This document shows, in pieces, positions 1 through 48,230 of a stretch of DNA of 48,230 nucleotides (position 1 is the first letter of the stretch; each line of letters starts with the position of its first letter). The stretch is from a virus. The DNA lies in IMG/VR virus record IMGVR_UViG_3300021962_000178, positions 1-48,230 of that record; one strand, given 5' to 3'. Under the pieces are notes generated by a model that saw only the letters and a program-made list of their open reading frames with translations, made no database searches and was not told the DNA's origin. Made by a program: the position numbers and the translations under genes.

Positions 1-127
1 CAAGGATGGGCGAGCCTTTGAGTGGGAGATGAGCAAGTGGGTTACCTACTTTAGAAGAATCATACGGATGAACTGAATCATCTACCACCAATAGGTAGTT
101 GTCTGTTTTAATTAGTTTGTGTGTCAT
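1..127 (-). CDS. Partial conserved phage protein (C-terminus beyond the left edge)
   Basis: The minus strand is open from an ATG at 125-127 to the window edge, giving 42 residues that begin MTHKLIKTDNYLLVVDDS and end in AHLPLKGSPIL. I recognise this pattern: proteins of Bacteroidota phages and prophages often start K(L)IKTDNYLLVVDDS and later carry AHLPLNNSPILEGVPLLPP. The last base here is G, which would allow the expected Glu. Function is unknown in that family. The gene is the last visible member of the leftward operon, and its start sits 3 bases from the stop of the next gene. The truncation is the main evidence that the window is cut from a longer genome. Confidence 0.75.
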   Translation of the reverse strand, partial: MTHKLIKTDNYLLVVDDSVHPYDSSKVGNPLAHLPLKGSPIL

Positions 128-130
128 GGT

Positions 131-322
131 TTATTTGTTTATTTCTATTAAAAGTTTGAACAGGAAAGTGCTTATCATGAATGTAACTATGAGTACAGCA
201 GATACTGGACCATAACTATATTCGCCAAGCTTATCAAATATCCTCCTGATTAACCAACTGGATAAGTGCTGCACAGCTATAATGAATAAGCATAGAGAGA
301 TTGTTGCGATTGTTTGTGCCAT
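131..322 (-). CDS. Small two-helix membrane protein
   Basis: This 63-residue protein begins MAQTIATISLCLFIIAVQ, with hydrophobic segments at about residues 5-18 and 38-58 separated by a short charged loop (RRIFDKLGEYS). It is likely an inner-membrane protein with two helices. Function is not recognised. It lies 3 bases from both neighbours in the leftward operon. Its start shares the leader 'AAACAAATAAACT-ATG-GCACAA' type with several operon neighbours. Confidence 0.6.
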   Translation of the reverse strand: MAQTIATISLCLFIIAVQHLSSWLIRRIFDKLGEYSYGPVSAVLIVTFMISTFLFKLLIEINK

Positions 323-325
323 AGT

Positions 326-658
326 TTATTTGTTTAGTTTTCTTAAATCTTCATCCAATCTTTCAAGGAACGACTCCTCACCATCATCTCCTGACAGTAG
401 CCAATCTATCCTGTGAGCATACACCTCAGCTATCCTTAAGATGTTGACAGCATCCTTGAACTTGGCAATCACCTCATCGGGGTACTTGTAGTGGTTAAGG
501 TCTTCAGGATACTTTTTATACCATTCATCGTCATGCCAGTGCTCATCCTTGAGTTCTTGTTTAGTCTTAGGTCTGCCACTCATCTCTATCTCCTTCTCGA
601 TAGCTTCAGCGATGTAGCCTATCTTGTACTGGTCGTAGTTAAATCTTCCTCCGCTCAT
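326..658 (-). CDS. Conserved phage protein of unknown function (MSGGRFNYDQY family)
   Basis: I place the start at the ATG at 656-658, giving 110 residues beginning MSGGRFNYDQYKIGYIAEAI. A longer reading would run into the preceding gene, which stops at 660. The sequence is charged and helical, with a C-terminal block RIDWLLSGDDGEESFLERL. I recognise both ends (MSGGRFNYDQY and DWLLSGDDGEESFL) as a very common protein of Bacteroidota phages with no assigned function. No catalytic motif or membrane segment is visible. The single base between its start and the upstream stop points to co-translation. Confidence 0.8.
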   Translation of the reverse strand: MSGGRFNYDQYKIGYIAEAIEKEIEMSGRPKTKQELKDEHWHDDEWYKKYPEDLNHYKYPDEVIAKFKDAVNILRIAEVYAHRIDWLLSGDDGEESFLERLDEDLRKLNK

Positions 659-659
659 G

Positions 660-890
660 TTATTTGTATTTAGGTATGTCAATATCAAACTTATAAATGC
701 AAGTATGTTCAGAGTATTTGCTCATTTGCAATGCGTAATTCTCTTGCATTTCTTTTGATTCCGATGGGGTATTAAAACTCAAAATCGCATGTGTATTCCA
801 ACATGCACATACATAAATAGTTTTCTTAGTGCTCATAGCTACTTCTTTTACCTCTACCTTTTTTATTTCAATGTCTGTTTGTTGTGCCAT
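660..890 (-). CDS. Small hypothetical protein with MAQQT start
   Basis: This 76-residue protein begins MAQQTDIEIKKVEVKEV and is followed by a Cys-containing stretch (YVCACWNTHAILSFNTPSE). I do not recognise a domain. An internal Met at residue 19 (MSTKKTIYVCACW) could be an alternative start. I keep the first ATG because its 5' end (ATG GCA CAA CAA ACA GAC) and its leader match those of the genes at 1321-1563 and 894-1136. The gene is packed between neighbours with gaps of 1 and 3 bases. Confidence 0.6.
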   Translation of the reverse strand: MAQQTDIEIKKVEVKEVAMSTKKTIYVCACWNTHAILSFNTPSESKEMQENYALQMSKYSEHTCIYKFDIDIPKYK

Positions 891-893
891 AGT

Positions 894-1136
894 TTATTTG
901 TTATAGGTTTCGTTGTAGTAAGTTTCAGAATAAAATTTAGGTGCTGAATTTATGTGATATTGATATTCATACTCTTGACCTTCATCAAATGCTTTGATTA
1001 TCTGACCTTTCTCCATTCTATAGGCGTGATTATAGATTGCTACTTTACTATAGAATTTACTATGACCACTATCAAATTTTCTAATTTCTTCAATCAACCA
1101 CTCTACGGCAGTCGTGTTTTCTGTTTGTTGTGTCAT
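894..1136 (-). CDS. Conserved phage protein (TAVEWL...YYNETY family)
   Basis: The protein is 80 residues. After a short MTQQTEN leader it reads TAVEWLIEEIRKF, then MEKGQIIKAFDEGQEYE, and ends YYNETYNK. This three-part pattern (TAVEWL near the N-terminus, MEKxQIIxA in the middle, YYNETY at the end) is a widespread small protein of Bacteroidota phages. I know it only as a conserved hypothetical protein. It is predicted soluble and helical. The start is set by the ATG at 1134-1136, whose leader repeats that of neighbouring genes. Only 3 bases separate it from the next gene on either side. Confidence 0.8.
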   Translation of the reverse strand: MTQQTENTTAVEWLIEEIRKFDSGHSKFYSKVAIYNHAYRMEKGQIIKAFDEGQEYEYQYHINSAPKFYSETYYNETYNK

Positions 1137-1139
1137 ACT

Positions 1140-1316
1140 CTAATCTTTTAATTCAGAATGGATAATACTATAAACTGACATAATAAACACTGAGCCTCCA
1201 CATATTAATAAAAACATCGCTCCCATCTTAGGAAAACTATATATTAGAATAGTTAATATGACTAAAATAGTTATAAATAATACTGTATACAAAGCTGCTT
1301 TTAGTTTTTTACTCAT
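1140..1316 (-). CDS. Small two-helix membrane protein
   Basis: Read from the ATG at 1314-1316, the minus strand encodes 58 residues, MSKKLKAALYTVLFITIL..., ending IIHSELKD. Two hydrophobic segments are clear (about residues 8-27 and 33-50), with a basic N-terminus that would favour a cytoplasmic start. It exactly fills the gap between the genes at 894-1136 and 1321-1563, as expected for a real operon member. Function is unknown. It is the third predicted small membrane protein in this operon. Confidence 0.55.
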   Translation of the reverse strand: MSKKLKAALYTVLFITILVILTILIYSFPKMGAMFLLICGGSVFIMSVYSIIHSELKD

Positions 1317-1320
1317 ATCA

Positions 1321-1563
1321 TTATTTTTTAGGTAGACTTTCTCTGAGTAGTTCTCTGTTCCATATGTTAGTGTTGCCTACAGCATACTGAGCAATCATGC
1401 ACATTGTCCACTCAATCATCTCCTCAGATGTGAATAGCTTTTGTTTTGCTGTGTTGTAGCCAAGTTTCCAATAGTCAAGTCTTTCCAAGTTCTTTTTGAG
1501 GTCGTCAATATCTGTATCTACCATTTTGTTGGTGTCAACGATATGGTCTGTTTGTTGTGCCAT
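1321..1563 (-). CDS. Small conserved phage protein with MAQQT start
   Basis: I choose the ATG at 1561-1563 (MAQQTDHIVDTNKMVDTD...), giving 80 residues. A longer reading begins inside the upstream gene, and this start carries the same 5' cassette as other genes here. The C-terminal half (LFTSEEMIEWTMCMIAQYA) resembles a segment frequent in small phage proteins of Bacteroidota, where FTxEEVxxW and a following helix recur. No function is known to me. It is predicted soluble. Confidence 0.65.
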   Translation of the reverse strand: MAQQTDHIVDTNKMVDTDIDDLKKNLERLDYWKLGYNTAKQKLFTSEEMIEWTMCMIAQYAVGNTNIWNRELLRESLPKK

Positions 1564-1565
1564 AG

Positions 1566-1736
1566 TTATGCTTTTTCTATCTCTTGTTTTACTTCTGTCC
1601 AATACAAGTGATCGTGGATACAATTCTTAATTATCTCATCTACAGCTACAAATGCACATTCTTTAGCCAAATTCTTGCTAACTACCTTAGACATGTATTT
1701 AACTACTAAATACGCTGCTTTTTGTTTAGGGCTCAT
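1566..1736 (-). CDS. Small conserved phage protein (AVDEII...YWTEVKQEIEK family)
   Basis: The minus strand from the ATG at 1734-1736 encodes 56 residues ending DHLYWTEVKQEIEKA, with CAFVAVDEIIKNC in the middle. These two blocks (AVDEII and YWxEVKxEIEKL at the end) are a hallmark of a small, abundant protein in Bacteroidota phages, so I am fairly confident it is expressed. The N-terminus SPKQKAAYLVVKYMSKV matches the helical start of that family. The stop lies 2 bases from the start of the next gene. Function is unknown. Confidence 0.75.
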   Translation of the reverse strand: MSPKQKAAYLVVKYMSKVVSKNLAKECAFVAVDEIIKNCIHDHLYWTEVKQEIEKA

Positions 1737-1788
1737 AGTTTAATTGTTTTGATTTTTACGGCGAATAACTACCTTATCTGACGTTTTA

Positions 1789-2037
1789 TTAAACTGTTTT
1801 ATGTGACTTATTGATTGCCTTTACGCATGCTTTTAGGGCATCGTATTGACCCCATGTAAGAAGTATATGCTTGTCACCATTTACATCACTGATGTGGATG
1901 TCATAGCCTTCCCCATTTGACCACTCAGTAACCTCTAGATAGTCTCCTTTTTCTTTCCTATCACCCATGGAGAATGTACAGTAGTCTTTTAGTTCTACAA
2001 ATGCTGACTTTCTATTTTCTAGTTTTATATCTTTCAT
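1789..2037 (-). CDS. Conserved phage protein (LEVTEWSNGEGYDIHIS family)
   Basis: This 82-residue protein contains KGDYLEVTEWSNGEGYDIHIS, followed by a strand-rich segment and LTWGQYDALKACV. The EVTEWxNGEGxDVxIS...LTxGxxDAL pattern is a recurrent small family in Bacteroidota phages, of unknown function. The pattern suggests a small beta-sheet protein with a C-terminal helix. It is separated by 52 bases from the next gene downstream and is preceded by a 60-bp gap carrying a palindrome, so it may begin a sub-operon. Confidence 0.75.
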   Translation of the reverse strand: MKDIKLENRKSAFVELKDYCTFSMGDRKEKGDYLEVTEWSNGEGYDIHISDVNGDKHILLTWGQYDALKACVKAINKSHKTV

Positions 2038-2044
2038 AATGTAA

Positions 2045-2054
2045 TGTTATAACA
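2045..2054. promoter_or_regulatory. 10-bp perfect palindrome in a 60-bp gap
   Basis: TGTTATAACA is its own reverse complement and sits just upstream of the gene starting at 2037, followed by a related partial copy (GTGTTATA). A protein-binding site is possible, but a palindrome this short can arise by chance in AT-rich DNA. The rest of 2038-2097 shows no gene. Confidence 0.25.
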
Positions 2055-2097
2055 TAATGTGTGTTATAGTGCACATTTATGTTAGTTTTTGTCCGTT

Positions 2098-2781
2098 TTA
2101 TAGCTCAATAATGTTCCCAAATGACGTAAGACCAAGGTCAAACTTCCCGTCATCCACACATGATCCGTTAGAGAATATGGTAGGAGACTTGCTGTACCTT
2201 GATATACCTTGATTGTGTATACCATCCATGTTGTGGATGTGACCAAACAGATGAGCCTTTGGAGGATGCTTGAATATCCACTTCATTAGAGATGAATCTC
2301 CGCACTGCTTTAACTCTCCGCCATAATCTTCTGTAAGGTCTCTTACGCCCTTTGCAGGACCGTGAGTTACAAGTATGTCCGTGTCTGTAGGTATGTGTTC
2401 CCACACCCTATTTATAGTCTCCCTAGACTTCATGAATGACCACTCACCGAATGTTGGGGTATATGGTGAACCAAATATCTTGAAGCCATCAATAGTTATC
2501 TCCTCATGCTCAAGGTATATCAGTCCACGATCAGTGAAGCTATCCTTATGGTATATCCTCCTCTCAATAGATGTGTCGTGATTCCCTGCAACGTATATCT
2601 TATACTTTACGGGTACGGTCATATACCACTCTAAGAATCCAAACACCTCAAGAGAATTCCTTGCCACGTCCCTGTAGTTAGAACAGTCTCCTGAATGTAT
2701 TACCATATCAATGCCATCCCATCTGCTCCATTGGATATGCTTATGGAATCCATGCGTGTCGCTGATATGTAGTATGGTCAT
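2098..2781 (-). CDS. Calcineurin-like metallophosphoesterase
   Basis: The 227-residue protein carries the metallophosphoesterase motifs in order: DTH (D8, H10), SGDCSN (D32), AGNHDT (N67, H68), VTHGPAKG (H140) and FGHIH (H181, H183). These residues hold two metal ions in the family, which hydrolyses phosphate mono- or diesters, including nucleotides and cyclic nucleotides. The substrate cannot be told from sequence. A compact length with no added domain or signal peptide indicates a cytoplasmic enzyme. The start overlaps the stop of the upstream gene in the form ATGA. The neighbouring dNMP kinase suggests nucleotide metabolism, but that link is inference. Confidence 0.9.
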   Translation of the reverse strand: MTILHISDTHGFHKHIQWSRWDGIDMVIHSGDCSNYRDVARNSLEVFGFLEWYMTVPVKYKIYVAGNHDTSIERRIYHKDSFTDRGLIYLEHEEITIDGFKIFGSPYTPTFGEWSFMKSRETINRVWEHIPTDTDILVTHGPAKGVRDLTEDYGGELKQCGDSSLMKWIFKHPPKAHLFGHIHNMDGIHNQGISRYSKSPTIFSNGSCVDDGKFDLGLTSFGNIIEL

Positions 2782-2975
2782 TTTATTTGAGATTTAATGA
2801 TTTCTTCCATCCAAGACTTTTGATGTTTGTATAGAACATCTACAAGTATATTGATGTCAAACTCGATAGGTCCATACTCTTCATCTGAGCAGTCAAACCT
2901 TACCTTGTCTCCATCAAACTCCATGTATGCCTGTCTGCTATACTTGGCTTCTCCTTTGAATATTAGTGTTTTCAT
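2778..2975 (-). CDS. Small hypothetical protein
   Basis: This 65-residue protein (MKTLIFKGEAKYSRQAYMEF...) is linked to both neighbours by 4-base start/stop overlaps, which supports translation. The first half looks like a small beta sheet (alternating hydrophobic and charged residues, RFDCSDEEYGPIEFD). The second half is helical (ILVDVLYKHQKSWMEEII). No family is recognised. It may be an accessory of the phosphoesterase or kinase beside it, but only the coupling supports this. Confidence 0.6.
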   Translation of the reverse strand: MKTLIFKGEAKYSRQAYMEFDGDKVRFDCSDEEYGPIEFDINILVDVLYKHQKSWMEEIIKSQIK

Positions 2976-3610
2976 TTGATGAGCGTTTGAATCATTACTC
3001 CAACCTTGATACTTAACTCTTCAATAGTTCCCGAGTTTTCTATTCTATAATCAAAGTCCCATTTGTCAAGAGCAGTCTCTGATGGGTGGCTATTTACAGG
3101 CCCTAGTCCAGGTCTATCAACCCTTATAACATATCCTCCTTTGTCTTTTATAGCCTTAGCCTCATTGTGAAACCTTGTGTCAGTTATAATCCACTTGGAA
3201 GCGTCAATGTCTTGTCTTGTATCACCAATGTATCCTGAGAACTTTTCACTCTTATACTCAGACATCAGTGCATTTACCCATGCATTAGGGTGCAGTCCAT
3301 CTCTTATGGCATCTGTACCTAACTTCTGTAAGAACATGCGTATTGACATCATCTCTACGAATTCAATGTCTTGAAATGGTGTTACAGCATTAAGAGGGTT
3401 GTGGCTTAATGTACTCCATTCGCTACCTAAGTATGTATTTTTAGCATCTCCATCCTCAAATAGGTGTACAGGTAATCCAGTTAGGATGCTAGCTATAGTC
3501 TTTAGCTTGCCTGCCCATTTCTTTATTACCCAACTGCTGTCCGTTTGTCTAATAATCTCACCTACAGTGTCCTTACCACTTTGTGCGTAACCATTAATTC
3601 CGATAATCAT
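2972..3610 (-). CDS. Deoxynucleoside monophosphate kinase-like P-loop protein
   Basis: The start at 3608-3610 gives a 212-residue protein beginning MIIGINGYAQSGKDTVGEII, whose P-loop (GYAQSGKDT, residues 7-15) is right at the N-terminus. Later blocks LQKLGTDAIRDG, WIITDTRFHNEA and GYVIRVDRPG match the layout of phage dNMP kinases of the T4 gene 1 type, which phosphorylate dNMPs to dNDPs for DNA synthesis. An in-frame extension of 18 residues upstream would precede the P-loop and has no family support. The gene overlaps the next by 4 bases. The exact substrate range is not inferable. Confidence 0.8.
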   Translation of the reverse strand: MIIGINGYAQSGKDTVGEIIRQTDSSWVIKKWAGKLKTIASILTGLPVHLFEDGDAKNTYLGSEWSTLSHNPLNAVTPFQDIEFVEMMSIRMFLQKLGTDAIRDGLHPNAWVNALMSEYKSEKFSGYIGDTRQDIDASKWIITDTRFHNEAKAIKDKGGYVIRVDRPGLGPVNSHPSETALDKWDFDYRIENSGTIEELSIKVGVMIQTLIK

Positions 3611-3620
3611 AGTGTGTGTT

Positions 3621-4043
3621 TTATTGGTATACAATTTTAATGTTGCCTTCTTTAATGAGGTCATGCTTTTTAGCTAAGTCTATCAGAGATTTATATACTT
3701 CCGGGTATGCTGTAACCCATCCGCTACATACTTTAATACTATGCATCAATGTACTATGCTGTTTAAGGTTTAGCATCTTATATATCTTATTCATGGTCAT
3801 GCCTTCCTCATGAACAAGCATATACCTAAACCATATCTTCTCATATGAGTTCTTCTTTCTACCCTTAGAGAACAGTACACTCTTGTCTACGCCAAAGTGT
3901 TCGGCTATAGCATTAGCCCACTTGTCTACTCTTGGATCATCTGCATCTATATCAGAAGACCTATACTCATGTATGTGTACAGCCTTACCATACTTCTCAT
4001 ATATATATTTCTTGAAGTCTTCTACCTCAGTCCTGAATGCCAT
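3621..4043 (-). CDS. DnaA domain-IV-like DNA-binding protein
   Basis: In this 140-residue protein, residues 68-105 (NSYEKIWFRYMLVHEEGMTMNKIYKMLNLKQHSTLMHSI, read in pieces) align by eye with the C-terminal DnaA domain. That domain has a helix ending in a basic turn, a helix-turn-helix, and the signature helix GGRDHSTVLHA, here NLKQHSTLMHSIK. The AAA+ part of DnaA is absent. Known phage proteins with only this domain may recruit or compete with the host initiator at DnaA boxes. That role here is inference. It overlaps the following gene by 17 bases. Confidence 0.65.
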   Translation of the reverse strand: MAFRTEVEDFKKYIYEKYGKAVHIHEYRSSDIDADDPRVDKWANAIAEHFGVDKSVLFSKGRKKNSYEKIWFRYMLVHEEGMTMNKIYKMLNLKQHSTLMHSIKVCSGWVTAYPEVYKSLIDLAKKHDLIKEGNIKIVYQ

Positions 4044-4242
4044 CTTTTATCTTTTGAAAGTTATTTAATAAATCTATTGCCTTGAAGTCCATGTCTTCTT
4101 GCATCCAACCTTTGCTGTTTGTAAGCATATCAATGATTAGCAATCTCATCATGTTATTCATTTTAAGATTTGCATTCCTTGATCTGTTAATCTTTTTGAA
4201 TGAAGTGGACATTTTCTCTAGCTTCTCTTCGCAAGTGTTCAT
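4027..4242 (-). CDS. Small hypothetical helical protein
   Basis: This 71-residue, basic then acidic protein (MNTCEEKLEKMSTSFKKINR...) has no recognised domain. It is predicted mostly helical. It overlaps the DnaA-like gene by 17 bases and the upstream gene by 4 bases, so all three are probably translated from one message. A later Met (MSTSFKKINRSRN, residue 11) is a possible alternative start. Confidence 0.5.
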   Translation of the reverse strand: MNTCEEKLEKMSTSFKKINRSRNANLKMNNMMRLLIIDMLTNSKGWMQEDMDFKAIDLLNNFQKIKDGIQD

Positions 4243-4463
4243 ATGATTTGAAATTTACCATAGGGATATATATCCACTACCCTTATTAAGCCTACTTTGT
4301 ACTCTGTTATCCTATAGGAATCAGATACTATAGACCTAAGTTCTTTGCTATGCTCGGGCATAGTCGTCCACTTAAGTACAGCCAAGCATGATACGTCAGA
4401 GTATTCTTCGTGTACCATCAACGCCTCACAGGCGTTCCGTAACTTCGTTAGGGAGTAGTTCAT
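4239..4463 (-). CDS. Small hypothetical protein
   Basis: The 74-residue reading starts MNYSLTKLRNACEALMVHEE and ends in a strand-rich tail (EYKVGLIRVVDIYPYGKF). The first ATG lies 38 bases inside the upstream gene. A start at residue 16 (MVHEEYSDVSC, 4416-4418) would remove this overlap and give 59 residues. I cannot choose between them from sequence alone. No family is recognised. Confidence 0.45.
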   Translation of the reverse strand: MNYSLTKLRNACEALMVHEEYSDVSCLAVLKWTTMPEHSKELRSIVSDSYRITEYKVGLIRVVDIYPYGKFQII

Positions 4464-4629
4464 TTGCTATGTTATTATACATGTCTTTTATACCTCTCTC
4501 ATAACCCTTACAAAAGCACAGCTTTATCAGACTTGGGTGTATGCCGGGTAGATCATATGTCGCATCAAAGTTGGATTTGAACTTCTCGTAAGCCATCTCC
4601 ATGTCATTAGACAGTTCTGTTTTAGTCAT
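4426..4629 (-). CDS. Small hypothetical helical protein
   Basis: This 67-residue protein (MTKTELSNDMEMAYEKFKSN...) is mainly charged and helical, with a central CFCKGYERGIKDMYNNIA block. 'AFxxGYxxGxxD' patterns of this kind are frequent in small phage proteins. No function is known. It starts right after a 79-bp gap holding an inverted repeat. Its leader (ATG preceded by AAACACAC) matches that of the genes at 7487-8899 and 2972-3610. Confidence 0.5.
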   Translation of the reverse strand: MTKTELSNDMEMAYEKFKSNFDATYDLPGIHPSLIKLCFCKGYERGIKDMYNNIANELLPNEVTERL

Positions 4630-4656
4630 GTGTGTTTATTTAGTGCAAGATAAGTA

Positions 4657-4696
4657 CAAGGTGTGGATATTTCATTATGATTTATCCACAACCTTG
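4657..4696. repeat. Inverted repeat in the 4630-4708 intergenic gap
   Basis: CAAGGTGTGGATA at 4657-4669 is mirrored by TATCCACAACCTTG at 4683-4696, apart from one extra A. In the leftward transcript it would form a hairpin of about 13 bp in the leader of the gene at 4426-4629. There is no T-run after it, so a plain intrinsic terminator is unlikely. A processing site, attenuator or protein-binding site fits better. Confidence 0.4.
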
Positions 4697-4708
4697 CACA
4701 TCTTATGG

Positions 4709-5008
4709 TTAAAGTGAGGGTCTATTCTTCCTATTGTTGAAGTCGGTACCACCGAATCTGCCACCTCCATGTACCATTTCATCATCAACAGCTATCTCGT
4801 ATGATATATCTTCCCAATCTGACGCATCCATAGAGTACCTCTTGGTATCAGTAAGGACTTCGCTATAACAATACGATTCTGTATCTGAGCTGTCTGTCAT
4901 ACCTAGTAGCTCTAGTGCTGTCTCTACTGCAGATTCTTTGCTCATTGTGGTAATGTCATGTACTTCTTTCTCCCATACTATTAGCTTTCTATATAGTGTT
5001 ACCTTCAT
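4709..5008 (-). CDS. Hypothetical protein
   Basis: The 99-residue protein begins MKVTLYRKLIVWEKEVHDIT, contains an acidic middle (SSDTESYCYSEVLTDT) and ends with a Gly/Arg-rich tail (GGGRFGGTDFNNRKNRPSL). The N-terminal half looks like a small strand-helix unit. I do not recognise the family. The start overlaps the stop of the upstream gene by 4 bases. Confidence 0.55.
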   Translation of the reverse strand: MKVTLYRKLIVWEKEVHDITTMSKESAVETALELLGMTDSSDTESYCYSEVLTDTKRYSMDASDWEDISYEIAVDDEMVHGGGRFGGTDFNNRKNRPSL

Positions 5009-5289
5009 AGTTCTACTTTTACAGTTTTAATAAAGCCTCTCATTGCGTTTGCTTCTGCTTGGTCGGGAGTATTATACAATGTGCTGTCTATCTTCAGCTT
5101 ACCACCGAATACGTAAGCATTGGCGTACATTACTTTGGTCGTGTTGAGATCAAGCTTAGACTTATGCTTCTTGCCACGCCTACCATCCTTATCCCATGTA
5201 AGAACTTTCCCATCTACAGTTCCTACTTGTACTCCTAGCTCCTTAACAAATGTCAAATTGGTTACTTTCTTTCCGTTTTTTGTGAACAT
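5005..5289 (-). CDS. Hypothetical protein
   Basis: I start this gene at the ATG at 5287-5289 (MFTKNGKKVTNLTFVKELGVQ...), giving 94 residues. The reading frame is open further upstream, but that part lies entirely within the well-supported gene at 5309-5557. The protein is basic in the middle (DKDGRRGKKHKSKLD), and the C-terminal half has a tyrosine/alanine-rich strand pattern. No family is recognised. A 4-base overlap joins it to the next gene. Confidence 0.55.
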   Translation of the reverse strand: MFTKNGKKVTNLTFVKELGVQVGTVDGKVLTWDKDGRRGKKHKSKLDLNTTKVMYANAYVFGGKLKIDSTLYNTPDQAEANAMRGFIKTVKVEL

Positions 5290-5308
5290 AATACTTGGTT
5301 TTATTGGT

Positions 5309-5557
5309 TTATAATACAGGCAATACGCCATTTTCTCCATAAAATAATACTCCTCCATCATTTCCCTCATCATCTGATGATAGGATGCATGAGGTCCCGT
5401 CATTAAGGAAGAAACATATAGGTCTACTATACCATCCCATGTGTTCCATTTCTTCATCATTGAGATACCTTACTTCAACGATAGTCTTACCTTGAAGGGT
5501 TTTCTTAGCTACGCCATTCCAGTAGGCTTGTAGTTCTTGTTTTGATTTTGTTTCCAT
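5309..5557 (-). CDS. Conserved phage protein (IVEVRYLNDEEMEHMGW family)
   Basis: The protein is 82 residues, with ELQAYWNGVAKKTLQGKTIVEVRYLNDEEM, then GWYSRPICFFLNDGTSCILSSDDEGNDGG (read in pieces), ending in a short strand. The combination KxIVxVRYxxxEE...GWxSRPxxxxxDDG...DDEGNxxG is a small family I know from many Bacteroidota phages, with no assigned function. A small beta-rich protein is likely. One base separates its start from the upstream stop. Confidence 0.8.
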   Translation of the reverse strand: METKSKQELQAYWNGVAKKTLQGKTIVEVRYLNDEEMEHMGWYSRPICFFLNDGTSCILSSDDEGNDGGVLFYGENGVLPVL

Positions 5558-5558
5558 A

Positions 5559-5921
5559 TTATAATTCTGCTTGAAACGAGCACTCGCCCGTGGTGATTAT
5601 TGTTTGTTCTATTTTCTTACCAAGTTCGTAGTCTGCATAGTCTTCTAGCATTGTTATTGGAAGACCTGCATCTTCTAGCATCTTATCATTGTACCCAAGG
5701 TTTTCAGCGAAGAACTTCTGAAATTTAGGTAGGTTGTCACCTAATTTCTTTTCAATAGCCATAAGTTCTTCTTGAACTTCCTCAAGGTGGTGCTCGTCAA
5801 ACATATACTCGATGTAGTTGACTTCACATTCTGCATCCTTGCTAAATCTAGATGGGGCGTCGCTAGATTGTACGCCAAACCAAAACTTGCCTTCGATGTC
5901 TCCGTAGTAATACCTTCCCAT
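5559..5921 (-). CDS. Conserved phage protein (MGRYYYGDIEGKFWF family)
   Basis: This 120-residue protein begins MGRYYYGDIEGKFWFGVQSS and ends CSFQAEL, with a central YIEYMFDEHHLEEV and YADYELGKKIEQ. The N-terminal MGRYYYGDIEGKF block, the FDExHL block and the SFxAEL end make a family that is common in Bacteroidota phages and has no known function. It is predicted soluble. The leader (ATG preceded by AACAACAATT) is shared with the two upstream genes. Confidence 0.8.
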   Translation of the reverse strand: MGRYYYGDIEGKFWFGVQSSDAPSRFSKDAECEVNYIEYMFDEHHLEEVQEELMAIEKKLGDNLPKFQKFFAENLGYNDKMLEDAGLPITMLEDYADYELGKKIEQTIITTGECSFQAEL

Positions 5922-5932
5922 AATTGTTGTTT

Positions 5933-6130
5933 TTAGTTATTAAAACTGTGTGATTCTTGATTCCACTTTCCATCAACCCTTGTCTCTATGGTATAGTCAC
6001 CATTGTACATTCTGTTACCCCTGCTAGTTAGCCATACTCTAATATCTCCATCGTCTATCTTTAACTCATCTCCATCCCAGGATTGCTCAATAGTGTCAAG
6101 GTTGATTAAATCTGCTCTTGTGTACTCCAT
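5933..6130 (-). CDS. Small hypothetical protein
   Basis: I use the ATG at 6128-6130 (MEYTRADLINLDTIEQSWD...), giving 65 residues, because it has the AACAACAATTATG leader seen in its neighbours and avoids overlap with the gene ending at 6141. The sequence is strand-rich and acidic (DGDELKIDDGDIRVWLTSRG). No family is recognised. Confidence 0.6.
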   Translation of the reverse strand: MEYTRADLINLDTIEQSWDGDELKIDDGDIRVWLTSRGNRMYNGDYTIETRVDGKWNQESHSFNN

Positions 6131-6140
6131 AATTGTTGTT

Positions 6141-6401
6141 TTAGTTTGATGTAAAATAAAGTTCTCCATTGTTCTTGTATACATACTCTTGCCCATTCTC
6201 TACTATGGTAACGAGTGTACCATTCCTAAGTCCATCTGAATAGAACTTGGCATGTGGATCAGGTGAGTTGTCTAAGACATTGAGGGCATTGGTTGGGTCC
6301 ACTCTAGTACATCCATAGATGGGTGTATGGGTAAATGCGATTCTTACCATTGGAAAATCATTTGCCAATAGTTGTCTGTAGTAGCCTTTTGGAGGATTCA
6401 T
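6141..6401 (-). CDS. Hypothetical protein
   Basis: The 86-residue protein begins MNPPKGYYRQLLANDFPMVR and has an aromatic, strand-rich C-terminal half (VTIVENGQEYVYKNNGELYF). No domain is recognised. It uses the AACAACAATTATG-type leader. A 43-bp gap separates it from the peptidase gene upstream. Confidence 0.55.
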   Translation of the reverse strand: MNPPKGYYRQLLANDFPMVRIAFTHTPIYGCTRVDPTNALNVLDNSPDPHAKFYSDGLRNGTLVTIVENGQEYVYKNNGELYFTSN

Positions 6402-6444
6402 AATTGTTGTATTTGATTGTTAAAAAATATTATCTTGATGAGCG

Positions 6445-7476
6445 TTAGAAAGGTACAGCTGAGTGAAACCCACAGCAATGAGAACATAAGCCATCTCTAG
6501 ATAGCTCATGCTCGTGGTAGTCAAAGCCGCAATTCCAACACTCTACTTTATATGTATCTGCTGTTAATGTCTTGGTATGCTTCTTGCCATCATAAGACCA
6601 ACCATCCCACAAATCAGCGTTAGCATCTTTCTTGTCATAGTCACTATACCAATCATATCCATATCCCTTGCTGTAATCGTATGACTTACCATATGACTTG
6701 CTGTATGTCTTGTACTCCTTAGCAGGTGGAGTGAACTCATATACATTGGTACAGTTAGTCATTATACTATACACCATGTTGAGGCAGTTCTCTACATCGT
6801 TGAGGTTAATCATCTCATCATCCATGTGTGGATTGTAATAACCGCAGGACATATTAGCAACAGCTACACCTACGCCATTCTGTTGGAGCTGATATACATC
6901 TGTAAGACCGCCCGTAGATTCATTGTAGCCATATGATTCAATGATAGGGGATATGTCATTGTAGAAATCCTCACCATACAAATCAGAGCCGAAGATGTTG
7001 TATACAAAATCCTTGTTGCCTTTGCGGTCGCACTGCAATACAAACCTAACGTCACTGAAGAAAGACATATCTGCAACAGCACTACCCACACATCCAATCT
7101 CCTCATCTCTGAAGAAGGCAGCCTTGCAATAGTCCAGGCTTTCAAGCATTGACATTGCAATGTATATGCCTACCTTGTCATCACCGCCAATACCTGTCGG
7201 CATCATGCTCTTGATGTTGTACGCCATAGCAATGTTGTCATCGTGTACTACCATGTAGTCCGCGTCGGGTATAATGTCATGGACTGTATCGGTATGCGAT
7301 ACTATACATGGGTAGTAACCATCGGGGCTGATACCCTTAGTAATATAGAGGTTGCCCTCGGAATAGTCTACCTCATATCCACGTTCAAGGCACTTGTCAA
7401 AGATGTATTCAGTCATACGTTCTGTCTTGCCGGAATAGGACTGAATGTTTAGGATTTCCAAGAATTTGCTATTCAT
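6445..7476 (-). CDS. M20-type metallopeptidase with C-terminal zinc ribbon
   Basis: From the ATG at 7474-7476 the protein has 343 residues. Residues 1-240 show the zinc-peptidase pattern of the M20 family (peptidase T-like). HTD (H61, D63) comes first, then GGDDKVG (D99), RDEEIGCVGS (E125 catalytic, E126 ligand), QCDRKG (D150) and NPHMDDE (H217). That family removes residues from small peptides. After a Tyr/Ser/Lys/Gly-rich linker (about 254-283), a CWNCG...CSHCCG module (C313, C316, C331, C334) looks like a zinc ribbon. The usual M20 dimerisation domain appears reduced. A start 8 codons further upstream would overlap the neighbouring gene, so I reject it. The substrate in infection is unknown. 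Confidence 0.8.
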   Translation of the reverse strand: MNSKFLEILNIQSYSGKTERMTEYIFDKCLERGYEVDYSEGNLYITKGISPDGYYPCIVSHTDTVHDIIPDADYMVVHDDNIAMAYNIKSMMPTGIGGDDKVGIYIAMSMLESLDYCKAAFFRDEEIGCVGSAVADMSFFSDVRFVLQCDRKGNKDFVYNIFGSDLYGEDFYNDISPIIESYGYNESTGGLTDVYQLQQNGVGVAVANMSCGYYNPHMDDEMINLNDVENCLNMVYSIMTNCTNVYEFTPPAKEYKTYSKSYGKSYDYSKGYGYDWYSDYDKKDANADLWDGWSYDGKKHTKTLTADTYKVECWNCGFDYHEHELSRDGLCSHCCGFHSAVPF

Positions 7477-7486
7477 TGTTATTATT

Positions 7487-8899
7487 TTATATTGTTTCAA
7501 TTGATTTTGTTTCTACATTGCTATACGTACCTATCAAATACCATGAGCCTGTATTATCACACAATATGCAGTCATCTGCGAGTGCATACTGACCATCCCA
7601 CATAACTACAGTATCAGACTCTTCTTCCCATGTACCATCATGCAATTCTACTGCATCATCCTCATGTACGTAGTCGCCATTGGATACCTCTCTAGCGTTA
7701 TTGATGTGCATCCATTCACCATCCCTTAAACATACTGCATCATCAACGTGGATGTAGTCACCCTCATACTCTGAGTATACAATCAACTCACTGTCAAGTG
7801 CATAGTGTCCCCTCCTGCTGATGTATACAGAGTCATCCTCAAGTCTATAACCGCAGTCAGTATCAATAACTCTGTCTTGGTGTACGTAGCCCTCACGATA
7901 CCTACCCCCATGATCCCTATAGTCAAGGTATACTGCATCATCCTCATCAATCATGTCACCGGTAAGCATGCACTCAACCCTAGGTGATGAATCATCATAC
8001 CCTCCATTAGTACAGCGTAACTCACGCCACTCACTCATGCCATTGTTCCTGTTGGATATCCTGCCTGTATCTGTACACAGGTACTGCATGGTGTCAAGGT
8101 ATGGGTAGTAGTCGGGGTCGTAACAGTCACTAAGCACAGCAGTGAACTGTTGAGAATTGTTGTCGTTTACCCCATTGAATACATCAAATGAATTCCAATG
8201 ACATGACTGCTGAGACTTGTACCGCATGCCATTCTCTTTGGCAAATGAGATGAACATATTCTTGATGCTATCGGCAGCGTATATGGTATCCATACACAGT
8301 CCCTTGTCAGTCTTCCATATCAATGCCCTGCCGTGTACCTTGTGATGTCCATCAAGACATACCGCCATACTTACTGTGTCGGGATTGTACACGTAGATAT
8401 CAAAGTATTCTGACTCAACGTGTCTCATGCATGAGCCTGTAAGGTTACCACCTGCATCATGGCTATTTGCATTATGGTTGTAATACTCTGATATGAACTC
8501 GCCATTACATACAGCAATCTTATACACAGGATCGCTACCACCATCGCCATCTCCATTGATGCCAACATATGCTGATACATAGTTGCTAAATTTCTCATAG
8601 TGTGCATCTGATATGCACATGTGAGATACCAATTCGGGTGGGAATATCTTGCGTATTACCCTTGCAGGCTTGCCATCTTGCCTGCCATCTCTTGACCACT
8701 TGCCCTCTTCATTAACCTTATGCTCCTTGCCTGCCGGAAGGAACGAAATCATGTTACCACGCATGGTAAGGTAGTTGACCTCAGACGCTGTGTGGTTGTT
8801 GCTGTAGTGAATGATGGTCTCGCAGATACGACAATCATGCTCATTGTAAATGTCAATGACCATCTTCTTGAAAGATGTTGAAAGGATGACGTTGCTCAT
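7487..8899 (-). CDS. Large conserved early phage protein with C-terminal tandem repeats
   Basis: The 470-residue protein has two parts. The first (about 1-300) carries GSCMRH (155-160), YNPDTVSM, GRALIWK (190-196), MDTIY (203-207) and FISFAKENGM. I know this set of blocks from a phage family with no assigned function. The second (about 315-455) is built of short repeats around (I/V)HxDDAVxLxDGxW and related forms such as LEDDSVYISRRGHYA. Cys residues pepper both parts. No catalytic motif is obvious. It is the largest leftward gene, and its leader has the ACACACATG form. Confidence 0.7.
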   Translation of the reverse strand: MSNVILSTSFKKMVIDIYNEHDCRICETIIHYSNNHTASEVNYLTMRGNMISFLPAGKEHKVNEEGKWSRDGRQDGKPARVIRKIFPPELVSHMCISDAHYEKFSNYVSAYVGINGDGDGGSDPVYKIAVCNGEFISEYYNHNANSHDAGGNLTGSCMRHVESEYFDIYVYNPDTVSMAVCLDGHHKVHGRALIWKTDKGLCMDTIYAADSIKNMFISFAKENGMRYKSQQSCHWNSFDVFNGVNDNNSQQFTAVLSDCYDPDYYPYLDTMQYLCTDTGRISNRNNGMSEWRELRCTNGGYDDSSPRVECMLTGDMIDEDDAVYLDYRDHGGRYREGYVHQDRVIDTDCGYRLEDDSVYISRRGHYALDSELIVYSEYEGDYIHVDDAVCLRDGEWMHINNAREVSNGDYVHEDDAVELHDGTWEEESDTVVMWDGQYALADDCILCDNTGSWYLIGTYSNVETKSIETI

Positions 8900-8917
8900 G
8901 TGTGTATGGTTTTTGGT

Positions 8918-9154
8918 TTAGAATACTTTTGCCTTAATTTTCCGTTCACGCTCCCGAAGGGCTCTGTTGATGAACCCTTTACTATACTTCTGATGAGCAT
9001 CATTTGCCCACTTCATAAAAAGTATGCAAGCAATGAAGTCTGACACCACATATACCATGTAGTCAGTGTGTCCACCTATGGCCAGGAGGAGTAGAATGAA
9101 AAAAGCCATACCCGTAAGTACGACCATCGTGTCAAGGAAGTCTCTCTTTGTCAT
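8918..9154 (-). CDS. Small membrane protein
   Basis: Starting at 9152-9154 (MTKRDFLDTMVVLTGMAFFI...) the protein has 78 residues, with hydrophobic segments at about 8-27 and 30-47 and a strongly basic tail (RALRERERKIKAK). The layout suggests two membrane helices with a cytoplasmic C-terminus. An upstream ATG seven codons earlier exists but has no matching leader. Function is unknown. It is one of four tiny genes between this point and the RNA region, and at least three of them encode membrane proteins. Confidence 0.6.
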   Translation of the reverse strand: MTKRDFLDTMVVLTGMAFFILLLLAIGGHTDYMVYVVSDFIACILFMKWANDAHQKYSKGFINRALRERERKIKAKVF

Positions 9155-9176
9155 GTGCGTTGATTTAGATTGCAAT

Positions 9177-9287
9177 TTAGCAATTATTAGTGAATAAAAA
9201 TGTTAAAACGTGAGATAATTGTAGGGTAAGTGCTGTAAGCACAGCCACCCCCATGATTAGGGTTACTAGTTTGTCTGTTTTGCTCAT
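9177..9287 (-). CDS. Very small single-helix membrane peptide
   Basis: From the ATG at 9285-9287 the minus strand reads MSKTDKLVTLIMGVAVLTAL and ends LFTNNC, 36 residues in all. One hydrophobic helix spans about residues 7-32 after a charged N-terminus. Its start overlaps the stop of the upstream small gene in the ATGA form, and its stop lies 22 bases from the next start. Such coupling supports translation, but at this length the call stays tentative. Confidence 0.45.
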   Translation of the reverse strand: MSKTDKLVTLIMGVAVLTALTLQLSHVLTFLFTNNC

Positions 9288-9418
9288 TTGAATTGATTTT
9301 TATGTAATGCCCTGCATAGTGCTAGGATGACGTCATCTGATTCGTACATCATGTCCTCATTATAGTACATGTCTACAATCCAATTGTTTTTCTTTGTCTT
9401 GTTAGATTGAGCCCTCAT
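9284..9418 (-). CDS. Very small hypothetical protein
   Basis: This 44-residue reading (MRAQSNKTKKNNWIVDMYYN...) has a basic N-terminus and an acidic, helical C-terminal half (EDMMYESDDVILALCRALHK). It is placed between two other small genes with a 4-base overlap on one side and a 2-base gap on the other. No family is recognised. Confidence 0.45.
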   Translation of the reverse strand: MRAQSNKTKKNNWIVDMYYNEDMMYESDDVILALCRALHKNQFK

Positions 9419-9420
9419 AA

Positions 9421-9600
9421 TTAATTATTTATAGATTCATCAATGGCTGATGCTATACAGCTTATTACTAAGGATGCGATAACGAATGCCCCACGCCCAC
9501 CATTATCCCAATCTCTAGGGTTGGGTAGGAATGATATGAAGGCAATGATTAAGTACAAGAATATCGCCACTATGAGTAGCATTGCTATAAACTTATGCAT
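9421..9600 (-). CDS. Small two-helix membrane protein
   Basis: The 59-residue protein begins MHKFIAMLLIVAIFLYLIIA, a clear membrane helix. A polar loop (PNPRDWDNGGRG) and a second hydrophobic segment (AFVIASLVISCIASA) follow. It overlaps the upstream gene by 8 bases and ends 3 bases before the next start. Function is unknown. A holin-like role is conceivable from topology alone but has no other support. Confidence 0.5.
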   Translation of the reverse strand: MHKFIAMLLIVAIFLYLIIAFISFLPNPRDWDNGGRGAFVIASLVISCIASAIDESINN

Positions 9601-9805
9601 ACAACCCCCTTTCTACAGCCTGCATAGCTGTTTTAAGTTCAAACTCTCTGTACTTTGCCCATGCTTCAGCCAATCTTTCCTTAGGATCGATTGCTTCGGA
9701 CAGTTCATACCACTTGGAGATCAGGACTTCAGTGGTACTTTTCTTGGCTACCACCACCTTGCCACTATAGACAAGAGTTGATGACTTTTTGATTCTAGTT
9801 CTCAT
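9593..9805 (-). CDS. Small hypothetical protein
   Basis: The 70-residue protein begins MRTRIKKSSTLVYSGKVVVA and continues with a helical, charged half (SEAIDPKERLAEAWAKYREFEL). It is basic at the N-terminus, and no family is recognised. It is the first leftward gene after the predicted structured RNA, separated by about 47 bases. Confidence 0.5.
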   Translation of the reverse strand: MRTRIKKSSTLVYSGKVVVAKKSTTEVLISKWYELSEAIDPKERLAEAWAKYREFELKTAMQAVERGLYA

Positions 9806-9852
9806 TGTGTTTGTGTTCAGATGTACTGCTGTCCCCCAGGATGTGTGTGATT

Positions 9853-10286
9853 AAAAATGGGTATAGGGTGGGGAGTCGAACCCCACCTACGACCATCCTA
9901 TACTTTTAAAAGTTATTCACGCGTGATTATTCCATTATGCAGCAACATCCCGTTGCCCATAGTATTTTACTCCCTGCTTATTCAACATCCAACACCCACT
10001 TATAGTGTAGCATGGCTTTCGCCCAGGAGGGGTCTATTACAGCTATTTGATAGCATCAGCGAACCCGTACCCGCTTATATACGTTTACCACAATGCCTTA
10101 AAACGTACGAAAATTACATGCATTTTCCTTGCATCAACATAGTTAATGCCCACTTGGATTTGTATTGCCTACAATGATGCCAATCAATTACCCACAAAGG
10201 CGAATTAGTTGTTCTCAAAAATAGTTGAACGCAACCCACCTATGGCGTAGAATAATGGATGACAATGCACCATAAATAATACCCAA
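9853..10286 (-). ncRNA. Candidate structured noncoding RNA of about 430 nt
   Basis: No credible gene occupies this region on either strand. On the minus strand a TATCTTTG box (10299-10292) lies 6 bases before TGGGTAT (10285-10279), whose exact complement ATACCCA lies at 9864-9858, just before a T5 run. The 5' and 3' ends could therefore pair. Hairpins inside include ACGTTT/AAACGT (10081-10106), GCTAT/ATAGC (10042-10054), GGC-GAAA-GCC with a GNRA loop (10014-10023), CACT/AGTG (9997-10007) and GCAAC/GTTGC (9942-9956). The 3' end forms a tRNA-like minihelix. Phages of other lineages carry large ornate RNAs (GOLLD, ROOL) often near tRNAs. This could be of that kind or a new class. Confidence 0.5.
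9858..9903 (-). other. tRNA-like acceptor/T-arm minihelix ending in CCA
   Basis: On the minus strand GTATAGG (9903-9897) pairs perfectly with CCTATAC (9867-9861). Inside it GTGGGG and CCCCAC form a 6-bp stem closing the 7-base loop TTCGACT, the canonical tRNA T-loop sequence. CCA follows directly, then TTTTT. Only 10 bases fill the place of the D and anticodon arms, so this is not a normal tRNA. It may act as a processing or maturation signal, a terminator, or a host tRNA 3'-end remnant. Confidence 0.5.
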
Positions 10287-10291
10287 TATGT

Positions 10292-10299
10292 CAAAGATA
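10292..10299 (-). promoter_or_regulatory. Leftward -7 box TATCTTTG
   Basis: The minus strand reads TATCTTTG, matching TAnnTTTG and identical to the box before the spanin-like gene at 47950. It is placed so that transcription would start at about 10285-10288, where the self-complementary end of the candidate RNA begins. I see no TTTG at the usual -33 distance. Confidence 0.45.
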
Positions 10300-10401
10300 C
10301 TTTTCATCTCAGTTGAAGGACTCAGAAAGAGCCAAGGGCACAGAAAGCACCCCCCAACTTCAGCGATGATAGTTTTTGCCTAAAAAAAACTGAAAAATAA
10401 A

Positions 10402-10431
10402 AGAAAAAAAGAGGGGAGTTGAACCCCTCTT
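10402..10431 (-). terminator. Intrinsic terminator after the 10451-10903 gene
   Basis: On the minus strand AAGAGGGG pairs with CCCCTCTT (8 bp), with a TTCAACT loop, followed by a run of T residues. It lies about 20 bases past the stop of the Lys-rich protein gene. Its core GGGGTTCAACTCCCC differs by one base from the T-arm-like hairpin at 9871-9885. The segment 10300-10400 beyond it holds no gene that I can support. Confidence 0.8.
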
Positions 10432-10450
10432 ACCTTTCGGTAGTATAACC

Positions 10451-10903
10451 CTACTTTTTTGAAGCGTAACGCTTTACTAATTGTCCAATTAACCAAACAG
10501 AATATTTACCGGATTTTTCAAACTGCTTTTTTTCATAGTCTGTCCGGTAGTCTGCTAAATTCGGGAGCTGTGAAATTTCGTCTGCAGTTATGTTGTTGAA
10601 TTGGCTGAAAAAATTAACCGCATCCGCAAATTTTAACCAACGCTTTAGGCAATACATATAACCGCCTGCATCCGCTTTGTGCAGTTTGTTTATTGTCTGC
10701 AAACTGCGTTGAATCTGTCCCGCAGTTACTCCCTCTGCAAGGTAAATAACTACTTTTTTACTTTCTTTGTTTGCTTTGTCAATATTTGCGGCGGCATCCT
10801 TACCGCTTACCGCTTTAGTGCTAACTGCTTTAGCTTTTGTCTTACCGCTAACCGCTTTAGACTTGCTTTGTGCTTTTGCTGTGCTTTGTGTTTTTGTGCT
10901 CAT
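10451..10903 (-). CDS. Lys/Ala/Ser-rich basic protein of unknown function
   Basis: The 150-residue protein opens with a low-complexity basic tail of about 50 residues (MSTKTQSTAKAQSKSKAVSG and a second AVSGK repeat). A helical domain of about 100 residues follows (EGVTAGQIQRSLQTINKLHK, LKFADAVNFFSQFNNI) and the end is KRYASKK. The histone-tail-like composition suggests nucleic-acid binding, but no family is recognised. It is the first leftward gene from the large intergenic region and has its own strong terminator, so it is a single transcription unit. Its position beside the putative origin and RNA gene is notable. Confidence 0.65.
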   Translation of the reverse strand: MSTKTQSTAKAQSKSKAVSGKTKAKAVSTKAVSGKDAAANIDKANKESKKVVIYLAEGVTAGQIQRSLQTINKLHKADAGGYMYCLKRWLKFADAVNFFSQFNNITADEISQLPNLADYRTDYEKKQFEKSGKYSVWLIGQLVKRYASKK

Positions 10904-11115
10904 TGTTTTGAATTTTAATGTATGAATGAATAATGAATAAACAAAGTAATTTTATAGGCAATATTTCAAAGAACATAAGGCAATTTTTTATATCAGTAAA
11001 ATAACTGTGCAATTAAGCAAAGTGCAGACAGCACCCATATATAACCCTATAAATAAAGAACTGCAGTAAAATTATGCATAATATTTGAAATAATATTCAT
11101 AAAAGTAAAATATTA

Positions 11116-11132
11116 TTGCAACAATGTTGCAA
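11116..11132. promoter_or_regulatory. Inverted repeat TTGCAAC-AAT-GTTGCAA
   Basis: This is a perfect 7-3-7 dyad (TTGCAACAATGTTGCAA). Its half-site resembles that of the second dyad 39 bases away (TTTTGC/GCAAAA). Two related dyads in a divergent control region are typical of operators for a dimeric regulator. Confidence 0.45.
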
Positions 11133-11170
11133 ATATGTAAACTATTTACTATAACGTTTTCGTAAATTTA

Positions 11171-11191
11171 TTTTGCAATATCGCAAAAATA
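11171..11191 (-). promoter_or_regulatory. Dyad overlapping a leftward promoter box
   Basis: TTTTGC (11171-11176) and GCAAAA (11183-11188) form a perfect 6-bp dyad. On the minus strand TATTTTTG (11191-11184) matches TAnnTTTG and overlaps its right arm. An ATTG lies 18 bases upstream at 11213-11210, close to the -33 spacing. A bound regulator would block this promoter. Other possible leftward boxes are at 11305-11312 and 11340-11347. Confidence 0.4.
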
Positions 11192-11460
11192 TTGTATTGG
11201 GTAGCGTTACAATTTATTGTGTAATTAATACATAGTAAAGGGAATTTTTTCCCATATGGCAAAGGATAGGGAATTTTTCAAGGTGAAAGGATAGGCAAAG
11301 GGAGCAAAGCTAAGCCATACAACTATTTCCCGATATTCCCAAAAATAAATAGTAATTTTAACAAAGGATTAACATATTACAAATGATCGTAATATGATGG
11401 GTACTCGGTTAGGGAAAGCGGTTTTCCTGGAGGAAACCTGGCGGAAAAAAAAATAGGGGA

Positions 11461-11502
11461 CCCTTACGACATTAGATATCTCCCTTACGACATTACACAT
11501 CT
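11461..11502. repeat. Two tandem 21-bp repeats
   Basis: The two units share CCCTTACGACATTA and, after two or three changed bases, end in ATCT. They abut without a gap and are followed by a degenerate partial copy (CACCCCTTA). A 21-bp period equals two helical turns and places protein-binding sites on the same DNA face, as in iterons. No other copy is seen in the window. Confidence 0.55.
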
Positions 11503-11630
11503 CACCCCTTATTTTCGCACAGTAAAAACCCTTAAATATGCACAGTTTGTATGGTATTGTTAGGTAAATGATATCCATTAATATATATAAGAAGAAAACC
11601 TCATAACTAACTGACAATCAATACTAAGAT

Positions 11631-11645
11631 TCCCCTATTAGGGGA
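11631..11645. promoter_or_regulatory. 15-bp palindrome upstream of the rightward promoter
   Basis: TCCCCTATTAGGGGA is a perfect palindrome around its central base. Its centre is about 46 bases before the expected start of the rightward transcript, where activators commonly bind. No TTTG is present at -33 of that promoter, so activation is plausible. Confidence 0.4.
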
Positions 11646-11672
11646 TTGATTCCGCTGATAATGTAAAAAGTG

Positions 11673-11680
11673 TATATTTG
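11673..11680 (+). promoter_or_regulatory. Rightward -7 box TATATTTG, nearly leaderless
   Basis: TATATTTG matches the Bacteroidota -7 consensus. The ATG of the RepL-like gene begins at 11684, only 3 bases after the box, so the transcript should start at or very near the initiation codon. Confidence 0.65.
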
Positions 11681-11683
11681 GGT

Positions 11684-12172
11684 ATGAAAAAGAAGCACGA
11701 AGAGTACCTAAATAACCCTTATAAGATTAATGGTATAGTAGAGAGGGCGTATACTACTAAGGCGGATGAGACGCTTACGGTAGACCCTGAGACCGGACAG
11801 ATATATACCATGAAGAAGATTAGTCAGAATAAGATGCTACTGCATGACTCATCTGTGTACACCAAACTGTTTCAAGATACAGTACCTTCATTGATGAGTT
11901 TATCGCACCCATCCCTTAAGATATTACTATATGCTATTAGTGTGGTAAGACCACTAAGCGAATCTGTTATGTTGCACGCTCCAGACGTTTGCATGGTTTG
12001 TGGAATGGCAGAAAAAACGTTCTATAATAACCTTATGGAGCTGTTAGACAAGAGGATATTGTCAAGAAAGCTAGGGTCTTCTATAGATTTCTGGTATGAC
12101 CCAAATGTGTTCTTCAATGGCAATAGGGTTAGGGTTACAGACCAAAGATTATCTAGCCTAAAAACTAGTTAA
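11684..12172 (+). CDS. RepL-like winged-helix replication protein
   Basis: The protein has 162 residues from the ATG at 11684. Residues 75-160 read as a winged helix: HPSLKILLYAISVV, VCMVCGMAEKTFYNNLMELLD (recognition helix region), then a wing and WYDPNVFFNGNRVRV. The ending IxPNxFFNGxR is a hallmark of RepL-type plasmid replication initiators, and phages of Bacteroidota carry relatives. Such proteins bind DNA near their gene to start replication. The sequence here supports DNA binding and family resemblance, and the initiator role is inference. A TTG two codons earlier lies inside the promoter box and is not used as start. Confidence 0.65.
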   Translation: MKKKHEEYLNNPYKINGIVERAYTTKADETLTVDPETGQIYTMKKISQNKMLLHDSSVYTKLFQDTVPSLMSLSHPSLKILLYAISVVRPLSESVMLHAPDVCMVCGMAEKTFYNNLMELLDKRILSRKLGSSIDFWYDPNVFFNGNRVRVTDQRLSSLKTS

Positions 12173-12181
12173 TTTTGGAGG

Positions 12182-12796
12182 ATGAAATATGAAATACCCG
12201 ATGAGTTCAAACAGTTTGTAGCCCATGTTAGAAGAAGGTGTACAGTAAGCGGTATAGAGCTTGTATTGTCTCCTTCGAGGAATGTCGTCATAACAGATAG
12301 CTTCTCTACAGACTGTTCGGGGTATTTTGATGATGTAAATAAGGCTCTTGTGGTAGCCTGTGGGAAGCCTTTTAAGGAGTGGATTGAGATACTTGTACAC
12401 GAATACTCCCATATGCAACAGTGGTTGAATGACGACAGGTGGTCTTATTGGACAGATTGCTGTTTAGACCTATGGTCTTGGCTTGATGGAGAGAAGATAC
12501 TAAATACAGCTCAACTCAATAAGGTTATAGACGGCATGATTGAGCTAGAAAGGGACTGTGAACTGAGGGCACTTGATAATATAGTTAAGTGGAATCTGCC
12601 AATTAACAAGTCTAGGTATAAGAGGAAGGCTAACCTGTACTTATACAGCTATAGGGTATTGCCAATTATCAAAAAGTTCCCCACTGGGTTGTACGACAAC
12701 AAGGATTTGATTAATATGTGCCCTACACGTATTACTAAAAATTATAATACTATACCGGATGGGGTTAGGGATTTGATTATCAAAACTTATGGATAA
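12182..12796 (+). CDS. HExxH metallopeptidase-like protein
   Basis: The 204-residue protein contains WIEILVHEYSHMQQW, a canonical HExxH zinc site (H73, E74, H77). It is preceded by a strand pair and followed by a long acidic/aromatic region with ELERDCELRA (E121/E123 as possible third ligand). This architecture resembles SprT/ImmA-like or other small gluzincin domains, of which phage versions exist with unknown targets. No signal peptide or membrane helix is seen. It lies 9 bases after the RepL-like gene, so both are probably made early from the rightward promoter. A role in cleaving a repressor, by analogy with ImmA, is speculation. Confidence 0.65.
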   Translation: MKYEIPDEFKQFVAHVRRRCTVSGIELVLSPSRNVVITDSFSTDCSGYFDDVNKALVVACGKPFKEWIEILVHEYSHMQQWLNDDRWSYWTDCCLDLWSWLDGEKILNTAQLNKVIDGMIELERDCELRALDNIVKWNLPINKSRYKRKANLYLYSYRVLPIIKKFPTGLYDNKDLINMCPTRITKNYNTIPDGVRDLIIKTYG

Positions 12797-12802
12797 GTTT
12801 CT

Positions 12803-12810
12803 TACTTTTG
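12803..12810 (+). promoter_or_regulatory. -7 box TACTTTTG before the Lys-rich gene cluster
   Basis: TACTTTTG fits TAnnTTTG and lies 17 bases before the ATG at 12828. The same 8-mer stands before the portal gene at 18901. The box starts 7 bases after the stop of the metallopeptidase gene. Confidence 0.5.
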
Positions 12811-12827
12811 TTATAAATAACGTAAAT

Positions 12828-12986
12828 ATGAAAAAGGCAATCAAAGAGTACGGCGGCAAAGAAGTTTATCCTTCAAAGGCAGCCAAAGCTAAACACGAAA
12901 AGAAAGAAAGCAAGAAGACTGAGATGAAGGAAAAAACTATGACTGGAGCTATCAGAGGATATAAACTCGCATCTAAAAAGAAATAG
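12828..12986 (+). CDS. Small Lys-rich protein ending in KKK
   Basis: I start at the ATG at 12828 (MKKAIKEYGGKEVYPSKAA...), 52 residues. A longer reading would include the promoter box at 12803. More than a third of the residues are Lys, and the end is GYKLASKKK. Small proteins of this composition at this place in the genome are common in Bacteroidota phages. Their function is unknown, though nucleic-acid binding or packaging inside the virion is often guessed. The next gene starts immediately after its stop. Confidence 0.65.
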   Translation: MKKAIKEYGGKEVYPSKAAKAKHEKKESKKTEMKEKTMTGAIRGYKLASKKK

Positions 12987-13343
12987 ATGGAAGGCAATGT
13001 ATCAGTAAGTGGTATCAATAGAGGTTTAATATCATCTCAGGGTATTATTAAGCCAGTGGTAGATGGATTGAGAAAACGCAAAAAATCAAATAAAGAAATG
13101 AAACAAGTTCCTAAACAGCAGCCTAAGACACAGGCTAAACCACAGACTAAGCAGGCAAATACTTATGGCGCAACAAAGGAGGATATTGAATTCTCGAAGA
13201 GGCAAGGTATTCCTTTGTCAGAAGTAATGGCTCAAGGTGGTGTAACTCCACAGTCTGTCATTAAAGAAATTAAGCAATACGGTGCTTATAGCACTAAGAT
13301 TAAACCTTCTGGACTGTATAAAAAGCCAGCTAAAAAGAAATAA
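12987..13343 (+). CDS. Basic low-complexity protein ending in KKK
   Basis: The 118-residue protein is rich in Lys, Gln and Pro in the middle (KQVPKQQPKTQAKPQTKQ), with a short ordered block (ATKEDIEFSKRQGIPLSEVM) and the end KKPAKKK. The ordered block, TxEDIxFAxxxGIxxxxV, looks like a small helical hairpin I associate with Lys-rich phage proteins. Function is unknown. It sits directly between two other basic proteins of the cluster. Confidence 0.6.
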   Translation: MEGNVSVSGINRGLISSQGIIKPVVDGLRKRKKSNKEMKQVPKQQPKTQAKPQTKQANTYGATKEDIEFSKRQGIPLSEVMAQGGVTPQSVIKEIKQYGAYSTKIKPSGLYKKPAKKK

Positions 13344-13344
13344 T

Positions 13345-13731
13345 ATGCCACAGCCTAAAAAGCCAGCAGTTAAAGCTGCTAAACTATCTCCAGCTAGAGT
13401 AAGAAAAGTAGCAGACTCTTTAATGGATGTATCCGGTAAGAAAAAAAGCGCTGCGTATACAAATCAATTAATATCAGATAGCCAAAAAAAGTATGTAGGA
13501 AGGCCTATTGACTCATTGATGAAGTCTCCTGGATGGGGTAAGATGTATAAGGAAAATAGAAGGGATGTGCTTATTTCAGTTCAAAATGGCAAGTTAGCAA
13601 CTCCTATCGGCCAACCAAGTGCAGATGAAAGATCAAAAATGGCTCAGGCTCAAAGAAAGTCTGCATCAGTTGATTCCGCTAATGCTGTTAGGTATAGAAA
13701 ATTGGCTGATAAAGCTACTAAAAAGAAGTAA
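13345..13731 (+). CDS. Basic protein ending in KKK
   Basis: From the ATG at 13345 (MPQPKKPAVKAAKLSPARVR...) the protein has 128 residues. It has a Lys-rich N-terminal tail, a predicted helical core (VRKVADSLMDVSGKKKSAAY, MKSPGWGKMYKENRR) and the end ADKATKKK. The frame is open for 21 codons further upstream, but that part lies inside the preceding gene. One base separates it from the previous stop. No family is recognised. Confidence 0.6.
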   Translation: MPQPKKPAVKAAKLSPARVRKVADSLMDVSGKKKSAAYTNQLISDSQKKYVGRPIDSLMKSPGWGKMYKENRRDVLISVQNGKLATPIGQPSADERSKMAQAQRKSASVDSANAVRYRKLADKATKKK

Positions 13732-13733
13732 CA

Positions 13734-13856
13734 ATGGCAAAGGCCAAAGGAACATCTGATAAAGTAAAAGTAAACTTCGGTAAGCGCAAGAAAGGCGCTG
13801 CACAGAAGTCTTTTAATAAACACGATAGGAAAGACAGAAAATACCGCAGGCCATGA
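13734..13856 (+). CDS. 40-residue basic phage protein
   Basis: The reading is MAKAKGTSDKVKVNFGKRKK, then GAAQKSFNKHDRKDRKYRRP, 40 residues with 17 Lys/Arg. I recognise this as a tiny, very widespread Bacteroidota phage protein with the pattern VxFGKRKxGxAxKSxxKxxRKxKxYRG. Its stop overlaps the start of the next gene as ATGA, which supports coupled translation. Function is unknown. It is extremely basic and could bind nucleic acid. Confidence 0.75.
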   Translation: MAKAKGTSDKVKVNFGKRKKGAAQKSFNKHDRKDRKYRRP

Positions 13857-14239
13857 GTAGTGCCGTAAAAACAAAACCAACGTTATGGAAAAGAATAGTT
13901 GCAAGTGTAAAAGCGGGCTCGAAGGGTGGAGATGCGCAGGAGTGGTCTGCCAGGAAAGCTCAATTGGCGGTAGCCTTATACAAAAAATCTGGTGGTGGAT
14001 ATCAAGGAAAGAAGTCAAGCTCAAATTCGTTGTCGAAATGGACGAAAGAGAAATGGACGACCTCTTCTGGGAAGCCCTCGGATGGGACGCGGCGGTATTT
14101 ACCGGAGAAAGCGTGGTCAGCCCTGAGCCCAAGCCAAAGAGCCGCAACAAACCGAGCAAAAAAGCAGGGGAACCAGCAGGGAAAGCAGTTCGTAAGTCAG
14201 CCAAAAAAGATAGCCCAAGCCGTAAAAAGATTTAGATGA
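13853..14239 (+). CDS. DUF5872-like protein
   Basis: The 128-residue protein shows the sequence of a small family also found in large DNA viruses and many phages. The blocks are TLWKRIVASVKAGSKGG, EWSARKAQLAVALYKKSGGGY, NSLSKWTKEKWTTSSGKPSD, YLPEKAWSALSPSQRAATNRAKKQG and GKQFVSQPKKIAQ. I know this family as DUF5872, of unknown function. The strongly basic, conserved motifs suggest a nucleic-acid or virion role. Both ends overlap neighbours by 4 bases. A second frame is open across the same DNA but lacks family support. Confidence 0.8.
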   Translation: MSSAVKTKPTLWKRIVASVKAGSKGGDAQEWSARKAQLAVALYKKSGGGYQGKKSSSNSLSKWTKEKWTTSSGKPSDGTRRYLPEKAWSALSPSQRAATNRAKKQGNQQGKQFVSQPKKIAQAVKRFR

Positions 14240-15072
14240 AACCTAAGCTGTCTGATATAGTTAAGGTGTTGAATAGAATGCAAGTGTCTGATACTGGTAA
14301 GCAAAAGTCTAATACAAAAGAACTTCCAACTGTTATAGTTAGTGATAAATCAGATTCAAGAATAAAGAGGTATAATGATAGCCTTAATCTGTATAATGCT
14401 TCTATTAGCATGGCAAAGAATATGGCTAAAGCGTTATCTAAAGGAGCATATGATACTGGTATTAGGTATGGAGAAAGCAAGTCTTCAGCTGATAAAAGGT
14501 ACAAGGAAAATTTAGATTACTATACAAAACAATTGGTTGATCCAATAACAAAGGGAAGAAAGCCTAAATTTGGCGGTATTCAAAGATATACTAAACAAGT
14601 AGAAGAAACAATAAATGATAGAGAAAAAGGATACTATAAGTTTCAAAAAAACTCTAAAGACGAGCAGAGCAAATATGTAGCAGATGCATACTTAAAAGGA
14701 TATGAAGCTTTGGATAAGTTAAACAAAAAGATAAAACCAGTTTCAGTTTCTATTGCATCCGAATTACCTGCTGTACCTATATATAAAAAGCCAGTACAGC
14801 CAGTTGAGTATAAGAAGCCAGAACCTAAAAAAGAAGAAAAAAAGAATGAACCAGTTAAAAAAGAACAACCTAGAACAGTTGAAAATAAACAAAACAAATA
14901 CGAAGGTTCTCCTGTTTATTCACCTGGTGCAGGAAGTGGAATGCCTAGCGCATTAATTGGATTCTTGGGTAAGGGCGGTGACACTACATATATTCAACCA
15001 GAAGACTACGAAAGATTCGCTGTTCCAAAATATGGTAAAGCATTTATTGAAAGCAAAAGCAAGAAGAAATGA
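14236..15072 (+). CDS. Conserved Lys-rich protein ending in KKK, possible minor virion protein
   Basis: The 278-residue protein begins MKPKLSDIVKVLNRMQVSD and is helical to about residue 170. It then has a Pro/Lys/Glu low-complexity linker (PVEYKKPEPKKEEKKNEPVK) and ends with a conserved block GMPSALIGFLGKGGDTTYIQ, PEDYERFAVPKYG, and SKSKKK. I have seen the tail block (MPSALxGF...QPEDYERFAVPxYG) in several Bacteroidota phage proteins of unknown role. Start and stop overlap neighbours by 4 bases each. Confidence 0.6.
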   Translation: MKPKLSDIVKVLNRMQVSDTGKQKSNTKELPTVIVSDKSDSRIKRYNDSLNLYNASISMAKNMAKALSKGAYDTGIRYGESKSSADKRYKENLDYYTKQLVDPITKGRKPKFGGIQRYTKQVEETINDREKGYYKFQKNSKDEQSKYVADAYLKGYEALDKLNKKIKPVSVSIASELPAVPIYKKPVQPVEYKKPEPKKEEKKNEPVKKEQPRTVENKQNKYEGSPVYSPGAGSGMPSALIGFLGKGGDTTYIQPEDYERFAVPKYGKAFIESKSKKK

Positions 15073-15374
15073 TAGACTACAGGGGTGAAAAGTTTTCAGG
15101 GTATAACAAGCCAAAGGATGCATCAGATGGCGTTCATAAGAAGGTTGTACTTGCTAAAGAAGGTGATAAAGTAAAGATTGTAAGGTTTGGAGCAAAGGGA
15201 TATTCTTCTAATTATTCCCCTGAAGCTAGAGAGCAGTATAGGAAAAGACACGCCAAAGAAGCAAATTCTTCAAAATTATCTGCTGGTTGGTGGGCTTATC
15301 ACTATCTTTGGAGTAAGAGTTCGCAAGTGTACAGAAGCGGTAGGTCTTCTGGCAAGGGCGAAAGATTCAAATAA
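15069..15374 (+). CDS. Conserved phage protein (GYNKPK...VVLAKEGDKVKIVRFG family)
   Basis: The 101-residue protein has YRGEKFSGYNKPKDA, KKVVLAKEGDKVKIVRFGAKG, and YRKRHAKEANSSKLSAGWWA. This is a recognisable small phage family (I recall it as DUF6321). In many members the final part reads FKARHAKNIAKGKMSAAYWA. Function is unknown. A compact beta-strand centre with a basic helical C-terminus is likely. It is joined to the previous gene by an ATGA overlap. Confidence 0.75.
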   Translation: MIDYRGEKFSGYNKPKDASDGVHKKVVLAKEGDKVKIVRFGAKGYSSNYSPEAREQYRKRHAKEANSSKLSAGWWAYHYLWSKSSQVYRSGRSSGKGERFK

Positions 15375-15386
15375 ACCAAACCATAT

Positions 15387-15986
15387 ATGGAGCATCTTTA
15401 CAACACGATCAAACCTGTTGGCAAGAGAGTAATTATTGCCGTGCGTTCCGGTGAAAAAGATTCACACAAGGTCATTAGAGATGACGGAACAGAAGTTGAA
15501 CTATTCGTTAATACCAACTTCTCTTGGGATGGCAAGATAGCCAATCACACCCAAGGCAAACTTCTAACAGATTACAAAAACCTTAAAGCCGGAACTGATG
15601 TATTGTTCAACCATAACTCACTCACCGATGAGAATAGAATGGATATCGAGCCCGATAACCTTACCTCAATATATGCAATTGACTCACATATGCTACACTT
15701 TGGTGTAGATGGTGATAAAGTTATTTGTATAGATGGATTCATGTTAGCAGAAAGAGTATATGAAGAGGAGAAATCTTATGGTAGTATAATTCTTGCCGAT
15801 AAGGTAAAGAAGGATTGCATGCTTAAAATACTTGATAAGCCAGAAAGCATAACCGATTTTGAAGTTGGTGATATAGCTGTTGTATATAAGTATTCTGATT
15901 ATGAGATGCACCATAATATTGGGGGTAAAAGAACTATGTTAATCAGATTAAAATATACAGACTGTATTGGCAAATGGGAAAACTAG
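15387..15986 (+). CDS. Unknown protein, possibly GroES-like
   Basis: The 199-residue protein begins MEHLYNTIKPVGKRVIIAVR and is rich in beta strands. A late block reads FEVGDIAVVYKYSDYEM...GKRTMLIRLKYTDCIG. The opening (KPVGKRVxIxV) and a later 'GDxAVVYKYSDYEM...' strand pair recall co-chaperonin (GroES) proteins, and many phages carry such proteins for capsid folding. The resemblance is weak by eye, and the length is twice that of GroES. I treat it as a hypothesis. It overlaps the next gene by 13 bases. Confidence 0.45.
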   Translation: MEHLYNTIKPVGKRVIIAVRSGEKDSHKVIRDDGTEVELFVNTNFSWDGKIANHTQGKLLTDYKNLKAGTDVLFNHNSLTDENRMDIEPDNLTSIYAIDSHMLHFGVDGDKVICIDGFMLAERVYEEEKSYGSIILADKVKKDCMLKILDKPESITDFEVGDIAVVYKYSDYEMHHNIGGKRTMLIRLKYTDCIGKWEN

Positions 15987-16270
15987 AAGACAAGTTAGCT
16001 CTATACGAATCTGATGGTATAGTTGGTGCATACTATGCACTCAATAGGAAGCTGAATGAGATAACATCTCTATTGAATAATAACGACCTTTCATCTCTTG
16101 ACCTATCAGATAAGGATGATGGATCATGGGAAAGGGTTATGAAGCTGTTCAACAGTGTTGGAGATATAAACGAAGTACTAAAGAAGCTAAGAGTAGATAA
16201 CCAATTGTCGGGCGATGAGGAAAAGGACAAGTCTCGCAGGAAGCCTATCATAGAAGAATTGTTTAAATGA
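15974..16270 (+). CDS. Hypothetical helical protein
   Basis: The 98-residue protein (MGKLEDKLALYESDGIVGAY...) is acidic and largely helical, with a Ser/Asp/Leu-rich middle (NNNDLSSLDLSDKDDGSWER). No family is recognised. It overlaps both neighbours (13 and 4 bases). Its place two genes before the large terminase is one where small-terminase or accessory packaging proteins are often found. Confidence 0.55.
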   Translation: MGKLEDKLALYESDGIVGAYYALNRKLNEITSLLNNNDLSSLDLSDKDDGSWERVMKLFNSVGDINEVLKKLRVDNQLSGDEEKDKSRRKPIIEELFK

Positions 16271-16881
16271 CGGAAAGAATAAAGCTATCTGACGACAAGG
16301 AAGTAATATACGCTGCCTACCAAAAGGCATTGTCTGCACTGCGTGTTGAAAAGTTTAGGAATAAAGCTCATATACAGGATAAGAAAGAAATTCGTAAAGA
16401 GAAGAATAAGAAGATAAATACAATGTCCTATAAACACTTCCGTATGACGCAAGTCTTATGGGGTGTAAACAAAAGGATAGAAAGGCTAAAGAATAGATAT
16501 GAAGTACATCAGGCTAAGGGAAGGAGGGATGGATATAAGAAGGCAATAGCTAGGATGGATAAGCCAAACTTCAAGGCTGATAATGCATCTAGATTTATAG
16601 GGATGCTTAGTGTTATGACCGATGCTGTTGGCTTGAGCCTTCACGAATGTAGTTTCCTTATGTGGGCGAATAGATACGACTACTTTACTAAGTCAGACTT
16701 CACTAGGGATATGCAAGATACCAACGTTCCATACTACGGATGCCTAACTAAACTTAAGTCAAAGGGTATGATTATGAAGATAGAAGAGGCTAAAGAGTTT
16801 GGGAGATTTAAGTTTTGCTTAAACGCAATAGGCAAAGCTACAGCTACTAAAATAGATAAGTTCGTAAAGAAGATAAACTAA
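16267..16881 (+). CDS. Candidate small terminase subunit (winged-helix-like)
   Basis: The 204-residue basic protein has a Lys/Arg-rich helical N-terminal half (IQDKKEIRKEKNKKINTM). The C-terminal half has the order of a winged helix: LSLHECSFLMWANRYDYFTK, DFTRDM, YYGCLTKLKSKGMIMKIEEA and a wing (FGRFKFCLNAIGK). Its stop overlaps the start of the large terminase by one base. DNA-binding plus position make it the best candidate for the small terminase, which would recognise the packaging site. I see no sequence similarity strong enough to confirm this. Confidence 0.5.
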   Translation: MTERIKLSDDKEVIYAAYQKALSALRVEKFRNKAHIQDKKEIRKEKNKKINTMSYKHFRMTQVLWGVNKRIERLKNRYEVHQAKGRRDGYKKAIARMDKPNFKADNASRFIGMLSVMTDAVGLSLHECSFLMWANRYDYFTKSDFTRDMQDTNVPYYGCLTKLKSKGMIMKIEEAKEFGRFKFCLNAIGKATATKIDKFVKKIN

Positions 16882-18896
16882 TGCAGGAGTACAATATATA
16901 CGGAATAACATATAAGTGTCCTGAAATACCAAAGGAGGTTGATGGTTCTCATTTTGCGAACTGCGAACAATACTTTAGGCGTACAGAGATACCGGAGTCA
17001 TTTGAAGAACTTGAGTTTGACGAGGATGGTAATGCCGTATATGATGATTCACATATTGACTTTATAACTAAAGAAGTAGACAAGATTAAGAATGGTTATT
17101 GGTTCATGAATGATGGTGAGCCAACATATGTAAACGGATTGCACTATTTCTATCTAAACTATTGGACGCTAGAGAATGGAGATATGCCTGACTACAGGGA
17201 TGTTGATAGGAGATACTTCTACTTCCAACAGTACTGCGAGGAGAATATGCAGTGCTATGGGATAATCAGGATTAAGAAACGTAGGGAAGGTGCAACATCT
17301 CAGGCTACTTGCTACTTAGTGTGGAAAGCCATAACACAGAAGAAGTCATTCTGTGGAGTGATATCTAAGACTGGTAAAGATGCATCAGATGCATTCATAT
17401 ACATGGTAATGAACGGATATAGGAATCTACCTGTATTCTTGAAACCCAGGGTTGAAGATGAGGATACAAAAACTGAACTTGTATTCAGAAAGAAGAAGGA
17501 TAGGAGAAAGGCTAAGGCTAGAGATAAGGGTCAAATATATGATAGCGATAATGGTCTTGAGTCTAAGATAAATTTTAAGAACACCGCACTTAACTCATAC
17601 GATTCCGGAAGGGTTAGTGCCTTGCTTATGGATGAGGCTGGTAAGTGGCCTAAAGAAGTTCCGGTTAACCAATACTGGCCAATCGTTAAAAAGACGCTAA
17701 CTAGAGGTGCTATTAAGGTTGGGTTCTGCCTTATACCATCTACCGCCAATGACGCTAAGAGTGGTGGTGAGCCATACAAGCTACTGTTTGAACAATCAGA
17801 CCAATTTAAGGACCCTTATACCGCTACTGGACTATACAGGTATTTTTGTCCTGCTTATGATGGATACGAGGGATTTATAGATAGGCATGGAAAATCTATT
17901 ATAGATGCACCTACAGAAGCACAGGCTAAATACATAAAAGAGAGGTACGGCCTAAAGATAGATATTGGGTCAAAGGAGTATCTTTTAAAACAAAGGAGTT
18001 TATTATCTGGAGATAAGAAGGCATTGTCTGAGGAGATCCGGATGAACCCGTTTGATGAGAACGAGGCGTTCATGATTGACCAAAAGAAGTGCTACTTCAA
18101 TGCAGAAAAGATATATAATCAGATAGACTTCCTTAAAGAGGAAAGAGTTCCACTGAGAAGGGTTAGGCTGATATGGAAAGATGATAAGACTGTTGATTGG
18201 GTAGATGATAAAGATGGACCGTGGAAGGTTTACAAGTTCCCTCCAAACGGAGAATCTAATAAAGTTTTAGAATCTGATGGGGTAAGGATACCCGGAAACA
18301 CACATAAGTACGTATCCGGAATTGACCCTTTCAAATCATCTGTAATATCAGGAAAAGGTTCTATGGGAGCTTGTATAGTATTTGAGAGGCTTGACATGAA
18401 TGACCCAAACAATACCTGCATGCCAATAGCTGAATACATAGATAGACCTAGACTAAAGTCTATGTTCCATGATGAGATGTTAAAAGCTGCTATATTTTGG
18501 GGATACAAGGCTTGTTATGAGAATGACGTAGGAGATGACTTTGTTGACTACTTTAGCAATAAGGGTTTTAAGGGGTATCTAATGAAGACCCCTGAATCTG
18601 CCATAGACAGGAATAGGAAAAGGACTGTATCTAAGTTTGGGGTTACTTCCGGAGACTCATTTGCCCTTGCAAGGCAACTTGATACCTGTATAACATATAT
18701 AGAGAACCACTGTGAAAAGGTAGTATTTAGCGAACTGCTTGAGGAGTTGCTTCAATATGACCACGAAAACAGGACCGTTTACGACAGAAGTGTCGCTTTT
18801 ATGATAAGTTTATTATCTGGCGTATCTTTGGAAAGTAAGCGTATAGATAAGGTTGCGACCTCTATACCCTTGAGGACGTATAAACTAACAACATAA
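16881..18896 (+). CDS. terL: Terminase large subunit (packaging ATPase/nuclease)
   Basis: The 671-residue protein drives DNA into the procapsid and cuts it. An adenine-motif region (NGLHYFYLNYW) is followed by a variant Walker A RREGATSQ (residues 135-142) and Walker B LLMDEAGKW (249-257). A coupling motif is likely at PSTAND (286-291). The RNase-H-like nuclease has D482 (GIDPF), D549 (ENDVGDD) and D635 (VYDRSVAF) as candidate metal-binding aspartates. Length and motif order fit large terminases of Bacteroidota podoviruses and crAss-like phages. It starts with a one-base overlap (TAATG) after the candidate small subunit. Confidence 0.9.
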   Translation: MQEYNIYGITYKCPEIPKEVDGSHFANCEQYFRRTEIPESFEELEFDEDGNAVYDDSHIDFITKEVDKIKNGYWFMNDGEPTYVNGLHYFYLNYWTLENGDMPDYRDVDRRYFYFQQYCEENMQCYGIIRIKKRREGATSQATCYLVWKAITQKKSFCGVISKTGKDASDAFIYMVMNGYRNLPVFLKPRVEDEDTKTELVFRKKKDRRKAKARDKGQIYDSDNGLESKINFKNTALNSYDSGRVSALLMDEAGKWPKEVPVNQYWPIVKKTLTRGAIKVGFCLIPSTANDAKSGGEPYKLLFEQSDQFKDPYTATGLYRYFCPAYDGYEGFIDRHGKSIIDAPTEAQAKYIKERYGLKIDIGSKEYLLKQRSLLSGDKKALSEEIRMNPFDENEAFMIDQKKCYFNAEKIYNQIDFLKEERVPLRRVRLIWKDDKTVDWVDDKDGPWKVYKFPPNGESNKVLESDGVRIPGNTHKYVSGIDPFKSSVISGKGSMGACIVFERLDMNDPNNTCMPIAEYIDRPRLKSMFHDEMLKAAIFWGYKACYENDVGDDFVDYFSNKGFKGYLMKTPESAIDRNRKRTVSKFGVTSGDSFALARQLDTCITYIENHCEKVVFSELLEELLQYDHENRTVYDRSVAFMISLLSGVSLESKRIDKVATSIPLRTYKLTT

Positions 18897-18900
18897 TTTG

Positions 18901-18908
18901 TACTTTTG
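18901..18908 (+). promoter_or_regulatory. -7 box TACTTTTG before the portal gene
   Basis: The box matches TAnnTTTG and lies 9 bases before the portal ATG and 4 bases after the terminase stop. No -33 TTTG is seen at 19-21 bases upstream. The same 8-mer is used at 12803. Confidence 0.55.
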
Positions 18909-18917
18909 CTTTAGATT

Positions 18918-21227
18918 ATGGCAAATACTAACAAGGAAATATTGAATTTCCACCTCGGAACAATTAAGTCTAAGAGAGATGAGAAGGAGGGATTGAAAAT
19001 CTCCAAGTATCTTGAAAAGGCTTTTAATAGCGGATATTTTAGCAAACGTAACAAGAAGTTCGACAAGAACAGGAAGTTTGCTAGAGGCAGGCAACCAATG
19101 GCTGAGTTCCTTGACCTTCTCAATGTAGACGGGAAAGAGGCATTTGTAAACCTCGACATGAAGGCTCCAGCCATTGCACCAAAGTTCATTCAGGTTATGA
19201 TTGGTGGATTTATGAAGCGTGAGGAAAAAGTTAGGGTATCTGCCATTGACCCCATTTCCACAAACAGAAAGAAGTACGAAAGAGAAGAGGCTGAGTTTAG
19301 GATGAACTTCGGAGACGAGGTTAGGGAGGTTGAAGAAGCTGCTGGTTTGAAACTTATACCAGATAACGCATATACCCCAGAAGATTATGAAGAGCTAGAT
19401 TTATTCTTTGGTGGTCAATATCAGCTCCCAGAAGAGATTATGTTTGAGAAGGGCATTACAGCTGTTCTTGATACTAGTGGATGGGATGTAATAAAGAGGA
19501 AACTACTTGAAGATATGATTGAAGTTGGATTAGCTTGTACAAAAGTTACCGCTTCAAGAGATGGCAAAATTACAATCAGAAGGGTAATACCTGAGAACCT
19601 TATTTATTCCTACTCTGACTATGACGACTTTAGAGATATGTCGTTTATCGGAGAAGTAATAGCAATGAAGATATCTGACTTGAGGGAAATGTATCCAAAT
19701 ATGGATGAAGAGAAATTCTTTAAGATATCTCAGAAGTCTAAGAACTATACATCATCCGTAAAGTGGGAAGAGAAGTTTAGGTACAACGTAGACAGGCCGT
19801 ATGATGATTGGACAGTTGATGTGCTTGACTTTGAGATCAGGACTGTTGATTCTATGATTTATCAGGCAAGAATAAACAAGTTTGGTAATCTTATAGTAGA
19901 GAAGAAAGAGAAGGAACCGCAAAAGGTTGGTGATAATAAAGAGATTATACGCAAGACCATGAAGGTTAATTATCATGGTGTTTACGTAATGAATTCAGAT
20001 ATCATGCTTGAGTGGGGTATTGCTAAGAATATGATTAAGCCTTCAATTGCGAAGGAGTTATCTGATGTGTTCTTTAGCTACAGCCTATATATGCACGAGA
20101 ACCTTGACCTAGAGAATATGGCTATCCCTGAAAGGATGGAGACATCTATTAGGCAAATGACTCTTGCTCACCTGAAGATACAGCAACTTGTAGCAAAGCT
20201 CCGACCTTCTGGACTTATTATTGATATTGACGCATTGTCTGATATCAGTCTTGGTCAAGGTAAGAATGTCACTCCTATGGAGATTCAGCAGATTTACGAC
20301 CAAACAGGTAACATATATTACAGAAGGAAAAGTGAAGATGGAGACCAAAGTAATGGTGTACCTATTTCAGAAGCTCCAAACAGTGGAAGTATAGGACAGA
20401 TACAAGAACTGATTACTGTATACAACCATTACCTAACTAGACTTAGGGATGAGATTGGCGTTAATGAATATCGTGAGGGAGCATCTGTTAATCCTAAATT
20501 GGGTCTTGGTGTTCAGAGGTCGCAAGTTGAGGCCTCAAATAATGCTACAGATTTTATATATGACGGGTATCTGAATCTGTATAAGCAGACATCATTTAAG
20601 TCGGCTTTGCTGCTTTATGATTCAGTTTTGTACGGTGGTCAGCAGTACAGGGATTTTATTTCTGATGCAGAAGTTAAGGATAAGCAGTTTGATGTAATTG
20701 TTGAAGTCCTGCCAGATGAGGCAGAAAAGCAATTCTTAAATAGCATGATTCAGACAGCAATATCTGCAAATGCTATTGAGTTTGAAGATGCCTTTAAGGT
20801 AAAGAATATCAAGAACTATAAGCTAGCTGAGATGTATCTGTCTAAGGCTAAACGGAAGAAGATGAGGGATGATATGCAGAAAGCCCAACAGAATTCTGAA
20901 ATGAACGCCCAATCTCAACAGCAATCAATCATGGCTAAAGCTCAGGCTGATTCACAGCTACAGCAAATACAAGCACAAAGCAAGATAGCTATAACAGATG
21001 CTGAGGCAAAAATGAAGAGTGATATCTCTAGGCAGGAGTTTATCCAATTGGCTTTGATGAAATCATTTGAGCTAGATAGGGAATTGCCTGATGAGATACA
21101 GAGCATAGTTGACCAATACTTCCAAGAAAAAGAAGAAGAGAAGGCTCAACAGATGATGGCTCAACAAGAGGCTCAACAGCAGCAAATGATGCAGCAAGAG
21201 CAAGGTCAGCAAGAGGAAATGCAATAA
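18918..21227 (+). CDS. Portal protein
   Basis: The 769-residue protein follows terL and precedes scaffold and capsid genes. The central region contains IRQMTLAHLKIQQLVAKLRP, LSDISLGQGKNVTPMEIQQI and GVNEYREGASVNPKLGLGVQ, blocks I recognise from portals of Bacteroidota podoviruses and crAss-like phages. The last 90 residues are extremely Gln-rich (QQEAQQQQMMQQEQGQQEEM) and helical, as portal barrels and tails often are. The portal forms the dodecameric ring through which DNA enters. It is longer than T7-type portals (about 530), consistent with crAss-like portals. It has its own promoter box. Confidence 0.85.
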   Translation: MANTNKEILNFHLGTIKSKRDEKEGLKISKYLEKAFNSGYFSKRNKKFDKNRKFARGRQPMAEFLDLLNVDGKEAFVNLDMKAPAIAPKFIQVMIGGFMKREEKVRVSAIDPISTNRKKYEREEAEFRMNFGDEVREVEEAAGLKLIPDNAYTPEDYEELDLFFGGQYQLPEEIMFEKGITAVLDTSGWDVIKRKLLEDMIEVGLACTKVTASRDGKITIRRVIPENLIYSYSDYDDFRDMSFIGEVIAMKISDLREMYPNMDEEKFFKISQKSKNYTSSVKWEEKFRYNVDRPYDDWTVDVLDFEIRTVDSMIYQARINKFGNLIVEKKEKEPQKVGDNKEIIRKTMKVNYHGVYVMNSDIMLEWGIAKNMIKPSIAKELSDVFFSYSLYMHENLDLENMAIPERMETSIRQMTLAHLKIQQLVAKLRPSGLIIDIDALSDISLGQGKNVTPMEIQQIYDQTGNIYYRRKSEDGDQSNGVPISEAPNSGSIGQIQELITVYNHYLTRLRDEIGVNEYREGASVNPKLGLGVQRSQVEASNNATDFIYDGYLNLYKQTSFKSALLLYDSVLYGGQQYRDFISDAEVKDKQFDVIVEVLPDEAEKQFLNSMIQTAISANAIEFEDAFKVKNIKNYKLAEMYLSKAKRKKMRDDMQKAQQNSEMNAQSQQQSIMAKAQADSQLQQIQAQSKIAITDAEAKMKSDISRQEFIQLALMKSFELDRELPDEIQSIVDQYFQEKEEEKAQQMMAQQEAQQQQMMQQEQGQQEEMQ

Positions 21228-21231
21228 TGCA

Positions 21232-21239
21232 TATATTTG
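21232..21239 (+). promoter_or_regulatory. -7 box TATATTTG before the scaffold/capsid genes
   Basis: TATATTTG lies 16 bases before the ATG at 21256 and begins 4 bases after the portal stop. It probably drives both the scaffold-like and capsid genes, ending at the terminator at 23742. Confidence 0.6.
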
Positions 21240-21255
21240 TAAAAATAAACCAACC

Positions 21256-22362
21256 ATGTCAGAAGCACAATTCAATCCATTTGACACCTCATCTTATTCG
21301 AATACTCCAACGGAGGCTCCGCAAGAAGTAGAGGTAACTACCGAAGTAGCACAAGAAGCGCCAGCAGAAGAATTATCAAAAGTTGAAAATAATGCAAGTT
21401 TTGATACTGCCGTAGAACTTCCTCAGAACGTAACAGAAGAGGTTAGTAATGAGGAACCATCAACGTTTAGCTTTGAGTGGCCAAACGAAGTATCTAAGGA
21501 TATTTACGATAAACTTGTAAGTGGTAACATATCTGATTTAGCTGATATGATCTACGAGCAAAAAGTTCTTTCAAGTATTGACACATTAGGAGAGGCGGAT
21601 ATTCTAAAGCTAAAAATGGCTTATGAATACCCAGACCTTACTCCACAGGAAATTGAAGAAGAGTTCAACAGCAGATTCAGTATTGATGACGATGTTGATA
21701 CTTCTATGATGACTGATGAGGAAATAGCTTCTCATAATAAAAGAATAGAGAAGCAGACAAAAGCAATCTCAAGGGAGATGAAGAAAGAGGTTAGAGAGGC
21801 AAAGGATTACCTTGAGAGTTTAAAACAGGATATTTCGTTTCCAGATATATTAAGTCAAGTTCAGAACACTCAGACGCAAATAACGCCTGACCAAGTATTG
21901 AACGATTACTTCACACAGCAGGAGCAGGAACAGAATCAGGCTTACGCACAAGCTAGACAAGCTTATGTTAGTAGCCTTGAGGATGGTCTCAAATCCTTTG
22001 ACGGGTTCAGTGTCAATTACAAGGACGAGGATGTCCAGTTTGACGGAAAGTATAACCTAACTCCGGACGAAAAGGTTAATCTTTCAAGTACTCTCAAAGA
22101 ATTTGATCTAGAAGAGTTTTATGGCAATCGTTATTTCAAGGAAGGAAGATACGATTCAAAACAACTCGCAGAAGATGTATATTTCTTGCAAAACAGAGAT
22201 AAGGTGGTAAACTCACTTGTGACACAGGCTGTGTCTAAAGCGAAGTCAGACCTACTTAAATCAATGAAGAATATCGATTTCAATGACTCACCAAGGGTTG
22301 CTGCGTCTTCAGGTTCTAACGATGATTATAGTGCGATGGTATCGAAATTGTATAGTATCTAA
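21256..22362 (+). CDS. Probable capsid scaffolding protein
   Basis: The 368-residue protein is acidic, with a disordered N-terminus rich in Glu/Val/Ala/Pro (EAPQEVEVTTEVAQEAPAEE), then largely helical and Gln/Asp-rich segments (TQTQITPDQVLNDYFTQQEQ). It has the composition, length and position (between portal and major capsid) of scaffolding proteins that template procapsid assembly. No sequence family is recognised, so the call rests on context. It shares one transcript with the capsid gene. Confidence 0.65.
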   Translation: MSEAQFNPFDTSSYSNTPTEAPQEVEVTTEVAQEAPAEELSKVENNASFDTAVELPQNVTEEVSNEEPSTFSFEWPNEVSKDIYDKLVSGNISDLADMIYEQKVLSSIDTLGEADILKLKMAYEYPDLTPQEIEEEFNSRFSIDDDVDTSMMTDEEIASHNKRIEKQTKAISREMKKEVREAKDYLESLKQDISFPDILSQVQNTQTQITPDQVLNDYFTQQEQEQNQAYAQARQAYVSSLEDGLKSFDGFSVNYKDEDVQFDGKYNLTPDEKVNLSSTLKEFDLEEFYGNRYFKEGRYDSKQLAEDVYFLQNRDKVVNSLVTQAVSKAKSDLLKSMKNIDFNDSPRVAASSGSNDDYSAMVSKLYSI

Positions 22363-22387
22363 TAATAACAATTTAAAATAAATTACA

Positions 22388-23719
22388 ATGCCAGTATTAC
22401 AACCAGGTAATGTGATGCAAACAGGAATCCAAAGGTCATTTATGTCTGACCTTTCTATCCTGAAGCCTCAATACTACCCACAGTTTATTGACAAGTATGG
22501 TTCTCAGAACTATGCTCAACTTTTGGAAGCTCTCGGAATGAAAGCTACCGTTCCTTCTAGGGAATTTTTCCATTTTGAATCTCGTGGTAAACTTCATTCA
22601 GCTGTACAGCTTGATGGTGGTGCTATCGCAGATGTTGCTGCAGGTGCAGAGGTAACTCTTGCTATCTCTAGTGCATTTGTTACAGGTGGTAAAAGCCCTC
22701 TCCGTGTAGGTGAAGTAGTTGAAAACGCTGCAACTGGAGTTCAGTACAAAATCACTGTTGTGACTTCTGCTACTGCATTCAAGATGAAGCCTTTGGATTC
22801 AACTGTTGACCCTAACACAGATCTTGGTGCTGCTTCTACAGCTCATTTGTTGTTCCGTGGTGTAACTGAAGCCGGTGAAGCTTCTACCAAGTTCAATACT
22901 CTTGCAGGACTTACCGAAAGGAAGACATTCTATACAACTGAAATCCGTGAAGACTTCACCATTAGCGATCGTGCTAAGATTGAAGAACTTTACTTTGAAG
23001 TTAATGGTCAGTCTTACTACACTTACAAAGGACTTGATGAGTCTGTTCGTAGGTTTATGAACAACAAAGAGTTCAAACTCATGTTCGGTAAGCCTTCTAG
23101 CGATGCTCAAATTGGTAGTACAGGTACTACAGGTTTGATTCCTCAGATTGAAGCTGGTGGTCAAACTTATAACTGGAACTCTGGCGGTTTCAACATCGCT
23201 GACTTCCATGCTCTTGCTCGTCTTGCTGACTTCAATGGTGGTGCTCAAGAATATCATTTCTTGATGGACAGCTATTTGAGGAGTGCAGTTGATGATGCAT
23301 TGTTTAGCAATTATGGCAATGGTGCAATTTTGTGGGCATCTGTTGGTGGAGCATCTGAAGTTGCTGTTAAATATGGCTTTGATTCATTGAAGATTGATGG
23401 TATTACCTTCCACTTGAAGAAATATCTTCCTTTCAATGCTGAAGCTGTATACGGTGTAGCTCCTTCTACTGAGTACTACAAGAACAGCGGTGTTCTCATC
23501 CCGATGAAGGATGGCCGTGATGCTCAAACTGGTGACAAAGTTCCTTCTCTCCGTATCGTTTATAACGAAGTTGAGCCTGGAAAAGAAATCAAGGTTTGGG
23601 AAACTGGTGCTTTGGCTAAAGTACCTACAAGCGACAAAATGGAACTTAACGTACACCACATGGCGTACTGCGGTATCCAAGTATTTGCCGCTAACCAGTA
23701 TATCGCAGTTAAATACTAA
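22388..23719 (+). CDS. Major capsid protein
   Basis: The 443-residue protein begins MPVLQPGNVMQTGIQRSFMS and has a strand-rich N-terminal region, a central long-helix region (TISDRAKIEELYFEVNGQSY) and a C-terminal strand region (MELNVHHMAYCGIQVFAANQ). I infer an HK97 fold from position and length, not from a motif. Arg is mostly CGT here, whereas neighbours use AGA/AGG, as expected for the most strongly translated gene. It ends in a strong terminator, so the scaffold-capsid pair is insulated from genes to the right. Confidence 0.85.
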   Translation: MPVLQPGNVMQTGIQRSFMSDLSILKPQYYPQFIDKYGSQNYAQLLEALGMKATVPSREFFHFESRGKLHSAVQLDGGAIADVAAGAEVTLAISSAFVTGGKSPLRVGEVVENAATGVQYKITVVTSATAFKMKPLDSTVDPNTDLGAASTAHLLFRGVTEAGEASTKFNTLAGLTERKTFYTTEIREDFTISDRAKIEELYFEVNGQSYYTYKGLDESVRRFMNNKEFKLMFGKPSSDAQIGSTGTTGLIPQIEAGGQTYNWNSGGFNIADFHALARLADFNGGAQEYHFLMDSYLRSAVDDALFSNYGNGAILWASVGGASEVAVKYGFDSLKIDGITFHLKKYLPFNAEAVYGVAPSTEYYKNSGVLIPMKDGRDAQTGDKVPSLRIVYNEVEPGKEIKVWETGALAKVPTSDKMELNVHHMAYCGIQVFAANQYIAVKY

Positions 23720-23741
23720 TTTAGATATATTGAAAACTGAG

Positions 23742-23770
23742 ACCCCTCCTAGCGAGGGGTTTCTTTTTTA
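23742..23770 (+). terminator. Intrinsic terminator after the major capsid gene
   Basis: ACCCCTC (23742-23748) and GAGGGGT (23754-23760) form a 7-bp stem with loop CTAGC, followed by TTCTTTTTT. The next promoter box begins 3 bases after this element. Confidence 0.9.
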
Positions 23771-23772
23771 TG

Positions 23773-23780
23773 TATATTTG
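23773..23780 (+). promoter_or_regulatory. -7 box TATATTTG after the capsid terminator
   Basis: TATATTTG lies 21 bases before the ATG at 23802. It restarts transcription right after the capsid terminator. No -33 element is present, because that position falls in the terminator hairpin. Confidence 0.65.
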
Positions 23781-23801
23781 TCGTAATCAAAATCTTAAAC
23801 C

Positions 23802-24710
23802 ATGGCAAAAGTCACGAAAAAAACAATTGACGAAAATGGCAACTTAGTTGATGCCGTATCTACAGTAGAAGAGCACTCATTAGTATCTGATATTGTAATA
23901 GAATCCCCAAAGAAAAAGAAAGCACCTACAGAATACGTGTTCCAACTTACTGGAAAGTTCTACTCAAATAGTGTTTATAGCCAATACCCTGAGAATTATA
24001 TGCTTAGGAATACAGATATAATCTATGATGAGGAGACTGGTACAGAAAGGAATATCAGATACCTAGAAGGCGTAAGCACCATCTGGGAAGAAGAGCAGAA
24101 TCACTTGTCCGATTTCAAGAAGAACCAAAGGCCAGACATTAGGTTTGTCAAAGGATTCTTAAGGGTTCCGGCTAATAAGCCTTCTCTATATGAATTCTTG
24201 ACCAAGAGTAATATGTTTGATAAGAAGTCAAATAGGATGTCCGGATCTAGGGCTGTATACACTATGCTTGACTTTGAGGCACAAGAAGAGAAGGAAATAG
24301 TAAAGACAGAAAGGAGAATGGAAGCAATGAAGATTGCTATGGACGCTCCCGATGAAGTGATGATTCCTCACGCAAAGTATCTTGGAGTTAAGTTTGTAAA
24401 CTCTTATGGGGTTGAAAGGGGTAATAGGGCAATCAAGATGGACTACATTGGATTCGCTGACAGAAACCCAGAGACATTCATTAAGACATACAATAACCCT
24501 CTTGTGAAAGTGCAATATCTTGTATCAAAGGCTATTCAGACAAATATCATAGATATCAGCTCTATGAAGGGTCAGGCATCATGGGGTGATACTAAGAAAT
24601 TTATTGCTCAGATTCCCGATAACAAAGACGCTTTAACGTTTCTGTCAGAGTACAGTTTAACTGAAAAAGGAAAGGATTTTTACGCACAGCTTAAGACGCT
24701 TGGCGAATAA
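23802..24710 (+). CDS. Probable minor head or capsid-associated protein
   Basis: The 302-residue protein begins MAKVTKKTIDENGNLVDAVS. Its middle holds YVFQLTGKFYSNSVYSQYPE and EEQNHLSDFKKNQRPDIRFV, and the C-terminal third is helical (PHAKYLGVKFVNSYGVERGN, KVQYLVSKAIQTNIIDISS). I do not recognise a named domain. Single-gene transcription from its own promoter to its own terminator directly after the capsid gene suggests a protein needed in large amounts, such as a head decoration or stabilising protein. That role is inference. Confidence 0.6.
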   Translation: MAKVTKKTIDENGNLVDAVSTVEEHSLVSDIVIESPKKKKAPTEYVFQLTGKFYSNSVYSQYPENYMLRNTDIIYDEETGTERNIRYLEGVSTIWEEEQNHLSDFKKNQRPDIRFVKGFLRVPANKPSLYEFLTKSNMFDKKSNRMSGSRAVYTMLDFEAQEEKEIVKTERRMEAMKIAMDAPDEVMIPHAKYLGVKFVNSYGVERGNRAIKMDYIGFADRNPETFIKTYNNPLVKVQYLVSKAIQTNIIDISSMKGQASWGDTKKFIAQIPDNKDALTFLSEYSLTEKGKDFYAQLKTLGE

Positions 24711-24742
24711 CATAGCTTCGTGTTAGTTATGGTTTGATTGGT

Positions 24743-24773
24743 TCTCCCGGTAGGTCTCTACTGGGAGATTTTG
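24743..24773 (+). terminator. Intrinsic terminator before the ring-protein genes
   Basis: TCTCCCGGTAG (24743-24753) pairs with CTACTGGGAGA (24758-24768) over 11 bp with one G-T pair, followed by TTTTG TTTT. The T-run merges into the next promoter box. A longer in-frame reading of the next gene crosses this hairpin and is rejected. Confidence 0.85.
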
Positions 24774-24776
24774 TTT

Positions 24777-24784
24777 TATATTTG
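24777..24784 (+). promoter_or_regulatory. -7 box TATATTTG, nearly leaderless
   Basis: TATATTTG ends only 4 bases before the ATG at 24789. Transcription should begin at or next to the start codon. The box overlaps the T-run of the terminator that precedes it. Confidence 0.65.
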
Positions 24785-24788
24785 CATT

Positions 24789-25481
24789 ATGAATATTAAT
24801 GAGGTATACAAAATTGTAACCTACCTTGTAGACAAATACCAAGGTACATATGTCTCTCCTGATGATTTCAATATGATAATCAACATGGCGCAGAGGCAAT
24901 ATCTTAACTATATGACAGAGGATGGCTCTGGTCATATGGGTATGAGACTTGGAAGAAAGTCAGGTACACTGATTACAACTCCTGTAGTAGAATCATTAGC
25001 TACTTTTATAAAGGAAGCTACTCTTTCCGTTACATCTCAAATCGCTACTCAGCCATCAGATTTGTATACTACAGTATCTGTTAGGACGTCAAATGACTTG
25101 AAAGGTATTAGACGGGTTACTGAAGATAAGTTGGCTGAGGTACTTAGTGACCCAATTGATCCTCCAACAGTAACAGATCCGGTATATACTGAAATTGCTA
25201 ATACATATAAGATATACCCAAGCTCAGTAACTTCAATTAGAATTGGATATATAAAGAATCCAAACACTATGGTGTGGGCTTATAAGGTTATTAGCGGACA
25301 ACCAGTTTACCAAGAAGCTGCTGATCCTGCAGCAATTCCTACTACGGGAAGTGTTCAGCCAGAATGGGGTGATAAGGATATGGAAGATATTATATACAGG
25401 GCTATTGGTATTATAGGAATTAGCTTGAAGGATGGAGATTTGCAGAGGGCTGCTCAAACAGTTAAAAACCAAGGCGAATAA
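24789..25481 (+). CDS. Predicted neck ring/adaptor protein 1
   Basis: Starting at the ATG at 24789 (MNINEVYKIVTYLVDKYQG...) the protein has 230 residues. The N-terminal helices (DFNMIINMAQRQYLNYM) and the C-terminal block (KDMEDIIYRAIGIIGISLKD, GDLQRAAQTVKNQGE) recur in Bacteroidota podoviruses just after the head genes. There such proteins form rings below the portal. I assign the role from gene order and these blocks, not from a named family. The stop overlaps the next start by one base. Confidence 0.6.
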   Translation: MNINEVYKIVTYLVDKYQGTYVSPDDFNMIINMAQRQYLNYMTEDGSGHMGMRLGRKSGTLITTPVVESLATFIKEATLSVTSQIATQPSDLYTTVSVRTSNDLKGIRRVTEDKLAEVLSDPIDPPTVTDPVYTEIANTYKIYPSSVTSIRIGYIKNPNTMVWAYKVISGQPVYQEAADPAAIPTTGSVQPEWGDKDMEDIIYRAIGIIGISLKDGDLQRAAQTVKNQGE

Positions 25482-26107
25482 TGACTAGGAACGAACTTAT
25501 AGCACAGATAAGAAGAATGTATTATGGTGGAGTACCAGACGAAGGTGCAAGTCTAAGGCCTTTAGAGGTAAACCAATACATCAGCCAGGCTTTGGCGTAT
25601 GTTGCCAAAATTAACTATACCGATTCAATAAAACTTGATGGTGTTGAGACTGTTAGTGATGCCTTCTATTCTACATTTAAGAACTTAACTCTTACATTAG
25701 ATTCCGATACAGGATATTGGTATGCAACATTGCCACATCCTCCTTTGGGTCTGTCTAGAGGTTATGGTATATCTTCTGTTACATTCCCGGTAAGTACTGG
25801 TATGGCAAAAGCTCCAATTCCAATTTCTCCAAGAGAGATTGATTTGATAGATAACATGAAGAAACCACCTAGTAAGATATTTTATTGGGCTGAAGGAGAT
25901 AAGTTATATTTCAAAAGTCCTTATTACAACCTGAATGGAAAGCTACCAATTATAAGGATGGTTAGCCATGAGAATTCAGACTTGAATGCGGAGCTGAATG
26001 TGCCAGGTGAATATATTGCAGATATAATAACTTGGGTGATGAGTCAATTGAATATAAGGAAACAAATGCCAGTAGATTCTATTAAAGACGGTTTAGATAA
26101 AATATAA
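25481..26107 (+). CDS. Predicted neck ring/adaptor protein 2
   Basis: The 208-residue protein opens with MTRNELIAQIRRMYYGGVPD, then RPLEVNQYISQALAYVAKIN. A strand-rich middle (TLTLDSDTGYWYATLPHPPL) follows and the end is helical. The layout of N-terminal helical pair, beta insertion and C-terminal helix is usual for head-tail adaptor proteins of podoviruses. It is one of three consecutive genes of similar size between head and tail genes, as in crAss-like phages with several ring proteins. The family name is not certain. Confidence 0.6.
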   Translation: MTRNELIAQIRRMYYGGVPDEGASLRPLEVNQYISQALAYVAKINYTDSIKLDGVETVSDAFYSTFKNLTLTLDSDTGYWYATLPHPPLGLSRGYGISSVTFPVSTGMAKAPIPISPREIDLIDNMKKPPSKIFYWAEGDKLYFKSPYYNLNGKLPIIRMVSHENSDLNAELNVPGEYIADIITWVMSQLNIRKQMPVDSIKDGLDKI

Positions 26108-26112
26108 CATAA

Positions 26113-26883
26113 ATGGCAAAAGATACAGCACAGTGGATAGAGTTATCTGAGATTATCTATCAATATATAGACCAAGCTAAACTTACAAGTGCTGAGTATA
26201 GAAGGCTATGGCCTATTGGCGTAAGGGGTGTAGAAGAGATTGGGTACGATGTCCATATGGAGCCAAAGACAGAAAAGTTGATTGTAAACGCCAACAAGAC
26301 TGTTACATTACCTACTAACTATATTGGATTCTCAAAGGTTGGTGTTCTTAATGCAAAAGGCGAAGTGGCTACATTAAGAAGAAATAGCAACTTAACTGAA
26401 TACAAGATAGACCAATCTAATAGACTTCAATTCAATACAGATAATACTGTAGGGAATACATATAGGCTTCAGGATTTGGCGTATGTAAACTACTTTGACG
26501 GAGCTAGGTATGCTAATATATTTGGAGCAGGTGCTGCATTAAATAGTCAGGGTCAGTTTGACATATCAGAAACAGAAGGATTGATATACCTTGACAATGA
26601 GTTTGCCTATGATTACGTAATACTTGAATACTTCTCATCACCATCTGATGATGTAAATTTCAAGATACCTATACAGGTTAGGGATGCAGTACTTTCGTAT
26701 CTTGCATGGAAAGATATTGAATTACTACCTACTGGAAGAAGAGTAACTCTTGGGGATAAGCAAATGAGGAGAAAGGAGTATTACAACCAAAAGAGACTTG
26801 CTAAAATGAGGGTAAATCCTGTTACTCCATGGGATGCCAACGAACAGATAAGATTGAGTCAGAAACTTGTAGCAAAATCATAA
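26113..26883 (+). CDS. Predicted neck ring/tail adaptor protein 3
   Basis: The 256-residue protein begins MAKDTAQWIELSEIIYQYID and has a strand block TVTLPTNYIGFSKVGVLNAK. The C-terminal block VRDAVLSYLAWKDIELLPTG and MRRKEYYNQKRLAKMRVNP is helical and basic. The 'LPxDYIxYxKVGVLNxxGE' strand block is one I know from structural proteins of crAss-like and related phages (tail tube/ring position). It lies 5 bases after the previous gene and 1 base before the next. The role is inferred from context. Confidence 0.65.
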   Translation: MAKDTAQWIELSEIIYQYIDQAKLTSAEYRRLWPIGVRGVEEIGYDVHMEPKTEKLIVNANKTVTLPTNYIGFSKVGVLNAKGEVATLRRNSNLTEYKIDQSNRLQFNTDNTVGNTYRLQDLAYVNYFDGARYANIFGAGAALNSQGQFDISETEGLIYLDNEFAYDYVILEYFSSPSDDVNFKIPIQVRDAVLSYLAWKDIELLPTGRRVTLGDKQMRRKEYYNQKRLAKMRVNPVTPWDANEQIRLSQKLVAKS

Positions 26884-26884
26884 T

Positions 26885-29800
26885 ATGAAGATTGAACGCA
26901 AACAGTTATCCGGTGTAATGAATCTAGATGACACCAATGATGTTATTCCTAGTGGTCATCACAAGGAGGCTAGGAATATAGTATTTAGGGGAAGTCAAGG
27001 CGGTCTTTCTGCTCAAAATATTTTAGGTAATAGAAATATAGCAACATCATTACCTGCCGGAACCAATAGTTGTATCGGATCATATTATGACTCTCAAAAG
27101 CAAAGGTTATTTTATTTCAATTATAACTCTAACGGAAATCACGGCATTTACATATACAATACAATACCAAAAACGATTCAGGTATTGTTTCTCAATAATA
27201 CGCATAGCGATACTGATGTTCTTGGGTTCAATATAAACAACCCAATTACATCTATTAATATCATGTATAATGACGCATACAAGTCATCTTTGGACTTGGA
27301 TGGAGATGTGCTTTATTGGGTGGATTCTCTTGGTAGGCCATCTAAGTTAAATATTGATAGAAAACTTGCTGGTGTATATACATCATACAAAAGGTCATAT
27401 CTTGATGTAGCAAAAGCACCTCCATCAATGCCTATAAAATGCGCTTACGAATATGATAATAATGTAACAAACAATAACCTCAGAAATTCGCTGTTCCAAT
27501 TTATATATAGGTGGGTTTATGATGATGGAGAAAAGTCTGTATGGAGCACAGGAAGTATGGTTCCTCTTCCTTGGATTCCATTTATGGAAGAAATATCTAG
27601 ATTCCCAAATAGTAACTCTAGGATTAATCTGTTTATGTCTACAGGAGATGAGACAGTAAAAAAGATAGAACTAGCTGTCAGGAAGTGCTCAGATGGGGTT
27701 ACATCTGATTACGAACTAATTACATCTTTAAATAAAAAGGATACTAGTTTATCGATACCAAATAATAGTGTATATAGTTATTTGTTTTACAACAATGTAT
27801 CTTTAATACCAATAGATAAGGCAGAGCAGATATCATTATTTGACTATGTACCACAGAAAGCAAACGCCCAGGAATTACTAAATGGCAATACTCTTGTTTA
27901 TGGAGGAATTACAGAAGGCTATGATAACATTAGCAATGTAAATGCTACCCTTACTTCAAACACAACAACTCAGGACTTTTCTGAAGTTCCTGGTGCGATA
28001 TTTTTTGCACAGCAAAATGGAGTATCTTCTTATGGAGGAACAAGCTCAATAGATATATTCCTTACTGGTATGGGAGGAAACGATGTTGTAACAAACATCC
28101 CCGTATCTCTTCCGTCAGTTGGATATGGAGATTTCTATATTAAGCTTAGGAATTCAGCTGGAAATTTATTTACAATATTCTTTGATTCTACAACATCAGA
28201 TACAATAGCAACTATACTTTCTGGATTGCAGGCAGATGCCATACTACAAGGCTTTTCTGCAACTATTTCTGGAAATAAGCTTACAATATCTGATACTAAC
28301 ACATTGAATCTAGAGTCTGCGTATATGATAAATAGTTTATCAGCTATATCATACTCAACAACTAAACAACATAACGCACTATACGTACATCAAGGAAATT
28401 CTAACTATAGATATGGTATTGTATATTATGACGACAAGGGAAGGACAAATGGTGTAATAACCTCTGATGGATTAAAGATTACTACTCCCAAATGGACAGG
28501 AAGTACTCTTTATCCTTTTGTTCAAATATCAATATCACATCAACCTCCATTATGGGCTACATACTACAATATAGTAAGAACAGACAATCTTACATATGAT
28601 AAAAATATATTCTGGGTATCTAATAGAGCATTTACTAAACTGACAACAAGAGCAACGTCTTCAACTGATTTCTCTGTATCTTATATAGGTATAAGTAATA
28701 TGATACAATATAATGAGGATATTCAGTCTACGTCAGGATATGTTGGTTATGATTTTGCTGCAGGAGATAGGATAAGATTCACTGAAAGAGTTAGCGCAGA
28801 TGGAACAATAGTTAGCCTTTCCGATAACCTAGATTTTGAAATAATTGGAGTTGAATCTAATCCAAACATAAACGGGTATGTTGCCGAAGGAACTTATGTA
28901 AAGATTAAATATCCATCAGTTGCTATAAATGCAAACTTTAAACTATTAGAACCTGATCCTGTTGTATATGCAGGAACTGCTACTGCAGTAGAGGATTTCC
29001 AGAACTATAAAATACAGATTTATAGTTATAAAAAACCATCAGCTAGCATTGATGTTTACTATGAGATAGGACAGCAATATGCTGTATCACAGCCAGGAAC
29101 TATAAATAGATACCATGTAGGTCAGAGTCAATCTCAAACAGCTTCTTTACCTGCCTTAGTGTATCTTACAAGTGGAGATGAGTTTTTTAGATATAGGAAC
29201 ATACCTATAGGAGCAAATTATTCATTTACTGCTGGTCAATATGGACAAGGCGATAGTTTTGGAGCATATGCTGGAAGATATAGGAATATAAATGTAAACG
29301 TATGGGGAAATGATAATACTACTAAAACGATATCTAACTCTATATATGAAATAAAGTCTCAAGTACTTGGTGGTAGTACAACAAGTTTGCTCGCTATTGA
29401 ATACCCAAACTTCATAACACCTGATTGCCTATTCAGAAACAAAAGCGGTATCACTCAGACTGTAAGAGTTATTGGTAAAATACCAGTATCAACTGTTACT
29501 TCAAATGCGAATTATATTGCAATACACGCAAAGGTTGTATTGAATTCAACTACAGCTGCAATATATCCTGTTCTTAAAAGAATTGCAGTAACAGAAGCTA
29601 ATAGGCAGTATGAGTTTGAATTTGATGCTAAAATAACTGTTCCTGCTGGTGCTAAGTTGTTTCTAATGACGGAAACTCATGATGATGTTGGATTTAAGAT
29701 AAATGTTGGTGCATTTGATCTAAAGTTAGATGTAGTAAATAATACGCAAATAGCAATAATAGAGAAAAGTTTTAGTGACATAAATAAGATTGAGATAAAC

Positions 29801-30901
29801 GCTAAATCAAGACCTGTAGTGTTTGATGAAAATGCTAAATATTCTTACTACCCTACACTTGTTAGATTCGGGTTACAAAAAGAAGCGGGCACTGATGTAA
29901 ACAACTCTAATAGATTTAGCTCTACAAACATGGACGAGTATGATAGGGAGAAGGGTGATATAGTTAGATTTAAGGTTCGAGGCAGTAAGATGAGGGTATT
30001 CCAAAAGAGAGCCTGTGGAATGGTTGGTGTACTTGAGAATATGATTTATAATGCGGATGGCAATAGCAATCTAATCCAGACTAATAAATTATTAAATCAA
30101 ATACACTATTATCAAGGTGAGTATGGTATAGGAAACCTTCCTACTAGCCTTGCTTCTTCTGCTAGGGCTGACTACTTTGTTGATCCTATAAGGGGTTATC
30201 AACTCAGGTTAAGCGATGATGGACTTACTCCAATATCAAGTCTGTACAAATCACAATTCTATATTACATCATTAGCAAATAAGTACATAACCAATACCGC
30301 AGGTACTTTGGGTGGATACGCTAAGGTCCTAGGGGTATATGACTTCTATGAGGAGGAATATATATCTGTATTCCAAGGATACTCTGGTCAGGCAAATACT
30401 ACGCTTGGATTTAGTGAACTAAGAAACAGTTATACTTCATTCTACGACTACGCTCCGGAATGGGTAACATCAACAGAGGGTTCTCTTGTATCATTTAGAA
30501 ATGGACAGCTATACGTTCACGACAGTAATACTTATTGTAACTTCTACGGAACCCAGTATAAGCCTTCTATTAAGTTGGTTTTCAATGATATACAGAACAT
30601 CAAAAAGAGGTATAATACTATAAGTATGCTGTGTAATAAGAAGTGGGTCCCTGATACCAACGGAGATATAACAACTAACCTTGGTCAAAGTTCAAGCCTA
30701 CAAGAAGCTGACTTTATATACAAGGACGACAAGCTTCATGCTTCATTCAAGAGGGATGCAAATAGCAGTGGTGGACTTATTAATGGTAATGTACTGAAGG
30801 GCAACTGGGCGCAGATAAACTTAAAGCCAGTTAATGGTAATGAATTCGTAAATTTGTTTTATATAGAACTTAATATTTTAGAACCTTTTTATAATAGATA
30901 A
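26885..30901 (+). CDS. Large tail tube/stabilisation (muzzle-like) protein
   Basis: The 1,338-residue protein begins MKIERKQLSGVMNLDDTNDV, then IPSGHHKEARNIVFRGSQGG. This N-terminal block, MNLDDxNDVIPxGxHxxARNI, is characteristic of the stabilisation or tail-nozzle proteins of Bacteroidota podoviruses and crAss-like phages, distantly comparable to T7 gp12 and P22 gp10. The rest is strand-rich, as in beta-propeller-type nozzle proteins, with a conserved C-terminal region (IYKDDKLHASFKRDANSSGG, KGNWAQINLKP). It should form the lower tube of the short tail. Start and stop abut its neighbours. Confidence 0.8.
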   Translation: MKIERKQLSGVMNLDDTNDVIPSGHHKEARNIVFRGSQGGLSAQNILGNRNIATSLPAGTNSCIGSYYDSQKQRLFYFNYNSNGNHGIYIYNTIPKTIQVLFLNNTHSDTDVLGFNINNPITSINIMYNDAYKSSLDLDGDVLYWVDSLGRPSKLNIDRKLAGVYTSYKRSYLDVAKAPPSMPIKCAYEYDNNVTNNNLRNSLFQFIYRWVYDDGEKSVWSTGSMVPLPWIPFMEEISRFPNSNSRINLFMSTGDETVKKIELAVRKCSDGVTSDYELITSLNKKDTSLSIPNNSVYSYLFYNNVSLIPIDKAEQISLFDYVPQKANAQELLNGNTLVYGGITEGYDNISNVNATLTSNTTTQDFSEVPGAIFFAQQNGVSSYGGTSSIDIFLTGMGGNDVVTNIPVSLPSVGYGDFYIKLRNSAGNLFTIFFDSTTSDTIATILSGLQADAILQGFSATISGNKLTISDTNTLNLESAYMINSLSAISYSTTKQHNALYVHQGNSNYRYGIVYYDDKGRTNGVITSDGLKITTPKWTGSTLYPFVQISISHQPPLWATYYNIVRTDNLTYDKNIFWVSNRAFTKLTTRATSSTDFSVSYIGISNMIQYNEDIQSTSGYVGYDFAAGDRIRFTERVSADGTIVSLSDNLDFEIIGVESNPNINGYVAEGTYVKIKYPSVAINANFKLLEPDPVVYAGTATAVEDFQNYKIQIYSYKKPSASIDVYYEIGQQYAVSQPGTINRYHVGQSQSQTASLPALVYLTSGDEFFRYRNIPIGANYSFTAGQYGQGDSFGAYAGRYRNINVNVWGNDNTTKTISNSIYEIKSQVLGGSTTSLLAIEYPNFITPDCLFRNKSGITQTVRVIGKIPVSTVTSNANYIAIHAKVVLNSTTAAIYPVLKRIAVTEANRQYEFEFDAKITVPAGAKLFLMTETHDDVGFKINVGAFDLKLDVVNNTQIAIIEKSFSDINKIEINAKSRPVVFDENAKYSYYPTLVRFGLQKEAGTDVNNSNRFSSTNMDEYDREKGDIVRFKVRGSKMRVFQKRACGMVGVLENMIYNADGNSNLIQTNKLLNQIHYYQGEYGIGNLPTSLASSARADYFVDPIRGYQLRLSDDGLTPISSLYKSQFYITSLANKYITNTAGTLGGYAKVLGVYDFYEEEYISVFQGYSGQANTTLGFSELRNSYTSFYDYAPEWVTSTEGSLVSFRNGQLYVHDSNTYCNFYGTQYKPSIKLVFNDIQNIKKRYNTISMLCNKKWVPDTNGDITTNLGQSSSLQEADFIYKDDKLHASFKRDANSSGGLINGNVLKGNWAQINLKPVNGNEFVNLFYIELNILEPFYNR

Positions 30902-30903
30902 TC

Positions 30904-31527
30904 ATGGCAAACGGTAAGAAATTTTTAGATACAGGACTTGGCAAAGCTTCGGTTATTGCAGCAACAGGAGGATTGGGTGGATTGTTCCTATTGGGTAGAG
31001 GCATAGCAAAAAAATATAAAGAGGCAAATACTGGTATCAAGCAGCAGGTGTCTGCTCTAGAAAGACAAGAAATTGCTCCTGAAATACTACAAGCAAATCA
31101 AGAAGCCCAGATGATGAAGAATCAAGGGTTATCATCTTCCGCTCTTGGATTGTTTAAACAACAGTCAGACAGAGCTCAAAGTGCTGCATTTTCCCAATTA
31201 GGTGGCAGGCGTTCAGCTTTGGCAGGAGCAGGATCTATTATGGAAGCTGCTAATACTGCTGGTCTTAAGTTAGCAAACTTAGAACAAGAAGCTAGAGAAA
31301 GGAATAGACAGCAAGCTATGTCTTCTGCAATGGGGCTAGGTCAGCAAAAAATGGGACTTCAGAAATATAAGCAAGAAGGTCTATTTAATTACTACATGGG
31401 CAAGAAGCAAGCTCTAAACGCACAGATGTCTAATTTAGCTAAAGCTGGTATGAGAATTGGTGCAGCTGTAGCGACTGGTGGAGCATCAGAGGCAGTTGGA
31501 GGATTTGTTAAAAAGAAAGGAGAATAA
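30904..31527 (+). CDS. Internal virion/ejection protein, small
   Basis: The 207-residue protein has a glycine-rich hydrophobic segment near the N-terminus (VIAATGGLGGLFLLGRGIAK). A long Gln/Ala/Met-rich helical part follows (AQMMKNQGLSSSALGLFKQQ, FSQLGGRRSALAGAGSIMEA). A second hydrophobic Gly-rich stretch near the end reads MRIGAAVATGGASEAVGGF. This composition is typical of podovirus proteins that leave the head with DNA and enter the cell envelope (compare T7 gp14). Role inferred from composition and position. Confidence 0.65.
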   Translation: MANGKKFLDTGLGKASVIAATGGLGGLFLLGRGIAKKYKEANTGIKQQVSALERQEIAPEILQANQEAQMMKNQGLSSSALGLFKQQSDRAQSAAFSQLGGRRSALAGAGSIMEAANTAGLKLANLEQEARERNRQQAMSSAMGLGQQKMGLQKYKQEGLFNYYMGKKQALNAQMSNLAKAGMRIGAAVATGGASEAVGGFVKKKGE

Positions 31528-31539
31528 TAAAACAATCAA

Positions 31540-32850
31540 ATGGCATACGAATATAGACTACCACCGATAGACATTGACGGAGCAATTAAGGCTGTACAGG
31601 ATAATGCCTTCAGGCAAGAACAGCTTAGGTTGAAGTATGAGGAATCTATGAATAAGTCCATAGACGACCAGCAAAAGCTATATAACGGGAAGGTTAGAAA
31701 GCAGGACGTTGCTGAGTTTGATGGAAAGTTTGCCGTATATGCTGACGCTCAAAAGAGGTATCAGGCACTTAATAGAAGAGGTGGTAGAGGTGGAGACCTT
31801 ACTGCAGCAAAAGTTTTGGCTGATGAGGCAAGAGCTGATATGTTGTCATATGTTGGAGACTCTACCGGACTAGGACAAATGCAAATCGGTGTTGGTAAAA
31901 TATTTAAAGACCCAACAAAAATAGTTAATACAAAAAAGTATACAGACGTTTATACAGATTTAAGCTCATTGACTACAGGTGAGCTTAAGCAGAAGTATGG
32001 TAGTCTTGATAAGATACCTACAGACTTTGAATTTAAGCAGGAGGATTATGGTCCCGACAAGGTTATGAAGTTTTCAAATTCACTAAAGTCAGTACTTCCG
32101 GTAAGTGCTCAAAGTAGCTTGAGTAGAGCTATACCTGCTATAGACCCTAATACTGGCAAGCAGAAAATGTCTAGGGTAACTATATCTGCATTGGGTAAAA
32201 GCAAAGTTATAGATGTTCCTCTTAATGTAATTAAATCTGGAATAGACCCTATCACTACCTTAAATTCTGTAATAACAGCTGGTTCCCAAGATCAGGATAC
32301 CGTTGATTACATGAAGGCATTGCAAAGGGACCTATATAAAAACGCAGAAGATTCCTCTAACCCTCAAGTGCAGCAAGAAGCTCAAAACACGATTAAGAGG
32401 ACTATGGATATGTTTGGCATAAAGGATAAGGCTAACATTAATCAATTTCACTTATTTGCGGCAAACTATGTAGACCAAAATAGAATGGGAGACATAGAGA
32501 TTGAAGATTGGAACAAGTTAGAAGATTATATAAGCTTATTTCAGAAAGATAATGCTCTTAAGCTAGATGATCTTCAAATGAAGAAGTTGAAAAAAGATAT
32601 AACTGACCCAAGCTCCGGCACTAGCCTTAAAGTACTAGGACAGTTGCTGTCTGTTTACCAAAAGGCAGCAGCAACAGGGCTTACTAATGTCAAAGATTGG
32701 CAGGAAACATTTATAAGGGTATTTAGGGAGAATGGACTTCCAATGGATAAAGAAACTATAATTAAGGCTAGCGCTGGACAGTTTGGACAGGCACAATCTG
32801 CTATTGATCTATTGTTTCCCGGAAGAGTTCCTTCAGCCGATGAAAGATAA
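31540..32850 (+). CDS. Internal virion protein or cargo protein, medium
   Basis: The 436-residue protein begins MAYEYRLPPIDIDGAIKAVQ and is mostly helical, with EQLRLKYEESMNKSIDDQQK early on. Later segments rich in Lys/Asp/Gln include DTVDYMKALQRDLYKNAEDS. No enzymatic motif is visible. Lying between the small internal protein and the giant protein, it is likely co-packaged with them. Phages of this type carry several such cargo proteins. A promoter box at 32870 separates it from the next gene. Confidence 0.55.
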   Translation: MAYEYRLPPIDIDGAIKAVQDNAFRQEQLRLKYEESMNKSIDDQQKLYNGKVRKQDVAEFDGKFAVYADAQKRYQALNRRGGRGGDLTAAKVLADEARADMLSYVGDSTGLGQMQIGVGKIFKDPTKIVNTKKYTDVYTDLSSLTTGELKQKYGSLDKIPTDFEFKQEDYGPDKVMKFSNSLKSVLPVSAQSSLSRAIPAIDPNTGKQKMSRVTISALGKSKVIDVPLNVIKSGIDPITTLNSVITAGSQDQDTVDYMKALQRDLYKNAEDSSNPQVQQEAQNTIKRTMDMFGIKDKANINQFHLFAANYVDQNRMGDIEIEDWNKLEDYISLFQKDNALKLDDLQMKKLKKDITDPSSGTSLKVLGQLLSVYQKAAATGLTNVKDWQETFIRVFRENGLPMDKETIIKASAGQFGQAQSAIDLLFPGRVPSADER

Positions 32851-32869
32851 TAAATACACCTATATATCT

Positions 32870-32877
32870 TAACTTTG
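32870..32877 (+). promoter_or_regulatory. -7 box TAACTTTG, nearly leaderless
   Basis: TAACTTTG matches TAnnTTTG and ends 4 bases before the ATG of the giant virion protein at 32882. It lies in a 31-bp AT-rich gap after the preceding stop. Confidence 0.55.
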
Positions 32878-32881
32878 GGGC

Positions 32882-35800
32882 ATGTCTCTATCAAGAAATA
32901 CCACAGACGATAAGAAGCCTATACCAAGAGCTAGGCTAGTAGAATTATTGACTCCCGGAAAGAAACCAACTATACAGGCTGATGCTCCTAGTCTTAAAGG
33001 AGTTAGCGTTACGGGTAAAAGAGTTGAATCTCCAAAGGAGATAAAGCCATCAATACAGTCATCAACAGCTGTTGTTAAAACTATAGTTCCTGCAGAATAC
33101 GAAAGTGTAGACCAAAGAAAGGCTATAGCTATGGATAATACCATAGAAAAGATGGCTACAGCTGATGGGTATGCAGCTCCTGCTAAAGGAACATCTCTTT
33201 ATAATAACTATAAGACTCAGATAGACTTTGCTAAAGATAAATTAGTTATTGAAAAAGATGAGAACGGTAAGCCGATGTATGGAACTCAAAAACCTTTTTG
33301 GGAGTCTTTACAAACGGCAATAACCCAATATCAAAATAGTGTTGCATCTGGTTCTGCATATATAGACTCAGATGATGAAACAAATAGGAGGTTCCTAGAA
33401 AACAAAAGATATAAGTCTACATTAAAGCCTGGAATTCCAAAGTTTGAGAGCACTGCTGGTGCTATAGCAGGCGGATTATTTGACCCTATAGTTACAAGTA
33501 CAGTAATAGGATTACCAACAGCTGCGGCTAGTATGCTTGGTGTACCAGGAGCTGCCCAAATGGGTGCTGGACTTATGGCAGGAACTGTTGGGTATGATAT
33601 GGTGAAGTCCAAATATGGCACATCTTTAGAGGAGAATTACTTTCTTGCTAGAGAGCAAGGGATGCCTATCAATGAAGCATATGAAAAAGCTAAAACAGTT
33701 GCAACTAAGGCAGCAGGTGTAGAGAGTATAGTTCAGGTTGGTTTTGCGGGAATGGGAGCAATAGGTCAAGCACCTAAAGCATTGCTTGGAGCTGTACAAC
33801 CTACACAAAGAGTATCAAGGATATTATCCGCTACTCCTAAAAAGGATGCACTAAAAGTATTTGCTAAAGGATTCGGAGAGAATCTTAGATCTGCCGTTGG
33901 ATTGGGAGGATTAGTTGGAGCAGGACAAGCTGTAGTTGATAATGCATCAGAGCAAGAAGGTATACACGTAGCTAATAAAGAGGAAAGAGCTATAGAGGGT
34001 GCTGGTCATATGGTAGCTATGGATTTAGCCATCAAAATGATAATGCATTCCCCTGGAACTATATCTAAGAGTGCAAAATCATTTGCTAAAGGACTATTAT
34101 CTTCAGACGAGAAGCTGACGTCCGACTTTATTGCAGAGATGGAAGCAGCAGGCCAATATGAAAAGGGCACAAAAACAGCTGTAATGGCTGAGGTAAAGAA
34201 GTATAGTGAAGCCGCTAAGAAGACTCCTGATTTCCTTGGAGATGGAGTTAAGAAGAATATAGCTACAGGATTGATTGAAAAGAGAACAAAGTTAGAGGCA
34301 GAGTTCAATCAGCTAGACCCTGTATTCAGAGAGCAAAAGCAAATTGAAATAGACGAAATAAATACAAGGCTAAGGGAATTGACTGCTACAGATAAACCTT
34401 TTAGCGTTGAGACAGAATTAAAACCTAAAACAACAGAATATGCCACTACAGAAGCCACAAGGCAAGTCAAAGAAGGCACAGCAGAAGGCGGTGTCAGCGA
34501 ATATCAGGGAACTGGTGAAGGCGAACAAGTCCAAGCCGGCAAACAAGCAGAGGCCCCTAAAACAGATATTGGCGATAGCACTATCCCAGTCTCGGAAGAA
34601 GTAACACCAGAAGCTCCAAAAGTATCACTATCAGATAGGATTAGAACATTAAAGTTTGATGAATCTGTTCTCACTGGTGGAGATAAAGGAGCTATGCAGT
34701 CTAACATAGTAGGTCTTCCAATAGGGGTATATAATGCGTCAATAGAGGCTATAGCACTTAGTGTAGAGGCCGGAGAGGCATTAGCATCTGCTGTTCAGAA
34801 ACAGATTAAAGCCTTAAAAGAAGGTGGATACAATGTCGATGAAAAAGCTTTTAAGAAAAGAATGATTCCAGAGGGTGAGGTAATGTCTAAGTCTGAAAAG
34901 TCAAGACGCGAGGCAGAACTTGGAATGGAAGGAATAGGTGCAAATGACTATGTTGAATTACAGAGACAAGCACAAGAGATGTTTGCAAAAAGTGATTCAC
35001 AGTCTAAGGTTATAGAGCTGAGGGATAAGATAAAGAGTCTTGAGAAGTCGAAGAAATCATTATCCGCAGAAGATGCGGCTAAAGTGCAGAAAGATATAGA
35101 TGCATTAAACAATCAGATTGAAGAAGTAAGGTCTTCTATTACCAAAGAATTAGTTGGTAAGTTGAGGGAAGTGCAAGAGGCTAAAGGCGACACAAAGGAT
35201 ATACCAGACATCGTATTTGAGCAAATAGCAAAAGATGCATCTGAGCCAGGGTTTAAACCTACTTTAAAAGAGCCTCCTATAAAGACTGCATCTATAGTTA
35301 AGAGTGAATACTCATTAGAACAGATACTTACCAATCCAAAGGAAGTATTTAAGGCTATGTATACTGCTGCTACAACACAAGCTAAGTCTACAGCCGAAAG
35401 ACTGAAGATGACTGCTGAGGCTGTGTCTAATGCCATATTCAATGAGAAGGGAGAAAGAGTAAATCCTAAAGCTATTGTAAGAGCAATACAGAAGTTTGTA
35501 ACATCTAAGATGGATACAGATACAGCTGCAATAGAGTTCGCTGCAAACATCAATGAGATTAAAAGACTTTCTGTTAATGCTAGAAAGTATGGCGAGATAA
35601 GAGGACAGATTAGAGATATTAAATCAGCATCAAAGAATAAGGCATTTGGCACAATAGCTACTAGGCAAACAACAGCAGATGTTGACTTTATTGCTCCGTC
35701 TAAGGTAAGAGATTACGATGTGGATGCAACGGGAAAGATGGTTGAGGTAGATACTGATAGCGCAATAAATGAATATGCTTCACTGCTTGAAGACTACAGG

Positions 35801-38800
35801 AAATCTATTAGCGGTGAAATACCAAATGCTGATAAGGCTAGGCTAAAACTTATAGATTTTGTTAACGACAAAAGAGATAAGTATGAAGCAATGCAGGTTC
35901 AGAAAAGGGAAGCAAAAAGAGCTGCTTACGAAGCAAAGTATGACAAACTGCTTAGTGAAGGAAAGGTTGGTCGTGATGAAAATGGCAATCCATTAGTATC
36001 CAAAGAGGAATATGTAGAAGGATTAATAGACCCTAAAAAGGAAGTATCTGACGAAGCGAATGATTTGATTTTAGAGGATGATACAGATGCAGAGGTAATG
36101 AGGGATATGACGGATGTACGTCAGGAAATGTTGAAGGAAGCTATTGATAACAATGAAATAGATGCAGATATTATAGATGATGCTAGATTGATTTCTGGAA
36201 TTGATGCAAAGAAGATATCCAATAAGAACATACAGCTATTCAATAACATCATAGAGGATATTGTAAATGGAGAAGCTCCATCAAGGATGGGAGAGATAGT
36301 GTCTGATATAGAGGCATACAATAATAAAGTAGAACTTATAGAAGGTAAGACGAACATTAGGGATATGGCTAAGTACCAAAAGGCTGGTCTATTCACTAAT
36401 ATTGCCAGAGCTATGGGTATAGAACGTGGCGTTGGGGCGTATGCGGATTTGGGATTATCTAATCTATTTAAGCTTGTTACATCTAATCCTACAGGTGCAG
36501 CTAATGTTCGCAAGGTAATATGGGCTCCATTTGAATCTCAGAACCTTAGGGTAAATAACATGGCAAAAGATTTTGCACAAACACTATCAGATGTATTCAC
36601 TAGGAATAGTGTTGAAGCTGTTGTTAACGGGGTTTCAACTAATATAAAATTTAAGTCTCCAACTCTAACATCTGTAAATAGCTACCGTATAGGTATAGCT
36701 AGTACACTTGCTCAGTTTGAAGACTTGGTTAGACAGATACAGACAATAGCAGACGCTACTAAAACACTGTCTGAAAAGTCTTACCAAAACGGCAACAGAG
36801 TAAAAGACTATCTTGACAATACATTAACGGCATTACAAGAACTCGGTGCAATTAAAGGATTTACTGCTGATGAGAATGGTGTTATAACGGACATAGAAGT
36901 AAATGATGCCATTACTATGGCTCAGATAAATTCTAGACTAAACGATAGGGAGACATACGCAATATCAATGATGAAGTCTAAGTTTAGCGATATGGCTCCA
37001 GACCTTGACAACACAATGAGGCAGTACTTTGGTACAGCTATCGATATGAGTAACGAAAACTACCTACCACTTACTCCAAGGTTATTCGGAGAGGCTCCCG
37101 AAGTTTTGGTAGAGGGAGTTATTGACAATAAGATACCATCACACATAAGCGTAATGAGATCGTCTACTACAAGAGCTAGGCAGAATAACCTATCTAATGT
37201 AGTAAATAAGAACGGACAAGAAACGTTATTGTATTACGACTTTGATGTATTTAGCACTATTCCAAGAAGGTATCATGAGTCTCTTAATACGGCTTATACT
37301 ACAGCTCCAGTTGCTGCACTTAGAAAGACAATAAACAGCAAAGACTTTATTGAGTTTATATCTGGAAAGTATAACCAAAAAGAGACAGAGTTCATTGACA
37401 ATAAGGTGTATTTCAGAAGGCAGATATCAGACGTTGTTAACATGGAGCGGCAACCGTTTGTGTTGACAAAAGAGATGGAGAGACAAAGGAATAGAATATC
37501 TAAGTTCTTCATGGGTAGGATGCTGAACTCAATAGATGCAACTGTAAAACAGTATGCACCGTCTATACCATTGATGCTTATGCATGGAGGAGTAGAGCCT
37601 CTTGCAATATCATATAGCATATTGGCTGGAAAGAGATTAGTAGAACCTAAGATGGCAGGACTTCTAAAAGAGTTCTATAGTCAAACGTCTAAGGCAAACA
37701 GGATTACAGCAGGAATAGAAGCACTTCAACAAAGGGCAAAAAGCATAAGCAATAATAAGTGGGCTAGAAAAAGTCTTAACGCAATAGATATTATTGAGGG
37801 GGTTGCTGGTATCCCTCTTGACTTAGGAGACCAGGCTACTACAAGCCAAGCTCTCATGGTTGGATACATAAAAGGTTTGAAGATTTCTGGTAAAATAAAG
37901 AACTACTCAGAATTTAATCTTGAGACGGAATTAAGAAATGGATTAGACCCAACAGCCTTATCCCACGCAGAACAGTTCCTTTCGTTCATAAACAATGAAT
38001 CTACATCTGCTAAAAAGGGTAAGGTTTTCAGAGAGGATAATGCATTGTACATGAGGATGCTACAGTCGTTCTCACATAACCAAAACGTTAATGCTTTAAT
38101 TGATTTAGGAATCTTACAAGATTATGCTTCCGGTAAGACATCTTCAGATGATGCAAAACAAGCTGCATTAGGTCTTGGAATGTACATATCTAATATAGCT
38201 ACATACGGAACAGCTTTATATGGTCTTGGATTCACGAACTATAAGATAGCAAAATTAGCACTTGATAAAATGGGTGTTAAGTTGCATAAGAATGAAGAAG
38301 AACAGGAAAAGAACTTTAAAAGAGATGCCACTAGAATAACTATCGGAAACTCTGTTGAAGCGATAACTGGGCGTTCTCCATTGCCTGTAGCAATGATGTT
38401 TAAATATGGTGCAGGAATGGGGTATGATTCATATAAGAAAATGGTTTCTGAACAGCAAAAAGTTATGGGAGAGGATATAGGTGGTACTATATATGACGAT
38501 AACTTTGAGCCAGTACTTATGAATCAATATGGAGGTATGGCTGGTTCATTTATGCAGGACATAGAGACTATGTATGGTATGGGCAAGGATGTAAGAGATA
38601 TGTATAGTGGACTAATTCCGGATCAGAAAAATGCTATGTACAATGCTGAGATGGTAAAGAGAATGGCTCTTGTACTTCCATTCAAAAGCGTTTCTAAGCT
38701 GTCATCAAATATACAAAAGGTTATAAAGGACCATAAAATAAATCAGATAGACGTAGACGCAGATATGTACATAATGTCCACGATGGCTACTTTAGATAGG

Positions 38801-39355
38801 TCTAAAGCTGATATTTTTTATGGAAAAGAGAATATAGATGAAGCTATAGCATATGTTAATTATAAGTCAAAGACAGATAAGGACTTCATAAACTACTTCT
38901 CTACTACGGTAAAGAATCATGTAAATAATGTAGTAAAACAGAACTACATAAATAGTTCCGCCTCTTCAATGTTTGGTACAGAAACAGCTAAAATACTTAA
39001 GAATATATCTACCAAAGGAGGTAATGATATAATCAAGATAATGAATAATAGGTACATAAACAAGAATATCAGCAATAGTGATGAGGTTAAGTTTATGATA
39101 ATGAACGGAGTTATATCCCCTACCGAATATGCTGTAGCCATAGCTTATGATGCCAAGGGTGAACTTAGGGCTGATGCATCTGATGAGCAAATCACCTCAG
39201 AAGTGATGAAAAGACAGGTAGACGCAGAAATGCTTAGCAGGTTCTCGAAGTGGGGTAAGGGTGAGGCATATCCGAAGATTGACGGCAAGAACATCTTCCA
39301 GATATATCAACAGTTTTCGTCCTCAAGATATCAAGAAAGAGAGAGGAAGAAATAG
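32882..39355 (+). CDS. Giant internal virion/ejection protein
   Basis: This 2,157-residue protein is the second-longest gene in the window. After a polar start it has a hydrophobic Gly/Ala stretch at about 190-240 (GAIAGGLFDPIVTSTVIGLP, MGVPGA-like repeats) that could cross a membrane. Glu/Lys-rich helical regions follow, including a possible coiled coil at 715-770 (IELRDKIKSLEKSKKSLSAE). A conserved-looking block ENYLPLTPRLFGEA comes near residue 1,395 and RYHESLNTAYTTAPVAALRK at about 1,465. The end is RYQERERKK. Position and architecture fit large ejection proteins of short-tailed phages (compare T7 gp16) or crAss-like cargo proteins. I see no lysozyme or polymerase motif. Confidence 0.6.
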   Translation: MSLSRNTTDDKKPIPRARLVELLTPGKKPTIQADAPSLKGVSVTGKRVESPKEIKPSIQSSTAVVKTIVPAEYESVDQRKAIAMDNTIEKMATADGYAAPAKGTSLYNNYKTQIDFAKDKLVIEKDENGKPMYGTQKPFWESLQTAITQYQNSVASGSAYIDSDDETNRRFLENKRYKSTLKPGIPKFESTAGAIAGGLFDPIVTSTVIGLPTAAASMLGVPGAAQMGAGLMAGTVGYDMVKSKYGTSLEENYFLAREQGMPINEAYEKAKTVATKAAGVESIVQVGFAGMGAIGQAPKALLGAVQPTQRVSRILSATPKKDALKVFAKGFGENLRSAVGLGGLVGAGQAVVDNASEQEGIHVANKEERAIEGAGHMVAMDLAIKMIMHSPGTISKSAKSFAKGLLSSDEKLTSDFIAEMEAAGQYEKGTKTAVMAEVKKYSEAAKKTPDFLGDGVKKNIATGLIEKRTKLEAEFNQLDPVFREQKQIEIDEINTRLRELTATDKPFSVETELKPKTTEYATTEATRQVKEGTAEGGVSEYQGTGEGEQVQAGKQAEAPKTDIGDSTIPVSEEVTPEAPKVSLSDRIRTLKFDESVLTGGDKGAMQSNIVGLPIGVYNASIEAIALSVEAGEALASAVQKQIKALKEGGYNVDEKAFKKRMIPEGEVMSKSEKSRREAELGMEGIGANDYVELQRQAQEMFAKSDSQSKVIELRDKIKSLEKSKKSLSAEDAAKVQKDIDALNNQIEEVRSSITKELVGKLREVQEAKGDTKDIPDIVFEQIAKDASEPGFKPTLKEPPIKTASIVKSEYSLEQILTNPKEVFKAMYTAATTQAKSTAERLKMTAEAVSNAIFNEKGERVNPKAIVRAIQKFVTSKMDTDTAAIEFAANINEIKRLSVNARKYGEIRGQIRDIKSASKNKAFGTIATRQTTADVDFIAPSKVRDYDVDATGKMVEVDTDSAINEYASLLEDYRKSISGEIPNADKARLKLIDFVNDKRDKYEAMQVQKREAKRAAYEAKYDKLLSEGKVGRDENGNPLVSKEEYVEGLIDPKKEVSDEANDLILEDDTDAEVMRDMTDVRQEMLKEAIDNNEIDADIIDDARLISGIDAKKISNKNIQLFNNIIEDIVNGEAPSRMGEIVSDIEAYNNKVELIEGKTNIRDMAKYQKAGLFTNIARAMGIERGVGAYADLGLSNLFKLVTSNPTGAANVRKVIWAPFESQNLRVNNMAKDFAQTLSDVFTRNSVEAVVNGVSTNIKFKSPTLTSVNSYRIGIASTLAQFEDLVRQIQTIADATKTLSEKSYQNGNRVKDYLDNTLTALQELGAIKGFTADENGVITDIEVNDAITMAQINSRLNDRETYAISMMKSKFSDMAPDLDNTMRQYFGTAIDMSNENYLPLTPRLFGEAPEVLVEGVIDNKIPSHISVMRSSTTRARQNNLSNVVNKNGQETLLYYDFDVFSTIPRRYHESLNTAYTTAPVAALRKTINSKDFIEFISGKYNQKETEFIDNKVYFRRQISDVVNMERQPFVLTKEMERQRNRISKFFMGRMLNSIDATVKQYAPSIPLMLMHGGVEPLAISYSILAGKRLVEPKMAGLLKEFYSQTSKANRITAGIEALQQRAKSISNNKWARKSLNAIDIIEGVAGIPLDLGDQATTSQALMVGYIKGLKISGKIKNYSEFNLETELRNGLDPTALSHAEQFLSFINNESTSAKKGKVFREDNALYMRMLQSFSHNQNVNALIDLGILQDYASGKTSSDDAKQAALGLGMYISNIATYGTALYGLGFTNYKIAKLALDKMGVKLHKNEEEQEKNFKRDATRITIGNSVEAITGRSPLPVAMMFKYGAGMGYDSYKKMVSEQQKVMGEDIGGTIYDDNFEPVLMNQYGGMAGSFMQDIETMYGMGKDVRDMYSGLIPDQKNAMYNAEMVKRMALVLPFKSVSKLSSNIQKVIKDHKINQIDVDADMYIMSTMATLDRSKADIFYGKENIDEAIAYVNYKSKTDKDFINYFSTTVKNHVNNVVKQNYINSSASSMFGTETAKILKNISTKGGNDIIKIMNNRYINKNISNSDEVKFMIMNGVISPTEYAVAIAYDAKGELRADASDEQITSEVMKRQVDAEMLSRFSKWGKGEAYPKIDGKNIFQIYQQFSSSRYQERERKK

Positions 39356-39367
39356 GTTGTTTTTGGG

Positions 39368-39375
39368 TATATTTG
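39368..39375 (+). promoter_or_regulatory. -7 box TATATTTG before the tail-fibre genes
   Basis: TATATTTG lies 15 bases before the ATG at 39391 and 12 bases after the giant protein stop. It probably drives the small tail protein, the fibre and the gene at 46703, ending at the terminator at 47017. Confidence 0.6.
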
Positions 39376-39390
39376 TAGAAATATTTTAAT

Positions 39391-39945
39391 ATGCCTTTTT
39401 TAACAGCATTTACAGTTACCCAAGGCGCAGACTGCTCATCATTCACTATTAATGATACATCAGACTATACTGTAGAAGGGACAGGCACTTTTACAAGTAG
39501 GAAGCTGTCAATTCAAAAGTCTGACGGGTCTTTCCTAAAAATAGGAGCAACGACCTACAATCAGTATGTATGGCCATTTGCAGCAGGTAATAGCATATCT
39601 TTTAGTGGAGTGGATGAGTACAATAAGCCTTATATTGACCAGGATTACTCATTTTTGATTACAATTACACACACACCCACAACTGCACAGACAGGAAGCG
39701 TATATACTAAGGCATCTGCAGTTCCACTTGTTTGTTACACACTAAGCGGATTCTACACATTTGCTCATAACATGGCTATAAATAACTCTCTAGAAAAGAA
39801 TTACAAGTATGTAAAGGATGTGATGAGGCTTTATATCGAGCAGGAATCCGCCAAGAAGGCGGCTATAGATGGGGATTTTCAGTCTTCTCAGTCTTGTTTA
39901 GATAGGGCAAAGTATATAGTAGATAACTTAACATTAGGATACTAA
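39391..39945 (+). CDS. Tail-associated structural protein
   Basis: The 184-residue protein begins MPFLTAFTVTQGADCSSFTI. It is a beta-rich domain to about residue 120 (TSRKLSIQKSDGSFLKIGAT) and then helical (YKYVKDVMRLYIEQESAKKA). Proteins opening with QxxDCxxFxxxDTSxY, a strand domain and a helical end are common directly before tail fibres in Bacteroidota phages and likely connect the fibre to the tail. It ends one base before the fibre start. The role is inference from position. Confidence 0.65.
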   Translation: MPFLTAFTVTQGADCSSFTINDTSDYTVEGTGTFTSRKLSIQKSDGSFLKIGATTYNQYVWPFAAGNSISFSGVDEYNKPYIDQDYSFLITITHTPTTAQTGSVYTKASAVPLVCYTLSGFYTFAHNMAINNSLEKNYKYVKDVMRLYIEQESAKKAAIDGDFQSSQSCLDRAKYIVDNLTLGY

Positions 39946-39946
39946 G

Positions 39947-42900
39947 ATGGGATATTCTTTACCACAAATATCTGAGATACTTCTCAAGGCAGACAAGACC
40001 ATGTACAGACTTGGCACTATTGCTTATGAGAATATGTTCTCTGAGGATAACGAAGATGTTGACTTTGAAAGAGATATAATTTATGTATATAAGAAGGCTG
40101 TAGAATATGCAGACGACTTTCATGTAGGTACAACAAAACTAGACCAAGTAGTAGAGAGATTAGCTAATAAACTAGTTATATACAACTATGGAACACTATC
40201 TCCAATATATGCAGATGTATATAGTCAGATAAATCAAGGAATTAGTGGTGTATACGTACTTAAAACTACTGCGCTAAACCTAGGTACTGGCTTGACAGGG
40301 AGTACAGACTTTAGTCAATCTCAGGTAGACATAGACTTAGACTATGTATACTTAAATAGTGTCTACGTTGTAGATGGCAGGACGCTAACAATAAACGGCG
40401 TTACATACGATCTGTCAGCCAATAGGACGTGGAATGTTGGTACAGTTACCGGAACGGGAACTACTAACTATGTGTCAAAGTGGGGAAGCTCTTCCTCTTT
40501 GGCAAACAGTCTGCTATACGACAATGGGACTAGTGTTATGATTAACACAACTACCCCAAACACATCATTTGTTGCACAACTTATTAATGCATCCGTTACT
40601 AACTCTAACATTGAGATTAGGAGCGCAGGGCAACAGTCAGCCTTACACCTTTCTTTAGGCACTACAGACACGGACATTAGGCCTAGGGTTGAGTTGTTCA
40701 ATAGCGGTAATTTTGGTATTGTAATGTTCAAGCCGGGAGTTGTAAACTCCAATTACTTGATGTACTACGATGCTGAGTCTGTCTCAAATAGGTCTTTGTC
40801 ATTCCAGACAGAAGGTCAAAACAGGCTTATTCTAAACCAAACAGGAAGCATTAGGGCGCCTAGGTATGGTGGCGGACTGGTTACAGGATCACCTACATAT
40901 AGGATTGCCACAGACGCTTCTGGTAACTTTATAGAGGTTACTGATGCTGGTGGTTCGGTTACATCTGTTGACATGACCGTTCCAACAGGACTTACGATTT
41001 CTGGAAATCCTATTGTAACATCCGGAACGCTAGCATTGGGATTGGCTGCTGGGTACTTTATTCCAACAACATCCTCTCAAGCAAACTGGGATGCGGCATA
41101 TAATGACAAGATTAACAGCGCAAACGTTACGGGAACTACTACAAAGACGCTGACATTAATTCAACAAGATGGTGGTACAATAACCGCATCTTGGAGTGAT
41201 TACGACACAGCTCCTGTAACCTCTGTTTTTGGCAGGACTGGCGCTGTTGTTGCTGCTGAAGGAGACTACAACCTTAATCAGCTAGGAGACGTAATAATTT
41301 CTTCTCCTACAAATGGACAGGTTCTTAAATATAATGGCGCTGAATGGGTGAATAACACCGACACAGACACTGGATTGACTTCGGTAGGTCTTACCATGCC
41401 ATCAGCATTTAATGTAGCTAATTCGCCACTAACGAGCAATGGGACGATTGCTGTTACGGGCGCGGGAACGTCTGCACAATATGTAAGGGGTGATGGTCAG
41501 CTTGCCAACTTCCCAACAAGTGGAGGTGGTGGTTCTTCTGTTAATTACTACCTAAACGGAAGTGTTAACCAAGGCACTTTTGGTGGAGACGTTTACTATG
41601 AAATGAGTAAAACTCCAATCATTGGTGCAGGTACTAATTTTACAAGAACATCAGCACAAGGAAATGGGTATATTGCATCATTTATAACAGATGCAGGAGA
41701 CCCCGGATTACTGAATATCCCCGGTGGTAATTGGAACTTAGAGTTCTATTTTAATGCAAGTAGTGGTGGGGGTAATCCATTATTTTATGGTGAGATTTAT
41801 AAAGTAAGTTCATCAAATGTATTTACTCTTGTAGCGAGTGGTTCTACCAACCCCGAAGGGATTACACAAGGGACTGTTGTTGACCAATATTTTACATCCA
41901 TCCCCGTTCCGCAAACAACATTGGTTGCTACCGATAGGATAGCGATTAGGATTTATGTATTGCCTGATGGAAGGAATATAACTTTACACACCGAGAATAG
42001 TAATCTTTGTGAGGTATTAACCACCTTCTCAACGGGACTTAATGCACTCAATGGACTAACTGCCCAAGTTCAATACTTTGCAACGGGCACAACCGGAATG
42101 GACTTTAACATAAGTTCCGTAAGTGACACGCATACCTTTAACATACCAGACGCATCAGCAACTGCTAGGGGACTAATAACTACTGGAACTCAAACAATTG
42201 CAGGAGCAAAGACTTTCTCAATCTCTCCAATAGTTCCGTCACTCTACCTAACGAATATGACTGCTGGTAGCGGTGCACTATACTATGGACTTGCAGCAAA
42301 CAGGCTGACACTTGCCAACTATAATGTTGGTGGTTCTATTGTTTTTGAGGTTAATGGTGGGCAGTATGCCATGGAAATTAAGTCTGACTTGGGTATAAGG
42401 TTTGACGGGTACACTACAAATGGATTCTTGAAGACATCTGGTTCTAACGGAACGCTGATTGTTGACACGACATCTTACGTTCCAACAACAAGGCAATTAA
42501 CCATTAATGGAACTGCTTATGACTTAAGCGCTGACAGGAGTTGGAGTGTAGGAACTGTGACAAGCGTTGCAGCTCTTACGCTAGGAACAACCGGAACAGA
42601 CTTGAGTTCAACAGTAGCTACAGGAACAACAACTCCTGTAATTACGCTTAATGTACCTACTGCTAGCGCAACAAATAGAGGTGTACTAAGCAGTGCTGAT
42701 TGGACTTCGTTCAATAACAAGCAGAACGCTTTAACCAATCCCGTAACAGGAACTGGAACAGCAGGACAGGTTGCTTTCTTTAGCGGAACGTCCGCAATAA
42801 CCGGAGAAAATAATCTTTTTTGGAACGCATTATACAACAGGCTTGGTGTAAATACAAATAATCCATACCTTCCTGTTGACATTGTTGCTGATGAATTAGG

Positions 42901-45900
42901 CTACAATCTGTCATTAAGGGGAGAGCCGTCAAATGCTGTTGCCCATATAAGGTTTTATAGCAATGACGGAATTACTCCATACTCTCACATAAAGTCTACT
43001 GACACGGAGTTCCTTTTAGGAAGCATTGCAACAAATGATGTAATATTCGTTTCTAGTGGAGTAGAGGGTATTAGGATTACAAATACGCAGCAGGTTAAGC
43101 TATCCAATATTCCACAGGCCGTTACTGACACAAATAGGTTCTTGGTTTCTGACTTAGGCTATATTAAGTACAGGACTGGAGCAGAAATACTTTCTGACAT
43201 AGGTGCACAAGGATTGCTGACGCTGACCACTACGGGTTCAAGCGGTGCAAGTACACTTATTTCTAACACATTAAATATACCTACATACACATTAAGCGGA
43301 TTAGGCGGTGTACCAACAACAAGGACACTAACCATCAATGGCACTGCGTATGATTTGAGTGCAGACAGAACCTGGAATGTAGGTACAGTTACAAGCGCTA
43401 CTGCCACAACCGGGGGTCAAGTAGCGTTTTTCAATGGTGCAACAGTCATCACAAGCGTAAGCGGATTATATTTTGATGGCATTAATAGGTTGGGCATTGG
43501 AACAATTAGCCCATTATACAACTTAGATGTAACAGGAACTGCGAGGATGACTGGCAACTTAACCGCTGCATCATTGATAAAAAGCGGAGGTACAAGTTCT
43601 CAATACTTAATGGCAGATGGTAGCACCTCAACACTCACCAACCCTGTCACTGGTACAGGTACAACGAACTACTTGCCTAAGTGGACAAGTGGTAGTGCGT
43701 TGGGGAATAGTTTGGTTTATGATAATGGTACAAGTGTAGGAATTAATAATACATCTCCGCAATCATTTGATTCTGGTGGAATTAAAGCATTAGATGGAAA
43801 AGGCAATACTGGTTTTGCATTTATTGCACAAGGAGCAAGTACGCAATTTAGACTTGCTGCTGATGATTCTGTTGGAGGAGTATTAAATGTTATTGGTGCA
43901 TATCCATTAGTATTTTTTACTAACGCTACCGAAAGAATGCGTCTAACCTCCACAGGATTAGGCATCGGCACGACATCGCCCGGGTATAAGTTGGATGTTG
44001 TGGGAATAATTGCTACATCAGGAACAGGATTAAATGCAAGTGTTAGGATTACCAATACAACTGCAACAACTGGTGTTGACTGGAACTTGTATAGTTTAAA
44101 CAACGGAAATTTTGGGCTCTATAATAATACTGCTGGTGCTTATGCTTATCAAATAACCCCCTCCGGCAACCTCGGTCTCGGAGTAGTGCCGAGTGCGTGG
44201 GGGAGTGCATATAGGGCATTTCAAATTGGCAATAGCGGATTTATGTCAAATGACTCAAATTTATGGATGTATGCCAATGGATATTTTGATGGAACAAATA
44301 ATAGGTATTTTCAAACTGGTTTAGCAAGTAGGTATTATCAATATGCTGGTACGCATTATTGGGAGAACGCCCCATCCGGCACAGCAGGAAACGCAATAAC
44401 ATTCACCCAAGCGATGACGCTGACAGCAGCAGGCAGACTGCTTTTGGGAACGACTACGGAGGGAACGTATTTGTTGGATGTGAATGGAAGTGGCAGGTTT
44501 ACGGGAAATATTATTTCAGATGGTGGTACTATTGCTGCTTTAAATGGTGGTGGGATAGAAGTTTATAATAGTGGTAACTCAAACTTTTTTGATTTAAAAA
44601 GCACAGGTGGAAATTTTGCATTAAGAACAAATGTTGGAGTTGGTGCAGTTAATGCTCTCACAATCGCCTCCACCGGTGCTGCCACGTTTAGTAGTAGTGT
44701 GACGGCGGGGGGAGATATATTTTTAAATTATGATTATGCAATAAGATTTAAAAATTCAACTGGTACTTATAGGCAAATTCTTGCTTATGCAGATGATACA
44801 TATTTGGATGCTCGTGATGGTGGAATTATATTGCGTACCGGGACAAGCGGAAATGCAAGTGAAAAAATGCGTATCACCTCCGGTGGCAACCTATTAGTAG
44901 GAACCACCACCGATTCGGGGGAGAGGTTGCAGGTTTCGGGAAGTGCGAAGGTGACAAGTACATTAACGGCACAATCAAATATTGATTTAAGTGGTGATAT
45001 TCGGTATCAATCAAATGTTGGATATGGTATTAAGTCAGCTAATGGAAGTAGATTGGTAGAGATATATAATGGATTGTTTGCGGTAAGCGGTGTAGGTACT
45101 TTTAGTAGTAGCGATTTAAATAACATATTTGTTTCAAACCCTGACACAACTGGTGCAACAACTGGTTCGGGAATTGGATTTAAGGCATACAATGGAACAT
45201 CGGTTTCTCAATCCGCTGGTATTATTTTAACATCCAATACATGGAGTTATGGTACATATTCAGCAAATCAATTAAGCGTTGGTTCAGATGGTAGTGGTGG
45301 TATTGCTTTAAGGACTGCCAATTCAGCACCTATTAGTTTCTTTACTGGTGGCACTACGGCAGGTCTTTCAACACAAAAAATGACTCTTAACTCCTCCGGC
45401 AACCTCGGTCTTGGAGTAACCCCAAGTTCGTGGAGTGCAGGTTCAGCATATGAATTAGTATCAGCAGGAAATGCAATGTGGGCATTAAGCAATGAAAATA
45501 ATGTTACACAAAATGCAGTTTTCAATGCAGGTTGGAAATATGGTTCAAATGGTTTAGCAACTCGTTATCAGCAACAAACTGGATTGCATATGTGGTGGAT
45601 TGCCCCATCCGGCACCGCAGGGTCAGCAATAACATTCACTCAAGCGATGACGCTGACCGCAAATGGCAGATTGCTTTTGGGAACGACTACGGAGGGAACA
45701 TATTTGTTGGATGTGAATGGTACGGGGAGATTTAGTGGGGATGTACGAACAACAGGGGGTAATGTAAAAGTATTTAATTCAAATGTTCAAGTAGAATTTT
45801 TTGACACAGCAAATAGTAATTACCAATATTCTTTACAAAACTACTCAAGTCAGTTTAGGTTATATAATAATAATACAAGTACAACAGTATTGAACTTCGC

Positions 45901-46684
45901 CTCCACCGGTGCTGCCACGTTTAGTAGTAGTGTGACGGCAACGAGTACATTATCAGCAAGAACGGGTTTCACAAGTGCAGGAACGGCAGCAACACCATAT
46001 TTTGATGAAGCAATAATTATAGGACAATCTGCAAATCAATGCAAAATTCAATATGGAAATTCATTTACTAACAATAACGGAACTTGGTTAAAGTTTGTAG
46101 TTAATAGTAACACAGCAGCAAATACACCTGTTGATGTGATGACATTGAAATATGACGGCAACGTAGGGATAGGTACTACAAGTCCTTCATCTTTATTAAC
46201 TGTTGCAGGAACAACTGACCTTGCTTGGTCAGCTTCTACTTCTAAGTTACAAATATTAAGAAGTGGTTCACAAGCAAGAATAAATAATTATGAAAATGGT
46301 AGTGGTTCAAGCGTTGCAATTGGATGGGATGGTGGCAACCTATTAGTAGGAACCACCACCGATTCGGGGGATAGGATTAATCTAAACGGAAGTATAAGAA
46401 TACCATCTGGGTATTTTTTTAGATATGATGGAGATGTTGGATTGATAGGTTCTGGTTCATCAATTAGTGGAGGTACTGTTTCTCAACTTGGTATTAGAGC
46501 AGCTAACGATATTTTATTTGCAACAAATGGTGTAAACGAAAGAGTTCGTATCAAATCTAACGGTTCAGTTCGTTATATCCCTATGGCAACACCCGCATCA
46601 GCAGAAGCAGGGGATGTCTACTACGATTCAACATCAAACAAATTAAGATGTTATAATGGAACATCTTGGAATGATTTATTTTAA
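39947..46684 (+). CDS. Modular tail fibre / receptor-binding protein
   Basis: The 2,245-residue protein has a helical N-terminal adaptor (MGYSLPQISEILLKADKTMY, to about 100) and then a long shaft of beta repeats. LTINGxxYDLSAxRxWxVGT appears three times (about 146, 847, 1125), and NY(V/L)xKWxSxSxLxNSLxYDNGT at about 175 and 1240. A distal part is built of 'LLLGTTTEGTYLLDVNG' and 'GNLLVGTTTDSG' modules. It ends AGDVYYDSTSNKLRCYNGTS. These Gly/Thr/Ser-rich modules are typical trimeric fibre sequence. Several distal modules are duplicated nearly exactly at DNA level. No chaperone peptidase motif is seen at the end. Confidence 0.8.
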   Translation: MGYSLPQISEILLKADKTMYRLGTIAYENMFSEDNEDVDFERDIIYVYKKAVEYADDFHVGTTKLDQVVERLANKLVIYNYGTLSPIYADVYSQINQGISGVYVLKTTALNLGTGLTGSTDFSQSQVDIDLDYVYLNSVYVVDGRTLTINGVTYDLSANRTWNVGTVTGTGTTNYVSKWGSSSSLANSLLYDNGTSVMINTTTPNTSFVAQLINASVTNSNIEIRSAGQQSALHLSLGTTDTDIRPRVELFNSGNFGIVMFKPGVVNSNYLMYYDAESVSNRSLSFQTEGQNRLILNQTGSIRAPRYGGGLVTGSPTYRIATDASGNFIEVTDAGGSVTSVDMTVPTGLTISGNPIVTSGTLALGLAAGYFIPTTSSQANWDAAYNDKINSANVTGTTTKTLTLIQQDGGTITASWSDYDTAPVTSVFGRTGAVVAAEGDYNLNQLGDVIISSPTNGQVLKYNGAEWVNNTDTDTGLTSVGLTMPSAFNVANSPLTSNGTIAVTGAGTSAQYVRGDGQLANFPTSGGGGSSVNYYLNGSVNQGTFGGDVYYEMSKTPIIGAGTNFTRTSAQGNGYIASFITDAGDPGLLNIPGGNWNLEFYFNASSGGGNPLFYGEIYKVSSSNVFTLVASGSTNPEGITQGTVVDQYFTSIPVPQTTLVATDRIAIRIYVLPDGRNITLHTENSNLCEVLTTFSTGLNALNGLTAQVQYFATGTTGMDFNISSVSDTHTFNIPDASATARGLITTGTQTIAGAKTFSISPIVPSLYLTNMTAGSGALYYGLAANRLTLANYNVGGSIVFEVNGGQYAMEIKSDLGIRFDGYTTNGFLKTSGSNGTLIVDTTSYVPTTRQLTINGTAYDLSADRSWSVGTVTSVAALTLGTTGTDLSSTVATGTTTPVITLNVPTASATNRGVLSSADWTSFNNKQNALTNPVTGTGTAGQVAFFSGTSAITGENNLFWNALYNRLGVNTNNPYLPVDIVADELGYNLSLRGEPSNAVAHIRFYSNDGITPYSHIKSTDTEFLLGSIATNDVIFVSSGVEGIRITNTQQVKLSNIPQAVTDTNRFLVSDLGYIKYRTGAEILSDIGAQGLLTLTTTGSSGASTLISNTLNIPTYTLSGLGGVPTTRTLTINGTAYDLSADRTWNVGTVTSATATTGGQVAFFNGATVITSVSGLYFDGINRLGIGTISPLYNLDVTGTARMTGNLTAASLIKSGGTSSQYLMADGSTSTLTNPVTGTGTTNYLPKWTSGSALGNSLVYDNGTSVGINNTSPQSFDSGGIKALDGKGNTGFAFIAQGASTQFRLAADDSVGGVLNVIGAYPLVFFTNATERMRLTSTGLGIGTTSPGYKLDVVGIIATSGTGLNASVRITNTTATTGVDWNLYSLNNGNFGLYNNTAGAYAYQITPSGNLGLGVVPSAWGSAYRAFQIGNSGFMSNDSNLWMYANGYFDGTNNRYFQTGLASRYYQYAGTHYWENAPSGTAGNAITFTQAMTLTAAGRLLLGTTTEGTYLLDVNGSGRFTGNIISDGGTIAALNGGGIEVYNSGNSNFFDLKSTGGNFALRTNVGVGAVNALTIASTGAATFSSSVTAGGDIFLNYDYAIRFKNSTGTYRQILAYADDTYLDARDGGIILRTGTSGNASEKMRITSGGNLLVGTTTDSGERLQVSGSAKVTSTLTAQSNIDLSGDIRYQSNVGYGIKSANGSRLVEIYNGLFAVSGVGTFSSSDLNNIFVSNPDTTGATTGSGIGFKAYNGTSVSQSAGIILTSNTWSYGTYSANQLSVGSDGSGGIALRTANSAPISFFTGGTTAGLSTQKMTLNSSGNLGLGVTPSSWSAGSAYELVSAGNAMWALSNENNVTQNAVFNAGWKYGSNGLATRYQQQTGLHMWWIAPSGTAGSAITFTQAMTLTANGRLLLGTTTEGTYLLDVNGTGRFSGDVRTTGGNVKVFNSNVQVEFFDTANSNYQYSLQNYSSQFRLYNNNTSTTVLNFASTGAATFSSSVTATSTLSARTGFTSAGTAATPYFDEAIIIGQSANQCKIQYGNSFTNNNGTWLKFVVNSNTAANTPVDVMTLKYDGNVGIGTTSPSSLLTVAGTTDLAWSASTSKLQILRSGSQARINNYENGSGSSVAIGWDGGNLLVGTTTDSGDRINLNGSIRIPSGYFFRYDGDVGLIGSGSSISGGTVSQLGIRAANDILFATNGVNERVRIKSNGSVRYIPMATPASAEAGDVYYDSTSNKLRCYNGTSWNDLF
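44157..44706 (+). repeat. Tail-fibre duplicated segment, copy 1
   Basis: Three sub-blocks here recur 1,233 bases further on, in the same order and frame. They begin at 44161 (CTCCGGCAACCTCGGTCT), 44369 (GCCCCATCCGGCAC through to TTGTTGGATGTGAATGG) and 44666 (GCCTCCACCGGTGCTGCC). Each is more GC-rich and better conserved than the AT-rich DNA between them. Confidence 0.75.
45390..45940 (+). repeat. Tail-fibre duplicated segment, copy 2
   Basis: This is the second copy of the 44157-44706 segment, with sub-blocks starting at 45394, 45602 and 45899, each offset by exactly 1,233 bases (411 codons). A further block, GGTGGCAACCTATTAGTAGG and the following CACCACCGATTCGGGGG, occurs at 44882 and 46331 (offset 1,449, also a multiple of three). 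Confidence 0.75.
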
Positions 46685-46702
46685 TATATAAAACAAATAA
46701 AA

Positions 46703-46999
46703 ATGGCGAAACAAATCTCACCCGTTAATGTATGGGTAAATGGCGAAAGCAAGGAAGCGAAATATCTTCAAGTAACTGGCATCAATGACAACTACGAATC
46801 TTCAGCTACTAACTATTGGCAAATGTTCACAATGAACGTAGATGCCGAAGGGGTGGAATCACAAGGAGAGCAAGTTGCACAAGGAAACCTTACAATCAGC
46901 GGTCAAGACTATATTGATTGGGGAAATCAACCCGCAATGGCGATTAATGATTGGATTTATAATTGGGTGGCGGGAAAGCTGAACCTGACAATTGTCTAA
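46703..46999 (+). CDS. Small protein following the tail fibre
   Basis: The 98-residue protein begins MAKQISPVNVWVNGESKEAK and is beta-rich and acidic, with YWQMFTMNVDAEGVESQGEQ in the middle and AINDWIYNWVAGKLNLTIV at the end. It resembles small proteins often found downstream of fibre genes in Bacteroidota phages, which may be fibre accessories or tail tips. No function is known. It starts 18 bases after the fibre stop and is followed by a terminator. Confidence 0.6.
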   Translation: MAKQISPVNVWVNGESKEAKYLQVTGINDNYESSATNYWQMFTMNVDAEGVESQGEQVAQGNLTISGQDYIDWGNQPAMAINDWIYNWVAGKLNLTIV

Positions 47000-47016
47000 T
47001 CTAGCTAAACGGATTA

Positions 47017-47040
47017 TAGCCCTGCCATAAGGTGGGGTTA
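47017..47040 (+). terminator. Probable hairpin terminator
   Basis: TAGCCCTGCC (47017-47026) can pair with GGTGGGGTTA (47031-47040) over 10 positions, including three wobble pairs, with loop ATAA. The following T-run is weak. It closes the tail-fibre transcript. Confidence 0.5.
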
Positions 47041-47046
47041 TACTTG
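47039..47046 (+). promoter_or_regulatory. Near-match -7 box TATACTTG
   Basis: TATACTTG differs from TAnnTTTG at one base and ends 2 bases before the HNH gene ATG at 47049. It overlaps the right arm of the preceding hairpin. Because of the mismatch the call is weak. Confidence 0.3.
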
Positions 47047-47048
47047 TT

Positions 47049-47312
47049 ATGAAGAACCACACTAAGATCTACATGGACTATTTCGGATACGTCATGGATG
47101 ACTTCATACCATGTGAGGTGTGTGGGAATAGGGCCGTAGATGTGCACCACATTAAGGCCAGGGGCATGGGTGGTAGTAAGGCTATGGACACTATAGACAA
47201 TCTTATGGCAGTCTGTAGGGAGTGCCACGTTGCTTATGGAGACAAGAAGGATAGCCTAGAGATGCTAGTCCAATTACACAGTCGTCACATAGGCCTGTTG
47301 GATCATAAATAA
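47049..47312 (+). CDS. HNH endonuclease-like protein
   Basis: The 87-residue protein has CEVCGNRAVDVHHIKARGMG and NLMAVCRECHVAYGDK. The CxxC pair, the HH of the HNH motif, the Asn and the CxxCH complete a small zinc-binding HNH domain. Phage HNH proteins nick or cut DNA and are often involved in packaging or mobility. This one is away from the terminase and free-standing. No added DNA-binding domain is visible. The first 20 residues are acidic and aromatic (YMDYFGYVMDDFI). Confidence 0.85.
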   Translation: MKNHTKIYMDYFGYVMDDFIPCEVCGNRAVDVHHIKARGMGGSKAMDTIDNLMAVCRECHVAYGDKKDSLEMLVQLHSRHIGLLDHK

Positions 47313-47314
47313 TA

Positions 47315-47346
47315 TTTGCCACATTGAAAGTTTGGCACTAAATTTG
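47315..47346 (+). promoter_or_regulatory. Complete Bacteroidota promoter (TTTG-N20-TAAATTTG)
   Basis: TTTG at 47315-47318 is followed after 20 bases by TAAATTTG at 47339-47346. This matches the -33/-7 arrangement used by the primary sigma factor of the Bacteroidota. The ATG of the next gene follows 21 bases later. Confidence 0.75.
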
Positions 47347-47367
47347 TGTATATAAAACCAAAAAGCC

Positions 47368-47817
47368 ATGGCAAAAATCAGCAAAAGCTACCAAGAGTTG
47401 CTACAACTCGTAAACGCAATTAACATTCTTAGCGGAAATAAAGAGCATGCGTCTTCTAACATGAAGGGCATTAAAAAGCTCCAAAAGATCGGAGAGAAGC
47501 TTAAGGGGCATCTTGACGCATACAATGAGAAGCTTGAAGACATTAGACTAGACAATGCCCACACAGAGGCAAATGGATGCCTTATTATTGACGAGAAGGG
47601 CGGATATAAGTTCTCTAAAGAAGGACTGAAGAAGATGAACAAGGACCTCAGGGCACTTCTTGATGAAACCTTTGAATTCTACCAGTTCACATTCTCAAAC
47701 GAAGGCATCGAGGCTTACGGATTCCTTGAAGGATGGGTAGAGGGACTTACATTCCCAGAAGTTAAGCAAGAAGATGACTTTGAGGAAATCGAAGAGATTC
47801 CTGTAGTTAGTTTATAA
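47368..47817 (+). CDS. Conserved phage protein (MAKISKSYQELLQL family)
   Basis: The 149-residue protein begins MAKISKSYQELLQLVNAINI, has HLDAYNEKLEDIRLDNAHTE, then DEKGGYKFSKEGLKKMNKDL, and ends with EAYGFLEGWVEGLTFPE. This set of blocks is a conserved protein of many Bacteroidota phages with no known function, predicted mostly helical. The gene stands alone between a promoter with both elements and a terminator, so it can be expressed early and independently. Confidence 0.8.
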   Translation: MAKISKSYQELLQLVNAINILSGNKEHASSNMKGIKKLQKIGEKLKGHLDAYNEKLEDIRLDNAHTEANGCLIIDEKGGYKFSKEGLKKMNKDLRALLDETFEFYQFTFSNEGIEAYGFLEGWVEGLTFPEVKQEDDFEEIEEIPVVSL

Positions 47818-47838
47818 TACTTTCATGTGTGTTGATTC

Positions 47839-47868
47839 GGGGAGGTCATTCTTGGCTTCCCCTTTTTT
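47839..47868 (+). terminator. Intrinsic terminator
   Basis: GGGGAGG (47839-47845) pairs with CTTCCCC (47856-47862), with one G-T pair, and is followed by TTTTTT. It ends the transcript of the conserved protein gene. The remaining 47869-47926 holds no gene. Confidence 0.85.
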
Positions 47869-47926
47869 ATGCAATTATTCACCACTAACTCGGATTTTAT
47901 CCGAATATGACGGCATTTTCAGACAT

Positions 47927-47957
47927 TTTGATTGTCCGCAATAGGGTGGTATCTTTG
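47927..47957 (+). promoter_or_regulatory. Complete Bacteroidota promoter (TTTG-N19-TATCTTTG)
   Basis: TTTG at 47927-47930 precedes TATCTTTG at 47950-47957 by 19 bases. The ATG of the spanin-like gene is 4 bases after the box, so the message has almost no leader. Confidence 0.75.
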
Positions 47958-47961
47958 TGAA

Positions 47962-48230
47962 ATGAAGAATTTAGTCTACGGAGTTACCGTGTTATTTCTG
48001 CTGATCCTTCTATATCGTGCTGAGTGCGGAAGGCCCGTCGTCGTCCCCAATGTTAATAAAGTCGTTATAGATGGGAAGAAGTATGAAGTCATCAAAAAGG
48101 TAACTGACACACAGTATGTAAAGTATACAGAGAAGGGGAAGAGCGATACGGTTGTACATGACACCACTATTTACGTAAAGATACCAACACTTGACTCATT
48201 ACAGCTAGATAGTTTGGCTAAACTTTACTA
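47962..48230 (+). CDS. Partial small membrane-anchored protein, spanin-like
   Basis: The visible 89 residues start MKNLVYGVTVLFLLILLYRA, one N-terminal membrane helix. A periplasmic part is rich in Val, Lys, Asp and Thr (VKYTEKGKSDTVVHDTTIYV, KIPTLDSLQLDSLAKLY). This layout, helix then 'DTTIYV.IP.LDS...' is typical of small anchored proteins of Bacteroidota phages near lysis genes, sometimes predicted as i-spanins. The gene runs off the right edge. If the lysis cassette follows, it lies outside the window. Confidence 0.6.
   Translation, partial: MKNLVYGVTVLFLLILLYRAECGRPVVVPNVNKVVIDGKKYEVIKKVTDTQYVKYTEKGKSDTVVHDTTIYVKIPTLDSLQLDSLAKLY

Follow-up and report, generated by a model that had tools for sequence, protein, structure and literature searches.

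Locus and coding status

In the window (the whole 48,230-nt stretch of viral DNA analysed here), two co-directional small genes (10451-10903 and 9593-9805) flank positions 9853-10286, whose minus strand carries the RNA described below. Among annotated records, the terminase was closest to those of Flavobacterium and Cellulophaga phages (27-28%), so a Bacteroidota host is likely, which agrees with the phage setting assumed in an earlier note on this DNA. The same note had seen no supported gene at 9853-10286. The relatives bear this out: the 106-aa open reading frame on the plus strand, antisense to the RNA, is frame-split and interrupted by stops in most of them, which rules out a protein-coding reading. 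A PDB search with the 150-aa protein of the upstream gene gave no match.

The minus-strand promoter box reported earlier was recovered as the promoter-like sequence TTTGACATATTG at 10295-10284. L089, L091, and L092 also have this sequence in front of the RNA, and in most relatives the upstream gene is preceded by a box resembling it. The RNA 5′ end proposed earlier overlaps this box.

Comparative structure of the large RNA

Blast and neighbour-gene searches found the large RNA conserved in six related phage contigs and in the distant L031. L089 showed 84% identity over 669 nt, and L090, L094, and L095 showed 82-90% over about 335 nt; the other relatives were L092 (on a contig shared with L072) and L091 (on a contig shared with L085). 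Two further DNA scans for relatives of the large RNA gave no additional ones.

The seven-sequence alignment gave a consensus structure of 71 pairs in 10 helices, with 96.7% of cells paired. A covariation check of the kind suggested earlier, run on this alignment, found compensatory (two-sided) changes in 22 of the 71 pairs. None of 500 shuffles matched 22 compensated pairs, and sliding the partners left 3-4, a comparison that somewhat favours the consensus because it was derived from the same alignment of seven sequences, a small sample. The single-sequence fold was modest (z = −1.5; 5 of 100 shuffles equally good), and the proposed structure rests on comparative evidence.

The conserved core, with all 10 consensus helices including the 3′ minihelix, occupies 9854-10158 on the minus strand. 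The variable 5′ part (10159-10283, minus strand) is 84% identical to L089 only and divergent in the other relatives. Two compensated pairs each were observed in helix 3 (GUACGUUU/AAACGUAU, 10079-10108) and helix 8 (hairpin UAUGGGCAACGGGAUGUUGCUGCAUA, 9936-9961), three in helix 5 (hairpin GCUAUCAAAUAGC, 10042-10054), and one in helix 7 (hairpin ACACUAUAAGUGGGUGU, 9992-10008), all on the minus strand. A 26-nt insertion in L089 and L090 falls inside one hairpin, a change that an RNA arm would tolerate. RNAalifold also predicted a long-range pairing, AAGUGG/CCUAUU, which is not claimed because it is nearly invariant. In L091, the large RNA lacks about 40 nt of the core, and the gap falls precisely between two GCGAAAGC-like stretches, which looks like a loss by recombination.

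From these comparisons, 9853-10286 is predicted to encode a minus-strand structured noncoding RNA with a core of about 300 nt and a total length of probably 400-450 nt.

The architecture first proposed for this RNA fared less well than its existence. The 7-bp pairing of the ends, TGGGTAT (UGGGUAU) with ATACCCA (AUACCCA), failed in L089, which keeps the 5′ TGGGTAT while its 3′ side reads CATTGCCTA. The 3′ strand of that claimed pairing instead pairs with a covarying local 5′ strand, forming a helix termed P1. Its variants are GTATAG/CTATAC in the window, L094, and L095; GCAATG/CATTGC in L089; GCATAG/CTATGC in L090, L091, and L092; and GCGTAG/CTACGC in L031. The GAAA hairpin GGGCGAAAGCC is disrupted to GGACGAAAGCC in L090 and L095, without covariation. 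The CCCAC copies are present as listed (by eye); their even spacing did not hold up, and several lie in poorly conserved sequence. Five T's do follow the 3′ element, but this run is not conserved and reads TTTC in L091 and L092. The tRNA-like 3′ element was correctly seen as a T-arm-like element on the minus strand, but its importance was missed: this module is local, recurs widely, and extends beyond large RNAs.

The minihelix of the window

The module at 9858-9903 (minus strand) is a tRNA-elbow-mimic minihelix composed of P1 (GTATAG/CTATAC), the linker GATGGTCGTA, and a T-stem (GGTGGGG/CCCCACC) closed by the T-loop TTCGACT, followed by CCA. The covariance model R1 matched 9860-9902 at 62.3 bits. 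The P1 of this copy has 6 bp (13 bp in total), and C rather than R follows after 12 bp; the copy reads C-CCA. The corresponding linker in the L091 large RNA is CGTGGGTATTATT.

A second T-loop element lies at 10404-10460 (minus strand), after the upstream 150-aa gene. It scored 22.3 bits with the Rfam tRNA model, below the cut-off of 29, and by the terminator scan it doubles as a terminator-like site. An A/U acceptor-like stem, a GG loop, a small GAAA hairpin, a T-arm, and a T run were observed in it. Its overall look is that of a tRNA-shaped terminator, and L089 keeps it; in L091 and L092 the T's follow a simpler T-loop hairpin. L090 and L094 carry a further minihelix at about 5706-5750, downstream from the large RNA by about 1 kb; its linker is ATTGGATGTA, and no counterpart of it was found in the window.

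The minihelix family

The general layout is a P1 of 5-6 bp, the linker GAUGGUCGNA, and a T-arm with the loop UUCGANU, giving 12-13 bp in all. A P1 of 5 bp and a T-stem of 7 bp stack to 12 bp, the length of the tRNA acceptor and T-stem. A Blastn search of phage sequences produced matches of 28-33 nt, most of which fell in gaps without annotation in mycobacterial, Gordonia, and Streptomyces phages; all of the matches share P1, the linker GATGGTCGNA, the T-arm, and P1′. Degenerate-pattern scans yielded 78 viral and 93 genome stretches. Among 190 distinct pattern hits, 170 had a P1 of at least 5 bp and a T-stem of at least 6 pairs, with 56 distinct P1 sequences; these roughly 170 copies span actinobacterial and Bacteroidota phages and mobile elements. 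The pattern fixed the linker and T-loop and left P1 and the middle of the T-stem free, so the pairings there are independent evidence. A diverse subset of 45 of these copies showed covariation at 10 of 12 pairs, with 99.8% of cells paired; the family score was 0.98, compared with 0.11-0.16 when slid, and some of the compensated P1/T-stem pairs are G-U. After P1, the family copies show R (89%), C (95%), and a third base that is mostly T or G. CCA is rarely encoded, and the full RCCA 3′ end is absent from the element.

A structure-only search of 877 kb (loop TTCRANY, T-stem of at least 6 bp, P1 of at least 5 bp, linker of 8-16 nt) gave 117 hits, against 0-1 for each of seven control loops. Many of these loci were fetched for holding the motif, so the 72 hits with the canonical linker were expected and the 45 with other linkers are new. 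In the latter, GG stands at the D-loop-like place in 39 (background 20%) and RC is kept after P1 in 34. The structure-only hits include a second subfamily with the linker ACTGGCAGACA and a 6-bp T-stem. Members of this subfamily, with that linker or a similar one, fill most intercistronic gaps of the early genes in Endor1 (L198) and Konstantine (L199).

The minihelix therefore appears to be a half-tRNA, an acceptor stem plus T-arm whose bulged linker would supply the two G's of the D-loop. It is a new, widespread RNA family, and the structural claims on both it and the large RNA are strong.

Genomic placement

In phages and mobile elements, the copies usually stand between early genes that run in the same direction. 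A same-strand stop codon was found within 20 nt upstream of 79 of the 154 copies, compared with 13 at random positions and 23 on the opposite strand; copies often begin 6-18 nt past the stop codon, usually ahead of another start. In Mycobacterium phage Konstantine, the minihelix occurs in 7 of the 10 gaps of at least 50 bp within the 38.2-45.8 kb stretch. Streptomyces phage Endor1 has it in 7 of 12 gaps between minus-strand genes, all at 44.1-48.2 kb, and once more ahead of the first gene. Neither stretch has a minihelix on the other strand. Gordonia phage Morgana shows the same intergenic arrangement. Copy number reaches about ten per phage, and gaps lacking the minihelix also occur between cistrons.

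Beyond the query genomes, the model matched 2 of 148 Actinomycetota and 0 of 197 Bacteroidota genomes, and a host housekeeping role is unlikely because such matches are so rare. The genes flanking several Streptomyces and Nonomuraea loci resemble those of integrative or conjugative elements (by eye); given this and their rarity, the bacterial copies were taken as a property of mobile elements. At L113, L134, and L153 (Nonomuraea, Streptomyces), the minihelices stand among genes for WhiB-like, NUDIX-like, and spread-type proteins (by eye), and their presence in these integrative/conjugative-like elements indicates that the motif extends beyond phages. Pattern hits in Spirochaetales, Planctomycetes, Acidobacteria, Chloroflexi, and Emticicia genomes were treated as chance because they were unscored by the covariance model.

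Two side observations concern annotation. Journey13 gp74 (L191, KY798216.1 45396-45438) is annotated with a start that precedes a minihelix and overlaps gp75; the better start looks to be an ATG past the minihelix, which has a ribosome-binding site. Halorubrum and Haloarcula viruses (haloarchaeal tailed viruses) carry unannotated T-arm-like matches, for example MZ334519.1 59582-59603.

Database searches

Rfam has no family for the large RNA and none for the minihelix. ARAGORN returned nothing in the window, nor did Rfam at gathering score, and at E ≤ 10 Rfam gave sub-threshold matches only. The earlier note had proposed a large structured RNA that it could match to neither GOLLD nor ROOL, and so possibly a new class. 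Rfam models, run as it had advised, gave no GOLLD (RF01998) or ROOL (RF03087) match at E ≤ 10 in window positions 9600-10600 or in L089 3900-4750; together with the covariation, this upholds its view. GOLLD, ROOL, and all other Rfam families were rejected for lack of model matches. The tmRNA model reached 12.8 bits in the window, on 15 T-arm nucleotides only (cut-off 47); a tmRNA was rejected on this T-arm-only signal, the lack of an ARAGORN call, and the end pairing refuted by L089. ARAGORN found no tRNA in the window or the related loci, and the minihelix has no anticodon arm. The large RNA would thus represent a previously undescribed class with a conserved, covarying core.

Proposed function

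RNase P cleaves acceptor/T-arm model RNAs (PMC11143913); the elbow is its measuring point, and it can apparently dispense with the D-loop (PMC4919913). The elbow seen by RNase P, RNase Z, and the ribosome is formed by stacking of the tRNA D-loop residues G18 and G19 with the T-loop, and in some eukaryotic lncRNAs the ends mature through tRNA mimicry, with RNase P recruited (PMC4810234). The continuous acceptor and T-stem stack of about 12 bp with a T-loop that characterizes AT1-like minimal RNase P substrates was found in about 170 copies, and the elbow mimicry of viral tRNA-like structures (T-loop plus D-loop GG) is also present at the level of sequence.

The most economical reading, we infer, is that the minihelix is a natural minimal site at which RNase P, or possibly RNase Z, divides phage transcripts between genes. 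RNase P, as the most likely enzyme, would clamp the elbow and cut the polycistronic transcript at the 5′ side of P1, and RNase Z would perhaps act at the 3′ side. In most phages the cut would separate early mRNAs; in the window phage it would create the 3′ end of the large RNA and part this RNA from the downstream mRNA. Counting against this reading are the incomplete RCCA, the 6-bp P1 and the C after 12 bp in the window copy, and the intercistronic gaps that have no minihelix. We assign a probability of roughly 55% to this main reading, a large RNA ending in a tRNA-elbow mimic that belongs to a new minihelix family and would be cut by tRNA-processing enzymes, likely RNase P. The broader proposal, that half-tRNA punctuation cut by RNase P or another elbow enzyme is in use across many unrelated DNA phages and mobile elements and that one lineage added a large RNA to it, falls a little short of even odds.

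The minihelix may instead remain uncut and act as a dock or decoy for another elbow-binding factor, altering translation or stability of the flanking genes; we consider this rather unlikely, at about one chance in a few. Candidate binders are the ribosome, a T-loop modification enzyme, the CCA-adding enzyme, and a phage or host regulator. The elbow is a recognition site for many factors (PMC4810234), and the frequent start 6-18 nt past a stop codon would place the element near a terminating ribosome. The linker is strict as well: the canonical GATGGTCGNA is stricter than RNase P would need, though the search pattern itself fixed the linker. This hints at a more specific partner than RNase P and, with the incomplete RCCA, leaves room for another elbow-binding factor. 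However, the whole acceptor-length stack and the RC are conserved, which a factor binding the bare loop would not need.

An RNA-stability or termination hairpin that merely resembles a T-arm is improbable. The T run after the window copy and the terminator-like T-loop element at 10404-10460 fit such a hairpin, but most minihelix copies have no T run, and the conserved loop, linker GG, and 12-bp length are features that a terminator does not need.

We give still less weight to an action at the DNA level, as a repeated regulator site or as an attachment-site remnant of a tRNA gene. Actinobacteriophages do contain repeated intergenic motifs whose function is unknown or repressor-related (PMC3203893, PMC7302621, PMC3029335), and tRNA or tmRNA 3′ ends occur at the attP of some phages (PMC3029335). 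A duplex site would conserve its sequence, whereas the changes in P1 and the T-stem are compensatory and include some G-U pairs. An attP is single and copies only the 3′ end of the gene; here P1 covaries locally and a phage may hold about ten copies, which rules out the attP/tRNA remnant.

That the large RNA is a GOLLD, ROOL, or tmRNA member too diverged for the models is equally hard to credit: its size, phage setting, and tRNA-like 3′ end would suit one, and tRNAs are often found close to GOLLD and ROOL (PMC12286853), but neither is matched at E ≤ 10 in the window or L089, and the tmRNA signal is T-arm only, with no pairing to the 5′ end.

Comparison with known systems

The minihelix shares the helical stack, the T-loop, and the expected single 5′ site with AT1-type RNase P substrates (acceptor stem, T-stem, and T-loop); those are laboratory constructs with a 3′ RCCA, whereas the minihelix is natural, has a GG linker, and lacks the full RCCA. 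tRNA mimicry is known from plant RNA viruses and a few eukaryotic lncRNAs. MALAT1/mascRNA represents the lncRNA type with a tRNA-mimicking 3′ end, in which a large noncoding RNA is likewise followed by a tRNA-like module, possibly forming the 3′ end. In contrast to that type, the minihelix occurs in bacterial viruses, measures about 43 nt, and has no anticodon arm, and its cleavage is putative. Viral tRNA-like structures of the TYMV type also imitate the tRNA elbow in a virus RNA; the minihelix differs in belonging to DNA phages, in standing between genes rather than at the genome end, and in having no pseudoknotted acceptor. Because it has no CCA end, charging is unlikely. In mitochondrial transcripts, tRNAs between genes serve as processing sites (tRNA punctuation); the intergenic, tRNA-shaped placement is alike, but minihelices are half-tRNAs without an anticodon.

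GOLLD and ROOL are likewise large phage RNAs whose function is unknown and which often have tRNAs nearby, whereas the window RNA is smaller, matches neither model, and carries a tRNA mimic instead of a tRNA. SAS/ESAS, stoperators, and other actinobacteriophage repeats are repeated, oriented, and intergenic like the minihelix, but the published sequences compared differ from it and none is called an RNA fold; the comparison covered published sequences, so that the Microbacterium cluster EI 30-bp repeat, given in a figure only, falls outside it. The open-access literature held no description of the motif or of half-tRNA mimics repeated between DNA-phage genes, which is weak evidence of novelty.

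The minihelix is a variant of tRNA-like RNA elements, and in one phage lineage a new class of large RNA is attached to it. If confirmed, the proposed cleavage would show how phages define transcript ends using host enzymes and would account for unannotated gaps in the well-studied phages Konstantine, Endor1, and Morgana. The broader punctuation proposal, if true, would amount to an unrecognised RNA-processing code of phages.
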